NCBI GenBank assembly: GCA_003142255.1
Contig: PLLO01000016.1
Location: 62,001-126,000 of the forward strand
Source of the DNA: Bacteroidales bacterium
Lineage (GTDB): Bacteria; Bacteroidota; Bacteroidia; Bacteroidales; VadinHA17
DNA: 64,000 nucleotides
Direction: 5' to 3'
In this document: piece by piece, positions 1 to 64,000 of the stretch
How the letters are laid out: every line of letters begins with the position of its first letter
How positions within the stretch are numbered: position 1 is the stretch's first letter
The notes under the pieces: generated by a model
What the model was told of the DNA's origin: nothing
What the model saw: only the letters and a program-made list of their open reading frames with translations
The model's database searches: none
Program-made: the position numbers and the translations under genes

Positions 1-362
1 ACATGGAATCCATCACCAAGATGGGTATCCTTGTAGAGAACGCTAACGGCATAAGTTTCCATGACATGAAGGTTAACATACAGGATGGAAGCGCTCTTGA
101 AGCAAAAGATTCTAAAAAGATAAGCTGGGATAAGATATCAGTAACGACATCTCATCCTGAGAATCCTTTACTGAAACTCACCAATTGCAGCGACGTAATT
201 GTGACAAACTGCTATCAGCCTGAAAATATTCCTCTTTTCATCAATGAGGATGAAAAATCAGGGAATATTATAGTCGCTAACAACATTTTACCAGGAACAA
301 CAGCTCTTTTGAATAACAAGGGAACCAATATTATAACATCCAATAATATTCTGAAGAAATAA
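1..362 (+). CDS. C-terminal part of a GH28-like (polygalacturonase) beta-helix protein, cut by window edge
   Basis: An open reading frame enters from the left edge and ends at a TAA at 360-362, so only the last ~119 residues are visible. They show the short, regularly spaced beta-strand repeats rich in Asn/Val/Ile (NANGISF, NCSDVIVTN, NNILPG, TSNNIL) of a right-handed parallel beta helix. Together with the GH105 gene 24 bp downstream, this fits the C-terminus of a GH28 exo-polygalacturonase/rhamnogalacturonase, which cleaves alpha-galacturonosyl linkages of pectin in the periplasm or at the cell surface. The catalytic Asp residues of GH28 would lie upstream of the window, so the family call is inferred from fold and context; another beta-helix enzyme such as a pectate lyase is possible. 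The ATG at position 3 is probably an internal methionine. Confidence 0.55.
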   Translation, partial: MESITKMGILVENANGISFHDMKVNIQDGSALEAKDSKKISWDKISVTTSHPENPLLKLTNCSDVIVTNCYQPENIPLFINEDEKSGNIIVANNILPGTTALLNNKGTNIITSNNILKK

Positions 363-386
363 GAAGTGTTAACCTCAAGCTTAAAT

Positions 387-1565
387 ATGAGAAATATACT
401 CAAGATATTATTCCTCATAACCTTAGTGGCTGCCGGTTCGGATAGCTGCAGTCAAAGGGTTAAACAGAGCAAGGATAAATGGTCAGTCAGGATGGCAAAC
501 AGTGTCCTTGCTTCCTCTGACAGTCTTATTCATTATACTGCTGGAAGCCCAAAGTGGGCATATGATGTGGCTTTTCTTGGCATGGCAATAGACCAGCTGG
601 GTAATGTTGACCCAAAGTACTCGAAATACCTTGACGACTGGGTTAATTATTTTGTTCATCCTGATGGTTCGGTGACTGATTACAATATGACAGAATACAA
701 CCTCGACAGGATATTTCCGGGAAGAGATATCATTACTGTTTATAAAAGGAATCCTGATCCTAAATACAAAATTGCACTCGATAATTTCATCGAACAGTTA
801 AAAACCCATCCTAAAACAAAATCCGGCGGCTATTGGCACAAAAGTATATATCCGAATCAGATGTGGCTCGACGGCATCTTCATGGCTTCGACTTACATGG
901 CTGAATATGCAGAGGTTTTTAATGATCCCCAATGGTTTGATGTTGCCACCAGCCAGACAAAATTGATTTATGGAAAGACTCTCGACACATCGACAGGCTT
1001 GCTGATGCACGCCTGGGATGAAAGCAGGACACAGAAATGGTGCGACCCTGTTACAGGACAGTCACATTATCCATGGAGCCGCGCAATGGGCTGGTACACA
1101 CTGGCGATAATTGATATTCTCGATTATCTTCCGGAGAATCACCCGGACAGGAAAGAACTAATTAAAATACTTCAGTCAACATGCGATGCACTTCTGAAAG
1201 TCCGTGATCCTAAATCAGGCATCTGGTACCAGGTTCTCAATCAGGGCGGGAGGGAAGGTAATTACCTTGAGGGTTCAGGGACGGCTATGTATACATATGT
1301 TTTCGCAAAGGGAGCCCGGCTGCGATATCTCGACAAAAAGTACCGCAAAATAGCCAATAGCGCTTTTAATGGTATCCTGAAAGAGCTGATTACAGTTGAT
1401 AAAAATGGGATGGTGACAATGCACAATATATGCGGAGGCTGTGGGCTGGGAGGCAATCCTTACAGGGACGGGACATATGAGTACTATGTAAATGAAAAAA
1501 GATTTGATAACGATACAAAAGGAGTAGCCCCTTTCATCCTCGCTGCAATTGAATTGGATCGTTAG
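387..1565 (+). CDS. GH105/GH88-type unsaturated rhamnogalacturonyl hydrolase
   Basis: The product removes the unsaturated galacturonic acid left at the non-reducing end of pectin fragments by lyases, giving 5-keto-4-deoxyuronate for the Kdu pathway. It has the (alpha/alpha)6-barrel features of GH105: an NQMWLDG motif carrying the likely catalytic Asp (about residue 162), a PWSRAMGWY motif, and a C-terminal GGCGLGGNP...YRDGTYEYY block ending in GVAPFILA. The frame opens at a GTG at 366, but the ATG at 387 gives a clean signal peptide (MRNILKILFLITLVAAG) and is preferred. A Cys follows the hydrophobic stretch but the preceding SDS is a poor lipobox, so periplasmic export by signal peptidase I is more likely. 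It lies 24 bp after the GH28-like gene, probably in the same operon. A second GH105-like gene lies at 11969; the two are only distantly similar and may differ in substrate. Confidence 0.88.
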   Translation: MRNILKILFLITLVAAGSDSCSQRVKQSKDKWSVRMANSVLASSDSLIHYTAGSPKWAYDVAFLGMAIDQLGNVDPKYSKYLDDWVNYFVHPDGSVTDYNMTEYNLDRIFPGRDIITVYKRNPDPKYKIALDNFIEQLKTHPKTKSGGYWHKSIYPNQMWLDGIFMASTYMAEYAEVFNDPQWFDVATSQTKLIYGKTLDTSTGLLMHAWDESRTQKWCDPVTGQSHYPWSRAMGWYTLAIIDILDYLPENHPDRKELIKILQSTCDALLKVRDPKSGIWYQVLNQGGREGNYLEGSGTAMYTYVFAKGARLRYLDKKYRKIANSAFNGILKELITVDKNGMVTMHNICGGCGLGGNPYRDGTYEYYVNEKRFDNDTKGVAPFILAAIELDR

Positions 1566-1638
1566 CCCCCCCTGAAGGGGGGCTAAATATGTGCACTGTA
1601 TTAGCTCCCCTTCAGGGGAGATGCCCCGCCAGCGGGGC
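1562..1638. repeat. Cluster of three GC-rich hairpins (REP-like; probable bidirectional terminator)
   Basis: Three perfect inverted repeats sit back to back between convergent genes. The first has arms 1562-1571 and 1577-1586 (10 bp, TTAGCCCCCC with its complement) and includes the stop codon of the GH105 gene. The second has CTCCCC at 1605-1610 and GGGGAG at 1615-1620. The third has GCCCCGC at 1623-1629 and GCGGGGC at 1632-1638. None is followed by a long T run, so they resemble REP-type intergenic palindromes as much as classical terminators. Confidence 0.75.
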
Positions 1639-1675
1639 AAAGGGGTCTTATTCGATCTGCAGAAAATATTATTAA

Positions 1676-2929
1676 TTATTTTATATCAAATAGCCTGCAG
1701 ATATGCCGTTTGAAGATATTGTCGTAAACACATTCCGAGACTATCTTTTCGTTTGCCTCAAGCAATTTATAGTATTCAGCCATTTCCATTGCTGCAAGCT
1801 TATAAGCCACATGTATCAGCTGTCTCATATTCGGATTATAATCCTTATTGCCGGGGACATGCCTGAGAGCACCGGCCATTTTATTGCTGCTCCATTTTGC
1901 AACTTCAGTTTTAGATGGAAGACCTGAGATATTTATATCAATAACGTCAGCATAAGGTGCGCACAATTCTTCAGTTTTCTCAAGAGATTTATAATATATT
2001 TCCTTTACAAAATCGAGTGCTTTCCCTCCTGATTCTGCAAGCCCTATTACCTCCTCAAGCCACGTTGTTCCGGCAGTTTTAAGATGAATTCCCTTGTCGT
2101 GTTTTTTGATTATTGATCCTATCAGAGGGTAAATCGAGAATTTATCAGAGCCTGAGTGAACACTCATCTTAAGATTGTCCGGAAGGCCAAATTCTTTTAT
2201 TGCAAAATCAATAACCATCAGGTCGGATTCAAATTCCTCTGCAAATTTTTGTGGATCGCCTACATAATCGACACCCTTATTGAATCTCCCGGAAAACTTT
2301 GGAGCAATTGTCTGGACTGGTATGTTTTCTTCGCCCAGCATTTTCAGGATAAAGAAGAGTTCCACCGGCGTCTGTGGATTGGGAACTTCATCCATTGACA
2401 CTTCTGTGACAAAATTTTCTTTGCCTTTGCTTTTTTCAATTTTTCTGTAGATCTCCCATGCTTTTATTGCGGCAAAAAGATATTTCTCAGCTATTGAGGT
2501 TATGAGTTGTTCGGTAACCTTCAGTGGTTTCTTTATGCCAGGGATCTTCAGGTCTCCTGTATATTTCCTTGCCCCGGAAACAAAGTTTTTTATTTCTTTA
2601 TCGTCGGCTTTTTTGCCAATATAGGAAGCAACGTCAATGGTGAAGAAATCAGAGGCGTTTATAAATCTGTCAACCGTATCAAGGTTGATGTGGTCAGCAT
2701 CCACGAAATAAGGCTTTTTGAATTTTGCCGAATTTGTAACATGATCAGCTTCTTGCCTGACATCATCAGGCTGAGTGCCGATGATCACATGTTCACGGTT
2801 CGATTTGTTCCAGACAGGAGTAATCTCTACTCCTTTACTGCCGGCTTCAATAATTGCTTTCAGCTGGGCGCCTCCCTGATGACCGAACCTGTCGCCCAGC
2901 CCCATTGAATATTTTCCTAGTTTTTTCAT
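1676..2929 (-). CDS. uxaE: Tagaturonate epimerase (UxaE family)
   Basis: This 417-residue protein matches the UxaE family, which interconverts D-tagaturonate and D-fructuronate by C3 epimerization. This lets galacturonate enter the glucuronate branch without UxaA/UxaB. Visible hallmarks are the N-terminal KYSMGLGDRFGHQGGAQL, an FVDADHINLDTVDRF segment, VEITPVWNKSNREH, and the conserved HSGSDKFSIYPLIG block near residue 259. These are consistent with a metal-dependent TIM-barrel enzyme acting in the cytoplasm. It is the last gene of the leftward uronate cluster, 34 bp downstream of the LacI regulator. With UxaC and UxuB in the same cluster, it completes galacturonate to mannonate conversion. 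I see no truncation; the ATG start is followed by an ordinary N-terminus. Confidence 0.88.
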   Translation of the reverse strand: MKKLGKYSMGLGDRFGHQGGAQLKAIIEAGSKGVEITPVWNKSNREHVIIGTQPDDVRQEADHVTNSAKFKKPYFVDADHINLDTVDRFINASDFFTIDVASYIGKKADDKEIKNFVSGARKYTGDLKIPGIKKPLKVTEQLITSIAEKYLFAAIKAWEIYRKIEKSKGKENFVTEVSMDEVPNPQTPVELFFILKMLGEENIPVQTIAPKFSGRFNKGVDYVGDPQKFAEEFESDLMVIDFAIKEFGLPDNLKMSVHSGSDKFSIYPLIGSIIKKHDKGIHLKTAGTTWLEEVIGLAESGGKALDFVKEIYYKSLEKTEELCAPYADVIDINISGLPSKTEVAKWSSNKMAGALRHVPGNKDYNPNMRQLIHVAYKLAAMEMAEYYKLLEANEKIVSECVYDNIFKRHICRLFDIK

Positions 2930-2963
2930 TGTATTTAGTTATTTTGATTTGAATGGTTTTGTT

Positions 2964-4019
2964 TTACAAAAAGAAATCTACATTTTCTGAAGTCACAACA
3001 TCAATTGGAAGGTACTCCATTTTCTCAGGCATCTTGTTTGATGAGAGAAAATCGAAAAGTTTTTTAACTCCTTTGTATGTCTGCTCTTCAGGTCTTTGTC
3101 CGATCAGGAAACTGATTGTTCCGGATTTCAGATGAGCTACATTCCGTTCAAGGAGATCATAACCGATCAGGTTTACTGACCTGATATCATGAGCTTTAAT
3201 ATAATCTGCAACTTTGTATGATTTTGATCCTGAAACGAATATCGAACCTATGTTATGATGATTTTCAAATATCTTATCAAGTTCCCTTTTTATATTGTCA
3301 CTGGCAGGATTTGAAATGTTCAGGCTAAATTTTTCCCCGAATTTGTTGCTATTATTGGAGAAAAAGCTTAAAAACCCTTTTGACCTGTTGTTGAGATGAT
3401 GAACATTTTGAAGGTTCCTTGCCAGGTTGATTAGAAGCAGATCTTTACCCCCGGGAGTTATCATTTCTGTTAACTGCCCTGCAACCTTCCCGCTTTGAAA
3501 GACATTCTCCCCGATATAGGCAAGGAAATCTGTATCCTGTACATATCCATCCACAAAAACAAATGGGATGTTTTCTTTCCGAAGCAACGAACAGAAAGCG
3601 ATGGATTCAGTTTGGAATATTGGCGCAAGAAGCACACCATCGGGTTGAAGCTTCAAAACAGTTTTGGTTTCCTTTACAAAATCTGCTTCGCTTAAAAGGT
3701 CGAAGTTGATCTGGGTCAGATTTACTGGAAAAGGATCGAGCTCAGCCATAGCCCTTAACATGCCAATCGGATGCTTGACCCAGAATGTATTTTCTTCAGT
3801 AGAGCGGGGAAGAAGAGAAACAAGATTATATGGCTTCTTTGATTTCAATACCTGGGCCATAAGGTTGGGAGTATAGTTCAATTCTCTGGCTATTTGAAGT
3901 ACTTTATCACGTGTTTTTTCTGCAACCTCTCCGCGGTCATGCAATACGCGGTCCACTGTACCGATTGAAACACCTGACAGTTCTGCAATATCCTTTAGCC
4001 TTGCTTTCTTGACCGTCAT
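2964..4019 (-). CDS. LacI-family transcriptional regulator of uronate genes
   Basis: The first ~60 residues form a LacI helix-turn-helix and hinge (ARLKDIAELSGVSIGTVDRVLHD... NYTPNLMAQVLKS). The rest is a periplasmic-binding-protein-like sugar-sensing domain (LLPRSTEENTFWVK, GVLLAPIF, PFVFVDGYVQD, IGYDLLERN). It sits between the hexuronate transporter and uxaE, so it probably senses a uronate or keto-uronate intermediate and represses the cluster. The SIGTVDRVLHDRGEVAEKT version of the recognition helix is common in Bacteroidota LacI proteins. A candidate operator is the palindrome at 11793-11814 between uxaC and the divergent kdu operon. The link between regulator and site is inference from position only. 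Length (351 aa) is normal and the start is unambiguous. Confidence 0.85.
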   Translation of the reverse strand: MTVKKARLKDIAELSGVSIGTVDRVLHDRGEVAEKTRDKVLQIARELNYTPNLMAQVLKSKKPYNLVSLLPRSTEENTFWVKHPIGMLRAMAELDPFPVNLTQINFDLLSEADFVKETKTVLKLQPDGVLLAPIFQTESIAFCSLLRKENIPFVFVDGYVQDTDFLAYIGENVFQSGKVAGQLTEMITPGGKDLLLINLARNLQNVHHLNNRSKGFLSFFSNNSNKFGEKFSLNISNPASDNIKRELDKIFENHHNIGSIFVSGSKSYKVADYIKAHDIRSVNLIGYDLLERNVAHLKSGTISFLIGQRPEEQTYKGVKKLFDFLSSNKMPEKMEYLPIDVVTSENVDFFL

Positions 4020-4079
4020 ATCTTTTACAGAAAAAGTTTCTGCCTAAGGTTATAAAATTGAATTAGCTTAATAATTTTA

Positions 4080-4110
4080 AGGATACACAAGTATATTCTC
4101 TGCGTATCCT
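4080..4110 (-). terminator. Hairpin downstream of the exuT-like gene
   Basis: Inverted repeat AGGATAC (4080-4086) and GTATCCT (4104-4110), extendable by flanking A/T pairs, lies 18 bp after the stop of the leftward transporter gene and before lacI. On the minus strand it is followed by an A/T-rich run, so it may terminate or attenuate transcription within the cluster. Confidence 0.5.
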
Positions 4111-4127
4111 AAAATTATTTATCTCTG

Positions 4128-5492
4128 CTACAGATCTGTAATAGGTTTATGTTTTGGCACCAGTGTCTTGATAATTATCCAGGCTGTCAGGTAACAAATG
4201 GCACATATGCAAAACATAATCAGGTATGCAGTTTTTGGAGTACTTGCATAAAAGTCTGTAAGTCTGCCGGCAAGCTGCTGAATGATTACACCTCCTATAC
4301 CGCCTGCCATTGTACCGATTCCTGTAATTGAACCCACTGCTTTCTTAGGGAACATGTCCGAAACCGTGGTAAACAGGTTTGCCGACCATGCCTGATGAGC
4401 AGCTGCGCCAATACTTATAACAGCAACAGCGAGCCACATTGCACTGCTTCCAAATCTTTGGGTGCTGCCGAAATACTGGGTAGTCAAAACAGTCAGTGGG
4501 AAAATGGCAATTAAAAGCATGGCCCTCATCCTGGCTTTGTATACAGGAAGTCCTTTGTTGATCAGGAAGAGTGGAATGCTTCCTCCGAAGACACTACCGA
4601 TGATAGCCACTCCGTAAACAACAAATGTAGGCCATCTGACCTCCAAAGTAGTCATTCCGAATTGCTTCATGAGGTAATCCGGTAACCAGAACAGGTAAAA
4701 CCACCATACTCCGTCAGTCATGAATTTACCCCAGAAAAACGACCACGTCTGACGGTATTTAAACAGCTTCAGCCATGGAACACTTGCTTTTTCTTCCTGA
4801 GTATTTACCTGTGCAGCAACCTCCATTTCTTTATCATCCTGCTGAATATATTCAAGCTCAGACTTTGACAAGCGCTTTTGCTTTTCCGGAGAATTATAGA
4901 ATAGGAACCAAAAGATCAACCACAGGAAACCGGATGAACCTGTAATTATAAATGATAGTTTCCAGCCTGCTCCGATGCCAAAATAAACAAGACACCATGG
5001 GACAAACAGGGCTGCAATCATCGCACCCAGATTTGAACCACTGTTAAAGATGCCTGTTGCAAGCGCTCGCTCTTTCTTTGGGAACCATTCAGCCACGGTT
5101 TTAATGGAAGCGGGGAAGTTTCCTGCCTCACCAACCGCAAAAAGGCTGCGTATAAAAGCATGCATACCTACCGCGGCACCCACAAAGGCATTTAAAATAC
5201 CAAATACAGACCAGGTAACCAATGAAATTGCCAGACCCAGCTTTGTCCCTATCTTATCAAGAAACCATCCGGCAAAGATGGAAATAAAGGCATAAAAGGC
5301 CGTGAAAAATGAAGTAAGATAGGAAAAGTCTGTGTTGGACCATCCGAAACCACCCTGATCAATAGCAGTGCAAAAGAATGGTTTCAGATAGCTGATAACT
5401 TGCCTGTCCATATAGTTTATGGTAGTGGAAAAAAGCAGAAGTGTTATTATCACCCATCTGTAATTCCCGATCTTGGTTTGATTGTTCTCCAT
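4128..5492 (-). CDS. exuT: MFS hexuronate transporter (ExuT-like, anion:cation symporter family)
   Basis: A 454-residue major facilitator protein with about 12 hydrophobic segments. The N-terminus has the anion:cation symporter signature (NYMDRQVISYLKP). The second conserved block is RSLFAVGEAGNFPASIKTV followed by EWFPKKERALATGIFNSG, diagnostic of the ExuT/GudP/NanT branch that takes up galacturonate, glucuronate and related acids by proton symport in the inner membrane. A charged cytoplasmic loop (SPEKQKRLSKSELEYIQQDDKEME) separates the two six-helix halves as usual. It lies in the leftward cluster between gnd and lacI, with 33 bp to gnd. Which uronate it carries is inferred from the neighbouring UxaC/UxaE/UxuB genes. 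Confidence 0.85.
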   Translation of the reverse strand: MENNQTKIGNYRWVIITLLLFSTTINYMDRQVISYLKPFFCTAIDQGGFGWSNTDFSYLTSFFTAFYAFISIFAGWFLDKIGTKLGLAISLVTWSVFGILNAFVGAAVGMHAFIRSLFAVGEAGNFPASIKTVAEWFPKKERALATGIFNSGSNLGAMIAALFVPWCLVYFGIGAGWKLSFIITGSSGFLWLIFWFLFYNSPEKQKRLSKSELEYIQQDDKEMEVAAQVNTQEEKASVPWLKLFKYRQTWSFFWGKFMTDGVWWFYLFWLPDYLMKQFGMTTLEVRWPTFVVYGVAIIGSVFGGSIPLFLINKGLPVYKARMRAMLLIAIFPLTVLTTQYFGSTQRFGSSAMWLAVAVISIGAAAHQAWSANLFTTVSDMFPKKAVGSITGIGTMAGGIGGVIIQQLAGRLTDFYASTPKTAYLIMFCICAICYLTAWIIIKTLVPKHKPITDL

Positions 5493-5525
5493 AATGTTGA
5501 AGTTAGTTATTTGGTTTAGGGTAAA

Positions 5526-6980
5526 TTATACAGTGTAAGTTGTTGATGCTGTTGTTCCGCCCCTTCCTGTCCAGTTGGTATGGAAGAACTCGCCTCTCGT
5601 CTTATCTGTCCTTTCATAAGTGTGTGCTCCGAAATAGTCGCGCTGAGCCTGGAGCAGGTTTGCAGGAAGCCTTTCGCAGCGATATCCGTCAAAATAGGCT
5701 AAAGCTGACGAAATTGAAGGCATTGGAATCCCCTGGGAAACTGCTGTCGATACTATATTCCTCCATCCTTTCTGTGCTTTCTCAACTTTATCATTGAAGA
5801 ATGGGTCAAGCAGCAGGTTACTGATCGATGGATTGTTTTCAAATGCTTCCTTGATTTTTCCCAGGAATGCAGACCTGATTATACAGCCTCCTCTCCACAT
5901 AAGTGCAATTCCTCCATAGTTGAGCTTCCATCCGAACTCCTTTGCGGCAGCTTCCATAAGCGAATAGCCCTGGGCATACGATACGATCTTCGATGCATAA
6001 AGGGCATCCTTGAGGTCGTTAATAAATTTGACCTTATCTCCCTTAAATTCAGCTATCGGACCGTGAAGTATCTTAGATGCTTTTACTCTTTCTTCCTTTA
6101 CTGCCGAGAGGCATCTTGCGAAGACAGCTTCGCCGATAAGCGTAAGAGGAATACCTGAGTCGAGTGCGGCTACAGCCGTCCATTTGCCAGTTCCCTTCTG
6201 TCCTGCCGTATCGAGGATCTTATCAACAAGCGGATTTCCGTCAGTATCCTTGTATGCAAGAATATCCCTTGTTATCTCAATAAGATAGCTGTCAAGTTCT
6301 CCCTTATTCCATTCCTTGAATACATCATGCATTTCATCGGCGCTCATGTGAAGGAGATCCCTCATTACCTGGTAAGCTTCGCATATAAGCTGCATGTCAC
6401 CATATTCTATTCCGTTATGGACCATTTTAACAAAGTGGCCGGCACCATTTTCACCTACCCAGTCGCAGCAGGGAGTACCGTCCTCTACTTTTGCAGCAAT
6501 TGCCTGGAATATAGGCTTAACCTCAGGCCATGCGGCTTTTGATCCACCAGGCATTAATGAAGGACCAAGAAGTGCTCCCTCTTCACCGCCGGAGACGCCT
6601 GTGCCAATGTAAAGGAATCCCTTGCTCTCAACCATTGCTGTTCTCCTGTTAGTATCGGGGAAGTGCGTGTTGCCCCCGTCAATGATGATATCCCCTTTTT
6701 CAAGATGGGGGAGCAGTAAGTTGATAGTATCATCAACTGCGCTTCCTGCCTTGACCATCATCATGATCTTCCTGGGTCGCTTAAGAGATTTTACCAGTTC
6801 TTCAATTGAATGAGCCCCCCTTATATTCTTTCCTTTAGCTCTTCCGGCAAGGAAATTATCAACTTTTTGAACTGTCCGGTTGAAAACAGTTACCTGGAAA
6901 CCCTTGCTCTCCATATTGAGAACAAGATTCTCCCCCATAACTGCCAACCCTATTAATCCGATGTCTGATAGTTTATTCAT
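5526..6980 (-). CDS. gnd: 6-phosphogluconate dehydrogenase, decarboxylating
   Basis: Oxidatively decarboxylates 6-phosphogluconate to ribulose 5-phosphate with reduction of NADP (or NAD). All family landmarks are present: the N-terminal Rossmann motif (GLAVMGENLVLNMESKGF), the substrate loop GVSGGEEGALLGPSLMPGG, the catalytic region HFVKMVHNGIEYGDMQLICE with the conserved Lys, the GQKGTGKWT motif, and the C-terminal tail HTNWTGRGGTTASTTY. At 484 aa it is full length and of the long (bacterial/eukaryotic) type. Its position inside a uronate cluster, with no glucose 6-phosphate dehydrogenase nearby, is unusual. Its substrate here could come from gluconate made by the LarA-like enzyme upstream (see findings). 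Flanking genes on both sides share its strand. Confidence 0.95.
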   Translation of the reverse strand: MNKLSDIGLIGLAVMGENLVLNMESKGFQVTVFNRTVQKVDNFLAGRAKGKNIRGAHSIEELVKSLKRPRKIMMMVKAGSAVDDTINLLLPHLEKGDIIIDGGNTHFPDTNRRTAMVESKGFLYIGTGVSGGEEGALLGPSLMPGGSKAAWPEVKPIFQAIAAKVEDGTPCCDWVGENGAGHFVKMVHNGIEYGDMQLICEAYQVMRDLLHMSADEMHDVFKEWNKGELDSYLIEITRDILAYKDTDGNPLVDKILDTAGQKGTGKWTAVAALDSGIPLTLIGEAVFARCLSAVKEERVKASKILHGPIAEFKGDKVKFINDLKDALYASKIVSYAQGYSLMEAAAKEFGWKLNYGGIALMWRGGCIIRSAFLGKIKEAFENNPSISNLLLDPFFNDKVEKAQKGWRNIVSTAVSQGIPMPSISSALAYFDGYRCERLPANLLQAQRDYFGAHTYERTDKTRGEFFHTNWTGRGGTTASTTYTV

Positions 6981-7040
6981 AAATAGTAAGATATTTGATA
7001 TACGTTTTATTTTTCCTTCAATCTTTTGACCCCCTTTCTT

Positions 7041-7106
7041 TTTCCCCCAAGGGGGAAATGACTTTTAAATCACTCCTTCCCTCCTGGGGGAAGGCCGGGA
7101 TGGGGG
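7041..7106. repeat. REP-like palindromic repeat between gnd and the Gfo/Idh gene
   Basis: A perfect hairpin (TTTCCCCC at 7041-7048, GGGGGAAA at 7051-7058) is followed by a second, imperfect one (CCTTCCC...GGGGAAGG, about 7075-7094) and the tail GCCGGGATGGGGG. The 14-mer GGGGAAGGCCGGGA (7087-7100) recurs exactly at 10313-10326, showing these belong to one repeat family. Confidence 0.7.
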
Positions 7107-7122
7107 TTATAATAATTTATAA

Positions 7123-8103
7123 TTATTTTTTATAATAATCTTTTACTACTTCATCCATCACCCAGCTTGTTCTTGCAGCCGTATTGCCTGTGCTTACAGC
7201 ATTACCCTTCCCCTTAATAGCTTTTACTACCTGGTCGATAAGGTAAATCTGCACATTCTCCGGCCTTTTATTAACAAATTCCTGTCGTCCATTGCTGGTT
7301 TCGAGTATGATAGGTTCAAAATTGAAGCAGGAGAACCTGATATATCCGGTTTCACCGATAATCTCAATTACATCCCTGCCAGCTTCTATTGCTGATGCGA
7401 AGCTCCAGGTGCCGCAGCAGCATATGTTATCGGCAAAAAGGAATTGTGCAGAAACGAAATCTTCAGCCTTGTAAAAGCCTCCCTGGTTAAGAACCAGGGA
7501 TTTGATGGTCTTCACGGGGCCGAAAAGAAAATCAAGATAATCGAGCTGATGTGAGGCAAGATCAAAAAAATGACCACCTCCCGAGATCAACGGATCGACG
7601 CGCCATGATAGTTTTCCTTCAAGCTCATCTTCGGAGGGTGATTTAAAAAGCTGGATCTGAGCAAATCTTATCTTTCCGATAGTTCCTTTTTCAATTATCT
7701 CCTTTACCTTCAGGAAACCAGGGAGCGCTCTTCTGTAATATGCAACGAATACAGGAACCCTCTGTTTCTCACCGGCCCTGATAATCTTCTGACACTCAGC
7801 GAAATTAAGAGCCATGGGCTTTTCTATGTATACCGGTTTGCCTGCCTTTATCGATTTAATGGCAAACTCAGCATGATTCCCTGGAGGGGTGGCTATATAC
7901 ACAGCATTTATCTCAGGGTCGTTTATCAGGAGTGATGCATCAGAATAGAACCGTGGTACTTTATGTCTTGCGGCATAATCTTCAGCAAGTGCGCGGTCGC
8001 GCCTCATGACTGCAAGAAGCCTTGAATCGTTCACTTTGTTAAAAGCAGGGCCGCTTTTTACCTCAGTGACATTGCCGCATCCTATTATACCCCAGTTTAT
8101 CAT
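7123..8103 (-). CDS. Gfo/Idh/MocA-family oxidoreductase
   Basis: A 326-residue NAD(P)-dependent dehydrogenase-like protein with the N-terminal Rossmann motif (WGIIGCGNVTEVKSGPAF) and the family EKP motif (PVYIEKPMALNF, near residue 95), followed by the alpha/beta substrate domain with SGGGHFFDLASHQLD. It overlaps the LarA-like gene by 4 bp (ATGA), so the two are almost certainly co-translated. It is in the leftward uronate cluster. Substrates in this superfamily are diverse (sugars, inositols, uronate lactones). A role in oxidizing or reducing a uronate-derived aldonate or ketoacid is inferred from context, but the exact reaction cannot be read from the sequence. Confidence 0.82.
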   Translation of the reverse strand: MINWGIIGCGNVTEVKSGPAFNKVNDSRLLAVMRRDRALAEDYAARHKVPRFYSDASLLINDPEINAVYIATPPGNHAEFAIKSIKAGKPVYIEKPMALNFAECQKIIRAGEKQRVPVFVAYYRRALPGFLKVKEIIEKGTIGKIRFAQIQLFKSPSEDELEGKLSWRVDPLISGGGHFFDLASHQLDYLDFLFGPVKTIKSLVLNQGGFYKAEDFVSAQFLFADNICCCGTWSFASAIEAGRDVIEIIGETGYIRFSCFNFEPIILETSNGRQEFVNKRPENVQIYLIDQVVKAIKGKGNAVSTGNTAARTSWVMDEVVKDYYKK

Positions 8104-9374
8104 TTTTTAAGACGCTCTTTTGTGCTCCAGAGCCCTAATGCAGGATTTGAGATGAAATAAAATTCTTCGCCGTCGGGCAGCTTGTTGAAGCCGTCCTTAA
8201 GTTTTTCGGGGTTATATTTCTTCAGCATTTCATTCAGATCAGCATATTTGAAATTAACCGATTCGATTTCTTCACGGGTGAGATGCCCCGGGCAGTATGT
8301 CACTGAAAACCTGCCCTCGGAGCTTCCATGTATGAGATGGGCAGCAGCTCCAAGGTTATTCCGGAGATCTTCGTTTTCCTTAAGTGAAGCAAGAGTGGCA
8401 GGAGTCCCGCGATAACCATATTTTCTTATCAGCTTGTCAATCTCCTTGTCTTCGCCGAACTCTTTCAGTCCGGGAGCGAGAACAATCAATTCACCGTTGT
8501 CTGCCATTGCCATTCGGGTCCTGTAAATGCTCTTGTTTCCAAGCCATGTACTCTTGAACTCGGAAGGATCAAGATATACTACAACTTTTTTAAGGGGTTT
8601 GTCAAACTGGGTAAAGTTGACTTTTACTGAAAGCTCGGCAGCGAGTCGGAATACCTCTACATCATCGCCTATAAAGAGTCCCCGGATTATAAGCTTGTCA
8701 GTTTCATCACGGCCGATTACAGTCTGAACATACACAACCGGAAGGTGTGAAATAAAATGATCACTGGCATAATTCAGAAGGCTTCTTACCGGGTTGTCGG
8801 CTTTGCCAAGCAGATTCTCCAATCCATAAACTGCACCGACAAAATGGCTTTTGTTTATCCCCTCAGAGCCTCCGCATCCGACAAAAAGGTTTTTATTGTA
8901 GTTTGCCATCCCTATGACTTCATGCGGTACAACCTGTCCTACAGAGATTATAAGATCATGTCCTCCGTTTACAATAAGTTTGTTAAGTTGGGCAGGCCAC
9001 GGATAGTCTAAAGCCCCGTTGGTCAGCTTGGAAACATACTCTCCGGGAACTGTTCCAACCGTAACGACATCCTTTCTCCAGTCATGAACCCTGAAAAGTT
9101 CTTTGGGAACTTCTTTGAACATCTTTTCTATTTCCTGGTCTGTCATGGGAGTGTGTGTCCCGAGAGCAGGAAGTATGTCTTTCAGGCTTCCTTTGTAATA
9201 TTTATAGAGCAGGGTTGTTATCTCTCCTGCACGTGAATGGAACCTCGTACAATCAGGAGGTACCACAAGCACTTTTTTCCTTGACCCGATTTTAACAAGA
9301 GCAGAATAAAGCCCGTACTCCAGGTCATTCGAGTTGATTACTGAATTTTCTGATCCAGACTTATAATATATCAT
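8100..9374 (-). CDS. LarA-like nickel-pincer-dependent hydroxyacid isomerase (possible aldonate epimerase)
   Basis: Belongs to the lactate racemase (LarA/DUF2088) superfamily, which moves a hydride at the alpha-hydroxy carbon using a nickel-pincer nucleotide. Visible residues correspond to LarA: D41 and R44 (DCTR, LarA D72/R75), H74 in ALGTH (H108), H151 (H174), K161 (pincer-linked K184) and H177 (H200). The H-to-K spacing of 10 and K-to-H spacing of 16 equal those of LarA. A Tyr at about 284 may match Tyr294, while the Lys298 position looks like Met or Arg. No larB, larC or larE cofactor genes are in the window. It lies between uxuB and a Gfo/Idh gene, overlapping the latter by 4 bp. One characterized member group epimerizes gluconate and mannonate at C2 (GntE), which would fit here exactly; this is inference. 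Other hydroxyacid substrates remain possible. Confidence 0.75.
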   Translation of the reverse strand: MIYYKSGSENSVINSNDLEYGLYSALVKIGSRKKVLVVPPDCTRFHSRAGEITTLLYKYYKGSLKDILPALGTHTPMTDQEIEKMFKEVPKELFRVHDWRKDVVTVGTVPGEYVSKLTNGALDYPWPAQLNKLIVNGGHDLIISVGQVVPHEVIGMANYNKNLFVGCGGSEGINKSHFVGAVYGLENLLGKADNPVRSLLNYASDHFISHLPVVYVQTVIGRDETDKLIIRGLFIGDDVEVFRLAAELSVKVNFTQFDKPLKKVVVYLDPSEFKSTWLGNKSIYRTRMAMADNGELIVLAPGLKEFGEDKEIDKLIRKYGYRGTPATLASLKENEDLRNNLGAAAHLIHGSSEGRFSVTYCPGHLTREEIESVNFKYADLNEMLKKYNPEKLKDGFNKLPDGEEFYFISNPALGLWSTKERLKK

Positions 9375-9429
9375 AATTATACAATTAAAATTCTAGTTAC
9401 ATTAAAAGAAGGCGTCAGGCGCCGATACT

Positions 9430-10266
9430 TTATACTCCCGAATAGGCGCTGAAGCCGCCGTCGACCGGGATTATAATACCTGTAACTGCTTTCGAGAGGT
9501 CCGATACCAGGTAAAGAAGCGTGCCGGTAAGTTCCTCGGGAACACAGTAGCGTTCCATAGGCGTACTATTGATAATTTTCTTTCCGCGGGCAGTCATCTC
9601 TCCTGTTTTTTCATCAGTAAGCAGGAACCTGTTCTGGTTTGTTAGCAAAAACCCCGGGGCTATTGCATTTACCCTTACACCGGTTTTTGAAAAATGAACG
9701 GCAAGCCATTGTGTGAAATTATTAACAGCTGCTTTTGCGGCTGAATACGCAGCGATCCTGGTTAGAGGCCGGTATGAATTCATCGATGATATGTTTATAA
9801 TTACGCCGGATTTTTTACTGACCATTTCGGCTCCGAAAACCATCGAAGGAAGAAGTGTACCCTTGAAGTTGAGATCGAAAACCTTGTCAAAGCCTTCAAT
9901 CTGAAGACCGAAGAAGGTATCTTCAGGTTTCTCGTTGCCTTCAATCTTATCAACCTTTGTAGTAGCAGCGGGTGAGTTGCCGCCTGCTCCGTTTACAAGA
10001 ATATTGATAGTGCCGAATTTATTAATTATCTCTTTTTTTGCTGCTTCGATCGAAGCTTTGTCAAGAACATTTGCTGATAAGCCGATGCTTGGAGTTTTAA
10101 ACTCTTTTTCAATCTGGTCTGCAACCTTTATGGCTGCTTCTTTATTAAGGTCGAGGATAACAGTCTTTACTCCCTGTGCAGCAAGCGATCTTGCCATCTC
10201 TGAGCAGATAATGCCTGCACCGCCGGTAATGACGGCGACTTTGTTTTTAAGATTCAATTCGTTCAT
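9430..10266 (-). CDS. uxuB: D-mannonate oxidoreductase (fructuronate reductase), SDR type
   Basis: A short-chain dehydrogenase of the Bacillus UxuB type, which reduces D-fructuronate to D-mannonate with NAD(P)H. It shows the glycine-rich cofactor loop (TGGAGIICSEMARSLA), NGAGGNSP, the catalytic Ser/Tyr/Lys (ISSMNSY; YSAAKAAVNNF) and the insert TGEMTARGKKI that marks this SDR subgroup rather than FabG-like enzymes. The frame opens at 10299, but the ATG at 10266 (MNELNLKNKVAVITGG) places the Rossmann strand at the usual distance and is preferred. It follows uxaC by 74 bp and precedes the LarA-like gene, so it supplies mannonate to whatever comes next. No mannonate dehydratase is visible nearby. 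Confidence 0.85.
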   Translation of the reverse strand: MNELNLKNKVAVITGGAGIICSEMARSLAAQGVKTVILDLNKEAAIKVADQIEKEFKTPSIGLSANVLDKASIEAAKKEIINKFGTINILVNGAGGNSPAATTKVDKIEGNEKPEDTFFGLQIEGFDKVFDLNFKGTLLPSMVFGAEMVSKKSGVIINISSMNSYRPLTRIAAYSAAKAAVNNFTQWLAVHFSKTGVRVNAIAPGFLLTNQNRFLLTDEKTGEMTARGKKIINSTPMERYCVPEELTGTLLYLVSDLSKAVTGIIIPVDGGFSAYSGV

Positions 10267-10300
10267 AGTATGTATATTTTTTAGTTGATTTTGTTTCACT

Positions 10301-10330
10301 CCCTTTCCCTATGGGGAAGGCCGGGAAAAT
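10301..10330. repeat. REP-like palindrome between uxaC and uxuB
   Basis: CCCTTTCCCTATGGGGAAGG followed by CCGGGA; arms TTTCCC/GGGGAA pair. The 14-mer GGGGAAGGCCGGGA at 10313-10326 is identical to 7087-7100. It lies immediately downstream of uxaC and may fold in the transcript and separate expression of uxaC from uxuB. Confidence 0.6.
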
Positions 10331-10339
10331 GGTCAATAT

Positions 10340-11743
10340 CTATTTTCCAAATCCAAAATGTTCCTTAGCATTTTTATATGAAATGCCCTCAATAAGCGGT
10401 TTAAGAAGTTCTTCCTCATCAGGGATGATTCCTTTTTCAACCTCTTCGCCAACATAATTGCAGACAATACGTCTGAAGTACTCATGGCGCGGGTAGGAGA
10501 GGAAGCTTCTTGAATCAGTCACCATTCCGATGAACCTCCTCATCAGTCCAAGTGAAGCCAGATCTCTGATATGTTTCTCCATCCCGTTCTTCTGATCCAG
10601 GAACCACCATGCTGCTCCGTACTGGACCTTGACGGGAGATGTGCCATCGTTGAAATTGCCTGCCATTGTAATCATCATTTCATTATCCGCAGGATTCAAA
10701 TTGTACAGGATCGTCTTAGCAAGCTGATCGTTTTCATCAAGGCTGCTCAGGAATCTCGACATTTTGAGTGCATCCTGAGGTATACCTATTGAATCCCATC
10801 CTGTATCAGGCCCCATTTTTCTGAACATTCTTGCATTATTGTTTCTCATGGCCCCTACATGGAATTGCTGGACCCACCCTCTCTTGTGGTTCATCTTGCA
10901 GAGTTCGGTCATAATAGCACTCCTGTAAACCTCTGACTCTTCACATGAGAGAGACTTGCCTTTAAGAAGCTTTTTAAAATATATATCAGCATCAGATGCA
11001 TTGAACGGTGCAAAATAGAACCTGTCCATGCCATGGTCTGAAGCCCTTCCCCCCGTTTCGTGGAAAAACTTATGTCGTTCATCGAGGGCTTCAACCAGGT
11101 CGCTGAAACTCTTAATCTCACGTCCGCATGAATTACCCAGCTTCTCAATATATGCCTTGAATTTTGTGACATCTTCAACCTTAATAACGTTATCAGGTCT
11201 CCATGTTGGGAATATGAGAGTCGACATTGCTCCCTTCAGATTTTTATGTTGCTCAAGTGTGTCGGCAGGGTCGTCGGTCGTACAAACCACTTCAACCTTC
11301 ATCTTCTTCATAATTCCCCTTGTACTGAATTCCTTTGTCTGAAGAATTGCATTTGCTTTTTCATAGATCGCTGAAGCAGTGGCAGGAGATAGCAGATCGA
11401 AAATATTGAAATACCTGGCAAGCTCAAGATGGGTCCAGTGATACAAAGGATTGCCTACCGTTGCAGGGACTGTCTCTGCCCATTTCATGAATTTTTCAAA
11501 ATCCGGTTCGTTACCTGTGCAATACTTCTCATCAATACCATTTGTCCGCATTGCACGCCATTTATAATGATCGCCTTCAAGCCAGGCCTGGGTAATGTTT
11601 GTAAACTGGCGGTCGTCGGCTATCATAGATGGTGAAAGATGGCAATGAAAATCAATGATTGGTTGGTTTTTTGCGTATTGATGATAGAGCCTTACGGCTG
11701 TTTTGTTGCTGAGAAGAAAATCCTCATGAATAAATGGTTTCAT
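10340..11743 (-). CDS. uxaC: Glucuronate/galacturonate isomerase
   Basis: Uronate isomerase converts D-glucuronate to D-fructuronate and D-galacturonate to D-tagaturonate in the cytoplasm. The 467-aa protein is full length and shows the amidohydrolase-like metal motif DFHCHLSP (about residues 31-38), a YHWTHLELARYF block, KRGWVQQFHVGAMRNNN, and the C-terminal TDSRSFLSYPRHEYFRRI typical of the family. It is the first gene of the leftward cluster; upstream lies a 225-bp region shared with the divergent GH105-kdu operon and containing a palindromic candidate operator. Product of the reaction feeds UxaE and UxuB encoded downstream. Confidence 0.96.
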   Translation of the reverse strand: MKPFIHEDFLLSNKTAVRLYHQYAKNQPIIDFHCHLSPSMIADDRQFTNITQAWLEGDHYKWRAMRTNGIDEKYCTGNEPDFEKFMKWAETVPATVGNPLYHWTHLELARYFNIFDLLSPATASAIYEKANAILQTKEFSTRGIMKKMKVEVVCTTDDPADTLEQHKNLKGAMSTLIFPTWRPDNVIKVEDVTKFKAYIEKLGNSCGREIKSFSDLVEALDERHKFFHETGGRASDHGMDRFYFAPFNASDADIYFKKLLKGKSLSCEESEVYRSAIMTELCKMNHKRGWVQQFHVGAMRNNNARMFRKMGPDTGWDSIGIPQDALKMSRFLSSLDENDQLAKTILYNLNPADNEMMITMAGNFNDGTSPVKVQYGAAWWFLDQKNGMEKHIRDLASLGLMRRFIGMVTDSRSFLSYPRHEYFRRIVCNYVGEEVEKGIIPDEEELLKPLIEGISYKNAKEHFGFGK

Positions 11744-11792
11744 ATAAGTTTGATTTAGTAGTAAAATTTTGACTTATAAAGTTAAAAATTTA

Positions 11793-11814
11793 TTTTCGTT
11801 AACGATCACGAAAA
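11793..11814. promoter_or_regulatory. Palindromic candidate operator between divergent uronate operons
   Basis: TTTTCGT (11793-11799) and ACGAAAA (11808-11814) form an inverted repeat around TAACGATC, and TCGTTAACGA (11796-11805) is itself a perfect palindrome. It is 50 bp from the uxaC start and about 155 bp from the GH105 start. A LacI-family protein is encoded in the cluster, so it is a natural candidate ligand. No second copy was found in the window. Confidence 0.45.
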
Positions 11815-11925
11815 AACGAATAAGTACTGATCAAATTATATAATTTTAACAGAAATCGATGAAAAACAAGCCCTGAAAACAAAAAATTAGCTTTATGAAA
11901 TAATAGTGTTTCCGGTCAAAGATTG

Positions 11926-11933
11926 TACTTTTG
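11926..11933 (+). promoter_or_regulatory. Bacteroidota-type -7 element upstream of the GH105-kdu operon
   Basis: TACTTTTG fits the TAnnTTTG consensus of the primary sigma factor in this phylum. It lies 36 bp before the ATG at 11969, predicting a ~29-nt leader. The -33 TTTG element is not clear, so the call is tentative. Confidence 0.4.
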
Positions 11934-11968
11934 GGCTGAATCTGGCTTTATATTATATAATTTAAGAT

Positions 11969-13150
11969 ATGAAATATTCAAAATCCATTTTAACTTTTGC
12001 TCTGCTGTTAATAATAAGAAGTGGTTTTTCACAAAATCAGATGACTGAACCTGTACCCGCACAGGTTATTCCTGCATTTAAACCGGAGCTCAATGCCAAT
12101 GATGTCAGAACCGTTCTTAAAGCTGTAGCTGACTGGCAGATTAATACACCCCTTAAGCATGAACTTGGCGACTGGACCAATGGCGCCCTTTATGCAGGCA
12201 TGGTTGAATATGCCGGTATTGCCGGAAATGAAAGTTACTACAAGTGGCTCAAAGGGATTGCAGATAAACTTAACTGGACTTATTTTATTCATGATAATCC
12301 TCTTCGCAGGTATCATGCTGATGACTACTGCGTGGGACAGGCATATATAGATCTTTACAGGAAGTACAACGATAAGAATATGATCAAACCGATCAGAGCT
12401 TATCTCGACCAGATGATGAAAGACCCTGCAAAAGGAGACCTTAAATTCGTAAATACAAAAGATTACTGGGCAACACAGAGATGGTCATGGTGCGATGCTT
12501 TATTTATGGGTCCGACAGTATGGGCTAAAATGGGTAACGTGACTCACAAGAAAAAGTATCTTGATTTTATGTACAGCGAATACAAAGCTACAACCGATTA
12601 TCTGTTCGATAAGGACGAATCTCTCTATTTCAGGGATTCCGGTTATTTTACACGCAAGGAAGCAAACGGGGCAAAAGTTTTCTGGGGGAGAGGCAACGGA
12701 TGGGTATTTGCAGGACTGCCGATAATTATCAGGGAGCTTCCCGCAAAATATGAGCATCGGGATTATTTTATTAAAATTTATAAGGATATGGCTGCAAAGC
12801 TATTGGCTCTTCAGCAGCCTGATGGATCATGGCATGCGAGCCTTCTCGATCCGGCGAGTTATCCAAATCCGGAAATGAGCGCAACTGCATTTTTTGTTTT
12901 TGGATTTGCGTGGGGAATCGATAACGGGTATCTTGATAAGGACAAATACCTGCCTGCTGTGATCAGCGGGTGGGAAGCAATGGTAAGCGCCGTATGGCCC
13001 GATGGCAAGGTTGGCTTTATCCAGCCCGTTGGATCAGATCCCAAAACAGTTACCAGGGAGATGACTGAAGTATACGGAGTCGGAGGATTCCTTCTTGCCG
13101 GCACAGAAATATGCAAGATGATCGAAAAAGGAAATATAATTAATAAGTAA
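11969..13150 (+). CDS. GH105/GH88-family unsaturated uronyl hydrolase
   Basis: A second (alpha/alpha)6-barrel unsaturated uronyl hydrolase, 393 aa, with a signal peptide (MKYSKSILTFALLLIIRSGFSQ) for export to the periplasm. Signature positions include WSWCDALFMGP with the probable catalytic Asp at residue 176, FWGRGNGWVFAGLP, and the late MTEVYGVGGFLLAG block. It hydrolyses 4,5-unsaturated uronic acids from the ends of pectin oligosaccharides. It begins the rightward operon GH105-kduI-kduD-kdgK, with 6 bp to kduI, so its product is used directly by the next enzymes. It is only distantly related to the GH105 protein at 387, suggesting different linkage specificity (for example rhamnogalacturonan versus homogalacturonan or ulvan-like substrates). 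Confidence 0.85.
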   Translation: MKYSKSILTFALLLIIRSGFSQNQMTEPVPAQVIPAFKPELNANDVRTVLKAVADWQINTPLKHELGDWTNGALYAGMVEYAGIAGNESYYKWLKGIADKLNWTYFIHDNPLRRYHADDYCVGQAYIDLYRKYNDKNMIKPIRAYLDQMMKDPAKGDLKFVNTKDYWATQRWSWCDALFMGPTVWAKMGNVTHKKKYLDFMYSEYKATTDYLFDKDESLYFRDSGYFTRKEANGAKVFWGRGNGWVFAGLPIIIRELPAKYEHRDYFIKIYKDMAAKLLALQQPDGSWHASLLDPASYPNPEMSATAFFVFGFAWGIDNGYLDKDKYLPAVISGWEAMVSAVWPDGKVGFIQPVGSDPKTVTREMTEVYGVGGFLLAGTEICKMIEKGNIINK

Positions 13151-13156
13151 CGAAAT

Positions 13157-13993
13157 ATGATAACACAACTACGCTATTCATCACATCCGGAGGATGTAAA
13201 ACATTATGACACTGAGAAACTAAGAAAAGAATTTTTTATTGAGAAAGTTTTTATTCCTGATGAGATCACACTGGTATATTCAATGTTCGACAGGATTATG
13301 GCCGGTGGAGCAATGCCTGTCAAAAAAGCCCTGAAACTTGAGTCTGTTGATCTGGTTAGAGCATCATTTTTTCTCGAAAGAAGGGAAATGGGAATGATAA
13401 ATATCGGAGGTGAAGCCATCGTGGAAGCAGGTGGTGTCGTTTATAAAATTGGTCATAAGGAGGCACTATACCTTGGAAAAGGAACTAAGGATGTGGTCTT
13501 TAAATCGGCAAACCCCGACAATCCGGCAAAGCTTTACATCAACACATGTCCTGCACATCATGAATACCCATCAAGGAAAATTACTCTGAAAGATGCCGAA
13601 GTGGTCGTAATGGGAAGCCCTGAAGAATCGAATCACAGAACAATAAACAAGCTTATACATACGAGCGTATTACCGACATGTCAGCTTCAGATGGGCATGA
13701 CAGAATTAAAACCGGGAAGCGTATGGAATACCATGCCTGTTCATACTCACATCAGAAGAATGGAAGTCTACTTCTATTTTGAAGTTCCGGAGAAACAGGC
13801 TGTCTGCCATTTTATGGGAGACCCTGACGAGACGCGCCATATCTGGATGAAAAACGAGCAGGCAGTAATTTCTCCATCATGGAGCATTCACAGCGCTGCA
13901 GGCACATCAAATTATACATTTATCTGGGGCATGTGCGGAGAAAATATGGATTATGGAGATGTTGATACACGTTACCCTGACACTTTAAAATAA
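13157..13993 (+). CDS. kduI: 5-dehydro-4-deoxy-D-glucuronate isomerase
   Basis: Isomerizes 5-keto-4-deoxyuronate (DKI) to 2,5-diketo-3-deoxygluconate (DKII) in the cytoplasm. The 278-residue length is exactly usual. The cupin zinc site is visible as HTHIRRMEVYFYF (around 194-206) and the conserved tail HSAAGTSNYTFIWGM. N-terminal RYSSHPEDVKHYDTEKLR is also canonical. It is 6 bp after the GH105 gene and 11 bp before kduD, a tight operon. Together they process the unsaturated uronates that GH105 and pectate lyases release. Confidence 0.97.
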   Translation: MITQLRYSSHPEDVKHYDTEKLRKEFFIEKVFIPDEITLVYSMFDRIMAGGAMPVKKALKLESVDLVRASFFLERREMGMINIGGEAIVEAGGVVYKIGHKEALYLGKGTKDVVFKSANPDNPAKLYINTCPAHHEYPSRKITLKDAEVVVMGSPEESNHRTINKLIHTSVLPTCQLQMGMTELKPGSVWNTMPVHTHIRRMEVYFYFEVPEKQAVCHFMGDPDETRHIWMKNEQAVISPSWSIHSAAGTSNYTFIWGMCGENMDYGDVDTRYPDTLK

Positions 13994-14004
13994 CAATATA
14001 CGAT

Positions 14005-14799
14005 ATGAAAGATTTATTTGACCTGACAGGAAAAGTCGCCCTTGTTACTGGCGGAACTCATGGCATTGGCCTTGCAATAGGGCTGATTCTCGGTAAGGCA
14101 GGAGCAAAGGTTTGCGTTAATGATCTGCAGGACGAAAAGCTACAGAGTTGCAAGGAAGAATATAAAAAAGAGGGACTTGATGTTTATACTCTTAAATTTA
14201 ATGTCACTGATGAGAAAGATGTTGACAAGGGTATTTCACAGATCGAAAAGAATGTAGGCACAATTGATATCCTTGTAAATAACGCTGGTATTATCAAAAG
14301 GATACCTATCCTTGATATGGCGATAGCCGATTATAAACAGGTTATCGATGTCGATCTGGTTGCTCCCCTGATAGTTTCGAAGAGAGTAGCTCCAAAAATG
14401 ATTGAACAGCGAAGCGGCAAGATCATCAACATGTGCTCAATGATGAGTGTATACGGACGCAATACCGTTTCGGCATATGCATCTGCAAAGGGAGGTCTGA
14501 AACTTCTTACTCAGAATATGACATGTGAGTGGGCTAAATACAACATCCAGATCAATGGCATTGGCCCTGGTTATATAATCACCTCCCAGACCGGACCGAT
14601 AAGGGAAAACGGACATCCTTTCAACGACCTTGTGATGACTCGTACCCCTGCTGGCAGGTGGGGCGAACCTAAAGACGTCGCCTATGCAGCATTATTCCTT
14701 GCATCTAAGGCTAGCGGTTTCGTCAATGGCCATATCCTTTATGTTGACGGCGGCATTCTTGCCAACTTCGGCTACGTAAAGGGAGAAAATGATATTTAA
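14005..14799 (+). CDS. kduD: 2-dehydro-3-deoxy-D-gluconate 5-dehydrogenase
   Basis: SDR that reduces 2,5-diketo-3-deoxygluconate to 2-keto-3-deoxygluconate (KDG). The 264-aa protein has the cofactor motif TGGTHGIGLAIG, NNAGIIKR, the catalytic MCSMMSVYGRNTVSAYASAKGG (Ser, Tyr, Lys) and the C-terminal VNGHILYVDGG. The GIIKR and DLFDLTGKVALVTGG features are those of KduD/gluconate 5-dehydrogenase rather than a general SDR. Operon position after kduI settles the choice. Its product goes to the KDG kinase encoded 42 bp downstream. Confidence 0.92.
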   Translation: MKDLFDLTGKVALVTGGTHGIGLAIGLILGKAGAKVCVNDLQDEKLQSCKEEYKKEGLDVYTLKFNVTDEKDVDKGISQIEKNVGTIDILVNNAGIIKRIPILDMAIADYKQVIDVDLVAPLIVSKRVAPKMIEQRSGKIINMCSMMSVYGRNTVSAYASAKGGLKLLTQNMTCEWAKYNIQINGIGPGYIITSQTGPIRENGHPFNDLVMTRTPAGRWGEPKDVAYAALFLASKASGFVNGHILYVDGGILANFGYVKGENDI

Positions 14800-14841
14800 T
14801 TGTCTTGTCGTGATTAATAATAACACATAATAATCTCAGTA

Positions 14842-15879
14842 ATGGCAAAAAAGGTTGTGACATTCGGGGAAATAATGCTGCGTCTGGCAACCCCGGAACA
14901 CCAGAGATTTTCACAGGCTACCTCGTACTATGCATCCTTTGGAGGAGGAGAGGCAAACGTTGCAGTTTCACTTGCAAATTATGGATTGCAGGCTGATTTT
15001 GTGACAAGGCTTCCTGAAAACGACATAGGACGTTCAGTGATTATGGAGCTGAAAAAGCACAGTGTCAGTATAGCGAACATTATTTTCGGAGGAGATAGAT
15101 TGGGGATTTATTTTCTTGAAACCGGTTCAGTATCAAGACCCAGCAAAGTTATATATGACCGCAGTAATTCCTCTGTTACTGAAATAAAACCCGGGATGAT
15201 AGACTGGAACAAGGTATTTTCAGATGCCTCATGGTTTCACTGGACAGGTATAACACCTGCCATATCGAAAGGAGCTGCAGACACCTGTCTTGAAGCTATT
15301 AAGGCTGCAAAGAAGCAGGGACTGATGGTTTCGTGTGATCTCAATTTCAGAAAAAACCTATGGAAGTGGGGAACGACTGCAAAAGAGGTGATGCCTGAAA
15401 TGGTCAGCTACTGCGATGTCATTCTGGGAAATGAGGAAGATTCAGAAAAAGTGTTCGGTATAAAGCCTGATAAAACTGATGTGTCAGCAGGCAAAGTTGA
15501 AAGCGATGAGTTCGAATCTGTCTGCCTGAAACTTAAGCAAATGTTTCCCGCCGCAAAGAAAATTATTATAACTCTCCGGGGTTCAATAAGTGCTGATCAC
15601 AATACCTGGTCAGGGATTATGTATGACGGAAAACGTTTCTTTAAGGCGCCGGTTTACCAGATTACTCATATTATTGACAGGGTTGGCGGAGGCGATTCAT
15701 TTATGGGAGGACTTATCTTTGGTTTACTGAATTACACCGGCGATGATCAGAAAGCTCTGAATTTTGCAGTTGCGGCATCATGTCTGAAACATACCATCCA
15801 TGGCGATTTCAACCTCGTATCAGTTGCAGAGGTTGAACAACTCATGAAGGGCGACAGTTCAGGAAGGGTTATCCGCTAA
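14842..15879 (+). CDS. kdgK: 2-keto-3-deoxygluconate kinase (PfkB family)
   Basis: PfkB-type sugar kinase that phosphorylates KDG to KDPG using ATP. Features: GEIMLRLATPEHQRF at the start, GGGEANVAVSLANYG (PfkB signature 1), GNEEDSEKVFG, and the ATP/catalytic motif DRVGGGDSFMGGL (PfkB signature 2, with catalytic Asp) near residue 275. Length 345 aa is normal. It ends the rightward operon. The next enzyme, KDPG aldolase, is not in the window. A side activity on gluconate cannot be judged from sequence but matters for the gluconate hypothesis. The downstream gene is convergent, with only 2 bp between stops. Confidence 0.9.
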   Translation: MAKKVVTFGEIMLRLATPEHQRFSQATSYYASFGGGEANVAVSLANYGLQADFVTRLPENDIGRSVIMELKKHSVSIANIIFGGDRLGIYFLETGSVSRPSKVIYDRSNSSVTEIKPGMIDWNKVFSDASWFHWTGITPAISKGAADTCLEAIKAAKKQGLMVSCDLNFRKNLWKWGTTAKEVMPEMVSYCDVILGNEEDSEKVFGIKPDKTDVSAGKVESDEFESVCLKLKQMFPAAKKIIITLRGSISADHNTWSGIMYDGKRFFKAPVYQITHIIDRVGGGDSFMGGLIFGLLNYTGDDQKALNFAVAASCLKHTIHGDFNLVSVAEVEQLMKGDSSGRVIR

Positions 15880-15881
15880 AA

Positions 15882-16811
15882 CTATTCTTTTTTATTATCG
15901 GGATTATCTGGATGATCATCTGAATACGTCTTTGGATACAGATCTTCAACACTTACCCTTTCAGGCTCTTTATTCTGGTCTGCAGGTACAACTGCTGATT
16001 CCCTGGCAATGGCATTGAAATATAATATTGCACTTAAAATTGGCATTAAAGGGGTTATAATAGCACCGGTAGCAGCAGAAAGGATTATAAACAGAGGATT
16101 AGAAGTGAAATTCATCATTGAAGAAGCCTCATCAGGATGAGTGAATATTTTTAAAAAGCTCCCGGAAAACGGTATCATGATAAGACCGGAGAGGAGCAGT
16201 GATATTACCATTGCTATCAGCATCATTAGAGCAACCCATCCCATATTTGACCAGAAACCTTTGTGAGAGAGTGAGAACGTCCTTGAAATAGCATGGCCAA
16301 TATCAGTTCCTTCTGACATCAGAACCGGCAGAATGAACATAAAAACCATTGCCAGCCAGAATGCTGCGAAAATCATTCCTACTACAAAAACCAGCAAACC
16401 GATAATGAGAGCGAATGAAGCCATGGCCATAAATAATATCAGAATGATGATGTAGGCCGGAAGGTATTTTAAAGATTTATATGCAGCTGTAAAAATATTA
16501 GGATGCTCTTCCAGAGCATTGAACATCACGTAATACTGAAGAATTAAATTAAAAACAAGGCTTATTGCCGCCATCTCAAGAAATGGTACCATCATGCTCT
16601 TGTATTTCTCCAGTAATTGCATAGGATCATTAGTATAATTGGTAAGATCTCCGAAATTCATCTGGGCTGAGATAAGCTGAACGCATAGCGAAACTACAAA
16701 TGAAGCCAGGAACAGTACAATGAAATTCTTTTTGTAAAAATCCCATAATGAGCCCATTGCGCTATCTAAAGTATGGATTCTGTAAAGAGGATGATTGGAG
16801 AAATTCGCCAT
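15882..16811 (-). CDS. Polytopic inner-membrane protein of unknown function
   Basis: I do not recognise a precise family. The 309-aa protein has about six strongly hydrophobic segments (NFIVLFLASFVVSLCV; YIIILILFMAMASFALIIG; FWLAMVFMFILPVLM; MLIAMVISLLLSGLIMIP; PLFIILSAATGAIITPLMPI), an amphipathic, acidic loop between the first two, and a charged, proline-rich cytoplasmic tail (EPERVSVEDLYPKTYSDDHPDNPDNKKE). The layout with AHAISRTFSLSHKGFW-like turns resembles the glycerophosphodiesterase-type membrane domain/DUF975-like proteins common in Bacteroidota. It stands alone, convergent with kdgK and 105 bp downstream of the oxidoreductase subunit I gene on the same strand. Confidence 0.7.
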   Translation of the reverse strand: MANFSNHPLYRIHTLDSAMGSLWDFYKKNFIVLFLASFVVSLCVQLISAQMNFGDLTNYTNDPMQLLEKYKSMMVPFLEMAAISLVFNLILQYYVMFNALEEHPNIFTAAYKSLKYLPAYIIILILFMAMASFALIIGLLVFVVGMIFAAFWLAMVFMFILPVLMSEGTDIGHAISRTFSLSHKGFWSNMGWVALMMLIAMVISLLLSGLIMIPFSGSFLKIFTHPDEASSMMNFTSNPLFIILSAATGAIITPLMPILSAILYFNAIARESAVVPADQNKEPERVSVEDLYPKTYSDDHPDNPDNKKE

Positions 16812-16916
16812 TTTATTCTTATTAAGGTTTATACAAATTTAATATAATCCCGCAGATATTGTCTGGATTTAATTCCATTACAGCACGATCTGCGGGATTG
16901 ATTTCAGAATAAGGTT

Positions 16917-18536
16917 TTAGCTGGCTGGTACCAGATCCTTCGTTTTTATTTTAGCCGGAGTAAAGATCCCTATTACCCCTTTCAGCCCTACACTCATAAC
17001 AATGTTATAGAAGAATGCCAGGAAGCCTATTAACAAAAGTGTTCCTGAAATTGCAGCCAGGATCATATAAACATTGAATTCTCCATTTATATAAAGTGAT
17101 CTCCTGAGCATTCCTTTCAGTCCTGCCATACCCATAAAGGCACCCATTCCGATTCCACCAAGGAGGTGACACCAGAAATGGACATTTACCAGTTTGTGAC
17201 TGTAAAAGGCAGCACCATTGGTTAATATCGGGAAAAGTAGATAGATCGCTGAATAGAGGGTCATGGTCAGGCCCACAAGTACTGCAACATGAACGTGAGG
17301 ACCAACTACCCACTGGGTGTTGTGGAGGATCCTGTTGAGTCCCACATCGGCCTGCATAATTCCTGCAGGTACTGCCAGTGCAAAGCCTAGTAATCCTCCC
17401 AGAAGGAACTTCAGCGGATTGGTCATCTTCAGTGGACGCGCACTCCATAACGTCGCAAGTGTTATAAAGAATGCAAGTCCCTGTGTTATTAATTCAAATA
17501 CAGTAACCATCTCTCCTGAAAGAACCTTCAGTATGTTTGGCTGTGCCTGGTCGGAAAGGAGGTGATGCGACCATACAGTCCACGAGACAACCAACTCGAC
17601 AAGCAAAGCTGCCCTTGCAATATTCTGCATAAAAAGTGGTTTCCCTGTTATCATCATTGCCAGGAGGTACCATGTTCCGGCAACAAATATCAGAACCAGT
17701 CCATCAGCAATAAGGTCAAGTCCCCACCAGAACCAATTTTTATAAAGAAGGGCATCAATTGCAGTTGACTTGAGATCAAACCCAAGGATAGCCCCTGCCA
17801 TATATACAAGTATAAGCACTCCTGTAAATAGGATTACAGCTGTATTGAGTGTCATATCTACACATCCCCGGGCTATTGCTGCAACAGGAAGAGGAACAAG
17901 ATGCTCTTTTTTGTTTTTTCTGAAAAGATTGTTGAACCCCGTAATACCAAGGGCTGATGACATTAAAGCACCGGCATTTTGTTTCTCCCATCCTTCAGGA
18001 GTATATGTTATAGTCTTGAAAATATTGATTATAAATAAAGCGGTACCTGCCATCACCATCGCAATGCCTGTAATAAAGAATGTTCCTCCCCAAACGCTGA
18101 ACTGCTTAAAGTCGGCAGGAAGAGGCCAGTAAAGAGTGTAAAGAGGTGCATAATGGCTAATAAAACCCGCCGACCAGAAAACGAATGTTCCGATTGCAAT
18201 AAGGAGGAAACTCCAATTGCCTAGTTTAATGCTCCATAGAGGCTTTTTCATAAGAAAGGGGACGAGAAACAGAAACGCTCCGCAGACAATTGAATAAGTC
18301 GATCCAAAGATGCCAACCAGCGGATGTGCAGTCATAATTGCAAAGAATTGAGGTTCTGTTATGAATGGTAAAGGCTTCACCTCATACAATCGCATCAGCA
18401 TACCCTCTATTACAACAAATCCGAAATAAACAAGACCGACAACCACAAAACGGAGAGTAAGTTTCTGCATCGGAGTCAGGGTTTCAGATTTAAAGAGACC
18501 CTGTTCACCATCTATAAGTGTCTTTATAAAACTCAT
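16917..18536 (-). CDS. Heme-copper oxidoreductase subunit I, divergent (nitric-oxide-reductase-like)
   Basis: A 12-plus helix respiratory catalytic subunit. The heme ligands are recognisable: TAHPLVG (low-spin heme His), WSHH (two of the three active-site metal His) and GPHVHV (high-spin and low-spin heme His). The third metal ligand, normally His in helix VI of oxidases (GHP.VY) or of NorB (HLWVEG), is absent. The segment reads WWGLDLIADG, with two Asp four residues apart where cNOR has His207 and Glu211. Spacing to HH (50) and from HH to HxH (90) resembles cNOR (51 and 89). The active-site Tyr of oxidases is also missing. This points to a NOR-like family with an acidic ligand rather than a proton-pumping O2 reductase, although it would be auto-annotated as cytochrome c oxidase. 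Start chosen at ATG 18536 (MSFIKTLIDG), not the 30-nt longer frame. Confidence 0.8.
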   Translation of the reverse strand: MSFIKTLIDGEQGLFKSETLTPMQKLTLRFVVVGLVYFGFVVIEGMLMRLYEVKPLPFITEPQFFAIMTAHPLVGIFGSTYSIVCGAFLFLVPFLMKKPLWSIKLGNWSFLLIAIGTFVFWSAGFISHYAPLYTLYWPLPADFKQFSVWGGTFFITGIAMVMAGTALFIINIFKTITYTPEGWEKQNAGALMSSALGITGFNNLFRKNKKEHLVPLPVAAIARGCVDMTLNTAVILFTGVLILVYMAGAILGFDLKSTAIDALLYKNWFWWGLDLIADGLVLIFVAGTWYLLAMMITGKPLFMQNIARAALLVELVVSWTVWSHHLLSDQAQPNILKVLSGEMVTVFELITQGLAFFITLATLWSARPLKMTNPLKFLLGGLLGFALAVPAGIMQADVGLNRILHNTQWVVGPHVHVAVLVGLTMTLYSAIYLLFPILTNGAAFYSHKLVNVHFWCHLLGGIGMGAFMGMAGLKGMLRRSLYINGEFNVYMILAAISGTLLLIGFLAFFYNIVMSVGLKGVIGIFTPAKIKTKDLVPAS

Positions 18537-18569
18537 AATCAGGTATATTAATTTATTATTAATCAATAA

Positions 18570-19133
18570 TTAATTCTTTGCTGTTGCAGGAACTACCTCT
18601 ACGGCATCCTTAAGAATCATAAATACGCCTTTTGGTCCTGAATACTCCGTTGATCGGATAGTATATACCCCCTCGCGGTCAAATTTCCATAAGAGATCAT
18701 TTTTGTGACCTGGTACTACCTGCATTTGGAAAAGCATGCTGTTATCACTTCTGAAAAGACCAAAACCGTATGTCAGATCTTCAGACCTGACATCAAAAAG
18801 AACTTTGTCATTTACATTTACGACAAGTTTCTCTGAGGGCATGATGAAATTATGATCCTTTACCGTGATGTTAAAGGTCTTATCGGCCTTTATCTCAGAC
18901 CTGTTCAGATCCATCTCAGCCCACGGGATAGTGTTATAAGTAATTATATGCAGAGATAATCCCAGAACTGTAAGAAAACCTACGAAAGTGTAGAACAGAG
19001 CAGGCTTTACAACAGTACTCTTGCCTTTCCCTGTTACCTTAAATGCAAACCAGGCGACAAGGAGAATAATTACCAGGCAATAAAGAGTGTATGCTATTGT
19101 TTGCCCGGAAAGAACCATTTTAGAATTGACCAT
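18570..19133 (-). CDS. Heme-copper oxidoreductase subunit II-like cupredoxin protein lacking the CuA site
   Basis: A 187-aa membrane protein with two N-terminal transmembrane helices and a periplasmic cupredoxin domain (residues ~85-180), like cytochrome oxidase subunit II. Aligned with ba3 subunit II, the CuA ligands are lost: His becomes Y122 (LTYGFG), the two Cys become S161 and S165 (RSTEYSG), the second His becomes G169, and only Met172 remains. It therefore cannot bind a binuclear CuA centre and probably accepts electrons from quinol or by another partner, as bo3 quinol oxidases do. It lies 33 bp upstream of subunit I in the same operon, and its ligand loss parallels the altered active site there. 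Confidence 0.8.
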   Translation of the reverse strand: MVNSKMVLSGQTIAYTLYCLVIILLVAWFAFKVTGKGKSTVVKPALFYTFVGFLTVLGLSLHIITYNTIPWAEMDLNRSEIKADKTFNITVKDHNFIMPSEKLVVNVNDKVLFDVRSEDLTYGFGLFRSDNSMLFQMQVVPGHKNDLLWKFDREGVYTIRSTEYSGPKGVFMILKDAVEVVPATAKN

Positions 19134-19369
19134 ATAACCTCCTTTGTAAAGATTTAATTATTCTTTTCTAAATATTGTAATTGATATTTTATGATAGTAA
19201 TTTATGAAAAATAATTAAGATAAGTTGTTTTTGACAGATTTCCCTATCGGAATTCATTTTCCCTCTCGCCCTCACGCTCTCTCCCCCTGTTCTTTCCGAT
19301 ACCCGATGCCTGCTTTTACCTATTTATCCGCATTTATATTAACTTCGCAGCCTGTTAATACATTGAGTA

Positions 19370-20146
19370 ATGTCAAGATATAAATTACTGATCGAATATG
19401 AAGGCACCCGCTACTCAGGCTGGCAGATGCAGAAGGGTGGAAAAAGCATTCAGGGCGAAATATTGGATGCCTGCAAGGAGCTCTTTGAAGACAAGGTCCT
19501 CGATGTTTATGGCGCCGGGCGTACTGATGGTGGTGTCCATGCTATCGGTCAGGTAGCTCATCTTGAAGTCGATACTGATCTTCCGCCACTTAGAATAAAA
19601 TATGGGATCAACGACAGGCTCCCGCCTGATATCTGTATTATTGATGTCGAAAATGCTGCCGATAATTTTCATGCCCGCCACGATGCTGTAGCAAGAAGTT
19701 ATGTGTACCAGGTTAGCAGGCGGCGGACTGCATTCGGCAAGAAGTTTGTCTGGTGGATAAAGGACCCTCTTTCTGCCGAAAGGATGAATGAAGCTGCAAA
19801 AATATTTGTTGGACTCAAGGATTACCGCAATTTTACTGACAGCGAACAGGAGCAGGGATCCACAAAAACTGAAATAATTCATGCTGAAGTCGTTGAGGCC
19901 GGCAACCTGATACTCTTTCATGTTATAGGTTCACATTTCCTCTGGAAGCAGGTAAGGCGTATGACAGGAGTCCTTGTAGAGGTTGGCCGGGGAAATCTCT
20001 CTTCTGATGATGTTGCTTCATTTTTCAAGGGAACGACTGATATTCCTGCCAAACTTACTTCACCCCCCAGCGGATTATTTCTTGAAAAGGTATGGTACAA
20101 CAGGGATGAAATAGATTTTGTTGTAAGTCCTCTGATCAGGATCTAG
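19370..20146 (+). CDS. truA: tRNA pseudouridine(38-40) synthase
   Basis: Converts uridines 38-40 of the tRNA anticodon stem to pseudouridine. The 258-residue enzyme has YEGTRYSGWQMQ, the catalytic motif GAGRTDGGVHAIGQVAH with Asp near residue 52, the FHARHDAVARSYVYQV block and the C-terminal HFLWKQVRRMTGVLVEVGRG. Length is normal. It stands alone between divergent and convergent neighbours; a weak -7-like TAACTTCG lies 23 bp upstream of the ATG. Confidence 0.96.
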   Translation: MSRYKLLIEYEGTRYSGWQMQKGGKSIQGEILDACKELFEDKVLDVYGAGRTDGGVHAIGQVAHLEVDTDLPPLRIKYGINDRLPPDICIIDVENAADNFHARHDAVARSYVYQVSRRRTAFGKKFVWWIKDPLSAERMNEAAKIFVGLKDYRNFTDSEQEQGSTKTEIIHAEVVEAGNLILFHVIGSHFLWKQVRRMTGVLVEVGRGNLSSDDVASFFKGTTDIPAKLTSPPSGLFLEKVWYNRDEIDFVVSPLIRI

Positions 20147-20161
20147 TTATTTAAAGAGACT

Positions 20162-20602
20162 CTATTTCGTATATTTCAGCCTGAGGTTAACTGTATTGTC
20201 ATAGACGAAATAGCAGGCATTATCACATTGATTTTCAATATGTTTTACGTGAGGAGTAATCGAGTTTACTGCGTAATAATATTCTCCACCGGCTATATAA
20301 TACCTTGCTGTGAAAGTGAATTTCTTGTTCAGGGGAAGTGAAAAAGTTGTGCTTTTACCTGTTGTGGTAAGGCTTCGGTAAAGTATACTGTCCTCAAGAT
20401 TGCCCTCATATATATTAATAATTGTAGGGGTATTATAACTATCACTTAGCTTTATATCTACTACTGCATCAGAAGGTTCATCAGCTTTGCATTTGGAACA
20501 ATCAATAACCAGAGTTGCCATATCCTCACATGAGAACAGCAGCACCATTAAGATATAAATGAGCGCCCCTGATACAGTTTTTATATATTTATTCAATACC
20601 AT
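20162..20602 (-). CDS. Small lipoprotein of unknown function
   Basis: A 146-aa exported lipoprotein with signal ALIYILMVLLFSC (lipobox LFSC). No family recognised. The mature part has four further Cys (DCSKC; NQCDNAC) that may form disulfides, and beta-rich segments (TIINIYEG; STTFSLPLNKKFTFTARYYI). Its start overlaps the end of the upstream ankyrin gene by 10 bp, so the two are probably translationally coupled and work in the same compartment. Confidence 0.65.
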   Translation of the reverse strand: MVLNKYIKTVSGALIYILMVLLFSCEDMATLVIDCSKCKADEPSDAVVDIKLSDSYNTPTIINIYEGNLEDSILYRSLTTTGKSTTFSLPLNKKFTFTARYYIAGGEYYYAVNSITPHVKHIENQCDNACYFVYDNTVNLRLKYTK

Positions 20603-22092
20603 TTTATGTTTTTACCTTGAAACCTTGCTGAGTCAAAAAAGAATTTACGTGTAAATCCAATCCTTATCCATACAGGCCATATACCATAAAAATCACTGGT
20701 CATTAAGCTAATACCTGAATAGAAAACATTATTCTTATCCTCCAGTTTGAAGGTCAATTCCGGAATAATCTTGAATTTGCTCTCCGGTGCCTTCGATGTT
20801 CCTTTAAACTTGTTTCCAAAAAAGTACGCTCCTGAAAGCGATGGTGAAAAGGAAATATTGCTTTTATAAAGGTTATTGGTAAGCAAAAAATCCTTGAATA
20901 ATCCTGCATATGCAAGAGAGCTTTTATCCATATATTGAAAATAAAGATGAGAATTTTCCTTTACAAGTACCCTTGTATACCATAGCTTTGTGTCAAATCC
21001 GACGATAAAACCGAAGTTTTTGAGGGGTTCCTTAAAAGCAAAGCTTAATCCGGTATACATATCCCTGAAATTGAATTTTGAGGAAAATGATAAATCCATC
21101 TGGTTTAAATGTGCATGGTACCCCGAAGGAAGATTATTATTTTCAAGAACAGGGATGATCTCCTTCCGACCATAATTTGCAGCGACGTTATAATAATTTA
21201 CCGCATCTCTGCCCGGATCACGCCACTTGTCTCCTTTCCTCAGGAGCCATTCAACTGCAGCTTTTTTATCATTTCTAATAGAATTGTCAAGTGCATCCCA
21301 GTTATAATTGTTTTTTTCATAGATATCGACTCCATTTCTCATGAGCAGATCAAACATCAGAGTGTCGCCGTTCTGCGCTGCAATCAGGAATGGAGTATTC
21401 CCTTCAGAATCTCTCGATTCCAGATTAGCGCCATTCTGAACAAGCAAATCTGCAACATCATCATAGCCTGTCCAAATTGCAGACATAAGCGGTGTAGTTC
21501 CGTCATATGACTTTAAATCTGTTTCTGCCCCGTAGTAAACCAGAAGATCAGCAAAGCCGATAAGATCGTAAAGCGAAGCATAATTCAGGGGGGTTGCACC
21601 GTACCTGTCCTGAAAATTTATATCAGCGCCATGCCTGATAAGAGTTTCAACAATCGCCATCCCTATCGAATCAATGATATGATTCGTGAGAGGTGTATTA
21701 ATGATAGGTTGCTGCAGATCGCGGCTCTTGATGGCAATAAGCAGGGGAGATTCTGATTTTAAGGTTATTCTATTGGGATCTGCATTATTATCGAGTAATA
21801 AATCTACCGTATTTACTCGGTAGCCTGAGATTGCAAAAACAAGCGCTGTTCCTCCTTCTGAAGTTTCAGCCTCTATATCTGCTCCAAGATTTATCAACCT
21901 GGCAACCTCTTTGGTATAACCCATAGATGCTGCCTTCATAAGGTTGTACTCAAGAGCTCCGTTGTAAAAGAGTGGAAGATATTCCGAAGTGTCAATTTCG
22001 GATACCTGCGCAGGAAGCCTCTCTGACAAGCAGAGTAACACCCCGGTAAGAAGGATTATTAAGTACTTAAACAGGTTCCGGTCATATACCAT
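20593..22092 (-). CDS. Exported ankyrin-repeat protein with C-terminal beta-barrel-like domain
   Basis: A 499-residue protein with a signal peptide (LIILLTGVLLCLSERLPAQ) followed by about seven ankyrin repeats (residues ~48-300, e.g. GGTALVFAISGYRVNTVDLL, GATPLNYASLYDLIGFADLL, GTTPLMSAIWTGYDDVADLL, GNTPFLIAAQNGDTLMFDLL). The last ~180 residues are an aromatic-rich, alternating beta-strand region (DLSFSSKFNFRDMYTGLSF, GFIVGFDTKLWYTRVLV, IWPVWIRIGFTRKFFF) that looks like an outer-membrane beta-barrel or beta-sandwich. The combination implies a periplasmic protein-binding arm anchored at the outer membrane. The function is unknown. The gene overlaps the downstream lipoprotein gene. Confidence 0.72.
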   Translation of the reverse strand: MVYDRNLFKYLIILLTGVLLCLSERLPAQVSEIDTSEYLPLFYNGALEYNLMKAASMGYTKEVARLINLGADIEAETSEGGTALVFAISGYRVNTVDLLLDNNADPNRITLKSESPLLIAIKSRDLQQPIINTPLTNHIIDSIGMAIVETLIRHGADINFQDRYGATPLNYASLYDLIGFADLLVYYGAETDLKSYDGTTPLMSAIWTGYDDVADLLVQNGANLESRDSEGNTPFLIAAQNGDTLMFDLLMRNGVDIYEKNNYNWDALDNSIRNDKKAAVEWLLRKGDKWRDPGRDAVNYYNVAANYGRKEIIPVLENNNLPSGYHAHLNQMDLSFSSKFNFRDMYTGLSFAFKEPLKNFGFIVGFDTKLWYTRVLVKENSHLYFQYMDKSSLAYAGLFKDFLLTNNLYKSNISFSPSLSGAYFFGNKFKGTSKAPESKFKIIPELTFKLEDKNNVFYSGISLMTSDFYGIWPVWIRIGFTRKFFFDSARFQGKNIKWY

Positions 22093-22181
22093 AGATGCAA
22101 AGTTAAATTTTTGATTCTTTTTTTAAAGGGTTATCGGTCAATTGTTAATAGATTGTTATATTTTAAAAATCCAATGAAAGT

Positions 22182-22189
22182 TAATTTTG
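22182..22189 (+). promoter_or_regulatory. -7 promoter element TAATTTTG upstream of the serine hydrolase gene
   Basis: Exact match to TAnnTTTG. Predicted transcription start is near 22196, downstream of the first possible TTG start (22187), which argues for a start codon further in (22229 or 22250). No convincing -33 element at the expected spacing. Confidence 0.4.
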
Positions 22190-22249
22190 CGTTTTAATGA
22201 AGGGCTGAACAGAATACTTTTTACTTTTGTGCCTTTAAATACATCTGTT

Positions 22250-23566
22250 TTGTCAAGGATAAGAAAAATATTTCTTGCTACTATTTTGGTTTCGCTGGTA
22301 AGTTATAACCCCGGAGCAATTGATAAAAGCGACAGGGTAACTGATAAACTGGTACCAGGTAATGTCAGGCTGACAAATTCCATATCGGTGGGGAAGGAAT
22401 TTGCAGGTGCCGAGAAAACCGTTTCTTCATTTATGCGACGATGGTCTATTGCAGGTGCCTCTATTGCCATATCAAAGGACGGGAAGCTGATTTATGCCCG
22501 GGGATTCGGATTTGCCGATACGGCTTCCCGCGTTGCGACTCAGCCTTATAGTAAGTTCAGGATTGCCAGCATTTCAAAGCTCATTACAGCTGTAGCAATT
22601 ATGAAGCTGGTGGAGGAGGGTAAACTTTCACTTAGCGACAGGGTCTTCGGCCCTGATGCAATACTTAATGATCCCTTCTTCAGCAACCCAAAGGATAAAA
22701 GAGTATATGGAATTACTGTGGCGCACCTTCTAAGCCATGAGGGCGGATGGACTCAAAGGTGGGGTGACCAGATGTTTATGCCAACAGTGGTTGCTGAGAA
22801 GATGGGAGTGAAACTGCCTGTTGATACGCGTACTATTATAAGATTTGCCCTTGACAAGAGACTCCACTTCACACCCGGTACGGGAAAGGCGTATTCAAAT
22901 CTTGGTTACAGCATCCTGGGCCTGGTTATCGAAAAAGTCTCGGGAATGCCGTATGAAGACTATTGTAAAAAATATGTCTTTGAGCCGATTGGGATCTTTG
23001 ATATGTCGCTGGCTCACAACCTCTCTTCACAAAAAGCACCTTTCGAGGTTTCATATTATGAGCCGTCAGATGTTGTTCTGAAACCATCAGTTTATGGTAC
23101 GGGCGAACTGGTGGAGCCTAGTTACGGTGGGAACGACATTGAAGCTCTTGGTTCAGCTGGAGCATGGATTGCAACTGCTCCTGACCTTCTGCGCCTGATG
23201 CTTACTATTGATGGTTTTGCTTCAAAACAGGATATTCTTTCTGAGCAAAGCATCAGATTTATGACCGACACCGAAAATGGATTCGCACCGGTTGGTTGGA
23301 AAGGGACAAAAATTAACGGAGACTGGTGGAGAACGGGTTCGTTCCCTGGCAGCGCAGGAATGATGAAGAGAGAACCTGACAGTACGGAATGGGTGGTCCT
23401 GTTCAATTCCAGCGCATGGAATGGACCCGAAATTTATTCATATATTAACAATATGATGTTCAGGGTTCTGTCGCAGGCTAAACAGTGGCCTGAAAATGAC
23501 CTTTTCAAATATTCTTTGATGGTGCCGCTAAAAACAAGTATTGAGGATTCATCAGCAATAAAATAA
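22250..23566 (+). CDS. Serine hydrolase of the beta-lactamase/class C (AmpC-like) superfamily
   Basis: Penicillin-binding-protein-like hydrolase. The catalytic SISK tetrad is in RIASISKLITAVAIMK, the Tyr motif in YSNLGYSILG, and a late RTGSFPGSAGMM segment takes the place of the KTG box. Members include D-amino peptidases, esterases and beta-lactamase-like proteins; the substrate cannot be assigned. There is no in-frame ATG before the conserved domain: the frame is open from TTG 22187, and GTG 22229 and TTG 22250 are further options. TTG 22250 gives a compact signal peptide (SRIRKIFLATILVSLVS) and is preferred. The stop overlaps the start of the SRAP gene by one base (TAATG), suggesting co-translation with an unrelated function. 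Confidence 0.78.
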   Translation: MSRIRKIFLATILVSLVSYNPGAIDKSDRVTDKLVPGNVRLTNSISVGKEFAGAEKTVSSFMRRWSIAGASIAISKDGKLIYARGFGFADTASRVATQPYSKFRIASISKLITAVAIMKLVEEGKLSLSDRVFGPDAILNDPFFSNPKDKRVYGITVAHLLSHEGGWTQRWGDQMFMPTVVAEKMGVKLPVDTRTIIRFALDKRLHFTPGTGKAYSNLGYSILGLVIEKVSGMPYEDYCKKYVFEPIGIFDMSLAHNLSSQKAPFEVSYYEPSDVVLKPSVYGTGELVEPSYGGNDIEALGSAGAWIATAPDLLRLMLTIDGFASKQDILSEQSIRFMTDTENGFAPVGWKGTKINGDWWRTGSFPGSAGMMKREPDSTEWVVLFNSSAWNGPEIYSYINNMMFRVLSQAKQWPENDLFKYSLMVPLKTSIEDSSAIK

Positions 23567-24291
23567 TGTGCTTTTCGGTAAATGTAAACCTGGTTAAGGA
23601 AGAGATCGAGGAAAGATATGGAGTGGATTTTCCCGGTAAATACCGCTATGAGCCCAGCTATTATTATCATGCTTTCGGCCTTCCGGAAATACCCGCTGTA
23701 TGCTCAGGTAATCCGGGTTCTGTAAGCATGCTGAAATGGGGGCTTATACCCGAATGGGTCAGGAATGCTGAAGATGCTGAGGAGATAAGGTATAAAACCT
23801 TCAATGCAAGGTCAGAGAGCATCAGTTCAAAACCATCCTTCTTATCTTCCTTTAACTCCAAAAGATGCCTGGTGCCTGTCAGGGGTTTTTTTGAATGGCA
23901 GCATGTTGGAAAGGATAAAATTCCATGGTATATATATCTGACAGATAATCAGATTATTACTCTTGCGGGTCTTTATAGTGAATGGACTCATACGGGAACA
24001 GGGGAAATATTATCGACATTTTCGATTATTACCACCGAAGCAAATGAACTTATGGGTGAAGTTCATAATTCCGGTAAAAGGATGCCAGCGATACTGGACA
24101 GGAATTATGAGAAAAGATGGCTTGACCTTTCAATATCTCCATCAGACGCGCTTGATCTTCTGAAACCGTATCCCTCAGAAAGAATGAAGGCACATACAAT
24201 CAGTCCTCTCGTCAATAACAAATCTGCAAACAGGAACACTCCTGATGTGATCAGCCCATATGATTACAATAGCCAGAAACTTTCTTTCTGA
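23566..24291 (+). CDS. SOS-response-associated peptidase (SRAP, YedK/HMCES family)
   Basis: Covalently caps abasic sites in single-stranded DNA through the amino-terminal cysteine. Met1 is followed directly by Cys2 (MCFSVN), which becomes N-terminal after Met removal. Other family residues are visible: KTFNARSESI, RCLVPVRGFFEWQH (active-site Glu region), AGLYSEW and EVHNSGKRMPAIL (His). The 241-aa length is normal. The requirement for Cys2 fixes the ATG at 23566, which overlaps the stop of the serine hydrolase gene. Confidence 0.93.
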   Translation: MCFSVNVNLVKEEIEERYGVDFPGKYRYEPSYYYHAFGLPEIPAVCSGNPGSVSMLKWGLIPEWVRNAEDAEEIRYKTFNARSESISSKPSFLSSFNSKRCLVPVRGFFEWQHVGKDKIPWYIYLTDNQIITLAGLYSEWTHTGTGEILSTFSIITTEANELMGEVHNSGKRMPAILDRNYEKRWLDLSISPSDALDLLKPYPSERMKAHTISPLVNNKSANRNTPDVISPYDYNSQKLSF

Positions 24292-24341
24292 AATTCCCTG
24301 ACGACTTTACACCTGATTCTTTCCAGATTGCACGATCTCTA

Positions 24342-25088
24342 TCACTGTGCCACAAACTCATATGTCAGGGTTCCTGACTGACTCTTTGGTGAGTTGATAT
24401 CTCCATTGAACCTTGAAACCAGTGCAGTGCTGACAGCAGTTTCGGCAAGACATGGGTCAATAGCTTTACTGTTAGCTTCAATCACTTTTGCTTCCTCAAC
24501 AACTCCTTCCTGGTTTACTATTATCGATAATTCAATTCTGCCGGCGCCCTCGCATTTATAGATCGGAATAGGGAGGTAGGTGTGCACGCGACCCTCAAGG
24601 GAATAGTATATGCGTGTGGGCCCCTTGTAATTCGCTTCCATTACCTGTGATTCCCTTGGTTTTTCTTCTTTTATCGATTCGGTCTTTTTTTCGATTTTGA
24701 CAGTTTCTTCTGGTTTTGTCTCTTTAAGCCTCCTCTGCTCATCTATATAGTTATCCTTACCGAGCTTGCCATCTTTGATAAGCTCATCCTTGACCTTATC
24801 GATTACATCCGCAGGATTGATTTTCTCATCGGTTTTATTTGCCAGGTTCCTTGCGATATTCAGCATTTCATTATCGCCCTGGAGCACCCTCTCTATTCTG
24901 GACGCCGGAAGTTCTACCAGCTTTTTCTTTACATCGGGCTCAGGCACCTGGACAAACTCTACATTGAATTCCTTTGTAATGTTCTTCTTCAGGGTGCCGA
25001 TTTGATAGAGCATAAAAAGGATGGCAGCAATAAGATGTATTATCACTGTTCCAAGGATGCCGGCTACCCTGCCATCGTAATTACTCAT
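24342..25088 (-). CDS. TonB-family energy transducer
   Basis: A 248-residue TonB-like protein: one N-terminal membrane helix (GILGTVIIHLIAAILFMLYQIG), a charged Lys/Glu/Pro-rich periplasmic spacer (EETVKIEKKTESIKEEKPRES) and a C-terminal TonB-C-like domain with GAGRIELSIIVNQEGVVEEAKVI. Such proteins link the ExbB/ExbD proton motor to outer-membrane receptors such as SusC. No exbBD genes adjoin it. Its carboxy end is less Pro-rich than classical TonB, so the specific receptor partner is unknown. Confidence 0.8.
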   Translation of the reverse strand: MSNYDGRVAGILGTVIIHLIAAILFMLYQIGTLKKNITKEFNVEFVQVPEPDVKKKLVELPASRIERVLQGDNEMLNIARNLANKTDEKINPADVIDKVKDELIKDGKLGKDNYIDEQRRLKETKPEETVKIEKKTESIKEEKPRESQVMEANYKGPTRIYYSLEGRVHTYLPIPIYKCEGAGRIELSIIVNQEGVVEEAKVIEANSKAIDPCLAETAVSTALVSRFNGDINSPKSQSGTLTYEFVAQ

Positions 25089-25162
25089 AATCTGCGAAAT
25101 TATAAATTATTGCCGTTACAATCTAACGGCGGTAATTTATAATTAATTTTACCCTTTATTAG

Positions 25163-25193
25163 TTTGGGAAAGAAACCTCAGGTTTTACTGTTG
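25163..25193 (+). promoter_or_regulatory. Candidate promoter of the nitroreductase gene
   Basis: TTTG at 25163-25166 and TACTGTTG at 25186-25193, separated by 19 bp, fit the TTTG-N19-TAnnTTTG arrangement with one mismatch. Predicted start near 25200, 18 bp before the ATG. Confidence 0.5.
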
Positions 25194-25217
25194 ACAGATC
25201 AAAAAAACTAATTCATT

Positions 25218-25790
25218 ATGATACACGAAATTTTAAAAGACAGATGGAGCCCCTATTCCTTTTCTTCAGAACCTGTTGATAAGATGAAGCTGGATAGCTT
25301 ATTCGAAGCAGCTGGTCTTGCTCCATCCTCAAATAATGAACAGCCATGGCTCTTTATTCATGCAACAAGGGAAGAAGCAGAGCTCTTTGAAACTTTTCTT
25401 GGCTTCATGGTTGAAGGCAACAGGATATGGGCTAAAAATACATACGCAATTGCTATCAGCTTTGCTCGTTTGAACTTATCCTATAATGGTAAACCAAATA
25501 AATACGCTTTGCACGATACCGGAATGGCAGTCTCGAACCTTCTTATGCAGGCCACATCATTGGGGATATTTGTTCACCAGATGGCAGGCTACTCTACCGA
25601 AAAAGTAAGGGAGTATTTTAAGCTCAGGGATGACGTTGTGCCCGTTGCCATAATGGCTATTGGCTATAGGGGACTCGGGGAGAATCTTTCGCCGGAACTG
25701 TATACAAGAGACGAAAAGAGGAGAGGGCGGAAACCAGTCAACGAGTATTCTTTCAGGAATGCTCTTCCTGAAAAATATGTAAATCCCTGA
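25218..25790 (+). CDS. Nitroreductase-family flavoprotein
   Basis: FMN-dependent oxidoreductase of the nitroreductase superfamily, 190 aa, cytoplasmic. The N-terminal RWSPYSFSSEPV and LAPSSNNEQPWLFI segments contain the FMN-phosphate binding Arg/Ser pattern, and the C-terminal GYRGLGENLSPEL is typical. The ALHDTGMAVSNLLMQATSLGI block forms the dimer and flavin site. It may reduce quinones, nitro compounds or enones; the physiological substrate is unknown. It is a single-gene unit with its own promoter. Confidence 0.85.
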   Translation: MIHEILKDRWSPYSFSSEPVDKMKLDSLFEAAGLAPSSNNEQPWLFIHATREEAELFETFLGFMVEGNRIWAKNTYAIAISFARLNLSYNGKPNKYALHDTGMAVSNLLMQATSLGIFVHQMAGYSTEKVREYFKLRDDVVPVAIMAIGYRGLGENLSPELYTRDEKRRGRKPVNEYSFRNALPEKYVNP

Positions 25791-25796
25791 GATTTA

Positions 25797-26492
25797 TTAA
25801 TTTCTGGTATGAGGATTCTTTTTCTTTTTGATCACTTTTGACGGCTCCGGCTTCTTGAAATTGTGATTCTTAAAAAGTCCGTTCTTGACACCTGTTACAA
25901 ACTTGGCCCACGCAAAAGGGTTCAGCAGGTTATTAATTGGGTACTGACCCCTTGTCGCCATTGCCGAGAAGTTCTGCTCCATAGCGTACCTGTAACCTGT
26001 TTCCGGTGATATTCTTACACCAATCTGGTTATTTATTGCCACGTATATTGATGCCATGTTTTCATTCATATTCTCAATTATGGGATCAACAGGAACTTCT
26101 TTTGTTATATCCTTGATGAATTCGCTGTAGTTTTTCCATGGAAGTATGGTGACCGGTTCAATCTCTATAGTATCAATTTCGAGTACGATATCGGCAAGAC
26201 AATGCTTGTCATTATAATCCGCCGGAATGATAGTATGGTATTTCTTATATCCCAATGCCCTGAAAAAGACTGTATCGCCTGGTGTGCTTGTAATGGTATA
26301 GATCCCTGAGCTTTCGCTTATTGAGGCGCGGTGCATCTTTTTTGAGATGACTGCAACACCCTGTACAGGCTTGTAGGTGACATCTGTTATTATCCCGCTG
26401 AGTTGTACGAATTTTTCTGGTACGTTATTCTGTCCGGACACTGAAATCAGGGGTATTATCAGGAAGATTGCACTATATAGAAACCTCTTCAA
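25797..26492 (-). CDS. Exported protein with carboxypeptidase-regulatory-like domain
   Basis: A 231-aa protein with a signal peptide (RFLYSAIFLIIPLISVSGQ) and an N-terminal CarboxypepD_reg-like beta-sandwich (SGIITDVTYKPVQGVAVISKK... RALGYKKY), the same fold that precedes TonB-dependent receptors. The C-terminal half (INNQIGVRISPETGYRYAMEQ... KNGLFKNHNFKKPEPSKVIKKKK) is characteristic of a Bacteroidota-specific family that I cannot name with a function. The end is very basic. Confidence 0.65.
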   Translation of the reverse strand: MKRFLYSAIFLIIPLISVSGQNNVPEKFVQLSGIITDVTYKPVQGVAVISKKMHRASISESSGIYTITSTPGDTVFFRALGYKKYHTIIPADYNDKHCLADIVLEIDTIEIEPVTILPWKNYSEFIKDITKEVPVDPIIENMNENMASIYVAINNQIGVRISPETGYRYAMEQNFSAMATRGQYPINNLLNPFAWAKFVTGVKNGLFKNHNFKKPEPSKVIKKKKNPHTRN

Positions 26493-26826
26493 TATTTTGA
26501 TGTAGCTATAGACAGAACATTTTAAATAACGTCTGCAAATTAAACATTATTGAATTGAACGGTAAAACATTTAACTATATTTTAATAAATATGATAAATC
26601 CCTGTCTATCCTCAGCTACAGGTTCTGTATTAGGTGCTTTCGGATAGAACTTGCTCAAAACCATGGGATTCTTATCATTCATCATTTTTAAATATCGAAA
26701 ATATTTCAATATTTGTTAATTGAATTTACATATTAAATCTGATGGTTTGCCAATTATATTTCAAATCACCTGCATTATAAGTTCATTGATATTCAGGTAT
26801 TTAAGTTTTAATTTTATATTCAGTGC
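26493..26826. other. A/T-rich intergenic region upstream of iorA
   Basis: 334 bp without a recognised gene. On the plus strand TTG (26786-26788), 20 bp and TAATTTTA (26809-26816) form a weak promoter for iorA. On the minus strand there is a 36-codon ORF (listed separately). No tRNA or clear riboswitch structure was seen. Confidence 0.4.
26575..26685 (-). CDS. Candidate small ORF, 36 codons
   Basis: A complete ATG-to-TAG frame encoding MMNDKNPMVLSKFYPKAPNT followed by 16 more residues ending in FIIFIKI. Amino-acid composition is plausible for a protein and codon choice resembles neighbours, but no homolog is recognised and it could be a chance ORF or a decayed gene fragment. Confidence 0.22.
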   Translation of the reverse strand: MMNDKNPMVLSKFYPKAPNTEPVAEDRQGFIIFIKI

Positions 26827-28431
26827 ATGGATAAGTTATTATTATTGGGTGACGAGGCAATAGCTCGGGCTGCTATTGATGCAGGTTTAAGCGGAATGTA
26901 TGCTTACCCGGGAACTCCGTCGACGGAGATAATGGAATACATCCAGGCTTCAGGAGAGGCTTCCGATCGCAAGATACACAGGAAATGGTCTTCAAACGAG
27001 AAGACCGCCATGGAGGCTGCCCTGGGAATGTCTTATGCCGGCAAGAGAGCAATGGTCGCCATGAAGCATGTCGGCCTCAATGTCGCTGCAGACAGTTTCA
27101 TTAACTCTGCCATAACGGGTGTAAACGGAGGCCTCATTGTTGTATCTGCCGACGACCCATCTATGCACTCCTCTCAAAACGAACAGGACTCAAGGTTCTA
27201 TGCAAAATTTGCATTTATCCCATGTTTTGAACCGACAAATCAGCAGGAAGCCTACGATATGGTATTTGATGCATTTGAGCTTTCTGAAAAATACAAGGTG
27301 CCTGTCATGCTGCGCATCACTACAAGGCTTGCTCACTCAAGGGCAAGCGTAAAGCTTATTGATAAACCTGTTCCTGAGAAGAAGCTGACTCTGCCTTCAG
27401 ATCCTTTGCAGTTCGTCCTTCTTCCTGCAATTGCAAAAAAAAGATACAGGGCTTTATTAGCCACTTATGAAAAGATAAGGCTTGATATCAGAATTGAAAA
27501 GTATAATCATTTCAGGGATGGGAGGAAAAGAGACCTGGGAATAATTACTACAGGTATTGCATGGAATTACCTGGCCGAGAATCTGAATGAATCGATGAAT
27601 GACATCCCGGTTTTAAAGATCTCCGCATACCCTTTTCCAAATGACCTGGTAAGAGAAATTGCAGGCCGCTGCAAAGAGCTTCTTGTTCTTGAAGAAGGCT
27701 ATCCTCTGATCGAGGAGGGGCTGAGAGGTCTTCTTGATAACGGAATTAAGATCCTCGGCCGTCTCGATGGAACTGTGCCTCGCGATGGTGAGCTTAATCC
27801 TTACATAGTTGCTAAATCCCTAGGACTGCCGGCCTCTTATGGCATGGACGTGCCTGAATTGGTTAAAACTAGGCCACCTTCATTCTGTAAAGGTTGCGGA
27901 CATTCTGATATGTTCAATGCCCTGATTGAAGCTGTGAAACCTTTTGGCCCCGGACATGTCTTCTCAGATATTGGTTGTTACACTCTGGGAGCTTTGCCGC
28001 CATATAATGCAATAAACTCCTGTGTCGACATGGGAGCTTCGGTGACAATGGCAATCGGAGCAGCTGATGCAGGTCTGTCACCTTCTGTTGCAGTAATAGG
28101 TGATTCTACATTTACTCACTCTGGAATGACTGGTCTGCTTGATGCGGTCACAAAGAATTCCCCAGTGACGATAATAATCTCTGATAATTCAACAACGGGT
28201 ATGACCGGCGGTCAGGAATCAAAGGCTACCGGAAGAATTGAGCAAATATGTACGGGCATCGGCGTTGAACCAGAACATATCATAACCATTGTACCCTTGC
28301 GGAAGAATCATGAGGAAAACGTTCAAACCATGAGCAAAGAGTTCCGGTATAATGGCGTCTCTGTTATTATTGCTGCAAGGGAATGCATTCAGACAGCAGC
28401 AAGAAGGAAGAAAGCAGAGAGCTCCAATTAA
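26827..28431 (+). CDS. iorA: Indolepyruvate:ferredoxin oxidoreductase, alpha subunit, without ferredoxin domain
   Basis: Thiamine diphosphate enzyme that oxidatively decarboxylates aryl-pyruvates (indolepyruvate, phenylpyruvate) to acyl-CoA with ferredoxin reduction, in the cytoplasm of anaerobes. Signs include LLGDEAIARAAIDAG and YPGTPSTEIMEYIQ at the N-terminus, the PPSFCKGCGHSDMF block, and the TPP-binding GDSTFTHSGMTGLLDAV...DNSTTGMTGGQ near residues 424-465. At 534 aa it stops just after IIAARECIQTAARRKKAESSN; the C-terminal 2[4Fe-4S] ferredoxin module of archaeal IorA (about 600-650 aa) is absent, with no CxxCxxC clusters. Electrons must therefore pass through a separate ferredoxin. iorB follows after 104 bp. 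Confidence 0.92.
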   Translation: MDKLLLLGDEAIARAAIDAGLSGMYAYPGTPSTEIMEYIQASGEASDRKIHRKWSSNEKTAMEAALGMSYAGKRAMVAMKHVGLNVAADSFINSAITGVNGGLIVVSADDPSMHSSQNEQDSRFYAKFAFIPCFEPTNQQEAYDMVFDAFELSEKYKVPVMLRITTRLAHSRASVKLIDKPVPEKKLTLPSDPLQFVLLPAIAKKRYRALLATYEKIRLDIRIEKYNHFRDGRKRDLGIITTGIAWNYLAENLNESMNDIPVLKISAYPFPNDLVREIAGRCKELLVLEEGYPLIEEGLRGLLDNGIKILGRLDGTVPRDGELNPYIVAKSLGLPASYGMDVPELVKTRPPSFCKGCGHSDMFNALIEAVKPFGPGHVFSDIGCYTLGALPPYNAINSCVDMGASVTMAIGAADAGLSPSVAVIGDSTFTHSGMTGLLDAVTKNSPVTIIISDNSTTGMTGGQESKATGRIEQICTGIGVEPEHIITIVPLRKNHEENVQTMSKEFRYNGVSVIIAARECIQTAARRKKAESSN

Positions 28432-28451
28432 TAATTAACAAAGCCTTATGA

Positions 28452-28507
28452 AACCCACATATATTTGAATACACAAACTCGATATTATAATAAATTACAT
28501 GTGGGTT
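28452..28507 (+). repeat. Inverted repeat between iorA and iorB
   Basis: AACCCACAT (28452-28460) and ATGTGGGTT (28499-28507) are perfect complements separated by 38 A/T-rich bases. It occupies the unusually long gap (104 bp) in an otherwise compact pair and could form an mRNA stem tuning iorB expression. Confidence 0.4.
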
Positions 28508-28535
28508 CCATCATTCCATTAAAATATATTATTAT

Positions 28536-29114
28536 ATGATGAAAAACGATATTATATTATCAGGAGTCGGCGGACAGGGAATCCTTTCCATTGCAGCAGC
28601 TATTGGTCTGGCTGCCGTTGATAACAATCTTTATCTTAAGCAATCAGAAGTTCACGGTATGAGTCAGAGGGGAGGAGATGTGCAGTCGCACTTAAGGCTT
28701 TCTGATAAACCAGTAGCATCAGACCTTATACCCTATGGAAAGGCCGACCTGGTGATCTCAGTGGAACCAATGGAATCGCTCCGTTACCTGCCATGGCTGT
28801 CAAAGAATGGATGGCTCGTCACCAATTCAGTTCCTTTTATCAATATTAATGATTATCCGCCTGTCGATGAAATACTTAACGAAATCAGGAAAATAAAGAA
28901 TCACATTATCCTTGACGCAGATTCAATTGCCAGGGATATAGGTTCTGCACGATCAGGAAATATAGTAATGCTCGGGGCTGCATCTCACTGGATAAGCATG
29001 CCTTATCCAGGCCTTGAGGAGGCTGTAAGAAAGCTCTTTAAACGAAAGGGTGAAGAGATAGTCGAGGTAAACCTTAAAGCTCTTAAAGCCGGGAGAGAAT
29101 ATTCTAAAATCTGA
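28536..29114 (+). CDS. iorB: Indolepyruvate:ferredoxin oxidoreductase, beta (gamma-domain) subunit
   Basis: A 192-aa partner subunit of IorA. It contains the POR-gamma-like nucleotide/CoA fold with GVGGQGILSIAAAIGLAA at the N-terminus, the conserved QSEVHGMSQRGGDVQSHLR motif and PYGKADLVISVEPMES. Length is normal. The start may be the first or second of two adjacent ATG codons. It is co-oriented with iorA and almost certainly encodes the second subunit of the same complex. Confidence 0.92.
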   Translation: MMKNDIILSGVGGQGILSIAAAIGLAAVDNNLYLKQSEVHGMSQRGGDVQSHLRLSDKPVASDLIPYGKADLVISVEPMESLRYLPWLSKNGWLVTNSVPFININDYPPVDEILNEIRKIKNHIILDADSIARDIGSARSGNIVMLGAASHWISMPYPGLEEAVRKLFKRKGEEIVEVNLKALKAGREYSKI

Positions 29115-29138
29115 CGCCTGATGCCTAGTGCCTAATGC
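29112..29138. repeat. Degenerate tandem repeat of TGCC-type heptamers
   Basis: CTGACGCCTGATGCCTAGTGCCTAATGCC runs out of the iorB stop codon, with GCCTGAT/GCCTAGT/GCCTAAT units. Similar G/C heptamer strings appear near 9404-9425, 56857-56895 and 60617-60640. Confidence 0.45.
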
Positions 29139-29143
29139 CTTTT

Positions 29144-30133
29144 TCAGAACTTAAATAATGCGTTAACATAGAGAAGACCCTCTTTGCCTGAAGTCACTTC
29201 ATATGGATATTTACCCTGGTAATCGAACGCAATTTTTACATTTGGACTTAATGTGAACTGAACCCCTCCAATTAGTAAACTGCCGTCATTCATATTGTTC
29301 CAGGGGAGTGCATCACCTTGTACCCTGACAGATGCAGCATAGTCATATCTCATAAAAAATTCAGCCTTCTTTGTCAGATTTACTCCACCGGTGGATGATA
29401 CTCCATACACGTGATGGCCCTTTATGAGATCCATATTTGATTTGTAGCTGAATTCACTGCCAATATTAAAATGATCATTCTTAAAACCGACAAAAGCAAT
29501 AGCAAGAGTCTGCCATATCCCATCCTCCCTTATGATGTCGGTATAGAGCCTGATTGCAACATTATTATTGGGTGTGATGGTCATCCCAAGGGAATTCTTC
29601 AGGCTGTTGTCAAGCTGAATTTCAGAATACCCTTCGCCATTCATTAGGGTGTAATCTGCGGTTACGATATCATTGAACTTATACTCAACCACCAACCCAA
29701 GGTCTGCAACCATACCGTACCCGTGTAATGACTGATATGTGTTGGCGATATATCTTTTGCCCCAGAAGGTCTGCTGAAACACAAACATTTTAGTACTCGT
29801 TATCCCTCCTGTAATTGACAGTTTTCCATCCGACCAGCTTAACGAGGCATCCCTGAAGAAGGAATATCTGTGAGATGCCGAACCAGGTGCAAGATCTTCC
29901 GGAGAGCCAACGTTCAGTACTATCTTGCCTGTAAATTTACCGCCTGGCATGAACTGGTAACCAATATAAGCTCTGTTAAGGCTGAAACCCGTACGCCCTG
30001 CGGTATCATTTAAGTTAAGGTGGAAATCAGTGAATATCTCGGTAATTGGCTTACCGGTCGGTTCAATGCTCTGTGAATGACCTGCCTGGAAAATCAGTAA
30101 TGTAAAAACCAGTACAGGCAGAATTTTCTTCAT
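29144..30133 (-). CDS. Outer-membrane beta-barrel (porin-like) protein
   Basis: A 329-aa exported protein with signal MKKILPVLVFTLLIFQAGHSQ and a run of amphipathic beta strands with aromatic ends (YIGYQFMPGGKFTGKIVLNVG, NIGSEFSYKSNMDL, KIAFDYQGKY) finishing in LLYVNALFKF, whose terminal Phe is the outer-membrane insertion signal. It resembles phosphate/polyphosphate-porin (OprO/P) or related anion-porin families of Bacteroidota, but substrate and exact family are not determined. Confidence 0.7.
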   Translation of the reverse strand: MKKILPVLVFTLLIFQAGHSQSIEPTGKPITEIFTDFHLNLNDTAGRTGFSLNRAYIGYQFMPGGKFTGKIVLNVGSPEDLAPGSASHRYSFFRDASLSWSDGKLSITGGITSTKMFVFQQTFWGKRYIANTYQSLHGYGMVADLGLVVEYKFNDIVTADYTLMNGEGYSEIQLDNSLKNSLGMTITPNNNVAIRLYTDIIREDGIWQTLAIAFVGFKNDHFNIGSEFSYKSNMDLIKGHHVYGVSSTGGVNLTKKAEFFMRYDYAASVRVQGDALPWNNMNDGSLLIGGVQFTLSPNVKIAFDYQGKYPYEVTSGKEGLLYVNALFKF

Positions 30134-30277
30134 AGTTTAAGGTTAGTGCAAAACTTAAAATTACATGGTGACAAAAATATAACTATTGTCTTTACCATCA
30201 ATTATTTTAAGTTTTTTTAAAACAAAAGTTAAACATAATGCTATTTAGCATGTTTACAGAATTCTTTGAATTATTCT

Positions 30278-30285
30278 TAAATTTG
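30278..30285 (+). promoter_or_regulatory. -7 element TAAATTTG upstream of the thioredoxin-like gene
   Basis: Exact TAnnTTTG match 22 bp before the ATG at 30307. Supports that ATG as start rather than the ATG at 30238, which would lie upstream of transcription start. Confidence 0.45.
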
Positions 30286-30306
30286 AAGGTAATTAAAACA
30301 ACATGT

Positions 30307-30819
30307 ATGAAAAAGAAAATTGCAGGAATTTTTGTGGCAGCAATATTGTTGACATCTTTCGTAACTGGTTTTAGCCAGGAAGCAAAAAAACTATATGATC
30401 CTTCACTTGATGGCATGAAGCAGTTAAAGGAAGCAATAGCTTCGGCCAAAACAACCGGTAAGCATCTCTTCATTCAATATGGTGGAAACTGGTGCCCATG
30501 GTGTATAAAGTTTGCCGGGTTCTGCAAGGACGATCCTGATATCTCAAAGCTTATTTCAGATAATTATATCTGGGTTAAGCTTAACTATAGCCCCGAAAAT
30601 AAAAATCTTCCTTCGAACGAGTACCTTGGGAACCCAAAAAGATTTGGTTTTCCTGTACTGATCATTGTGGATGGGAAAGGGAAAGTCCTTCATATACAGG
30701 ATAGCAGTCTGCTCGAAGAGGGGCAAGGATATAATAAGGAAAAGATAACAGGCTTTCTTAAGAACTGGACAGCAGCGGCTCTGATACCGGATAAACCTGC
30801 AGAAACGGTTAAGAAATAA
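30307..30819 (+). CDS. Exported thioredoxin-fold protein with WCPWC motif
   Basis: Thioredoxin-like periplasmic protein. The signal peptide starts at the second ATG (MKKKIAGIFVAAILLTSFVTG FSQ) and the redox motif is GGNWCPWCIKF, with two Cys in CxxC. Downstream strands KLNYSPENKNL and RFGFPVLIIVDGKG match the DUF255/thioredoxin fold including the cis-Pro loop (GFPVL). It probably participates in periplasmic thiol-disulfide exchange; a partner is not visible. A strong bidirectional terminator follows. Confidence 0.85.
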   Translation: MKKKIAGIFVAAILLTSFVTGFSQEAKKLYDPSLDGMKQLKEAIASAKTTGKHLFIQYGGNWCPWCIKFAGFCKDDPDISKLISDNYIWVKLNYSPENKNLPSNEYLGNPKRFGFPVLIIVDGKGKVLHIQDSSLLEEGQGYNKEKITGFLKNWTAAALIPDKPAETVKK

Positions 30820-30822
30820 AAG

Positions 30823-30853
30823 AAAGAGGCTGTCAGATTCTGACAGCCTCTTT
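30823..30853. terminator. Bidirectional intrinsic terminator between thioredoxin-like gene and ssb
   Basis: Perfect 15-bp inverted repeat (30823-30837 and 30839-30853; AAAGAGGCTGTCAGA with its complement), A-rich on the left and T-rich on the right, so it can terminate both converging genes. Confidence 0.9.
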
Positions 30854-30882
30854 TCATTGGGAATGCAGCGATTGTATACCGG

Positions 30883-31239
30883 CTATTCTTTCTTAGTCTT
30901 CTCTTTCGATGACTGCAATAAGAGAAGATCGTTAAGGACTATTTCGGTAATGTACTTTGTACCACCGTTTTTATCCTCATAGCTTCTGTAAACAATCCTC
31001 CCATCAACAGCAACTTCTCTTCCTTTTTTAAGGAATTTTGAAGCAATTTCTGCAAGGCCGTTCCACGCCACAATGTTGTGCCATGTGGTTTCTTCAACTT
31101 TCTGACCATCGGCATTTTTATACCCGTCGTTTGTTGCAAGCGTGAAATGTGCAACCTTCTTTCCGCTTTCAAGCGTTTTCATTTCCGGATCCTGACCAAG
31201 GTTTCCGATGAGCTGGACTCTGTTTTTAAGTGAATTCAT
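30883..31239 (-). CDS. ssb: Single-stranded DNA-binding protein, short form without acidic tail
   Basis: An OB-fold SSB of only 118 aa. The N-terminus SLKNRVQLIGNLGQDPEMKTL, THWHNIVAW and RIVYRSYEDKNG segments are typical. The usual flexible linker and acidic C-terminal tip (DDDIPF-like) that recruits repair proteins are absent; it ends LQSSKEKTKKE, which is basic. It could be an accessory SSB, not the main replicative one. Its promoter may be the TAAGTTTG element on the minus strand at 31281-31288. Confidence 0.9.
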   Translation of the reverse strand: MNSLKNRVQLIGNLGQDPEMKTLESGKKVAHFTLATNDGYKNADGQKVEETTWHNIVAWNGLAEIASKFLKKGREVAVDGRIVYRSYEDKNGGTKYITEIVLNDLLLLQSSKEKTKKE

Positions 31240-31280
31240 AACTTTAAGTTTTTAAGTGAGACATAAGTTTAATTTCATAG

Positions 31281-31288
31281 CAAACTTA
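31281..31288 (-). promoter_or_regulatory. -7 element for ssb
   Basis: On the minus strand TAAGTTTG (plus-strand CAAACTTA) matches TAnnTTTG, 42 bp upstream of the ssb ATG. The -33 element is unclear. Confidence 0.4.
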
Positions 31289-31444
31289 CGTCCCCCTTTT
31301 AAACCCTATCGGTAAATAACCGTTTATATACGGCATGTAATTATTTATTGTCGTTTCTATCCGTTTGAAAACGTTTTTATATATCAATATCAAATTGATA
31401 GACATTATTTGTATTTTTTATATCTTTATCAAAACTTTAGTGCT

Positions 31445-31810
31445 GTGGAAAAGAAATGTCTCGATTGCGGCGATGTTATTCGCGGCCGCACCGATAAGAA
31501 ATTCTGTTCTGACCAGTGCAGGAATAGCTACAATAACAGAATTAACCGTGATACGAACAACTTCGTAAGGAATGTTCATGGACTGCTAAGGAAAAACAGG
31601 CGGATTCTCGCTGATCTGTATGGTGAAGGCAAGGTGAAAGTGCATAAAGATGCCCTCTTTGCCCTCGGATATAATTTCAGCTTCTTTACGCATGTCATAG
31701 AATCATCCGATAAGCGTAAATTCCAGTATTGCTTTGAATATGGCTTTACAGAAGCAGGAAATGATTTCCTTGAGCTGAAATATAACAGCGCCTACCTCGA
31801 CTACCAGTGA
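31445..31810 (+). CDS. Small zinc-ribbon protein of unknown function
   Basis: About 121 aa. The N-terminus has a CxxC...CxxxC metal site (KCLDCGDVIRGRTDKKFCSDQC) of the DUF2116-type zinc-ribbon, followed by a helical and beta C-terminal region with KVKVHKDALFALGYNFSFF and YCFEYGFTEAGNDF. The frame has no ATG before the zinc-ribbon: GTG at 31445 (VEKKCLDCG) is preferred over TTG 31409. It lies between ssb and an M28 peptidase, facing away from ssb. Function unknown; nucleic-acid binding is plausible from the ribbon. Confidence 0.75.
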   Translation: MEKKCLDCGDVIRGRTDKKFCSDQCRNSYNNRINRDTNNFVRNVHGLLRKNRRILADLYGEGKVKVHKDALFALGYNFSFFTHVIESSDKRKFQYCFEYGFTEAGNDFLELKYNSAYLDYQ

Positions 31811-31852
31811 GGTTTATCAAAATTACAAGTTAAAAGTAAGTATCTGATTACT

Positions 31853-33454
31853 CTACCAGTTGCTGTTGGCAAGATCCCAGATATTCGCAAAATTTATCCT
31901 GACGATCTTTTCCATTATATCCCAGTTAATTACCCCTACTTCATCCGCAGGAGTATGATATTCAGCCGGATGTGAGGTTTTAAATCTCATTACAGGTATT
32001 CCAGCCTCGACAAACGACCTGTGATCGCTTCCTCCCGGAGGACCATCAGATGGCTGATAATCTACAACAATATCTATTCCGTATTTCTTAATGTTTGTCT
32101 CTGTCAAATCCCTGAATCGCGGACGAGATTGCGTGTAAACCATAACGACACCTTTCTGATTATCGTTTGAGATGTACCTCGAGATCATATCACAATTTAC
32201 GTTCAGCTTAAGGTTTTTTATCGGATAAGTAAGATTCCTTACATAATACCTCGATCCCAGAAGCCCCTCTTCCTCCGCGGTCCAGAGAGCAATGATAATC
32301 GTTTTATCAGGTTTTTTTCCGGTTGCCATAATTGCTCTTGCAATGGTCATAACTCCAACGGCTCCTGAGCCATTGTCATCTGCCCCGTTCCATATATATC
32401 CGTTGCTCATTCCCATATGATCATAGTGTGCACCTATGACAATTACCTGGTTTGTATCCTTTCCCTCAATTATTCCGATTACGTTCCTTACCGGAATCTG
32501 CGATGTTTTAATGTCACTCTTAAGGTAGATGGTTTTTTCAGATCCGGGCACTGAAGGGTAAGGCTGATTGATATCTGCTTTTTTCATATAATCTTCCGGA
32601 ACCACTCCGGTACCCGACAAAATCTCTGCAGCAGCCCTGGCTGAAATAGAAACCCTGCAAAGGACCGATGAAGCCGACTTTTCTGGAAGGAGATACCTCG
32701 AATATAATGCTGTCGGAACCGGGCTGCGCTCTGCAGGGGACGGATTTAAATAATCTTTTACTTCAAATCTACCGGTAAACACGTTAAGAGGGTCGAATTC
32801 AATTATTCCGGCTGCACCCATCTCCCTGAGATAGTCGTTCGCATCCTTTAAAGAGTTAGATATTTCATCGGCAGTCAGCTTTCCCTTTGCAAAGGCTGGA
32901 ACACCGCTTATCTTCATAATGAATTTACCCCTGATATTCAGATTATTGAAATCGTTATACTTTAACTTTTCATTCTTAAACCCATAACCTGCAAATACCA
33001 CTGGCGCTTCAATCTCAACAGGAGGATAAGAGGGAAGAAGTGAGAAATCCACCTGGTAAGTGAAAAGGGTTGTTTTTCGTTCACTTCCGTTCTGGGAGAT
33101 CACTTTCATAATCTGATCGCTCCCTGCCGTGGTTTTAAGCAGGGAAAAATTCTGAAAATAGGATCTTGAAGGTGCCAGCGCAGCATCACTTATACCTCTT
33201 GAATATATATAATCCCCTCCAGGCTTAATACCGTTAAGCTGAAGTATGCTTGCAATATATTCTGATGCGATATATGCTCCTTTTTCTCCTGCCTCTCTTC
33301 CTTCTGTTATGTCAGATGCCAGAAACCCCAGCTGAGCCTTAAGAACATCTGCAGAAATGGAAAACATGCCTTTATCGGCAGGAGTATCCTGCCCATATAC
33401 TCCTGAACAAACAAGGGAACAGAATATAAGCAGTATAAACAAAGCCTTTTTCAT
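31853..33454 (-). CDS. M28-family zinc aminopeptidase, exported
   Basis: A 533-aa periplasmic di-zinc peptidase with a signal peptide (FILLIFCSLVCSGVYG). A PA-like insertion precedes the catalytic domain. Zinc ligands are visible in order: GAHYDHMG (His), GADDNGSG (Asp), AEEEGLLGSRY (general-base Glu), NLKLNVNCDM (Asp) and GGSDHRSFVEAGI (His). This is the aminopeptidase Y/S family that removes N-terminal residues of peptides. Solitary gene; no operon partner. Confidence 0.88.
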   Translation of the reverse strand: MKKALFILLIFCSLVCSGVYGQDTPADKGMFSISADVLKAQLGFLASDITEGREAGEKGAYIASEYIASILQLNGIKPGGDYIYSRGISDAALAPSRSYFQNFSLLKTTAGSDQIMKVISQNGSERKTTLFTYQVDFSLLPSYPPVEIEAPVVFAGYGFKNEKLKYNDFNNLNIRGKFIMKISGVPAFAKGKLTADEISNSLKDANDYLREMGAAGIIEFDPLNVFTGRFEVKDYLNPSPAERSPVPTALYSRYLLPEKSASSVLCRVSISARAAAEILSGTGVVPEDYMKKADINQPYPSVPGSEKTIYLKSDIKTSQIPVRNVIGIIEGKDTNQVIVIGAHYDHMGMSNGYIWNGADDNGSGAVGVMTIARAIMATGKKPDKTIIIALWTAEEEGLLGSRYYVRNLTYPIKNLKLNVNCDMISRYISNDNQKGVVMVYTQSRPRFRDLTETNIKKYGIDIVVDYQPSDGPPGGSDHRSFVEAGIPVMRFKTSHPAEYHTPADEVGVINWDIMEKIVRINFANIWDLANSNW

Positions 33455-33665
33455 AACAGTAAATTTTTACTAATGTAATTATTTATGGGTAATCTCCCCA
33501 GGATCGTGCAAAATAATAGGAATAACTCATCCGTTTATAATGCCGGAAAGGATAAAAAGAAGGCCTCTTCTGCAACCTTTTGAACCCTTCAACCGTTATA
33601 TATAATATGAATTTTAACATGAAATTAGTCAACTAATTGAATTAGTGAAACTTAAAAACTAAATT

Positions 33666-34304
33666 ATGAAAAAATTACTTGCAATCCTTTTCACAGTATT
33701 GATCACACTGCCGGCATTATCACAATTAAACTGGGGTATTAAAGCCGGATTAAGTACTACATCGATTACGATGGCGGATGCCAAAAGCATTACATCAGGC
33801 GGAACTACCTATACTATTGATAAGCTTAAAGGAGCAAACTATGGGATTCAATTCGGCGCTTTTGCCAGACTAAAAATTGCAATGCTCTATATTCAGCCGG
33901 AATTGCTTTTTTCAACAAGGTCAAATGAGTATACCCTTTCAAAGGCTAACTCATTAACTGATTCGATCACAGTAAAACAAAACTTCAACAAACTCGATAT
34001 CCCGGTTATGCTTGGCTTGAAATTTGGCCCATTACGTGTAAATGCAGGTCCTGTTGGCTCGTTGCGCATTGGCTCTCCCAAGAATCTTGTTAATGATCCT
34101 GATTTCAAAGCAATGTATGCTCAGATGACATTCGGATACCAGGCAGGCATAGGCCTTGATATCTTTAAGAAACTTACACTTGACGTAAGGTATGAAGGCA
34201 GCCTGAAAAAATATCAGAACCAGATTGAAAATACTGCCGGAACAAAATTTAACCTCGACGACAGGCCTAATTCATTTCTGTTCAGCGTCGGACTTATGTT
34301 CTGA
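33666..34304 (+). CDS. PorT-like outer-membrane beta-barrel protein
   Basis: 212-aa small eight-strand-like beta-barrel with a signal peptide (KKLLAILFTVLITLPALSQ) and strands such as LNWGIKAGLSTTSIT, YGIQFGAFARLKI, MLYIQPELLFSTRS and the end SFLFSVGLMF with a terminal aromatic. This resembles the PorT/OMP_b-brl_2 family common in Bacteroidota, whose members often lack known individual roles. Confidence 0.78.
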   Translation: MKKLLAILFTVLITLPALSQLNWGIKAGLSTTSITMADAKSITSGGTTYTIDKLKGANYGIQFGAFARLKIAMLYIQPELLFSTRSNEYTLSKANSLTDSITVKQNFNKLDIPVMLGLKFGPLRVNAGPVGSLRIGSPKNLVNDPDFKAMYAQMTFGYQAGIGLDIFKKLTLDVRYEGSLKKYQNQIENTAGTKFNLDDRPNSFLFSVGLMF

Positions 34305-34323
34305 AATAGTTAAACCAGATAAT

Positions 34324-34353
34324 AAAAAACTCTCCTCACCGGGAGAGTTTTTT
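34324..34353. terminator. Bidirectional intrinsic terminator
   Basis: AAAAAACTCTCC (34324-34335) and GGAGAGTTTTTT (34342-34353), a perfect 12-bp stem with a 6-nt loop and T/A runs, lies between the convergent PorT-like and TauE/SafE genes. Confidence 0.9.
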
Positions 34354-34360
34354 TATGATT

Positions 34361-34738
34361 TCACTTGGCGAAAAGCATTTTCGCAGCAACAAGCAGGAGA
34401 AGAATTCCAAATATTTTCTTTAATAACGTCTGGGGAAGGTTAAGCGCAATCTTAGATCCAAAATATGATCCGACGATAAATGCCCCTGCAAGTATTAAAG
34501 CAAATGTAATATTCACATGGCCTGCCTTCCAGTAGTTATATGCTGCAAATATCCCTATCGGGGGCAGCATAACTGCCAGACTTGTCCCCTGTGCCATTTG
34601 CTGGCTGAATCCCAGAAGGAACACCATAGCCGGGATCATTATTATTGCACCGCCGATGCCGAGCATCCCAGCCATCACACCCGTGACCACTCCTATTAAT
34701 AGAAGCATAAGTAACATAGAAACAGACATTTTCATCAA
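34361..34738 (-). CDS. Half-size TauE/SafE-family membrane protein
   Basis: A 125-aa protein with about four membrane helices (MLLMLLLIGVVTGVMAGMLGIGGAIIMIPAMVFLLG; QQMAQGTSLAVMLPPIGIF; ALILAGAFIVGSYFG; ILLLLVAAKMLF). The GxxxGxxGxGGxxxxxP motif and TSLAVMLPPIGIFA mark the sulfite/sulfonate exporter (TauE/SafE) family. Typical family members have two such halves (about 250 aa); this one contains a single half and might act as a dimer. Confidence 0.75.
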   Translation of the reverse strand: MMKMSVSMLLMLLLIGVVTGVMAGMLGIGGAIIMIPAMVFLLGFSQQMAQGTSLAVMLPPIGIFAAYNYWKAGHVNITFALILAGAFIVGSYFGSKIALNLPQTLLKKIFGILLLLVAAKMLFAK

Positions 34739-34815
34739 TTTAAATTGGTTTATGTTATCTTTTCAACTGCTAAAATATGAATAAATAGTTAATAATAAGT
34801 ACTCATTCCCAAAAG

Positions 34816-34840
34816 CCGGCAACCGGTCACCGGTTGCCGG
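34816..34840. repeat. Perfect 25-bp GC palindrome upstream of mltG
   Basis: CCGGCAACCGG (34816-34826), loop TCA, CCGGTTGCCGG (34830-34840). Not followed by a T run. It may be a REP-type element or the target of a DNA-binding protein; it ends 4 bp upstream of the mltG -33 box. Confidence 0.6.
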
Positions 34841-34843
34841 ATA

Positions 34844-34873
34844 TTGCACAACCAAACATTATAATTAAATTTG
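34844..34873 (+). promoter_or_regulatory. Promoter of mltG
   Basis: TTG (34844-34846), 19-bp spacer, TAAATTTG (34866-34873): an excellent match to the Bacteroidota primary promoter. Predicted start about 34880, 11 nt before ATG 34891, which excludes the TTG at 34834 as the mltG start. Confidence 0.6.
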
Positions 34874-34890
34874 CATCCAGTTCAGGATCT

Positions 34891-35922
34891 ATGAATAAAA
34901 ATAAGCTCTCATACCTTCTCTCAATTCCAGCATTGATTGTTTTTGTTTCTGTATTTGTGGTTTACAGGATGCTTAATGGATTGAACGTAAAACCTAATGA
35001 ACCCAGAGCAGTGATCTATATTCCTGATGGTTCCAGCTACGCAATAGCAATGGATTCGTTAAAGGTAAATCTCAGGATTAAAAATATCCGGGTGCTGGAA
35101 TGGGTTGCTGAACGAAAGCACTATTCTTCACATGTGAAACCAGGTCGTTACGTTTTTGACAGTGGCTTAAGTTACCTGGAGCTGATAAACATTCTCAGAT
35201 CAGGCAGGCAGACGCCAGTGAAGATAACATTTACAAATATCCGTACAATTAATGATCTTGCAGGAAAAGTAGGAGGACGAATTGAAGCTGATTCATCGGA
35301 GATAATTGCATTTCTTTCTGATCCGGCTAATTACAAAAGCGACGGGTTTAACAGGGAGAATGTCATTTCCGTTTTTATACCTGATACTTACGAATTCTTC
35401 TGGAATACTTCAGCTAATGGTTTTTATTCGCGAATGCTGAAAGAGTACAGGAAATTCTGGAACGATGAGCGGTTGGCGAAAGCAAAAGAGAAGAATCTTA
35501 ACCAGATTGAAGTCGCCATTCTTGCCTCAATCATCAATGATGAAGTTGCCAAGCCGGACGAGAAACCAAGGATTGCCGGTGTTTACCTTAACAGGCTCAG
35601 GAGAGGGATCCCGCTGCAGGCATGTCCGACAATAAAATTTGCGTTGAATGATTTTACGATAACCCGAGTGCTGAAAAAATATCTTGTTATTGAGTCGCCG
35701 TATAATACATATTTACATAATGGCTTTCCGCCGGGACCTATCGGGTGCCCGACAGTTGATGGGATCGATGCTGTGCTGAACGCTGAAAAACATGATTATC
35801 TCTATTTTGTTGCAAAGCCGGATTTCTCAGGGCATAATAATTTCTCAAGGACTCTGGCAGAACACAACAGGTATGCATCTCTTTATCAGAAAGAGCTGAA
35901 CAAAAGAAAGATATTCAGGTAA
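34891..35922 (+). CDS. mltG: Endolytic peptidoglycan transglycosylase MltG (YceG)
   Basis: Membrane-anchored lytic transglycosylase that cleaves nascent glycan strands and sets their length. One N-terminal helix (LLSIPALIVFVSVFVVYRML), a LysM-like periplasmic region (VIYIPDGSSYAIAMDSL), and the YceG domain with the catalytic Glu in ASIINDEVAKPDEKPRIAGVYLNRLRRG, then PTIKFAL and FPPGPIGCPTVDGIDAVL. ATG 34891 is chosen because a good promoter lies just upstream; the reading frame extends to a TTG at 34834. It ends 1 bp from the convergent murB stop. Confidence 0.93.
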   Translation: MNKNKLSYLLSIPALIVFVSVFVVYRMLNGLNVKPNEPRAVIYIPDGSSYAIAMDSLKVNLRIKNIRVLEWVAERKHYSSHVKPGRYVFDSGLSYLELINILRSGRQTPVKITFTNIRTINDLAGKVGGRIEADSSEIIAFLSDPANYKSDGFNRENVISVFIPDTYEFFWNTSANGFYSRMLKEYRKFWNDERLAKAKEKNLNQIEVAILASIINDEVAKPDEKPRIAGVYLNRLRRGIPLQACPTIKFALNDFTITRVLKKYLVIESPYNTYLHNGFPPGPIGCPTVDGIDAVLNAEKHDYLYFVAKPDFSGHNNFSRTLAEHNRYASLYQKELNKRKIFR

Positions 35923-35923
35923 T

Positions 35924-36934
35924 TCAGATTATTTCAACTTCGCGTTCGAGCGGGATGCCAAATTTTTCAAAGACAGAGAGCTTTATTTTTTCCGAGATAT
36001 CAAAGATCTCTTTTCCCGTTGCTTTACCATAATTCACCAGAACCAGTGCCTGCTTTTCATGGACGCCTGCATCTCCGATCCTCTTTCCCTTCCATCCGCA
36101 CTGATCTATCATCCATCCGGCGGCAAGCTTTATTGATCCGGGACGATTATTATAGCAGGGTAACCCGGGAAACCTCTTCTTAAGATTATCTGCCACAGCA
36201 CTCTCAACAACAGGATTCTTGAAGAAGCTGCCGGCATTGCCAATAACCGCCGGATCAGGCAATTTGCTTCTCCTGATGTTTATCACGGCCTGCCTAATAA
36301 GTTTTAAAGAAGGTTCTCCGAGCTTAACTATTTCGTCTTTTAAGGTACCGTAGGCGAGATCGGGTATCGGATTGACTTTAAGCCGGAAATAAACCCTTGT
36401 CACCAGGAAATTGCCTTTCTCACTGTTTTTAAAAATACTGCTCCTGTAGCCGAATCCGCACTCATCATTTGTGAAAAAACGTATAGATCCGTCATGCGTC
36501 GAAATAGTTTTTACTTTGACGATAGTCTCCTTCGTTTCAACACCATAAGCCCCTATATTCTGAACCGGTGCGGCTCCTACCAGGCCGGGTATCAGTGAAA
36601 GATTCTCAAGTCCGCCATAACCTTTCGATACACTCCATTCAACAAGGTTATCCCATAGAATACCAGCCCCTGCCGAAATGATTGCAAATTCATCTGATAC
36701 CTCTTCAGTTTTTATTCCCTTGAATCCGGGAACAATAATTGCCCCGATATAATCGCCTGTAAACAAGAGATTGCTTCCGCCACCCATGATTAGAATGGGC
36801 CCTTTCAGATGGATAGTGCCATTGAAAAGTGCTGCAGCCTCTTTTTCTGTCTTCGTCTGAACGAGATATCTTGTTTTATAATCGAGGCCAAAGCTGTTGT
36901 ACTTTTTCAGCGAAATATTTCCGCGGATTATCAT
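35924..36934 (-). CDS. murB: UDP-N-acetylenolpyruvoylglucosamine reductase
   Basis: FAD enzyme of peptidoglycan precursor synthesis, reducing the enolpyruvyl group to lactyl (UDP-MurNAc). Domain landmarks are the FAD-binding GGGSNLLFTGDYIG, LENLSLIPGLVGAAPVQNIGAYGVE, GYRSSIFK, the catalytic Ser block NAGSFFKNP and the C-terminal Glu region (ISEKIKLSVFEKFGIPLEREVEII). The E. coli-type long form (about 337 aa from MIIRGNISLKK) is typical for Bacteroidota. Start selected at ATG 36934 because the longer frame (to 37003) has no conserved residues. Confidence 0.95.
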   Translation of the reverse strand: MIIRGNISLKKYNSFGLDYKTRYLVQTKTEKEAAALFNGTIHLKGPILIMGGGSNLLFTGDYIGAIIVPGFKGIKTEEVSDEFAIISAGAGILWDNLVEWSVSKGYGGLENLSLIPGLVGAAPVQNIGAYGVETKETIVKVKTISTHDGSIRFFTNDECGFGYRSSIFKNSEKGNFLVTRVYFRLKVNPIPDLAYGTLKDEIVKLGEPSLKLIRQAVINIRRSKLPDPAVIGNAGSFFKNPVVESAVADNLKKRFPGLPCYNNRPGSIKLAAGWMIDQCGWKGKRIGDAGVHEKQALVLVNYGKATGKEIFDISEKIKLSVFEKFGIPLEREVEII

Positions 36935-37035
36935 TCTCTTTTTTTTGTAAAAATATAAAAAGTGCGGCAAATGCGTTATTCCGGTTATTTCTTTTTCCGT
37001 CAATTATCCATTACTTTGTATTAATCTTCTATTTA

Positions 37036-37596
37036 ATGGAACTTCATTTTACAAAAAGGGTTCAGTGGCGGGAGTGGCTTGAGAAAAATCATGCTTCAGC
37101 AATGGAAGCATGGCTCGTCTTCTATAAAAAGCCATCCGGGAAGCCTCGTATCCCTTATAATGATGCTGTTGAAGAGGCCCTCTGCTTCGGATGGATTGAT
37201 GGCAAGCTGAAGAGGATAAATGATAATTATTACATTCAGCGGTTTACACCGAGACGGCGCGACAGCATCTGGTCGGAAATAAATGTTTCCCGTGTAAAAA
37301 AGATGATCAGCGAAGGGTTAATGATGAAGCCTGGTCTTGATGCTTTTCAGGTGTACCTCGATAATCCCTCAATTCTGGCTGTCAGGAATATGGAAGTGCC
37401 TGACATTCCTGATGATCTCCTCAAAGAACTCAGGAAAAATAAAACAGCCTTCAATAATTTTCAGAATTTTCCAGTCTCGACAAGGAGACTCTACCTTCAG
37501 TGGTTAATCAATGCCAAAAGGGAGGAGACCTGCTTACGAAGGATTAGTAAGATACTCGAGCTTGCTGAAAATAATATTAAGACCTCAATGTTCTGA
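37036..37596 (+). CDS. YdeI/OmpD-associated family protein
   Basis: A 186-aa cytoplasmic protein of the YdeI (DUF1801-linked, bacteriocin-protection) family, with WREWLEKNHASAMEAWLVFYK at the start, EEALCFGWIDGKLKRINDNYYIQRFTPRR in the middle and the C-terminal LQWLINAKREETCLRRI motif. Biochemical role is unclear; E. coli and Salmonella relatives affect polymyxin and antimicrobial resistance. The ATG at 37036 follows murB's divergent promoter region; the frame is open further upstream but the family starts here. The stop is 1 bp before the glycosyltransferase ATG. Confidence 0.82.
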   Translation: MELHFTKRVQWREWLEKNHASAMEAWLVFYKKPSGKPRIPYNDAVEEALCFGWIDGKLKRINDNYYIQRFTPRRRDSIWSEINVSRVKKMISEGLMMKPGLDAFQVYLDNPSILAVRNMEVPDIPDDLLKELRKNKTAFNNFQNFPVSTRRLYLQWLINAKREETCLRRISKILELAENNIKTSMF

Positions 37597-37597
37597 T

Positions 37598-38749
37598 ATG
37601 CCTGCAAGTGATAAAAAACCATCCGTCGTATTTTCGGTAACCAACTGTATTTGTCACGACCAGCGTGTACAGAAAATGGCATCTGTTGTGACAGGGCTTG
37701 GCTGTGATGTGACCATAATAGGAAGAAGGTCTGGTGATTGTTGTGATGTGAATAAGCTGAAACTTAAAACAATACGATTCAGAATGATCTTCAGGAGAGG
37801 ATTCCTGTTTTATGCATTTTTTAATATCCACCTCTTTTTCAGTTTGCTGTTCGGAAAATATAACCTTCTGGTCGCTAACGATCTTGATACACTTTTGCCT
37901 AATTACCTTGTCTCTAAAATCAGAAAGATACCTCTGGTATATGATTCCCATGAATATTTCACGGGTGTCCCTGAAATACAAAACAGGCCTTTGGTAAAGT
38001 GGGTTTGGAAAACAATAGAAAAATCAGTATTTCCGCACCTGAAGAGTGTAATGACGGTAAGTGATTCGATTGCGGATAAATATTCAGAAGAGTATGGGAT
38101 CATGCCAGTAACTGTAAGGAACTGCGCTGATTCTTCCGAAGGGATAAGGAGCTTCACCCGTGATGAACTGGGAATCGGATCAGACAATCTTGTAGTTATT
38201 CTTCAGGGCACCGGTATTAACGCCGACAGAGGAGGGGAGGAGCTCATCGAAGCAATTAGTATTACAGATAGGGTTGTTTTGTTCGTTCTCGGTTCTGGTG
38301 ACCAGCTTCCACTGCTGAAATCGAAAGTCAGTGAACTTGGAATTACAGAGAAAGTCAGGTTCATTCCGACATTGCCGTGGAATGAGATGATGAAATACAC
38401 AAAATCAGCAGATGCCGGAATAAGCCCTGATAAGGATACAAATCTTAATTACAGGTTCAGCCTTCCAAATAAACTGTTTGACTATATTTCTGCAGGCATA
38501 CCGGTAATAGCTGGAAGCCTCACTGAGGTGAAGAAAATTATTGAAAAAAATGATTGCGGCATCATCATACCTGAAATTACCTCTCAGGAAATAAGTAATG
38601 CTCTCATTAAGCTTCGTGATGATCGCCATCTATTGGACAAGCTGAAGCAAAATTCCGATAAAGCATCTGAATTACTTAACTGGGAAAAGGAAAAGAAAAT
38701 TGTAATTGAATTTTATTCAAAGATTCTTCCTTCAATTAAGTTTTTATAG
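37598..38749 (+). CDS. GT4-type glycosyltransferase
   Basis: A 383-aa GT-B fold sugar transferase. N-terminal Rossmann elements (PSVVFSVTNCICHDQRVQKMASVV, IPLVYDSHEYFTGVPE) and the C-terminal nucleotide-sugar site (VVILQGTGINADRGGEELIEAI, GSGDQLP, RFIPTLPWNEMMKYTKSADAGISP, FSLPNKLFDYISAGIPVIAG) agree with GT family 4. It probably acts in lipopolysaccharide or exopolysaccharide synthesis at the cytoplasmic membrane; donor and acceptor unknown. ATG 37598 is 1 bp after the YdeI-like stop, indicating a shared transcript. Confidence 0.88.
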   Translation: MPASDKKPSVVFSVTNCICHDQRVQKMASVVTGLGCDVTIIGRRSGDCCDVNKLKLKTIRFRMIFRRGFLFYAFFNIHLFFSLLFGKYNLLVANDLDTLLPNYLVSKIRKIPLVYDSHEYFTGVPEIQNRPLVKWVWKTIEKSVFPHLKSVMTVSDSIADKYSEEYGIMPVTVRNCADSSEGIRSFTRDELGIGSDNLVVILQGTGINADRGGEELIEAISITDRVVLFVLGSGDQLPLLKSKVSELGITEKVRFIPTLPWNEMMKYTKSADAGISPDKDTNLNYRFSLPNKLFDYISAGIPVIAGSLTEVKKIIEKNDCGIIIPEITSQEISNALIKLRDDRHLLDKLKQNSDKASELLNWEKEKKIVIEFYSKILPSIKFL

Positions 38750-38831
38750 AGAGTGAGACTAGCTTTAATGTATTTTTTATTATTGAATAAAGTATTTAAT
38801 TTGCAGTTATCTAACCTAAAATTCTTTACTC

Positions 38832-40313
38832 ATGAAAACCAACCGCCGCAATTTTCTTAAAACAGCTGCGCTTGCTGGAGCGGGATCAGTAGCAGGCACC
38901 ATGCTGACGGGATTCAAATCAGAAAAGGAAGTCAAATCAAACCTTTCTTCAATCCTTAAATCAGCCAAACAAAATCATTCCCAGAGATTCAATATGTCGG
39001 GTTATGCTGCCCCGGTAATACCATTGGTGCGTATCGGCGTCATAGGTCTTGGCGACCGCGGGAGTGATGCAGTTCAGCGCCTCTGCTATATTGATGGTAT
39101 CGAGATAACAGCCTTATGTGATAAACGTGAAGTATGTGTTAAAGAATCGCAAAAATATATGAAAGGCATTGAAAGACCAGCGGCAAAGGAATTTTACGGT
39201 GATGAGAACGCATGGAAGAAACTTATTGAACTTCCAGATATTGACCTCATATATACCTGCACTCCCTGGATACTCCACACTCCTATAGCAGTGTACGCTA
39301 TGGAACATGGCAAGCATGTCGCCTGCGAAGTACCGATCGCCAGAACAATTGACGAAGCCTGGCAGCTTGTTGAGACTTCAGAAAGAACAAGGAAGCATTG
39401 CATGATGCTCGAAAACTGCTGTTATGATTTCTTTGAGCTTCTTACCCTTAACATGGCCCGGCAGGGAATGTTCGGGGATATCATTCATGGCGAGGGAGCA
39501 TATATCCATAACCTGATGGGATATAATTTCAAAAAGCCACTTGACGACAGGCAGGTCGACGGAGCTTATACCGACATGTGGCGTCTGAAGGAAAATGCCT
39601 CACGTAACGGTAACCTGTATCCGACCCATGGACTTGGTCCGATATGCCAGGTTCTGAACATAAACAGGGGCGACAGGATGGAATACTTGTCATCCATGGC
39701 TACCTTCGATTTTACGATGGGAAAACATGCAAATGAACTTGCTGCGAAGGACTCGTTCTTCAGGGAATTCGCCAACAGAAGTTACAGAGGTAATATAAAT
39801 ACCACTCATATTATGACGAACCTTGGAAAAACAATTTTGGTCCAGCATGATGTTTCATCGACACAGCCATATTCCAGGATTCACCTTGTTAAAGGGACAG
39901 CGGGAATGGCAATCAAATATCCGAATGAACTTATTGCTCTGGGCGAGGATTGGGCTAACGACGATTTAATGAAGAAAATCTCTGATGAACACACTCCCGA
40001 GATTGTTAAAAGAGTTGGTGAACAGGCCAAGGAGGTAGGAGGCCACGGAGGGATGGACTTTATCATGGACTGGCGTTTGATCGATTGTCTGAGGAACGGG
40101 CTGCCGCTCGACCAGGATGTATATGACGGCGCATTATGGAGTTCAATTGCCCCGCTGAGCGAATGGTCCGTTGCAAACAGGTCGCAGTCGATAGATGTCC
40201 CAGATTTTACTTGCGGATCATGGAAGACCAACAAGCCTCACGGAATAAACCTGGAGACTGGAGGAACGACACAGGTTCTTGAACTTAAGAAAGAACCGGT
40301 TACCCAGAACTGA
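38832..40313 (+). CDS. GH109-like Gfo/Idh/MocA-family protein with twin-arginine-type signal
   Basis: A 493-aa exported protein of the GH109 (alpha-N-acetylgalactosaminidase, NAD-dependent hydrolase) or related oxidoreductase group. It has a Tat-type leader (KTNRRNFLKTAALAGAG), a Rossmann motif RIGVIGLGDRGSDAV, the EVPIART block (position of the Gfo EKP), LENCCYDFFEL, YPTHGLGPICQVLNINRG and GHGGMDFIMDW. Members use NAD to hydrolyse N-acetylgalactosaminides by redox-assisted elimination, but substrate assignment is from family resemblance. It is convergent with GH51 of the arabinan locus; its presence may be an edge effect. Confidence 0.75.
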   Translation: MKTNRRNFLKTAALAGAGSVAGTMLTGFKSEKEVKSNLSSILKSAKQNHSQRFNMSGYAAPVIPLVRIGVIGLGDRGSDAVQRLCYIDGIEITALCDKREVCVKESQKYMKGIERPAAKEFYGDENAWKKLIELPDIDLIYTCTPWILHTPIAVYAMEHGKHVACEVPIARTIDEAWQLVETSERTRKHCMMLENCCYDFFELLTLNMARQGMFGDIIHGEGAYIHNLMGYNFKKPLDDRQVDGAYTDMWRLKENASRNGNLYPTHGLGPICQVLNINRGDRMEYLSSMATFDFTMGKHANELAAKDSFFREFANRSYRGNINTTHIMTNLGKTILVQHDVSSTQPYSRIHLVKGTAGMAIKYPNELIALGEDWANDDLMKKISDEHTPEIVKRVGEQAKEVGGHGGMDFIMDWRLIDCLRNGLPLDQDVYDGALWSSIAPLSEWSVANRSQSIDVPDFTCGSWKTNKPHGINLETGGTTQVLELKKEPVTQN

Positions 40314-40352
40314 CATTCAGTGATATACCTGGAATTTGATTTTCTAACCTCC

Positions 40353-41945
40353 TTATTTTATTTGTCCCTTGATCATGGTAAGTGAATGAGCTGGAAATGA
40401 ATATGTTAATTTAATTCCTTTGGCGTTTATATCAGGCTTTGTAACTGTCTTTACATTTTCCTTATCAAAATTATTCATGGATTTTATATCGGGCCCGTTG
40501 ATCTCGAAAACCTTGAACGCTCCTGTAAATTCCCCTTTCTGGCACAGCAGATCTGTAGGTATTGCTTTATCCTTGTTCCGGTTCACTACACATAATACTA
40601 CCTCTCCATTGTTGTAGGTTGCTGATACATCAAGATAAGGCACATGTGCCTGTTTGGTCTTGCTTTCACCTAACCCTATGAAAAATTCATCAGTATCATA
40701 GGTGCCACAATCGACAAAAACATCGAGTGAAGTACCTTTAATATTATTGGCAAAAAGGGCAAGCGGGTAATATATTGTTTGTTTGTATATACCGTTCTTT
40801 TCGGCCCAGATGGGGGCGATAACGTTAACCAGCTGAGCCATGTCAGCCATTTTTACTACGTCGGAGTTGCGTACAAACACATTTAAAAATCCCGCGATGA
40901 CAAGTGCATCCTCAAGATTATAAGGTTCTTCAAGTGCACGGGTGCCCTGCATCGATTCATCGGTGCGGGCACGATACCATACATTATATTCATCCCATGC
41001 AATATAGATGGGTTCACGGGTGCCCCGGTCTGCTTTCGCCATTTCCTTATTGATCATTCCCTTCACGATCTTTGTCCTTTGTTCACAGACAAGAGGAGTT
41101 GACATGAAGTTATAATAGTTATTATCAGGATTGCCAACATATATATGAAGGGCTATATAATCCACGACATCCCGCAATTCATGAAGGATAGTGCTGTTCC
41201 ATTCATCAGGGTCAGCATTTGGACGGTAGTTGGATGAGCCGGCGGCAACCAGTTTGATACCCGGCGAGGTAAGCCTCATGAGTTTGGCTGCCTCACGGGC
41301 TTTTTTGCTGTAATCCTCTGCGCTCAGATGCCCCATTTGCCAGAATCCATCCATCTCATTTCCCAGGCTCCAGTACTTTATATTATATGGTTCTGGAAAC
41401 CCGTGCTTTTTACGAAGTTCGGCGTAATATGGACCGTCCTTCACATTGCAGTATTCAACCCATCTTTGTGCTTCTTCGATTGTTCCTGTACCCATATTCA
41501 CGGAGAAATAAGGTTCAGTTCCGACTTTACGGCAGAACTGGATGAATTCATTTGTTCCGAAAGTGTTTGGTTCTAGCCTCGCCCATGCAAGTTCCATCCT
41601 TGGTACCCTTTCATTTGCAGGTCCGACGCCATCGAGCCAGTGATAATTTGAAACGAAATTACCTCCAGGATATCTGACATGCGAGACATTCAGCCCCTTT
41701 ACAGCTTCCATCACATCCTTTCGGAAACCCTGCTCGTCAGAGAGTGGTGAGCCCGGGTCATAAATTCCACCATATACGCAGCGCCCCAGGTGTTCAACAA
41801 AATTACCGAAAAGGTTTTTATCGACCTGTCCGATAGTGCGGTCAGTATCAATTTTAATCCTGGCATTTTGTGAAAACAAGGTGACCGTCGGAAAAGCCGC
41901 AAGGACGATCAATATTATGCGGATTTTAAAAGATTTGAAGTCCAT
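40353..41945 (-). CDS. GH51 alpha-L-arabinofuranosidase
   Basis: Removes terminal alpha-L-arabinofuranosyl units from arabinan and arabinoxylan oligosaccharides. The 530-aa protein has a signal peptide (ILIVLAAFPTVTLFSQ) and the TIM-barrel retaining machinery: acid/base Glu197 in YWSLGNEMDG and nucleophile Glu319 in YIAWDEYNVW, plus FGNFVEHLGRCVYGGIYDPG at the N-terminus. It is the last gene of the leftward arabinan locus, 43 bp after GH43-1. Codon use (AGA/AGG arginine) is that of the host genome, unlike the SusCD block. Confidence 0.94.
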   Translation of the reverse strand: MDFKSFKIRIILIVLAAFPTVTLFSQNARIKIDTDRTIGQVDKNLFGNFVEHLGRCVYGGIYDPGSPLSDEQGFRKDVMEAVKGLNVSHVRYPGGNFVSNYHWLDGVGPANERVPRMELAWARLEPNTFGTNEFIQFCRKVGTEPYFSVNMGTGTIEEAQRWVEYCNVKDGPYYAELRKKHGFPEPYNIKYWSLGNEMDGFWQMGHLSAEDYSKKAREAAKLMRLTSPGIKLVAAGSSNYRPNADPDEWNSTILHELRDVVDYIALHIYVGNPDNNYYNFMSTPLVCEQRTKIVKGMINKEMAKADRGTREPIYIAWDEYNVWYRARTDESMQGTRALEEPYNLEDALVIAGFLNVFVRNSDVVKMADMAQLVNVIAPIWAEKNGIYKQTIYYPLALFANNIKGTSLDVFVDCGTYDTDEFFIGLGESKTKQAHVPYLDVSATYNNGEVVLCVVNRNKDKAIPTDLLCQKGEFTGAFKVFEINGPDIKSMNNFDKENVKTVTKPDINAKGIKLTYSFPAHSLTMIKGQIK

Positions 41946-41988
41946 TTTAATATCATTTAGTTATTGATTAATCTATCTGCTGTAAATC

Positions 41989-43014
41989 CTATTTATTTTC
42001 TGCAATAGGCCATCCATCACTATCCCAGGTAAGCTTGTCAATTAAAAGTTTTGATTTGCCATGGTCTTTTGCATCATAACCGTGATAAATTATATAATCC
42101 TGACCCTCAAATGTATAAACGCCGCAGTGTCCCACACCAGGCCAATCTTTATTACCTGTAAGCACTGGAGTTCCTCCTCCATAGATCATTTTGAACCCAT
42201 TTTTATCGACGTATGGGCCTGTGATATTCTCTGATCTTCCAGCCATTACCTTATAATTACTTTCAATTCCTCTGCAGCAAAAGTCAAATGAGACGAAAAG
42301 GAAATAATATTTGTCCTTTTTGAACAGGAATGGAGCTTCTATGGAGCCTTCACCTGCATTTTTTTCGTCTGTATAATAATCGCGTGGGCGCGAAGCAACC
42401 ATATGCCATTCCTGGGGTTCAGCAGGTGCATTCATATCAGTGTTCAGCCTGACCAGCTTAATGCCTTCCCAGAATGATCCAAACACCAGCCATGGCGTTC
42501 CTGAATCATCCAGAATCAGGTTGGGATCGATGGCATTCCACATATCCCTGCCTGGAACAGATTGTATTACTTTTCCATGATCGACCCATTTGAACATCGG
42601 ATCATCCGGATTAAGCGTCTTGTTTGTAGCCATTCCGATGCATGATGTATTTTTGCCAAAAGCAGATGCAGAATAATATAGATAATAAAAGCCGTTATGA
42701 AAAGAAATATCCGGTGCCCATGTATGGCCAAAATAGCCGGGAATTGCCTTAACAGCCCAATCAGGCGCTTTTTCAAACACCTGCTTCTCTTTTTTCCAGT
42801 TTGTCATATCATGGGAAGACCAAACTGAAATGCCCATCCCGGTGCAAAAAAGATAATATGTATCTCCCTGTTTAATCATCACAGGATCGTGAACCTGGAT
42901 CCTTTCAACCTGAGAAAACAAACTTGTGGATAGTAGCATCATCAGCATGATGGAAATAACCGGGAGCTTATTCCCGATCAGGTAATTATGGTAATATCTG
43001 CTTAAGGTCATCAA
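41989..43014 (-). CDS. GH43 arabinan-degrading enzyme (endo/exo-1,5-alpha-L-arabinanase type)
   Basis: A five-bladed beta-propeller inverting glycosidase. The GH43 triad is D43 (VHDPVM), D163 (NAIDPNLI) and E226 (GSIEAPFL). The WAPDISFHNGFYYLYYSAS and FDFCCRG segments are those of arabinan endo-1,5-alpha-L-arabinosidases. A signal anchor/peptide precedes it (PVISIMLMMLLSTSLFSQ). It lies between GH43-2 and GH51, 54 bp after the former. Its host-like codon usage separates it from the upstream GH43-2, although they share strand and operon. Confidence 0.92.
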   Translation of the reverse strand: MMTLSRYYHNYLIGNKLPVISIMLMMLLSTSLFSQVERIQVHDPVMIKQGDTYYLFCTGMGISVWSSHDMTNWKKEKQVFEKAPDWAVKAIPGYFGHTWAPDISFHNGFYYLYYSASAFGKNTSCIGMATNKTLNPDDPMFKWVDHGKVIQSVPGRDMWNAIDPNLILDDSGTPWLVFGSFWEGIKLVRLNTDMNAPAEPQEWHMVASRPRDYYTDEKNAGEGSIEAPFLFKKDKYYFLFVSFDFCCRGIESNYKVMAGRSENITGPYVDKNGFKMIYGGGTPVLTGNKDWPGVGHCGVYTFEGQDYIIYHGYDAKDHGKSKLLIDKLTWDSDGWPIAENK

Positions 43015-43068
43015 ATAAATGTTAATATTTAAAGAATATAAGTCCCGATAACGCGGACCATCAAATTA

Positions 43069-44730
43069 TTATTTTGTCTTTTTGCCCCAATATGTTGCGT
43101 TTTGATTTTTTGCTATTCCGGCATATACAAATGTTACACAGCGTGGCGTGGCTTCCCAATCGACTTCACGTTCAACGCAAACAACAACGTCGCCTAATGT
43201 TAGTTGCTTTTTTGTTGCATCGTAACTCCAATTGCCTGTCAGTGCTCCCGACATAGTGCCGTCGGTATTGAGGGTTAGAGTAGAGGCGCCATCTTGTATG
43301 CCATAGCTGTATTTAAGGTTTATGTGCTCCCATGTTCCTACAAGCGAGTCTTTGGTTATAGTACCGTAATCAGGTACGGCTGCGTAACGTTCGGGCAATG
43401 CTATTGGCCACAGGTTGTCGGGTTCGCTTGGAGAGGCGGGACACCATACAATGCGGCGTACGTGCCCCATCATAATGGCATTGGAGTAGGCGTTGCCACC
43501 AACGTTGGCAGGCAATCGTCCTTGCGACAAGTAGAACCATTCGTTGGTATTTTCCTTTTGGAAGATACAGCAGTGTGATATGCCTACCCATCCGTTGCTA
43601 AGATTGAATTTGTATGGGTGGGTTACGATGGGGTAGCAGTCGCCGCTTCCGTTGGTAAAGTTGCGACCGGTGATATCGAGGTATGGACCTTCGATGTTTA
43701 CGCTTCTGACCACTCGCGTGTTGTATGGTATGTCGAGGCCATCGTAGGCCATGAACAAATAGTAGTAACCATCTTTGTATATTATTTCGGGAGCTTCGCT
43801 GCCTTGCCAACGCGACGAGACTGTGCGTGTGCCAATTCTCACACCATATCGAGCTGTTAGCTCACTTGCACTGTTTGCGTAAGGTTCACCGAGTGTGTTG
43901 AGAGGCTTACCTGTTGTTGCATCGACTTGCAATAGTGCGAAGCCGCTATGCCACGAGCCATGTATGAGGTAATGTTTCCCCTCGGGTGTTACTATATATG
44001 TAGGGTCGATGGCGTTGTAGTAGAAATAGGCGTCCCAATTCGATAAACTGGAGCGACTGTAGTTTTTGCCACGATCTGATGATGAACAGGTAACGAAACC
44101 CTTGTCGGTCCATACAGCTCCGGCGGGATCGGTCGATTCGCACATGCCGATAAAGGCGCGTTCGGTCCAGCTTCCATCAAAATTGGCTGAGGTGTTGGCT
44201 TTGCCGGTTTTGATGTAATTATCGATAACTATGCTGTAGTACATACGCAATATCTCTTGTCCTCCAACGTTGACTCGGCGTACTACCGGTGCCCAGTAAC
44301 CGTAAATTATATTGTCCTTGGCAATGGCACCAAGCCCCATGCGCGAACGAATGGCGTTGAGCGAGTCGGCTACCCAAGAGGGTGCTTCATAAAAAGGTCC
44401 GCCTACCCATTGCCAATTAACCAGATCGGTTGAACGTTTGCCTTGAAAATGTCCATGTCCTTCGGCAGCATTACCATACGAGGCATCGGTGCCGTACATA
44501 TAGTAGTACCCCTTGTAGTAGGCAACCGATGGGTCGTGAACGTTTGCCAGATTCCACTTGTTGCGGTTTGCCCATGATGATATCGATGAATAGTCGTCGG
44601 CGTATGTTGGAATGGTGAAACTTGGAACGGGATCAGGCTTATCTTTAGGTTTAACAACATCGTCTTTGCACCCTACAGACGATAGAGCAAATATGCTGAT
44701 TGATAAAACCAGTAAATACTTTAGCCTCAT
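43069..44730 (-). CDS. GH43 arabinan endo-1,5-alpha-L-arabinosidase lipoprotein with C-terminal lipocalin-like domain
   Basis: Surface-type endo-arabinanase. It is a lipoprotein (MRLKYLLVLSISIFALSSVGC), so the ATG at 44730 is chosen over the longer frame. The GH43 propeller shows NVHDPSVAYYKGYYYMYG, GYWAPVVRRV, NAIDPTYIVT and SEAPEIIYKDGYYYLF, with the catalytic Asp/Asp/Glu. The final ~95 residues (VGTWEHINLKYSYGIQDGASTLTLN... GNWSYDATKKQLTLGDV) form a lipocalin-like beta-barrel found on Bacteroides endo-arabinanases. Base composition and CGN/TCG/CAA codon use differ from the adjacent GH43-1. It is 89 bp after susD and probably acts at the cell surface. Confidence 0.9.
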   Translation of the reverse strand: MRLKYLLVLSISIFALSSVGCKDDVVKPKDKPDPVPSFTIPTYADDYSSISSWANRNKWNLANVHDPSVAYYKGYYYMYGTDASYGNAAEGHGHFQGKRSTDLVNWQWVGGPFYEAPSWVADSLNAIRSRMGLGAIAKDNIIYGYWAPVVRRVNVGGQEILRMYYSIVIDNYIKTGKANTSANFDGSWTERAFIGMCESTDPAGAVWTDKGFVTCSSSDRGKNYSRSSLSNWDAYFYYNAIDPTYIVTPEGKHYLIHGSWHSGFALLQVDATTGKPLNTLGEPYANSASELTARYGVRIGTRTVSSRWQGSEAPEIIYKDGYYYLFMAYDGLDIPYNTRVVRSVNIEGPYLDITGRNFTNGSGDCYPIVTHPYKFNLSNGWVGISHCCIFQKENTNEWFYLSQGRLPANVGGNAYSNAIMMGHVRRIVWCPASPSEPDNLWPIALPERYAAVPDYGTITKDSLVGTWEHINLKYSYGIQDGASTLTLNTDGTMSGALTGNWSYDATKKQLTLGDVVVCVEREVDWEATPRCVTFVYAGIAKNQNATYWGKKTK

Positions 44731-44818
44731 GTCTAATATGTTTTTTATTAAAAATACTTCCTTATCAACATACAAAAAATACGTTGATAAGGAAATTTCA
44801 AATTTAAGAGAATGATTC

Positions 44819-46573
44819 CTACTCTACAATAGGATGAACAGTCCATTTAGCTTTGAAAGCAGGTCCATTATCTTCATTTTTGTTTGCCGAGTTACCTACA
44901 AGGTTTGGATTGGCATTAAGAGTAGATTGAAATATTGGGAAATATTCATGTCCCTTATAGTAGTATTGGAACGATGAAGCACTGGCGGTTTCAGCAGTAA
45001 GCTCATCTGTTGAAGCTTTGCCATCGAGCTTATAATAACCATGTTCAACCAACTGATTCAGACGATCTGCATCGTAGAAGAATCCCCAACGGAGTAGGTC
45101 GATACCACGTCCGTTCTCGCAACCGAATTCTTTAGGACGTTCAACGTTTGCTATTTGTTCGAAAAGAGCATCTTTAGACGGGAAGTCGGATACTTTCAGA
45201 TCCTTAAGAGCAACACGGCGACGTACGATGTTAATGTAATCGATAGCAGTTTGGGTTGGGCCATTGATTTCATTTTCGCATTCTGCTGCACGCAGTAAAA
45301 CATCGCTATAACGCATAAGGCGTAGGTTGACTCCACAATGCAATCCGGTAGTAATAGAATTGTAGATGTTATTTCTCGCATTGGTGAATTTAGCTATTGA
45401 TACACCACCCTGGGCAGTGTTCGATAGAGGAGTTGCAGTTATGTCTTTTTGATAAACAGTGTTGCAACGAGGATCTCCATTAGGATATGCCGCAGTTTTC
45501 AGGCCGGTATAGGTGTTATATTCACTTTCGTATGTAACCAATGTCCAGTATAAGCGAGGATCGAGACGGCCGTCTGTACTGTTCTCTTTTCTGAATAAGT
45601 TATACAACCAGGGTGAGCCAGCCAAGTCGCCCCAGCTACCCAATTCCTGAGAAGCGTAGTTGCTTTCTACTGCGTGACCCTGAGTTGCTTGCGAGCTTAT
45701 ATTTACTGGAGTCCACTCTTGGTCGGTGCCACCTGTGCCATAGTCCATAAATTGAACTTCGAAGAGGCTCTCTGAGTTATTTTCGTATGCCGAACCTTCT
45801 CTGAAGTTGTCACCATAGTCGGCTGTAAGTTTATAAGTTCCGTACTTGCCGGCGATGATGTTTTTCAGTACAGTATCAGCCTCAGCATATTTATGACGGA
45901 ACATAAGTGCACGAGTCAAATATCCGGCAGCAGCACCGCATGTAGCACGACCTTTAGCCCATTCGCCACCTTTATCTCGCGAAGGCAGCATTGCTTTAGC
46001 TTTTCTGAGGTCAGCCTCTATTTGGTCAAACACCTCGTCTTGAGTATTGTTGGCTGCATACATGGTATTAATGTCTGAATAAGAAGCATAGTCTGTAATC
46101 AATGGAACAGTCTGGTAATATGTAGCCAATTCATAGTATGCCAAAGATCTGAGGAAGAGAGCCTGTCCGGCTATCTGATTATAAGAATCTTCCGACATTT
46201 TAACACCATCGACTTTCGACAATACAAAGTTTGTGCGGTTTACTACATGGTAGCTGTCGCGCCATGGCCAATCGTTACCTATTCCGTCTGTAGCCGTTGC
46301 ATTGAGGTTGTCGTACTCCAAATACCACTGTTGAGATGAGTTCCAAACTTCGTCGCCACGTACAGCATCCAACGTGTAGCCAACGCGGGCATATGTACCT
46401 TCGAGGCGTATACGGTTGTAACACGCGATGATAGCCTCCTGAAGATCTGACTCTGTATTGCCAAAATCGTATGTTGTCTGATTGTTCGGGTTCTGAACAT
46501 CGAGTTGTTTATTGCAGGCTGTAATGCCTCCAATAAGCGCCAACATTATTAGAATTATATTTAAACTTTTCAT
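44819..46573 (-). CDS. susD: SusD/RagB-family surface glycan-binding lipoprotein
   Basis: A 584-aa lipoprotein (signal SLNIILIMLALIGGITAC) with the tetratricopeptide-rich SusD fold: NNTQDEVFDQIEADLRKAKAML, RATCGAAAGYLTRALMFRHKYAEA, RLMRYSDVLLRAAECENEI and the late EFGCENGRGIDLLRW. It forms the lid of the SusC transporter and binds oligosaccharides, here presumably arabinan fragments. It begins 30 bp after susC, as expected for a SusC/D pair. CGN arginine codons match susC. Confidence 0.95.
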   Translation of the reverse strand: MKSLNIILIMLALIGGITACNKQLDVQNPNNQTTYDFGNTESDLQEAIIACYNRIRLEGTYARVGYTLDAVRGDEVWNSSQQWYLEYDNLNATATDGIGNDWPWRDSYHVVNRTNFVLSKVDGVKMSEDSYNQIAGQALFLRSLAYYELATYYQTVPLITDYASYSDINTMYAANNTQDEVFDQIEADLRKAKAMLPSRDKGGEWAKGRATCGAAAGYLTRALMFRHKYAEADTVLKNIIAGKYGTYKLTADYGDNFREGSAYENNSESLFEVQFMDYGTGGTDQEWTPVNISSQATQGHAVESNYASQELGSWGDLAGSPWLYNLFRKENSTDGRLDPRLYWTLVTYESEYNTYTGLKTAAYPNGDPRCNTVYQKDITATPLSNTAQGGVSIAKFTNARNNIYNSITTGLHCGVNLRLMRYSDVLLRAAECENEINGPTQTAIDYINIVRRRVALKDLKVSDFPSKDALFEQIANVERPKEFGCENGRGIDLLRWGFFYDADRLNQLVEHGYYKLDGKASTDELTAETASASSFQYYYKGHEYFPIFQSTLNANPNLVGNSANKNEDNGPAFKAKWTVHPIVE

Positions 46574-46603
46574 ATTGATACGCTATTATTTAGATTATAT
46601 TTT

Positions 46604-49600
46604 TTAGAATGAAAAGTGAGCTCCGAACATTATGCTCCGTGGTGTTGGATACGAAGCATAGTTGTAACCGGGAGTGAATGTACCTCCGGCGAAGTCTACG
46701 TTGTAACCTTTGTATTTAGACAATGTGGCCAAATTTTGAGCCGATACGTATATACGAAGGCCTTTAACATAGCCAGCAAACCATTTGTTGGGGAAGTTAT
46801 AGCCCAATTCAATGTTGGCAATTTTCAGATATGATGCATCCTGAATGAAACGCTTGCTGAACATATCGTTGGTGATTGAACCTGTCGATTTGTATGCTAT
46901 GCGAGGCACATCGGTGTTTGTGTTATCCGGTGTCCAGGCATTCAACAGATCAACGCTCTTGTTGAGTGGACCGTATGAGCTGTGCAAAGTAAGGTCAACA
47001 AAATCTACAGCTTTGAAATTTGCAGCTCCATAAGTCGATATGCTAAAGTCAAAACCTTTCCATTCAACACGTGCATTCAAGCCGTAATTAATCTTTGGCA
47101 TACCGCTACCCAGGTATGTTTGGTCTGCGTCGGTAATTTCGCCGTCGTTGTTGAGGTCGGCGTATATAACGTCACCCGGTTGTGCTCCGTTCTGATTGAT
47201 GTGTAGGCCTTTTGAGTTGACACGGTTATCTATTTCTGATTGTGACTGGTATATACCGTCGTAAACGTAGCCATAGAATGAACCAATTTCACGACCTACC
47301 TCTGTACGGCAGTAGCCATCGGTACGAGGTTCGTTTGAAACGCCCAACTTTGTTACCTCGTTTTTGAGAGTAGATAAGTTTGCAGAAATGTCATACTTAA
47401 CAGCGTGTTTTTGATTGTGATATGCAAGCAAGAACTCAAGACCTGAGTTTTCCATTGTTGCTGCGTTCATCGTTACTGTTCCGTTGGTAGCACCTGCACT
47501 GGTTGGAACTGCTACATCATAAAGAAGGTCTTCTGATGTTGCCTTATACCAGTCGAAAGTAAATTCCAACTGATTGTTGAACATACCGAGGTCGAGACCA
47601 AAGTCAAGAGTTTTCTTCTTTTCCCATTTGATGGCTGTGTTTACATAATTTGATATTGCTGAGCCGGTAACCTTATTATTTCCAAAGCTATATGTGTAGT
47701 TGCCTCTCGTCATAACATCCATGTATTGGTATTCGCCTATGTTCTCATTACCAAGTTCACCATAGCTACCGCGAATCTTGAGCAGGTTGACAGTCGATTT
47801 GGCTACAGGGAAGAATTTTTCACGTTCGATACGCCAACCTGCTGATACAGATGGGAACCAACCCCAACGGTCATTTGAAGAAAGACGGCTTGAACCATCA
47901 CGACGTGCTGTTGCCGAAAGAAGGTATTTCTCATCGAAATCGTAGTTGATACGACCGATAAACGATGCCAATACGTGTTCGGTTTCATTGCTTGTTGCTG
48001 CTGTCGTCGAAGCGTTGCTTACTTGCAGATAGTATGGTTCAGGCATGGTAACACCTTTGCCTGTGAGTGTGTGAAAGAGTTCGCGCTCGAATGTTTGACC
48101 AACAACCGCATTGATGTGACTGCGTCCAATTTTACCTTCGTAGTGTATAGTGTTTTCTGCAAGTGCATCGCTATAGCTACGATAGCCCTCTGTGAGGGTC
48201 TCATCGCTCTTTGACAAGTAGTTTGTTGTACTCTGTATAAATGCAGGCACGAATGTAAAGTCCTTTGCATAGGTCCTGCTGTATGACAAGTTAAGGTTGT
48301 AATCTAACTTGTGATTGCTGCTTTTGAGGCCAACCATGCTTATGAGGTCAACATTTGCCGAACCTGAAGAAACAATGCGGTCAACAGTTGTGTTCCTCTT
48401 TATTAAACTATTTTCGAGCAGAACGTTCGTTACACGCAAGTCTCCATGAACGTCGTCATAGTAAGTACCAAAACCGTAAGAGTCGTAGCTGTAATTTGAT
48501 GCAGCCGAAATTTTGTCGTCGAGAACCCAGGTCGATTCATCGTAAGCCTTGATGGTTGGAGGTAAAAGCAGAGCCGAAGCCATTACAGGATATTGTGCAC
48601 CATATAGACCCTGAACGTACTCGTTGGCGTTACTGAGAGCCATATTGTCCTGAAGGCTGTGGCTATACACTATGTTAGTTTTGAATTTGATAAACTTAAC
48701 ATCCATAGTATTGTTGATACGGGCAGTGTAACGGTCTAAGTTAGGACCGGCACCTACCATTGTTCCTTTCTGGCTATAGTAGTCGAGACCGATGTTGTAA
48801 GTATTTTTCTCGCCACCTCCTGATATGTTGATGTTGTGATTCTGACGAATACCTGTTTTGAACGCTTCATTGAACCAATTTGTGTTAACTTTGCTTGGAT
48901 CGATATATTTTGCGTTTGTAGGATCGTATCCGGCAGGAACATCCATGCCACTGTTATTGTATGCCATGGTAACGTATTTACCATATTGGTAAGAATCCAT
49001 AACATCGTACACTCCATTCTGCACCTGGTCGAGACCATAGTAGCCGCTGTAGTCTATCTTCATGGCCTGGTTCTTCTTACCTTGCTTTGTGGTGATGATA
49101 ACCACGCCGTTGGCAGCACGCGAACCGTAGATTGCGGCAGCAGAAGCATCCTTAAGTACCTGAAGGGTTTCGATATCGTTTGGCGAGAAGTCACGTATTG
49201 TTGTTCCCATTGGTACTCCATCGATAACATAGAGAGGTGAGGTGCTACCGAACGAACCGATACCACGAATACGTACTATAGGGTCGGCTCCCGGTTGTCC
49301 GTCGGATGTAATTTGAACACCGGCTATTTTTCCTTCGAGTATTGTTGAGATGTTTGAGTTTGATACTTTCTTCATCTCTTCAGTGTTTACAACGGCAACT
49401 GAACCGGTGAGGTCAACCTTGCGTTGTGTACCGTAACCTATTACTACCACTTGGTCGAGTTCTTTTGAATCCGAAACCAATGTGATGTTGCCGAGTTCAG
49501 TTTTTCCTCCAACGGTTACTTCAATAATTTTGTATCCTACAAAAGATACTATCAGCGTATCATCTGAAGAAACAGAAAGAGAGAAGTTACCATTAATGTC

Positions 49601-49801
49601 GGTAATGGTACCATTGGATGTACCTTTTTGTTGTAAGGATGCGCCTGGAAGCGGTTCCCCTTTTTCGTCAACGATTTTACCTTTTACTGTTATTTTGCCT
49701 GGTTGAGTCATTGACATCTGGTCGGTATTGCCGTTGCCTTCTGCGTATGTTGCCGGTGCGAGCGCCAGCAATCCCAACAGGATTAAATATGAATATTTCA
49801 T
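46604..49801 (-). CDS. susC: SusC/RagA-family TonB-dependent outer-membrane transporter
   Basis: A 1065-aa receptor that imports oligosaccharides into the periplasm using TonB energy. In order: signal peptide (MKYSYLILLGLLALAPATYA), carboxypeptidase-regulatory-like domain (VKGKIVDEKGEPLPGASL... LIVSFVGYK), plug domain with VVVIGYGTQRKVDLTGSV, SSIRIRGIGSFGS-type block, DASAAAIYGSRAANGVVIITTKQGKK, and a 22-strand barrel ending in MFGAHFSF. No N-terminal STN signalling domain is present, so expression is controlled by the HTCS rather than an anti-sigma system. Context makes arabinan the likely ligand. It is flanked by the surface lipoprotein upstream and SusD downstream, all with foreign-looking codon use. 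Confidence 0.96.
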   Translation of the reverse strand: MKYSYLILLGLLALAPATYAEGNGNTDQMSMTQPGKITVKGKIVDEKGEPLPGASLQQKGTSNGTITDINGNFSLSVSSDDTLIVSFVGYKIIEVTVGGKTELGNITLVSDSKELDQVVVIGYGTQRKVDLTGSVAVVNTEEMKKVSNSNISTILEGKIAGVQITSDGQPGADPIVRIRGIGSFGSTSPLYVIDGVPMGTTIRDFSPNDIETLQVLKDASAAAIYGSRAANGVVIITTKQGKKNQAMKIDYSGYYGLDQVQNGVYDVMDSYQYGKYVTMAYNNSGMDVPAGYDPTNAKYIDPSKVNTNWFNEAFKTGIRQNHNINISGGGEKNTYNIGLDYYSQKGTMVGAGPNLDRYTARINNTMDVKFIKFKTNIVYSHSLQDNMALSNANEYVQGLYGAQYPVMASALLLPPTIKAYDESTWVLDDKISAASNYSYDSYGFGTYYDDVHGDLRVTNVLLENSLIKRNTTVDRIVSSGSANVDLISMVGLKSSNHKLDYNLNLSYSRTYAKDFTFVPAFIQSTTNYLSKSDETLTEGYRSYSDALAENTIHYEGKIGRSHINAVVGQTFERELFHTLTGKGVTMPEPYYLQVSNASTTAATSNETEHVLASFIGRINYDFDEKYLLSATARRDGSSRLSSNDRWGWFPSVSAGWRIEREKFFPVAKSTVNLLKIRGSYGELGNENIGEYQYMDVMTRGNYTYSFGNNKVTGSAISNYVNTAIKWEKKKTLDFGLDLGMFNNQLEFTFDWYKATSEDLLYDVAVPTSAGATNGTVTMNAATMENSGLEFLLAYHNQKHAVKYDISANLSTLKNEVTKLGVSNEPRTDGYCRTEVGREIGSFYGYVYDGIYQSQSEIDNRVNSKGLHINQNGAQPGDVIYADLNNDGEITDADQTYLGSGMPKINYGLNARVEWKGFDFSISTYGAANFKAVDFVDLTLHSSYGPLNKSVDLLNAWTPDNTNTDVPRIAYKSTGSITNDMFSKRFIQDASYLKIANIELGYNFPNKWFAGYVKGLRIYVSAQNLATLSKYKGYNVDFAGGTFTPGYNYASYPTPRSIMFGAHFSF

Positions 49802-49827
49802 AGTTTAAATATTTTTTATCTTAGTGA

Positions 49828-51564
49828 TTAATTAACAATTACGAGATAAGACTCCTCTGTTACGAGTGCGCAATTCAAATCAGAACTGTCTACCGTTACA
49901 CCCGCATACTTTTGGAAATGGGTTTCGCCGTTGGCGTAAGTAACAGTGTAAAGTATATCAGCAGTATTGTTACCATTGTTTGTAACTGTGATGACTACCT
50001 TAGAGCCACTTATGCTTGATGTGAATATACCCCAATTCCAGTCAGATGTGAGGGTGGCTGTTCCATAGCCGGTGCCCCATCCCCAGTTATCCATGCGAAC
50101 TACACCATATTCAGTCTTGTCAGCTTTACGAAGAATTGTACAAGGGCTGTGCCAGTTTGCAAGATTGTCGGAGTAGCAGTACATTGTAAGTGTCTTACTT
50201 GAACCTGATGCGACTGTATAGTCAGCAGAGAATACCGTCCACCAAGCGGAAGAGAAGTCAGTAGCACCTACTTGACTTATACCCTTTACAAGAGTTAGTG
50301 GGCAAGTTGTAGTTACTGTTTTTGTTGCACCAACATAAGAAATGACAGCGGCTTGAGAACCTGAGGCAGCTGGAATCTTGCCAAACTTAAGAGATGCGTT
50401 TGGTAAGATACCTTTTGTACCGTCGGAATATGTGGCTGTTACGACAATACCTGTAGTGTTAAATTTGATAGAGTCGCTGTTGTAGTAATAGTATGTGGTT
50501 ATGTTTGGCAAAGTAGTAACCGCTAAGCTTGAAACAGAGTTAGTTACTTCCAGAGTGTAGAAGGTTGATACAGCTTTGCCGTATGCGCCTTGCTTAGTTT
50601 TGCTATAAGCTACAACAACTGTCTTGGTTCCGAGTGTAGTCATATCAGGAATAATGTTGAATGATATATCTGTAGTATCAACTTGCTTAGAAGATCCGTC
50701 AGCGAAAGTAACAGTAGCTTTTGCATCACCCCAGAAGTTTTTGCTGCCAAATTCAACAAAAGTAGGAGTTCCTGTAACTGCGATTGAAACCGGATTAACG
50801 TCTGCTACAACAGTGACTTTAGAAGGTATAAGGTACGCTTTTTTCATCTCGAAATGGCTGCCATCGCAAATTAAGAAAGAAATGATATCAGCAGTGGCTG
50901 AAACCGGTTGTTGATATGTTTCGACTAGCTTTGTACCATTTGTTCCAACGGCAGTGGCTGTTACAAATACATTGCCGGTAGCAGAGTGGTCAATATCGAT
51001 GGAAACATGAGCACCTTGCATGGTAGTGCGGAAGTCGTTCCAAATATCGCCATCTCCGTCGGTGTCGGGATAGTTTTGGGTGATCATTTTTATATCGAAA
51101 GCATAACTAGCATCAACATTTGCCATTGTGCCACCCCAGCCGTAAGCATCAGAACGGAGAACAAAGTATTCTTTATAGTCGGCGGCATCACGATTTGCTA
51201 CATTGACGACGGCAAGATTCCAGTTGTTCCAGTTGTTAACTCCGGAAGTGTGGTTAACAAACTCCAAATGCAATAGCTTGTTTGTAGGAATGGTGAAGTA
51301 ATCAGTGAATGCAGTCCACCAAGCGGAACTGTTATTTTCAGCTCCGACTATCGCTGTAGCGATGGTGATGTAAGTAGTGTCACCTGTTTTTGGTTTCGAA
51401 GCTGCAATTGAGTCGATCCTGCTCTGCAGGTTAGAGGGCGCATTAATTTTATAAATATCCACCTTATCGCACCCAACTAAGCCAAATGCTACCAAAACTG
51501 CTGCGCACAAAGCGCAACTCATTAGTTTAGTTGTTTTCATAAACATTAGTTTAGTTGTTTTCAT
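49828..51564 (-). CDS. Surface lipoprotein with duplicated jelly-roll-like and central Ig-like modules (putative glycan-binding)
   Basis: A 578-aa lipoprotein (AAVLVAFGLVGC) that I cannot place in a named family. Its two ends are related: residues ~70-240 and ~430-578 share SSAWWTAF/SSAWWTVF, a YFTIP-type strand, N-W-rich loops and LRSDAYGWGG/VRMDNWGWGTG, i.e. a duplicated beta-sandwich with exposed Trp typical of carbohydrate-binding modules. Between them are two Ig-like domains (~245-340, ~345-428; DGSSKQV, SDGTKGI motifs). It occupies the position before susC where a SusE/F-like surface protein is expected after susD. The start region is repeated in tandem (51525-51590), so the start may be 51564 or 51540. 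Confidence 0.7.
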   Translation of the reverse strand: MKTTKLMFMKTTKLMSCALCAAVLVAFGLVGCDKVDIYKINAPSNLQSRIDSIAASKPKTGDTTYITIATAIVGAENNSSAWWTAFTDYFTIPTNKLLHLEFVNHTSGVNNWNNWNLAVVNVANRDAADYKEYFVLRSDAYGWGGTMANVDASYAFDIKMITQNYPDTDGDGDIWNDFRTTMQGAHVSIDIDHSATGNVFVTATAVGTNGTKLVETYQQPVSATADIISFLICDGSHFEMKKAYLIPSKVTVVADVNPVSIAVTGTPTFVEFGSKNFWGDAKATVTFADGSSKQVDTTDISFNIIPDMTTLGTKTVVVAYSKTKQGAYGKAVSTFYTLEVTNSVSSLAVTTLPNITTYYYYNSDSIKFNTTGIVVTATYSDGTKGILPNASLKFGKIPAASGSQAAVISYVGATKTVTTTCPLTLVKGISQVGATDFSSAWWTVFSADYTVASGSSKTLTMYCYSDNLANWHSPCTILRKADKTEYGVVRMDNWGWGTGYGTATLTSDWNWGIFTSSISGSKVVITVTNNGNNTADILYTVTYANGETHFQKYAGVTVDSSDLNCALVTEESYLVIVN

Positions 51565-51590
51565 AAATTATCTGTTTAGTTGTTTTCATA
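51525..51590. repeat. Three tandem copies of a start-codon-containing 17-mer
   Basis: GTTTAGTTGTTTTCATA begins at 51525, 51549 and 51574 (periods 24 and 25). On the minus strand each unit reads ATGAAAACAACTAAA, giving three possible start codons: 51540 and 51564 in frame with the lipoprotein and 51589 out of frame. The duplication adds MKTTKLMF upstream of MKTTKLMS. Confidence 0.8.
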
Positions 51591-51603
51591 AGATTAAATT
51601 TGA

Positions 51604-52193
51604 TTGAGTTCATTCTTTTTTATAATTATATCTGGGTCGTTAGACTCATTGCCAATTATCACCTGTTCTGGTAAACGAAAAGCTTCAGTAGCAAAAGAAC
51701 TCACTGATAAAGGATACTGTTCAACCAAAAATATGTATTACTATGGTTTAAAGTTGCATGCATTGGCTTATCATCGCCCTGAACATTTACCTTTTCCTGA
51801 AAGCATAGTCTTGACTCCGGCTTCTGAAAATGATTTGAATGCCTATAAACAAAACTGGAACAACATTGATAACAGAAATTTCTATGGCGATAAAATTTAT
51901 AATGATGCTGAGTTCTTTAAAAACACCAGAAAGAACAATAATTCAATCATGCTCACTCCCATCAAAGAGGTTAAAGGTATGCCTGAAAACCTGAAGCAAA
52001 GAGATAACGCTTACAATGACCTCTTTTCAACGGCTGTCTCAAGGATTAGGCAACCTATTAAATCTTTGTTTAATTGGCTTATTGAAAAAACAGATATTCA
52101 AAGAGCGTCAAAGGTTCGTTCTACTATGGTCTGCTGGTAGATGTCTTTGGTCGTATTGCAGCAGCTTTTATATTTCTTATTTTCAACTCTTAA
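51604..52193 (+). pseudogene. Remnant of an IS982-family transposase
   Basis: The frame encodes the C-terminal two thirds of a DDE transposase similar to IS982: LDSLPIITCSGKRKA (first Asp), GYCSTKNMYYYGLKLHA, NRNFYGDKIYND (second Asp) and FNWLIEKTDIQRASKVRS (Glu). It is disrupted: a 1-nt frameshift near 52118 moves the end into another frame, where GLLVDVFGRIAAAFIFLIFNS continues to a TAA at 52191-52193. The N-terminal helix-turn-helix half is missing, so it is inactive. It sits between the regulator and the foreign-looking SusCD block. Confidence 0.8.
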
Positions 52194-52382
52194 TTCGCAT
52201 AAGTCGTAGAAATTTGTTCATGTTTAGTTAATTTAGGTTAATAATAAGGTCATTGTTTACCAAAATTAGGAAACAGTGTATGAATTGAGGTGGACAAAAG
52301 TGTAATTTAGGAGGACAAATGTTTCCACCAGACTTTTAAAAAGTGCGAGGTGCAGAACCAGGTTTATGAAAAGAGAAGCTAC
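52194..52382. other. A/T-rich junction between the transposase remnant and the HTCS gene
   Basis: No gene. It contains GGTGGACAAAAGTG and GGAGGACAAATG, two similar purine-rich strings of the kind that form ends of some insertion sequences; possible IS terminus leftovers. No intact inverted repeat pair was found. Confidence 0.35.
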
Positions 52383-55300
52383 TTAATTTACTTTAGCAGC
52401 ATATTCTTTTGGTGGTTTCCCAAATTGTTTTTTAAAACAACGGCTGAAATACTTTGGATCATTAAATCCAAGCGAAAATGCGATTTCAGATATATTCATT
52501 TTGCCTTCCATAAGCAGCAGTGCAGATTTTTTTAATCGGATAGAAGTAATAAAATCATTTGCCGAAACAGCGGCTATAGCGGTAAGCTTTTTATGCAGGA
52601 GACTGCGACTCACTCCCAATTCTTCTGCGAGCTTTTGAACACTGAATTTAGGATCATCCATGTTTAACTCAATAACAGCCAGTGTTCTCCTGAGAAAATT
52701 CTCGTCAGAACGGGTTGTGGTAAGTTCTCTTGGAACAGGAGTCAGGCTTTGCAGATAGAGCCTGCGCAGTTTCTCCCGGTTTTCAATCAGGCTTCTGATC
52801 TTAATCTCAAGCAGTGAAATATTGAATGGTTTTGAAATATACTCGTCTGCACCGGTTTCGAATCCTTCGATAAAATTTTCCACTTCTGCCCTTGCTGTCA
52901 GCAGGATTAAAGGTATATGAGATGTATTTATGTCATTTTTTATGAGGCTGCAAAACTCCAACCCATCCATTTCAGGCATCATGATGTCAGAAATGATCAG
53001 ACTTGGAGAATATTTACTGGCTTTCGCAAATCCATCTTTTCCGTTTTCAGCTGACAGCACCTGGTAAGAGCTGCTGAGATGACCTTTAAGGTATGACAAA
53101 AATTCTGGATCATCATCAACTATAAGCAGGAGAGGTAGTTTGTTATTTTTATTCACAATCTCATCAAAATGATTCTCCGCTGAATATTCTGCATAATCGG
53201 GCAATGGCAGATCAGTTGGTACTAATTTTGCTTCTTTATCGTTTTGAGCATCAGTTATAATCTCATCAGGAAGAAGGTAATCTCTGTTCCGGGGAATGAA
53301 TACCGAAAATGAAGTACCGTTCCCGATTGCCGAATTGACATATAATAATCCTTTGTGTGCCTTAACCATTTCCTTTGTAAGATAAAGACCAATGCCGCTG
53401 CCCTGAACCTTGTGTATTGACGGAAGGCGATAAAACCTTCTGAATATGTCCCGGATTTTATCGGCAGGTATTCCAGGGCCGGAATCAGAAATACAGATCT
53501 TTACATAACTGTTTATTTCAAGATGCCTGTTGTACTGCTTGTCAACTATAGCTATTTCATGTTCAGGCAGGTCATCAGCCGTCACTGGTCCAATGCTCAG
53601 GCTTATCGTACCATGATCAGGCGCATATTTAAAGGCATTCGACAACAGGTTGTAAATAATGTTTTCCAGGATATCCCTGTCAAAATATAGTTCGAGTTTT
53701 GAAACTGCCGGTAAAACACTGAATATTATTTCCCGCTGAGAAACAAGACCTGTAAATGACTGCGATATATTATTGACGAAACTTATAAGGTCACCCCATG
53801 AAGTTTTAAGCTGAATCTTACCTGTCTCTACCTTTCTTATATCCATAAGCTGGTTTATCAGGTGAAGCAGCCTCTGTGAACTTCGATATATAAGCTGGAG
53901 CTTATTACCTGTATTGGTGTCAGCTTTTTTCTCCCGGATTATCTGTTCAAGAGGTGTAGTGATCAATGTCAGGGGAGACCTGAATTCATGTGAAATATAA
54001 GTAAAGAAGTTGAGCTGTTGTTGATTTACCTGCTGGACTTTCTTATTGAGGTCAATTAATTTATCTCGTTGTTCAAGTATCTGAGTGTTCTGTATCTCAA
54101 GCTGTTGCTTCTGTCCTTTTATCAGGTCCTGACGTTTTTCAAGCTGTAAATATGATTCTTTAAGGTTTTCGGCCTGGTCCTGCAGTTCCACCTTCTGTTC
54201 CTCAATTTTAGTAGTTCTTTTATTTACGAGCCTTTCCAGCTTCTGCTTTTGTTTCTTAAGCGAATAGGTCCGATACCTGATGTAAAGGTAAATGCCTGAA
54301 ATTAGGAACAGGCAAAAGATTAACCTGAACCATGAATTTTCCCAGAATGGCGGAATGATAGTAATATGAAACATTATAGGTTCAGATTCCCATTTGGAAT
54401 CCTGGCTCGACTTCACCATAAAAGTGTAATCACCTCCCCTCAGGTTTGTATAGCTGACAAACCTGCGCTTTGAATCAACATAAGACCAGTTATTATTAAA
54501 GCCCTGCATTTTATAAGCATAGGAAGTCTTTTCAGGCTGGACGTAATTGAGTGAAGTAAATTCAAATGAGAATTCCTTTATCCTGTATGGTAATACCAGA
54601 TGATCTGAATTTAAAATTGATTTTTCCAGAATTACATGGTTATAGTATTTCTGGCCGACACTGACAGATTTGTTGAATATTTTGAAATCAGTAATAATTG
54701 TTTGTTGCAGAGCCGGATGATCAGCCAGACTGTCGGGATAAAATGCATTCAATCCGTTCATGCTTCCAAAATACATTTTGCCTGCCGGGTTCTTATAACT
54801 TGCTGACCAGTAGAAATGGTTGCTCTGCAAACCATCTCCTGTATAATAATTCCTGAATTCTTTACTCCCAACATTAAAACGAGACAAACCATTATCTGTA
54901 CTCAACCATAAATTACCCGACCTGTCTTCCAGAATCCCAAAAACAATATTATTGCACATACCATCACTTTCGGTATAATTAACAAACTTTGGCTTAGGAT
55001 TGCCGGCATATTCCTTCTTAAGCAGATCAAGCCCGTTTCCATAAGTCCCGAACCAGATATTTCCACTCTGGTCCATACACATCGATATGATATAATTACC
55101 GCTTATGGTTTCGTGGTCTGATGGTTGAGATGAAAAAAAGCTGATCCTGGATTTTCTGTAATCAGTTCTTCCTGATTCGTCAGGTTGAGCTCTGTATAAG
55201 CCAATCTGTGTACCTATCCATAGATTATCGTCCTGGTCAAAAAGGATACACCCTACACGGTCGATAATTTTTCCTTCGTAGTTAGCAGTGAAATGTTCAA

Positions 55301-56813
55301 ATCTTCTTTTCTGTGGATTATACCTGTCAATTCCTCCCAGCGTTCCAATCCAGAGATTTCCGAATCTGTCTTCTGGGATACATGCTACATAATTGCTCAC
55401 CAGACTGTTTGTATCAGCCTGGCTTTTCTGGAATTGAATAAATCCCCCATTTCTCGGTTTATACTGGTCGAATAAATGCAACCCTCCGCCCCACGTACCT
55501 ACCCAGAGATTTCCTTTTTTATCACGATAAATTGCAGAAACGAAGTCACTTGCAAGACCTGATGTTTCTCCTGGTTTGAAACGATAATGATTAAAATTCT
55601 TTGTCGATTTATTATACTGATTAAGACCTCCTCCGGCAGTTCCGATCCATATATATTTGTCGTCTTCAAGTATTGAGTTAACCTTGTTATGGCTCAGACT
55701 GTTTTTATTATCTATTTCATTTTCAAAGAATTCAAATTTATTCTGATAGATATTGTATTTATTTATCCCGCCTCTTTCAGTTCCTATCCAGATATTTCCG
55801 TCGCTGGTACACAGAAGACAATTTACAAATTCATTATTAAGGCAGTAATTTGAGCTGCCATAGCTGGTGAAGTTGTTGAATTTCCCATTCTCCTTATTAA
55901 AAATCCCAAGACCGCCCAATGTCCCCACAATCAGATTCCCGTTAAGATCTTCTGTTATGCCCATGACAGTGGAATGAATGAGGCTTGCAGGATCGGCCGG
56001 ATTATGAAAGTATGATGAGAATCTGCCTGTTTCCGGGTTCCATCTGTTTAATCCGTTCAGGGTTCCAATCCAGATCGTTCCGTTTTTTTCCTGGAATATT
56101 GCGTTAATTGAGTTAGACGAAATCCTACCGGCAACTTTAGGGTCTGAAAAAAGATGGACTACCTTGCCATTACCTCCATCAATAATATTCAGCCCGTTGG
56201 ATGTACCGACCCAAATATTCCCCTTCTGATCTTCATATATTGAGGTTACCGAATTAAAAGTCAGACCATCAGTGTTATCTGATGCATGGTAATGGTAATA
56301 GTTTGTGATTTGCCCGTTTGGTCCGATAGTTAATTTATCAAGCCCTTTATCTGTTCCTATCCATAAAAAGCCATTTCTGTCGTTGAAAACAACCTGTATC
56401 CTGTCAGAACTTATGCTTGAATCTGATGATTCACCGGTATTATAATGGATAAAGGAATCATACTGATATAGATATACGTTAAGACCATTTTCAGTGCCAA
56501 TCCAGATATTGCCTTCCTTGTCCTCTGCAAGGTCATAAATAAAGTTACCTGACAAAGATCCGGAATTTCTTGGATCTCTTTTATAGACTGTGAAGCTGTA
56601 CCCGTCGAACCGATTAAGCCCATTCCATGTTCCAAACCACATGAATCCCTTGCTGTCCAGCAGCATACAGTCAATCATGTTGTGGGTAAGCCCTTGATCT
56701 GATGTCAGATATTGAAATCTGTACTTCTTTTCCTGTGCATGAAGAGAAATTGAAAAAGAAGTAAATGCAAAGAAGCAGGTTATACAGAATATATGTAAAA
56801 ACCTTTTGCCCAT
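52383..56813 (-). CDS. Hybrid two-component system regulator (HTCS) of the arabinan locus
   Basis: A 1476-aa single-chain sensor/regulator. In order: signal peptide; about 14 regulator-propeller (Reg_prop) repeats (GNIWIGTENGLN, GTIWIGTLNGLNRW and similar, ~40-700), a Y_Y_Y domain (~720-810), one membrane helix (WFRLIFCLFLISGIYLY), a coiled coil (~850-930), the histidine kinase core with FFTYISHEFRSPLTLITTPLEQ (phospho-His), HATPase, a receiver domain (LLIVDDDPEFLSYL, DIMMPEMDG with phospho-Asp, ~1220-1335) and a C-terminal AraC-type helix-turn-helix (SVQKLAEELGVSRSLLHKKL, IAFSLGFNDPKYFSRCFKKQF). It senses periplasmic oligosaccharides and activates the SusC/SusD genes. Its gene lies upstream of the locus on the same strand, with a transposase remnant in between. 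Confidence 0.95.
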   Translation of the reverse strand: MGKRFLHIFCITCFFAFTSFSISLHAQEKKYRFQYLTSDQGLTHNMIDCMLLDSKGFMWFGTWNGLNRFDGYSFTVYKRDPRNSGSLSGNFIYDLAEDKEGNIWIGTENGLNVYLYQYDSFIHYNTGESSDSSISSDRIQVVFNDRNGFLWIGTDKGLDKLTIGPNGQITNYYHYHASDNTDGLTFNSVTSIYEDQKGNIWVGTSNGLNIIDGGNGKVVHLFSDPKVAGRISSNSINAIFQEKNGTIWIGTLNGLNRWNPETGRFSSYFHNPADPASLIHSTVMGITEDLNGNLIVGTLGGLGIFNKENGKFNNFTSYGSSNYCLNNEFVNCLLCTSDGNIWIGTERGGINKYNIYQNKFEFFENEIDNKNSLSHNKVNSILEDDKYIWIGTAGGGLNQYNKSTKNFNHYRFKPGETSGLASDFVSAIYRDKKGNLWVGTWGGGLHLFDQYKPRNGGFIQFQKSQADTNSLVSNYVACIPEDRFGNLWIGTLGGIDRYNPQKRRFEHFTANYEGKIIDRVGCILFDQDDNLWIGTQIGLYRAQPDESGRTDYRKSRISFFSSQPSDHETISGNYIISMCMDQSGNIWFGTYGNGLDLLKKEYAGNPKPKFVNYTESDGMCNNIVFGILEDRSGNLWLSTDNGLSRFNVGSKEFRNYYTGDGLQSNHFYWSASYKNPAGKMYFGSMNGLNAFYPDSLADHPALQQTIITDFKIFNKSVSVGQKYYNHVILEKSILNSDHLVLPYRIKEFSFEFTSLNYVQPEKTSYAYKMQGFNNNWSYVDSKRRFVSYTNLRGGDYTFMVKSSQDSKWESEPIMFHITIIPPFWENSWFRLIFCLFLISGIYLYIRYRTYSLKKQKQKLERLVNKRTTKIEEQKVELQDQAENLKESYLQLEKRQDLIKGQKQQLEIQNTQILEQRDKLIDLNKKVQQVNQQQLNFFTYISHEFRSPLTLITTPLEQIIREKKADTNTGNKLQLIYRSSQRLLHLINQLMDIRKVETGKIQLKTSWGDLISFVNNISQSFTGLVSQREIIFSVLPAVSKLELYFDRDILENIIYNLLSNAFKYAPDHGTISLSIGPVTADDLPEHEIAIVDKQYNRHLEINSYVKICISDSGPGIPADKIRDIFRRFYRLPSIHKVQGSGIGLYLTKEMVKAHKGLLYVNSAIGNGTSFSVFIPRNRDYLLPDEIITDAQNDKEAKLVPTDLPLPDYAEYSAENHFDEIVNKNNKLPLLLIVDDDPEFLSYLKGHLSSSYQVLSAENGKDGFAKASKYSPSLIISDIMMPEMDGLEFCSLIKNDINTSHIPLILLTARAEVENFIEGFETGADEYISKPFNISLLEIKIRSLIENREKLRRLYLQSLTPVPRELTTTRSDENFLRRTLAVIELNMDDPKFSVQKLAEELGVSRSLLHKKLTAIAAVSANDFITSIRLKKSALLLMEGKMNISEIAFSLGFNDPKYFSRCFKKQFGKPPKEYAAKVN

Positions 56814-56856
56814 TATTTAACTCGGTATTTACAATTTAGTAACTCTTTGTAACTAA

Positions 56857-56895
56857 TTGCCTGTTGCCGGTCGCCGTCAATACCCTGACGCCTGT
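56857..56895. repeat. GCC/GTTGCCGG-type degenerate repeat string at the GGT gene end
   Basis: TGCCTGTTGCCGGTCGCCG follows the HTCS start region and continues into the GGT stop (CCCTGACGCCTGTCCG). Similar G/C heptamer strings occur at 29112-29138 and 60617-60640. Confidence 0.3.
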
Positions 56896-58565
56896 CCGTC
56901 CTTCCTCGATTCTGAAGCCCCGAACCATACCTTGTTCTTACTGTCCCACATTATTGCCTGGTATCCTCCGTATCCTCCCAGATCCCATTGTACTGTGTGT
57001 CCCATCGACATCAATTTCTGAATGACTTCTGTTCTGAAGCCGCTCTCAAGAAGAAGAACTCCGCCGTCAGTCATCTGCTGACCTGTAGGTTCCGAAGATC
57101 CTGTATGATGCATACGAGGAGCATCGCCTGCCTCCTGAAGATTCATCTTAAAGTCAATAAGGTTAACGACGATCTGAACATGCCCCTGTGGCTGCATGTC
57201 GCCACCCATTACTCCGAAGCTTACCCAGGGTTTTTTATCTTTTGTTATAAAGGCGGGGATTATCGTCTGAAATGGTCTCTTACCCGGGGCATAAACATTT
57301 GCATGGCCCTTCTCGAGACTGAACATCTCACCCCGGTCCTGCAGAACAAAACCGAGTCCGGTGGGACACATTCCTGATCCCATTCCCCGATAGTTGCTCT
57401 GGATCAGAGAGACCATATTCCCATATTTGTCGGCAACGGTGAGGTAAACAGTGTTTCCTGCCTCGAGCACTCCTGCATTATAAACTTTTGCAGCTTTCTG
57501 CGGATCAATAAGTTTCCTTCGCTCATCTGCATATTTCTTTGAGATAAGCTGTGTTACCGGAACAGATGAGAACAAAGGATCAGTATAATACCTGGCACGG
57601 TCCTCAAATGCCAGCTTCTTTGCTTCCGTGAAGAGGTGCATGTATTCGGCTGAGCCGAAGCCCATGGCAGCAAGATCATATCCCTCAAGTATGTTCAGCA
57701 TCTGGAGTGCGGCTATTCCCTGACCGTTTGGAGGAAGTTCCCAAACTTCATATCCCCGGTAGTTTGTGCTTACCGGTTCCACCCATTCGGAATGGTGACG
57801 TGAAAGATCGTCAAAGGACAGAAAGCCTCCCTGTTTCTTCATAAAGGCATCTATCTGGTGGGCGATGGTGCCCCTGTAGAATTCATTTCTGCCTCCTTTG
57901 ACAATTTTCTCAAGAGTATTTGCGAGAAGCGGATTTTTAAATATCTCGCCTTTGGAAGGTGCTTTTCCGCCAGGCATGTAAACCTCTTTGATATTCGGGT
58001 ACTCCTTGAGGGTGCTTGTTCCCCTCTCAAGATAGTATGCAATGACTTCTGTTACCGGAAAGCCTTCGCGTGCATAGTTTATTGCAGGTTGAAGTATATC
58101 CTTCATAGGCAACCGGCCAAACATATCGTGAATCTCATACCATGCGTCGACACAGCCTGGAACTGAAACGGGAAGTGGACCATAGGAAGGAATAAACTCA
58201 TATCCGTTATCCAGGAAATATTCCAGCTTCAATGACCTGGGTGACCTGCCGCTGCCATTCAACCCGTAAAGCTTTCCCTTATCAGCACTCCATATTATAG
58301 CAAAGAGATCGCCACCGATACCTGCTCCTGTGGGTTCAACAACACCAAGAACAGCATTCGCTGCAATTGCTGCATCTATTGCATTTCCACCCTTTTTCAG
58401 AATATCAAGAGCTACCTGGGTTGCAAGAGGCTGGCTGGTCGCAGCCATTCCGTTGCGGGCTATCACCTCGGACCGTGTTGCAAATTCGTGTCCGGTAATC
58501 CGGTCCTGCGAAATTGCAGTGACAAAATTGCATAATGCTATAAATAAGGACAAAACCCTTTTCAT
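56877..58565 (-). CDS. ggt: Gamma-glutamyltransferase
   Basis: Periplasmic Ntn-hydrolase that cleaves or transfers gamma-glutamyl groups (glutathione breakdown). The 562-aa precursor has a signal peptide, NAIDAAIAANAVLGVVEPTGAGIGGDLF, RSPR region, and the autoprocessing nucleophile Thr372 in GNTVYLTVADKYGNMVSLIQSN (aligned with Thr391 of the E. coli enzyme), followed by PTGLGFVLQDRGEMF and HTGSSEPTG. It should split into a large and small subunit. Independent transcription unit; the regulated neighbours are unrelated. Confidence 0.94.
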   Translation of the reverse strand: MKRVLSLFIALCNFVTAISQDRITGHEFATRSEVIARNGMAATSQPLATQVALDILKKGGNAIDAAIAANAVLGVVEPTGAGIGGDLFAIIWSADKGKLYGLNGSGRSPRSLKLEYFLDNGYEFIPSYGPLPVSVPGCVDAWYEIHDMFGRLPMKDILQPAINYAREGFPVTEVIAYYLERGTSTLKEYPNIKEVYMPGGKAPSKGEIFKNPLLANTLEKIVKGGRNEFYRGTIAHQIDAFMKKQGGFLSFDDLSRHHSEWVEPVSTNYRGYEVWELPPNGQGIAALQMLNILEGYDLAAMGFGSAEYMHLFTEAKKLAFEDRARYYTDPLFSSVPVTQLISKKYADERRKLIDPQKAAKVYNAGVLEAGNTVYLTVADKYGNMVSLIQSNYRGMGSGMCPTGLGFVLQDRGEMFSLEKGHANVYAPGKRPFQTIIPAFITKDKKPWVSFGVMGGDMQPQGHVQIVVNLIDFKMNLQEAGDAPRMHHTGSSEPTGQQMTDGGVLLLESGFRTEVIQKLMSMGHTVQWDLGGYGGYQAIMWDSKNKVWFGASESRKDGQASGY

Positions 58566-58606
58566 TGTAGTTCAGATTATAGTACAAAGGTAAACAACCG
58601 GAGAGA

Positions 58607-59314
58607 CTATTTTGCCATTGCCTTTGCTTTTAATTCAGCAGGCATCTTTTCTATAGCATAGCGCAGAGATGTTCTCGGCATGGTCGCTTTTTTTCTCATT
58701 ACGTAATTGAAGACCTCCTCCTGATGAGACTGGCTTGCAGCCTTTAACATCCAGCCATAGCCTTTCTGCACCATATCGTCGGGATCGGAATGAAGAGTGT
58801 CAGCTATCTCGAATATATCTTCAAGGAAAAGACCCTTTCTTGCCGGAACTATCAGTGAGACTGCCGAGGCTCGCTTTACCCATCGGTTTTCTGATTTTGC
58901 CCATCTCTTCAGGCCTGAAAGGAATGATGGATACATTTCAATGAAAGTCCCCACTGTATGATTGCAAAGAGTATCGCATGCCGCCCAGTTGGTTACATAT
59001 GCATTTAACCATTTTTCAAATGTCCTGAAGTCATCCGGAATGAACTGTTTTCTGATATTGTACGACCACATGCAGGCAATACCGGCTTCTTCCATGAACC
59101 CCGACTGCCATAATTCTTCACATAAGGAAAATATTTCTGATTTTGTCTTCGCAGGCAGCGTTCTGTAATATGCCTTGCTTATTTCAGTTACCAGAGCTGA
59201 TTTAAGGCCATAGATCTTTACGCTTTCCTTAAAAAATTTCTCTCCCTGCATTCTGGTCTTTTCATCTGCTTTGCTTATCAGTTCGTGCCTGACGATATCG
59301 ATAGTTTTACTCAT
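58607..59314 (-). CDS. AlkD-like DNA alkylation repair protein
   Basis: A 235-aa all-helical HEAT-repeat protein of the AlkD family, which excises cationic alkylated bases. ARMQGEKFFKESVKIYGLK, SGFMEEAGIACMWSYNIRKQF, CDTLCNHTVGTF, RWVKRASAVSLIVPARKG and DDMVQKGYGWMLKAASQSH are the repeat motifs. The length is close to the family norm. It is 29 bp upstream of the phosphate transporter's stop on the same strand but functionally unrelated. Confidence 0.87.
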   Translation of the reverse strand: MSKTIDIVRHELISKADEKTRMQGEKFFKESVKIYGLKSALVTEISKAYYRTLPAKTKSEIFSLCEELWQSGFMEEAGIACMWSYNIRKQFIPDDFRTFEKWLNAYVTNWAACDTLCNHTVGTFIEMYPSFLSGLKRWAKSENRWVKRASAVSLIVPARKGLFLEDIFEIADTLHSDPDDMVQKGYGWMLKAASQSHQEEVFNYVMRKKATMPRTSLRYAIEKMPAELKAKAMAK

Positions 59315-59342
59315 CTTAATTGTTTTTCTGACCTCTTTGGCA

Positions 59343-60581
59343 TTATTTCAGATACTTCCAGAATTTTTGCTCTGATAGTCTGAGATCCCTTCTTTTCTTT
59401 CTCTCAAACAGCCAAAAGAGAAGAGCAGCTAGAAAACCTGCGGCTATAATACCAGCAAGTAGAACCCTGATTATTCCTGATACTGCAGGATCACCGGCAG
59501 CAACTGCTATATTATCGGCAGGCAATGTACCCTCAGCAATCTTATTCCCTACTTCAATATTGAATATGTTTTTTACAAAGAACAGTGAAAAAAATGCAAG
59601 CAATCCTGACATGACAGGAGTTGCAAGCCATCCCAATGCAATTCCACCAAGAAGCTTGAAGTTAATGTTTCTTGCCCCCTTGTAAAGGCCGATACCTATC
59701 ACACAACCTACTATTACCTGTGAACTCGAAACTGGTACCATTGGAATAGGAGGGAGCCCTATGCGGGCACAAATTGACGATAGCCAAGAAGAGGAAAAAA
59801 TAAAAAGAACCAGGGATGCTGCCAGAACAACCACCATTGCGCCCTCCGAAGATAGTTCAACGATATTCCCTCCAATAGTCTCCATTACTTTCTTCGAGTA
59901 AGTTATTATTCCAACTGCAATTGCAAGTCCTCCAAGCAAAAAAAGCTGCTGGCTCGATGAAAGGAAGAATAATCCAAGATCGAGAGGCTGAAGGTTGAAT
60001 GCCGGTACAAAGACACCCATTACGTTCGCAATATTGTTGGCTCCGAGACTGTATGCTCCGAAAGCTCCTACAATTATGAGCCCGGCCCTGATATAAGACT
60101 CGAACCTGATAAGATGAACCTTGGATGCCTTTTTGATCTTATTTATTAAAATAAAAAGCAGAATCGCAAACCCTGCTCCAAGTATTGGTCCGGTGACCCA
60201 GGTGATAACAATCTTTGAAAGTGTTCCGGAGTCAGTCCTGTTGCCGGTAAAAATGTTCCAGCCGATAATTGCCCCTACAATAGCCTGGGTTGTTGAGACC
60301 GGAAGAGCGAGCTTGGTCATTACGTAAATTGTAACAGCGGCGGCAAGAGCAAGCGTAAAAGAACCTCCTAAAGCATTGACAGCACCAAGTTTTCCAAGCG
60401 TCTGGGTGGCACCCTCGCCCTGAATGACTGCTCCGAATATCACTGCAATGGATGCAATGATGGCCGCATTGCGAAAAGAGACCATTTTTGAACCTACGGC
60501 TGATCCGAAGACATTGGATGCATCATTTGCCCCGAGGGACCATCCGAGAAAGAGACCGCTTGTCAGGAAAAACAGGATCAT
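59343..60581 (-). CDS. Pit-family inorganic phosphate transporter
   Basis: Low-affinity phosphate symporter of the inner membrane, 412 aa, with about ten helices. Both inverted-repeat signatures are visible: GWSLGANDASNVFGSAVGSKM near the start and AYSLGANNIANVMGVFVP in the middle. PVSTTQAIVGAIIGW and VPVSSSQVIVGCVIGIG are the matching substrate-site repeats. It is followed 118 bp upstream (in gene order, behind it) by a DUF47/PhoU-like partner; the two form a conserved pair. Confidence 0.92.
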   Translation of the reverse strand: MILFFLTSGLFLGWSLGANDASNVFGSAVGSKMVSFRNAAIIASIAVIFGAVIQGEGATQTLGKLGAVNALGGSFTLALAAAVTIYVMTKLALPVSTTQAIVGAIIGWNIFTGNRTDSGTLSKIVITWVTGPILGAGFAILLFILINKIKKASKVHLIRFESYIRAGLIIVGAFGAYSLGANNIANVMGVFVPAFNLQPLDLGLFFLSSSQQLFLLGGLAIAVGIITYSKKVMETIGGNIVELSSEGAMVVVLAASLVLFIFSSSWLSSICARIGLPPIPMVPVSSSQVIVGCVIGIGLYKGARNINFKLLGGIALGWLATPVMSGLLAFFSLFFVKNIFNIEVGNKIAEGTLPADNIAVAAGDPAVSGIIRVLLAGIIAAGFLAALLFWLFERKKRRDLRLSEQKFWKYLK

Positions 60582-60616
60582 ATTGTTTTAGAAAATAATC
60601 TGTTAATTATTTAATA

Positions 60617-60640
60617 GACTCACGGCTCACGACGGACGAC
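60617..60640. repeat. GACTCACGG/CACGACGGACG-type degenerate repeat in the Pit-DUF47 gap
   Basis: ACTCACGGCTCACGACGGAC is a run of related CTCACGG/CACGACG words in the 118-bp gap between the two genes, similar in style to other intergenic G/C strings of this genome. Confidence 0.3.
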
Positions 60641-60699
60641 TCATGGAAAAATATTTATTGTTTCTGCTTTGAGTCGAGTGTCTTGCGCCTTGCGTCGTT

Positions 60700-61350
60700 C
60701 TACATCACTATTTTTATCGCCATTGCAGACAGTAGATCTGCTGCAGTTTGTGCTTCATCGGAAATACTTTCAATATGATGAACTATATACCTGAGATGTG
60801 CTTTGTGAGCAAGATCCATCTCCTTCATCTCCTGGAATATGCGTCGTTTCGTACTCATCGAAAGCTTATCGGTCTCGCTCTCAAAATAATAGACCTTTAG
60901 AAGCTTTTCCCTGACAGTGTATGGAGCCCTGAAATAAGCTCGAGCTGCCGGTATAAGTTCCTCTGCACAGGTTGCTGATGTCTCTGTAAGACTTATAAAA
61001 TCCTTGTTCAGCGACTCAGGGATTTCAGGCTGCTCAAGTTCAATCTCGCTTAGCGACCTTTTAACCGAATCAATTATTTCATCGAGGCCTTCGATAAGCT
61101 TGCTGACATCCTCCCTGTACTGCGGAAGGATAGAATGTGTTATCATTTCATTTTCAATCTCGCGTTGCAACCTGTCAGCATTGTTTTCAAGGGTATCGAC
61201 TTTCTGAATATGGCTTCTGAATGCATCCATGTCTTTTGTGAGGTACGATTTTATGCCTTCACGGAAGACCAGCAAACCGAGCTCGATATTGTCAAAAAAC
61301 TCATCTATCTTAAGGATCAGGTTTCTTGTTGTTCTTGTAAAAAGCGCCAT
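60700..61350 (-). CDS. DUF47 (PhoU-like) phosphate transport accessory protein
   Basis: A 216-aa all-helical protein of the DUF47/PhoU-like family that accompanies Pit transporters. It contains paired helical bundles such as VFREGIKSYLTKDMDAFRSHIQKVDTLENNADRLQREIENEM and EVSKLIEGLDEIIDSVKRSLSEI, and the metal-binding acidic helices typical of the family. It probably controls Pit activity or phosphate sensing. It lies just upstream of the Pit gene on the same strand. Confidence 0.9.
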   Translation of the reverse strand: MALFTRTTRNLILKIDEFFDNIELGLLVFREGIKSYLTKDMDAFRSHIQKVDTLENNADRLQREIENEMITHSILPQYREDVSKLIEGLDEIIDSVKRSLSEIELEQPEIPESLNKDFISLTETSATCAEELIPAARAYFRAPYTVREKLLKVYYFESETDKLSMSTKRRIFQEMKEMDLAHKAHLRYIVHHIESISDEAQTAADLLSAMAIKIVM

Positions 61351-61473
61351 AGGAAGTCAGAATTAAATAAGTGTGTAATTTGAATTTATTGAATGTAATT
61401 CATATCCCGGTAAAAAGTTTTTTTTTCATCCTTCATATAATCTCAGGATGAACAGCAATTGATGAATAACGGA

Positions 61474-61797
61474 CTATTTACAGGCTTTAAATGAGGCTCT
61501 GGTTTTCAATAAAAGATCTACCCAGATGAAGATCAGAAGTGGCAGGACTATAACTATGAGCTTGTTATAATTAAACGCATTGCTGAAATTAAAGTGTAAA
61601 GCTGAAAGCACTGCCCTTGTCATTCCGCATCCATAGCATTCTCTTCCTGTTATTAATTTAAAAAGACAGATAGAGTGTTGTTTTTCCAGCCACTGGAGTG
61701 GAATAATAAAAAGGACAGCAGGAATTAAAAGAATCCCTGCTATCTTAATCTTTAGGTATTGTACATTATTTTTTGACCAGTAAATTGCCTTTTGCAT
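61474..61797 (-). CDS. DUF2752 membrane protein
   Basis: A 107-aa membrane protein with three hydrophobic segments (IKIAGILLIPAVLFIIPL; AVLSALHFNFSNAF; LIVIVLPLLIFIWVDLLL) and the DUF2752 hallmark ITGRECYGCGMTRAVLSALH, in which a CxxC-GMTRA motif follows the first helix. Function unknown. Its first codons overlap the end of the TM2 gene by 32 bp, so translation is likely coupled. Confidence 0.82.
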   Translation of the reverse strand: MQKAIYWSKNNVQYLKIKIAGILLIPAVLFIIPLQWLEKQHSICLFKLITGRECYGCGMTRAVLSALHFNFSNAFNYNKLIVIVLPLLIFIWVDLLLKTRASFKACK

Positions 61798-62152
61798 CCT
61801 TGAAGCTTCCTACAATAATCATTATAAGGTCGATAAGAGCCCATATACCACAACCACCCAGAGTCAGCAACTGGACAATAGCTATGCCAGTATGGCCTGT
61901 ATAAAACCTGTGGATTCCAAGTCCTCCGAGAAAGATACAAAGCAAAAGAGCTGTAAGCCAGTCTTTGCTTTCACCTGTAACCGGATTATCTGCTTTAAGG
62001 GCAACGCCGCATTTCATACAAATTGTTGCTCCGGGTGTTGTTTCTGCTTTACAGTTCGGGCAAAATTTATTCCCGGCATTTGGTGGCGTTCCGCAAGCTA
62101 CACACATAACAGCTTTTTCAGAAACTTCATTTCCGCAATTCCTGCAATACAT
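61766..62152 (-). CDS. Zinc-ribbon TM2-domain protein
   Basis: A 128-aa protein with two N-terminal zinc-ribbons (YCRNCGNEV...CVACG; FCPNCKAETTPGATICMKCG) and a C-terminal TM2 domain with two membrane helices (WLTALLLCIFLGGLGIHRFYTG; AIVQLLTLGGCGIWALIDLIMI). Such proteins are common small membrane proteins of Bacteroidota, role unknown. Overlaps the DUF2752 gene, forming a small two-gene unit. Confidence 0.85.
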   Translation of the reverse strand: MYCRNCGNEVSEKAVMCVACGTPPNAGNKFCPNCKAETTPGATICMKCGVALKADNPVTGESKDWLTALLLCIFLGGLGIHRFYTGHTGIAIVQLLTLGGCGIWALIDLIMIIVGSFKDAKGNLLVKK

Positions 62153-62357
62153 AACTTAGTTAATTTTAATTATCCTACTCATAAGGCTTTTCGGTCACGC
62201 CCCGTTTAATGGTTTCTGGACTCCGGGTTAATCAGTTATTCAAAAAATGCTTTCTGAAAGATAATAAAAATTAGTCTTGTGTACATTTTTGTTAATATGA
62301 TTTTCCTGGCCGACCAAAATTATTTTTCAAGTTTTACTGAAAACTGAATGGCAAAAC
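62153..62357. other. Intergenic region without recognised features
   Basis: 205 bp between the TM2 and exonuclease genes. No hairpin of note, no promoter motif of good quality and no RNA signature was recognised. Confidence 0.4.
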
Positions 62358-63728
62358 TCAGAATTCAATAATTTTCTCTACTCTGTTCGATCTGAGATAC
62401 TGTTTAAGGATCACCTGTATATCTTGATTGTCGGCTAAAGGCTTAATGCACTCATGAAGGGCGGTGAGACCGAATCCCATGTCGTTTATGTTGAAATACC
62501 CATAACCGGAATATTTTCCATTGACCATTTTAACGGCGCATCTTTCTTCAGTTTCCCTGCCTTTGTCAATTATGAAAAAATTGCGACGGGCAAATACAAA
62601 TTCTTCTATTGCCTGCGATGCCCGCTCATTGTACTTTTCAGGAGTTTCCTTCCCGCAGCAGGCTCCTTTGCATATACCTACATGATACTGGAAACAGGGC
62701 CCGCCTGTCTCGTACAGACCTGAAAGCCCCTGGCACAGATTGTGAGCTGTCACAAGCGATTCAAGCCTGCCTTTGGCCTTTTCGCGTGAAGTCAGCAGCG
62801 ACAGCGGCTCGTCATCGGAATTGGCGGGACCATAACTGAAATTTATATACCCATTCCTGTCAGTAAAGCTGTAAATACCCCATTGAAACGACGATCTTTT
62901 CTGAGCCCTGTTATAGAAAGGCTTGCTTTCCTTTATCTCCAATGATTCCTTCAGAAGTGCAATGAGCTCGCTGCCTGTAAGCTCCCAACCGATATCCGCT
63001 ATCAGGTCGCGCATCTCCATGGCCCGGTTGGTAGTATTGTTCGACAGATGGGTGTCTATCCGCTGCTTCAGGTTCCGGCTCTTGCCAATGTAAATGAGCT
63101 CCCCCGATTCGTCGTAAAAGTAATAGACCCCCGGCTCTTCAGGTATGGCATCAAACTTAGCAGTATCAAGCTTTGGGTTAAGTTTTGATACCCGTGTATT
63201 TTTTATCAGGCTTGATCTCTTTCCGTTTATTTCCTTGTCTTTTTCGAGGATAATCTCAAAGAGCTTTACGGTGGCCAGGGCATCGCCTGCTGCCCTGTGA
63301 CGACCGTTGATGACGATCTTAAGGTCCCTGCATATATTTCCAAGGCTATAGGAGCGATGCCCTGAGATCAGTTTCCTGCTTAAGGCTACCGTATCAAGCA
63401 AATTCCTCTTGTAATTAAATCCGAGTGATTTGAATTCCTGTCTTATAAAAGAATAATCGAACCTGGCATTATGGGCTACAAATGTTCTTCCCTCTGTAAG
63501 CTCCACAACTGTTTTTGCAATTTCAAAAAAACGGGGAGCATCCTCAACCATTTCGTTAGTGATTCCAGTAAGGTTGGTAATGAAATATGGAATATTTTTT
63601 TCAGGGTTTACAAGGGAGACGAATTCACCTGTAATCTTTTCACCATCGTGAAGATAAATTGCAATTTCGGTAATCTTTTCATTGATTGCGCTGCCTCCTG
63701 TTGTCTCAATATCAATGATTGCATACAT
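62358..63728 (-). CDS. DEDDh exonuclease fused to a GIY-YIG nuclease domain
   Basis: A two-nuclease protein (456 aa from the ATG at 63728). The N-terminal DnaQ-like 3'-5' exonuclease shows YAIIDIETTGG (Asp/Glu), HNARFDYSFIRQEF and HRAAGDALATVKLFEI (catalytic His/Asp). The C-terminal part has the UvrC/Cho-type GIY-YIG signature GVYYFYDESGELIYIGKSRNLKQRID. Cho-like GIY-YIG ends in UvrC-like tails with no RNase H domain. It probably functions in DNA repair, combining a nick with resection. The frame extends upstream to 63821, but MYAIIDIETTGG is the canonical start. Confidence 0.88.
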   Translation of the reverse strand: MYAIIDIETTGGSAINEKITEIAIYLHDGEKITGEFVSLVNPEKNIPYFITNLTGITNEMVEDAPRFFEIAKTVVELTEGRTFVAHNARFDYSFIRQEFKSLGFNYKRNLLDTVALSRKLISGHRSYSLGNICRDLKIVINGRHRAAGDALATVKLFEIILEKDKEINGKRSSLIKNTRVSKLNPKLDTAKFDAIPEEPGVYYFYDESGELIYIGKSRNLKQRIDTHLSNNTTNRAMEMRDLIADIGWELTGSELIALLKESLEIKESKPFYNRAQKRSSFQWGIYSFTDRNGYINFSYGPANSDDEPLSLLTSREKAKGRLESLVTAHNLCQGLSGLYETGGPCFQYHVGICKGACCGKETPEKYNERASQAIEEFVFARRNFFIIDKGRETEERCAVKMVNGKYSGYGYFNINDMGFGLTALHECIKPLADNQDIQVILKQYLRSNRVEKIIEF

Positions 63729-63819
63729 AAAAACTGACCTTTGCCTTTTGTTCCACGAATATAAACAGAAATGAGGCAGTGTTGTTATAAGTTTGTATTT
63801 TTGTTGAAATGGAATCGGC

Positions 63820-64000
63820 ATGAATGAGTGTTTCGGAAAAAAATTAATACTGAACGGAAAGCTTGAATCAGCAGATCTGTTCGATAATTCGTTTATTTAC
63901 GAGGGTAATTCAATATATGAAGTCATACGCATGGTCAAAGGAAGCCCGGTATTCTTTTACGACCACATGGAACGGCTTGCAACAAGCGTCTCTCTCCAGA
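63820..64000 (+). CDS. Class IV aminotransferase, N-terminal fragment cut by window edge
   Basis: The first ~60 codons of a gene starting at ATG 63820 run off the right edge. NECFGKKLILNGKL... LFDNSFIYEGNSIYEVIRMVKGSPVFFYDHMERLATS matches the beginning of class IV PLP enzymes (branched-chain aminotransferase or 4-amino-4-deoxychorismate lyase). The catalytic Lys lies beyond the window, so which subgroup cannot be decided. It diverges from the exonuclease gene, 91 bp apart. Confidence 0.8.
   Translation, partial: MNECFGKKLILNGKLESADLFDNSFIYEGNSIYEVIRMVKGSPVFFYDHMERLATSVSLQ

Follow-up and report, generated by a model that had tools for sequence, protein, structure and literature searches.

A pectin and galacturonate operon of a Bacteroidales bacterium that may lead galacturonate into the pentose phosphate pathway through a group-18 LarA epimerase, a kinase and Gnd

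If an operon for galacturonate breakdown makes D-mannonate and has no uxuA gene beside it, then the question arises as to where this mannonate goes. The window analysed here, a stretch of 64,000 nucleotides from a Bacteroidales bacterium whose genome is 98% complete, raises this question. On its minus strand, in this order, are found uxaC for glucuronate/galacturonate isomerase (10340..11743; PF02614, 667 bits; PRK02925, 617 bits), a uxuB-type SDR gene for fructuronate reductase/D-mannonate oxidoreductase (9430..10299; PRK08277, 389 bits, cut-off 281), a gene for a LarA homologue of group 18, a putative nickel-pincer hexonate C2-epimerase (8100..9374), a Gfo/Idh/MocA oxidoreductase gene (7123..8103; PF01408, 92 bits), gnd for decarboxylating 6-phosphogluconate dehydrogenase (5526..6980; TIGR00873, 792 bits, cut-off 427), a gene for an MFS transporter presumed to take up hexuronate (4128..5492; PF07690, 171 bits), a LacI-family regulator gene (2964..4019; PF00356, 62 bits) and uxaE for tagaturonate epimerase (1676..2929; PF16257, 184 bits, cut-off 27). 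The gene identities, head-to-tail order and coordinates given in an earlier note on this DNA are borne out, and the ATGA overlap that it reported between the LarA-like and Gfo/Idh genes is present in the sequence. Its label "exuT" stands only as far as an MFS protein is concerned, as the closest NCBIfam model (TIGR00893) is that of a D-galactonate transporter, which is matched below its cut-off (226 bits against 395). For the SDR, the called GTG start should probably be moved 33 bases inwards, to the in-frame ATG at 10266. Divergently from uxaC, on the plus strand, lie pectin genes (11969..15879), viz. a GH88 family gene (293 bits), a gene that we take to be kduI, a kduD-like SDR gene, whose product scores 430 bits with PRK07097 "gluconate 5-dehydrogenase", over the cut-off of 369, but falls below the KduD models, and a KDG-kinase-like PfkB gene, whose product reaches no cut-off, its best match (506 of 700) being with the kinase portion of NF041633. 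The palindrome TTCGTTAACGAT (11795..11806) in the divergent promoter region of uxaC and GH88 is a candidate operator; it is the only CGTTAACG within the window, and of 25 loci of relatives, 11 have its core next to the start of uxaC.

The reading that we hold with moderate confidence is that this pectin/galacturonate operon sends galacturonate to the pentose phosphate pathway via the group-18 LarA epimerase, a kinase and Gnd. UxaC, UxaE and the SDR would convert galacturonate to D-mannonate; the LarA protein, with a nickel-pincer cofactor made by LarB, LarC and LarE, would invert C2 by proton-coupled hydride transfer and yield D-gluconate; a kinase would form 6-phosphogluconate from it, and Gnd would decarboxylate this to ribulose 5-phosphate. 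The one NAD(P)H that the SDR consumes would be regained as NADPH by Gnd, and the available parts of PMC6978723 describe the conversion of galacturonate to ribulose 5-phosphate by such a route as redox-neutral. The genes, their order, the cofactor genes, the residues and the co-occurrence are established at the sequence level; the substrate of the epimerase, the order of the epimerase and kinase steps, and the identity of the kinase are what we infer. The Gfo/Idh protein is without a place in this scheme, which counts against it.

The LarA-like protein matches NF052594 ("putative hexonate epimerase", LarAH group 18) with 671 bits (cut-off 500), as against 46 bits for the malate and 23 bits for the lactate racemase model. 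In a PDB sequence search at E <= 0.001 its sole match was 4NAR (GntE2), which is also the best match of its AF2 model (TM 0.80; chains titled lactate racemase, 0.63-0.71). The catalytic D, H, H and K (D41, H74, H151, K281) and the NPN-binding R, K and H (R44, K161, H177) are all present. The nickel-pincer lysine K161 and H74, H151 and H177, to which the earlier note had ascribed LarA spacing, are invariant across an alignment of 21 rows (20 relatives besides this protein) and correspond to K164, H73, H154 and H180 of GntE2, identity with which is 30% (103/339 aligned residues). Among the features that the accessible text of PMC7583248 lists for LarA groups 18-20 (loop E-V/S, helix-11 W, helix-14 A/V), E152-V153 fits the loop and W277 the helix-11 W; as for helix 14, N340 aligns with GntE2 N348. 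The same text (Desguin 2020) describes LarAH20/GntE2 and LarAH19/GntE1 as D-gluconate 2-epimerases, whose fold, catalytic and cofactor residues, substrate-loop E and helix-11 W are also found here. However, group 18 is separate from the GntE1 and GntE2 groups, its hexonate epimerase role is given in that text as a hypothesis only, and none of the assayed enzymes in the literature consulted belongs to group 18. The cofactor genes on which the earlier proposal depends are all present in the host genome, larC, larE and larB lying side by side (L042 4337-7074), each over its cut-off.

The gene set uxaE, SDR reductase, LarA epimerase and gnd, which occurs together here, is of the Thermotoga type. 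According to excerpts of PMC3750489, the route has already been proposed for the Thermotoga maritima UxaR regulon aldH-pelB-gnd-uxaRED-gntEK, and GntE was assayed; the earlier note, which knew of no description of such an operon, is thus to be corrected by the published Thermotoga cluster gnd-uxaRED-gntEK. Like here, these excerpts place UxaE, an SDR reductase, a LarA-family epimerase and Gnd in a single galacturonate cluster, and apart from it a glucuronate operon whose final gene is for mannonate dehydratase. However, the epimerase is of group 18 here and of group 20 (GntE2) in T. maritima, the regulator is LacI instead of GntR, transport is MFS instead of ABC, the other branch has ManD instead of UxuA, the Gfo/Idh gene is extra here, and the T. 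maritima cluster contains gntK whereas this operon contains no gluconokinase gene. The open-licence papers searched do not describe the route for Bacteroidota, and the available parts of PMC5507952, PMC7953866, PMC5673643, PMC6353982 and PMC8579813 name none.

Group-18 LarA is present in 103 of the 117 genomes of the family (96 over the cut-off), and group-18 loci occur in Bacteroidota and some other phyla. The co-occurrence that the earlier note suggested comparing is seen in relatives: of 76 named loci, 60 have UxuB and 53 have Gnd near LarA (4 of 80, viz. L110, L126, L159 and L168, were dropped for want of an ORF whose best match is LarA, and the UxuA threshold of 300 bits in this count hid the 8 UxuA-like genes). 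The other counts in relatives' loci (gnd without zwf, gene order, transketolase) take any best match at E 1e-8, and many loci end at contig boundaries. Of 20 near-complete (>=90%) genomes that have no zwf and a larA locus that was read, 18 carry gnd at this locus, and Gnd there is therefore hardly fed by glucose 6-phosphate dehydrogenase. The host genome does contain zwf-pgl, which would allow its gnd a part in the ordinary oxidative pathway as well. PdxB-like dehydrogenases and Gfo/Idh proteins are found in the clusters. The succession of mannonate, its C2 epimer, 6-phosphogluconate and ribulose 5-phosphate put forward earlier fits the GntE-like residues, the lar genes and the UxuB and Gnd counts, whereas the presence of ManD, the want of a gluconokinase over cut-off and the hypothetical role of group 18 qualify it.

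As for the kinase, TIGR01313 gluconokinase has no match in the host genome, and none of the 6 FGGY matches there is over the gluconokinase cut-off: three score above the cut-off of a named model (GlpK, FucK and AraB), two are XylB-like and fall short (333 and 246 bits against 380), and the last is without an NCBIfam hit. A gntK-type gluconate kinase, for which the earlier note had looked to the rest of the genome, was thus not found at cut-off level, and the idea that the host uses a gluconokinase of the FGGY or P-loop type is not supported, the three FGGY proteins that reach no cut-off being at most weak candidates. In relatives, the place of the kinase is held either by a KDG-kinase-like PfkB (near LarA in 35 of 76 named loci) or by a PFK homologue and a HAD protein. 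The two never occur together in 117 genomes (operon-type PFK at >=324 bits, the next group at about 251; PfkB at E <= 1e-100, fragments included), with this exclusivity not significant in an independent-pairs test (0-2 informative pairs of 6). Fisher's p for such presence lists disregards how the genomes are related. The most likely kinase of the host is its unlinked PfkB orthologue (G000:C1:336484-337560), which is 84% identical to the PfkB that neighbours uxaE in G062. That its gene is unlinked and adjoins pgi, and that the operator core is absent at its locus, count against the route. The HAD protein model matched HAD phosphatases weakly (best E 6e-6, TM 0.50). When the operon PFK was aligned with the relatives' other PFKs and E. 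coli PfkA, both PRK14072-type groups had GGND, and in neither was the column of E. coli R162 occupied by a basic residue, an alignment that does not settle the substrate of the operon PFK.

If the kinase acts before the epimerase, then PfkB (or PFK) would phosphorylate mannonate, and group-18 LarA would be a 6-phosphomannonate 2-epimerase giving 6-phosphogluconate directly. We consider this order possible but rather unlikely. Both activities are reported, in the available parts of PMC6978723, from extracts of Lactobacillus suebicus, the genes being unknown; its isomerase-phosphoketolase route likewise takes mannonate to 6-phosphogluconate and then to Gnd, but has phosphoketolase downstream, unlike here. 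This order would also suit the lack of a gluconokinase over cut-off in the host, the succession of genes uxuB-kinase-larA-gnd (of 35 named loci, 32 have PfkB ahead of LarA and 3 behind it) and the 4 of 15 invariant group-18 basic residues (21 rows; <=2 rows with gap or X allowed) that align with non-basic GntE2 residues (K175/T178, R287/Q293, H349/N355, R355/T361). However, gene order need not mirror reaction order, and LarA-family substrates are unphosphorylated in the literature portions available. It should also be considered, whichever of the two steps comes first, that the mutually exclusive PfkB and PFK could be enzymes of the pentose pathway that phosphorylate fructose 6-phosphate or sedoheptulose 7-phosphate and not hexonate kinases, to which we give a substantial chance, short of even. 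The position of PfkB beside pgi, in the host and in 10 of the 11 other unlinked loci with flanks (L185-L192, L244, L245; none seen at L246), and the transketolase match in 27 of 70 relatives' larA loci agree with this; however, 2afb, the nearest solved relative of PfkB, is a KDG kinase, the host has an ordinary ATP-PFK of its own (668 bits) and there is a further PFK besides the operon type in 5/5 relatives examined, and a hexonate kinase would then be missing altogether.

The fate of mannonate also depends on whether it is dehydrated. UxuA (PF03786) has no match across the whole host genome, so the absence of uxuA noted earlier for the window extends to the genome, but an organism without any mannonate dehydratase is ruled out by a ManD-type (enolase-type) enzyme on another contig (674 bits, cut-off 550). 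The order of its locus, LacI-GH67-SDR-ManD-XylB-like, with alpha-glucuronidase, points to glucuronoxylan, and this separate locus probably leads glucuronate to KDG; ManD nevertheless offers a second exit for mannonate. That ManD takes the mannonate of the host to KDG, with larA-gnd a side branch or relic, would accord with the KDG-kinase-like gene in the window, but it is extremely improbable given the glucuronoxylan-type locus of ManD on another contig, the intact larA and the presence of its group in 103/117 genomes. Among the 117 family genomes UxuA is found in 19 (17 over cut-off) and group-18 LarA in 103, which favours the main reading. A UxuA-like gene is near LarA in 8 of 80 named loci (2 of the 8 were scanned, both UxuA over cut-off), hence LarA should not be interpreted as a simple stand-in for the dehydratase. 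Four stretches of relatives with UxuA-model matches (L085-L088) had no uronate genes by reference comparison, bar a weak Gfo match. The LarA-like protein could instead act on another hexonate or an aldarate, its link with gnd being regulatory only. The KM of GntE1 (group 19) for mannonate is 120 mM and its authors suspected another substrate (PMC7583248, available text), and the Gfo/Idh and PdxB-like dehydrogenases of the clusters are left unexplained; however, UxuB near LarA in 60 of 76 loci means that mannonate is at hand, and gnd is kept at larA in 18 of 20 genomes without zwf, so that we regard another substrate as very unlikely.

What is new here is the occurrence of group-18 LarA beside uxuB and gnd in many loci, the PfkB or PFK and HAD proteins in the place of the kinase, and the retention of gnd at larA without zwf. 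A bolder proposal, which we offer as speculation that is more probably wrong than right by a wide measure, is that the missing 6-phosphomannonate 2-epimerase is none other than group-18 LarA, which would then be a nickel-pincer enzyme acting on a phosphorylated sugar acid; that mannonate kinase arose at least twice from different folds (KDG-kinase-like PfkB; PFK homologue with HAD); and that PdxB, perhaps also HAD, stands beside Gnd in relatives to clear its inhibitor 4-phosphoerythronate. If the readings given here are true, candidates would be named for the sugar-acid kinase that is missing and for two orphan activities of L. suebicus, mannonate kinase and 6-phosphomannonate epimerase, and a redox-neutral conversion of galacturonate to ribulose 5-phosphate would be useful in pectin fermentation. 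The galacturonate-to-pentose-phosphate route of Thermotoga would also be extended to Bacteroidota, and a function would be given to a group of nickel-pincer enzymes, hitherto only hypothesised to act on a hexonate, that is present in 103 of the 117 genomes of this family and in loci of several phyla.

All eight minus-strand genes of the uronate operon described in the earlier note (uxaC, an SDR-family fructuronate reductase, the LarA-like gene, Gfo/Idh, gnd, an MFS transporter, LacI and uxaE) were recovered in the window by gene calls and Pfam and NCBIfam models, and the reported ATGA overlap between the LarA-like and Gfo/Idh genes is present in the sequence. The opposite strand carries a pectin set: a GH88-family gene, a gene taken to be kduI, an SDR gene resembling kduD, and a KDG-kinase-like gene. 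The SDR passed PRK07097 ('gluconate 5-dehydrogenase'; 430 bits, cut-off 369) and did not pass the NCBIfam KduD models. In the divergent promoter region between uxaC and the GH88 gene lies a palindrome, TTCGTTAACGAT (window 11795-11806), a candidate operator for LacI. The window has a single copy of its core, CGTTAACG, and so have the 247 kb of this genome that were searched. Among 25 loci of relatives, the core is found 5' of uxaC in 10, or in 11 when L052 is counted, a locus where it falls just within a uxaC ORF that is called too long. According to the gene lists, LacI lies 3' of gnd, as in the window, in 9 of these 11 loci, and in the other two (L198 and L202) the contig stops short of this place. 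No LacI was seen 3' of gnd in the 14 loci lacking the core, one of which (L195) is cut there by a contig end. Across the 25 loci, the presence of the core tracks that of a LacI gene in the operon.

The LarA-like protein (window 8100-9374, minus strand) scored 671 bits to NF052594 ('nickel-dependent putative hexonate epimerase'; cut-off 500), as against 46 and 23 bits to the malate and lactate racemase models. The only solved relative found by sequence search at E <= 0.001 is 4NAR, the Thermotoga maritima gluconate epimerase GntE2, and the same structure was the best match of the AlphaFold model (pLDDT 85.8) in a fold search (TM 0.80, 27% identity), compared with TM 0.63-0.71 for chains titled lactate racemase. 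Counterparts of all the catalytic and cofactor residues named in section 7 of PMC7583248 are seen in the alignment (D41, H74, H151 and K281, with R44, K161 and H177), as are two of the three features which section 8 of that paper gives for groups 18-20, viz. the substrate loop E152-V153 and W277 in helix 11, the third being in helix 14. According to section 8, members of groups 19 and 20 convert mannonate to gluconate, and the substrate of group 18, to which this protein belongs, is hypothesised to be a hexonate. Second copies of this LarA group occur on other contigs of two relatives (G062:C12:253793-255031, 588 bits, and G072:C46:11938-13170, 580 bits to NF052594), and no uxaC, uxuB or gnd was seen in the stretches around them (L083 and L084).

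The cofactor genes larC, larE and larB, for which a search of the genome had been proposed, form a single cluster there. The claim that uxuA is absent is right, since UxuA had no match in a genome-wide profile search, but the genome does have a mannonate dehydratase, of the ManD type (674 bits against a cut-off of 550). It lies in a row of genes for LacI, GH67 alpha-glucuronidase, SDR, ManD and an XylB-like kinase (G000:C14:90947-97921; L045:948-7922). We read this locus, which stands apart and brings its own dehydratase for mannonate, as a glucuronoxylan (glucuronate/xylose) branch. As described in PMC3750489, the two branches are split in a similar way in T. maritima, where gntE and gnd belong to a galacturonate cluster and glucuronate is served by the operon kdgA-kdgK-uxuB-uxuA. 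In the present genome zwf adjoins pgl, with no gnd beside them in the 15 kb read.

In the family, the LarA group is present in 103 of 117 genomes and UxuA in 19. A LarA locus was available for 96 genomes; in the 70 with longer stretches, the locus contains gnd in 59, uxuB in 49, uxaC in 45 and uxaE in 36 cases. A scan of named genomes gave at least 80 loci from Bacteroidota, Ignavibacteria, Verrucomicrobiota, Planctomycetota, one Spirochaetaceae and one Caldithrix; among the matches listed for the 76 with a LarA ORF, UxuB (60) and Gnd (53) lie on the same strand within 6 kb of LarA. Neither was seen in the Spirochaetaceae and Caldithrix loci. A UxuA-like gene is in the cluster in 8 of 80 named loci, among the matches listed, so a dehydratase and an epimerase can share one branch point. 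The larA locus was read in 20 genomes that are at least 90% complete and lack zwf, and 18 of them carry gnd there, so that in these genomes Gnd is probably fed by something other than glucose 6-phosphate. Transketolase lies 3' of gnd in L065-L067 and in L091-type loci of genus g14 (e.g. L220, L224 and L240), and several of these clusters have a KDPG aldolase match.

No gluconate kinase of the kind for which the earlier note proposed a search passed a model cut-off: TIGR01313 had no match in the genome, none of its six FGGY matches exceeded the gluconokinase cut-off, and the window's operon has no kinase. The corresponding position close to uxuB and larA is occupied in relatives either by a KDG-kinase-related member of the PfkB family (about 359 residues) or by a PRK14072-type PFK homologue (GGND; presumably pyrophosphate-type) and, directly after it, a HAD protein with a DSDG motif; the latter pair lies between uxuB and larA in L053:7130-9302, L058:6714-8917 and other relatives. 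The 76 named loci listed comprise 35 with PfkB, 6 with PFK and HAD, 2 with HAD alone, 33 with none and 0 with PfkB and either of the others. Genome-wide in the family, PfkB is present in 52 and the operon-type PFK in 41 of 117 genomes, all 41 also having HAD, and no genome has both PfkB and this PFK. Of the 103 LarA-bearing genomes, 49 have PfkB, 41 the PFK, none both and 13 neither (Fisher 1e-17, without correction for kinship); PfkB is also in 3 genomes without LarA. When the two states are mapped by parsimony onto a 96-row LarA tree they change 8 times, but an independent-pairs test had too few informative pairs. We read this pattern as the replacement of one kinase by another with a different fold. 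The present genome has an unlinked KDG-kinase-like PfkB protein beside pgi (G000:C1:336484-337560; L089:9482-10561), and pgi likewise adjoins PfkB in 10 of the 11 further loci of this unlinked kind that were read, a neighbour that leaves room for a role as sugar-phosphate kinase.

Epimerase and kinase could act in either order. Gluconate may be phosphorylated, as in the Thermotoga scheme, or mannonate may be phosphorylated and 6-phosphomannonate then epimerised, both of which steps were shown in Lactobacillus suebicus extracts according to part of PMC6978723. The PfkB gene is 5' of larA in 32 of 35 named loci, among the matches listed, and the group 18 invariant residues K175, R287, H349 and R355 align with T, Q, N and T in GntE2; this gene order and the four basic residues are hints, and no more, that mannonate would be phosphorylated first.

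PdxB-like genes are near LarA in 28 of the 76 named loci listed, and directly 5' of Gnd in 23 loci; the same arrangement is seen at L058:12679-15279. The two proteins scanned, with 437 and 440 bits, exceeded the cut-off (434) of PRK00257, a model named for 4-phosphoerythronate dehydrogenase, and 4-phosphoerythronate inhibits 6-phosphogluconate dehydrogenase (PMC6449344, in part). PdxB, and perhaps also the HAD protein, may protect Gnd. Neither is in the window's operon, though the same contig has a HAD homologue some 30 kb off.

The operon is real and coherent. What this Bacteroidota-type genome has is a variant of the route that had earlier been proposed for Thermotoga; as judged from sequence, the features of the variant are a putative epimerase group (group 18) and an unusual, exchangeable kinase.
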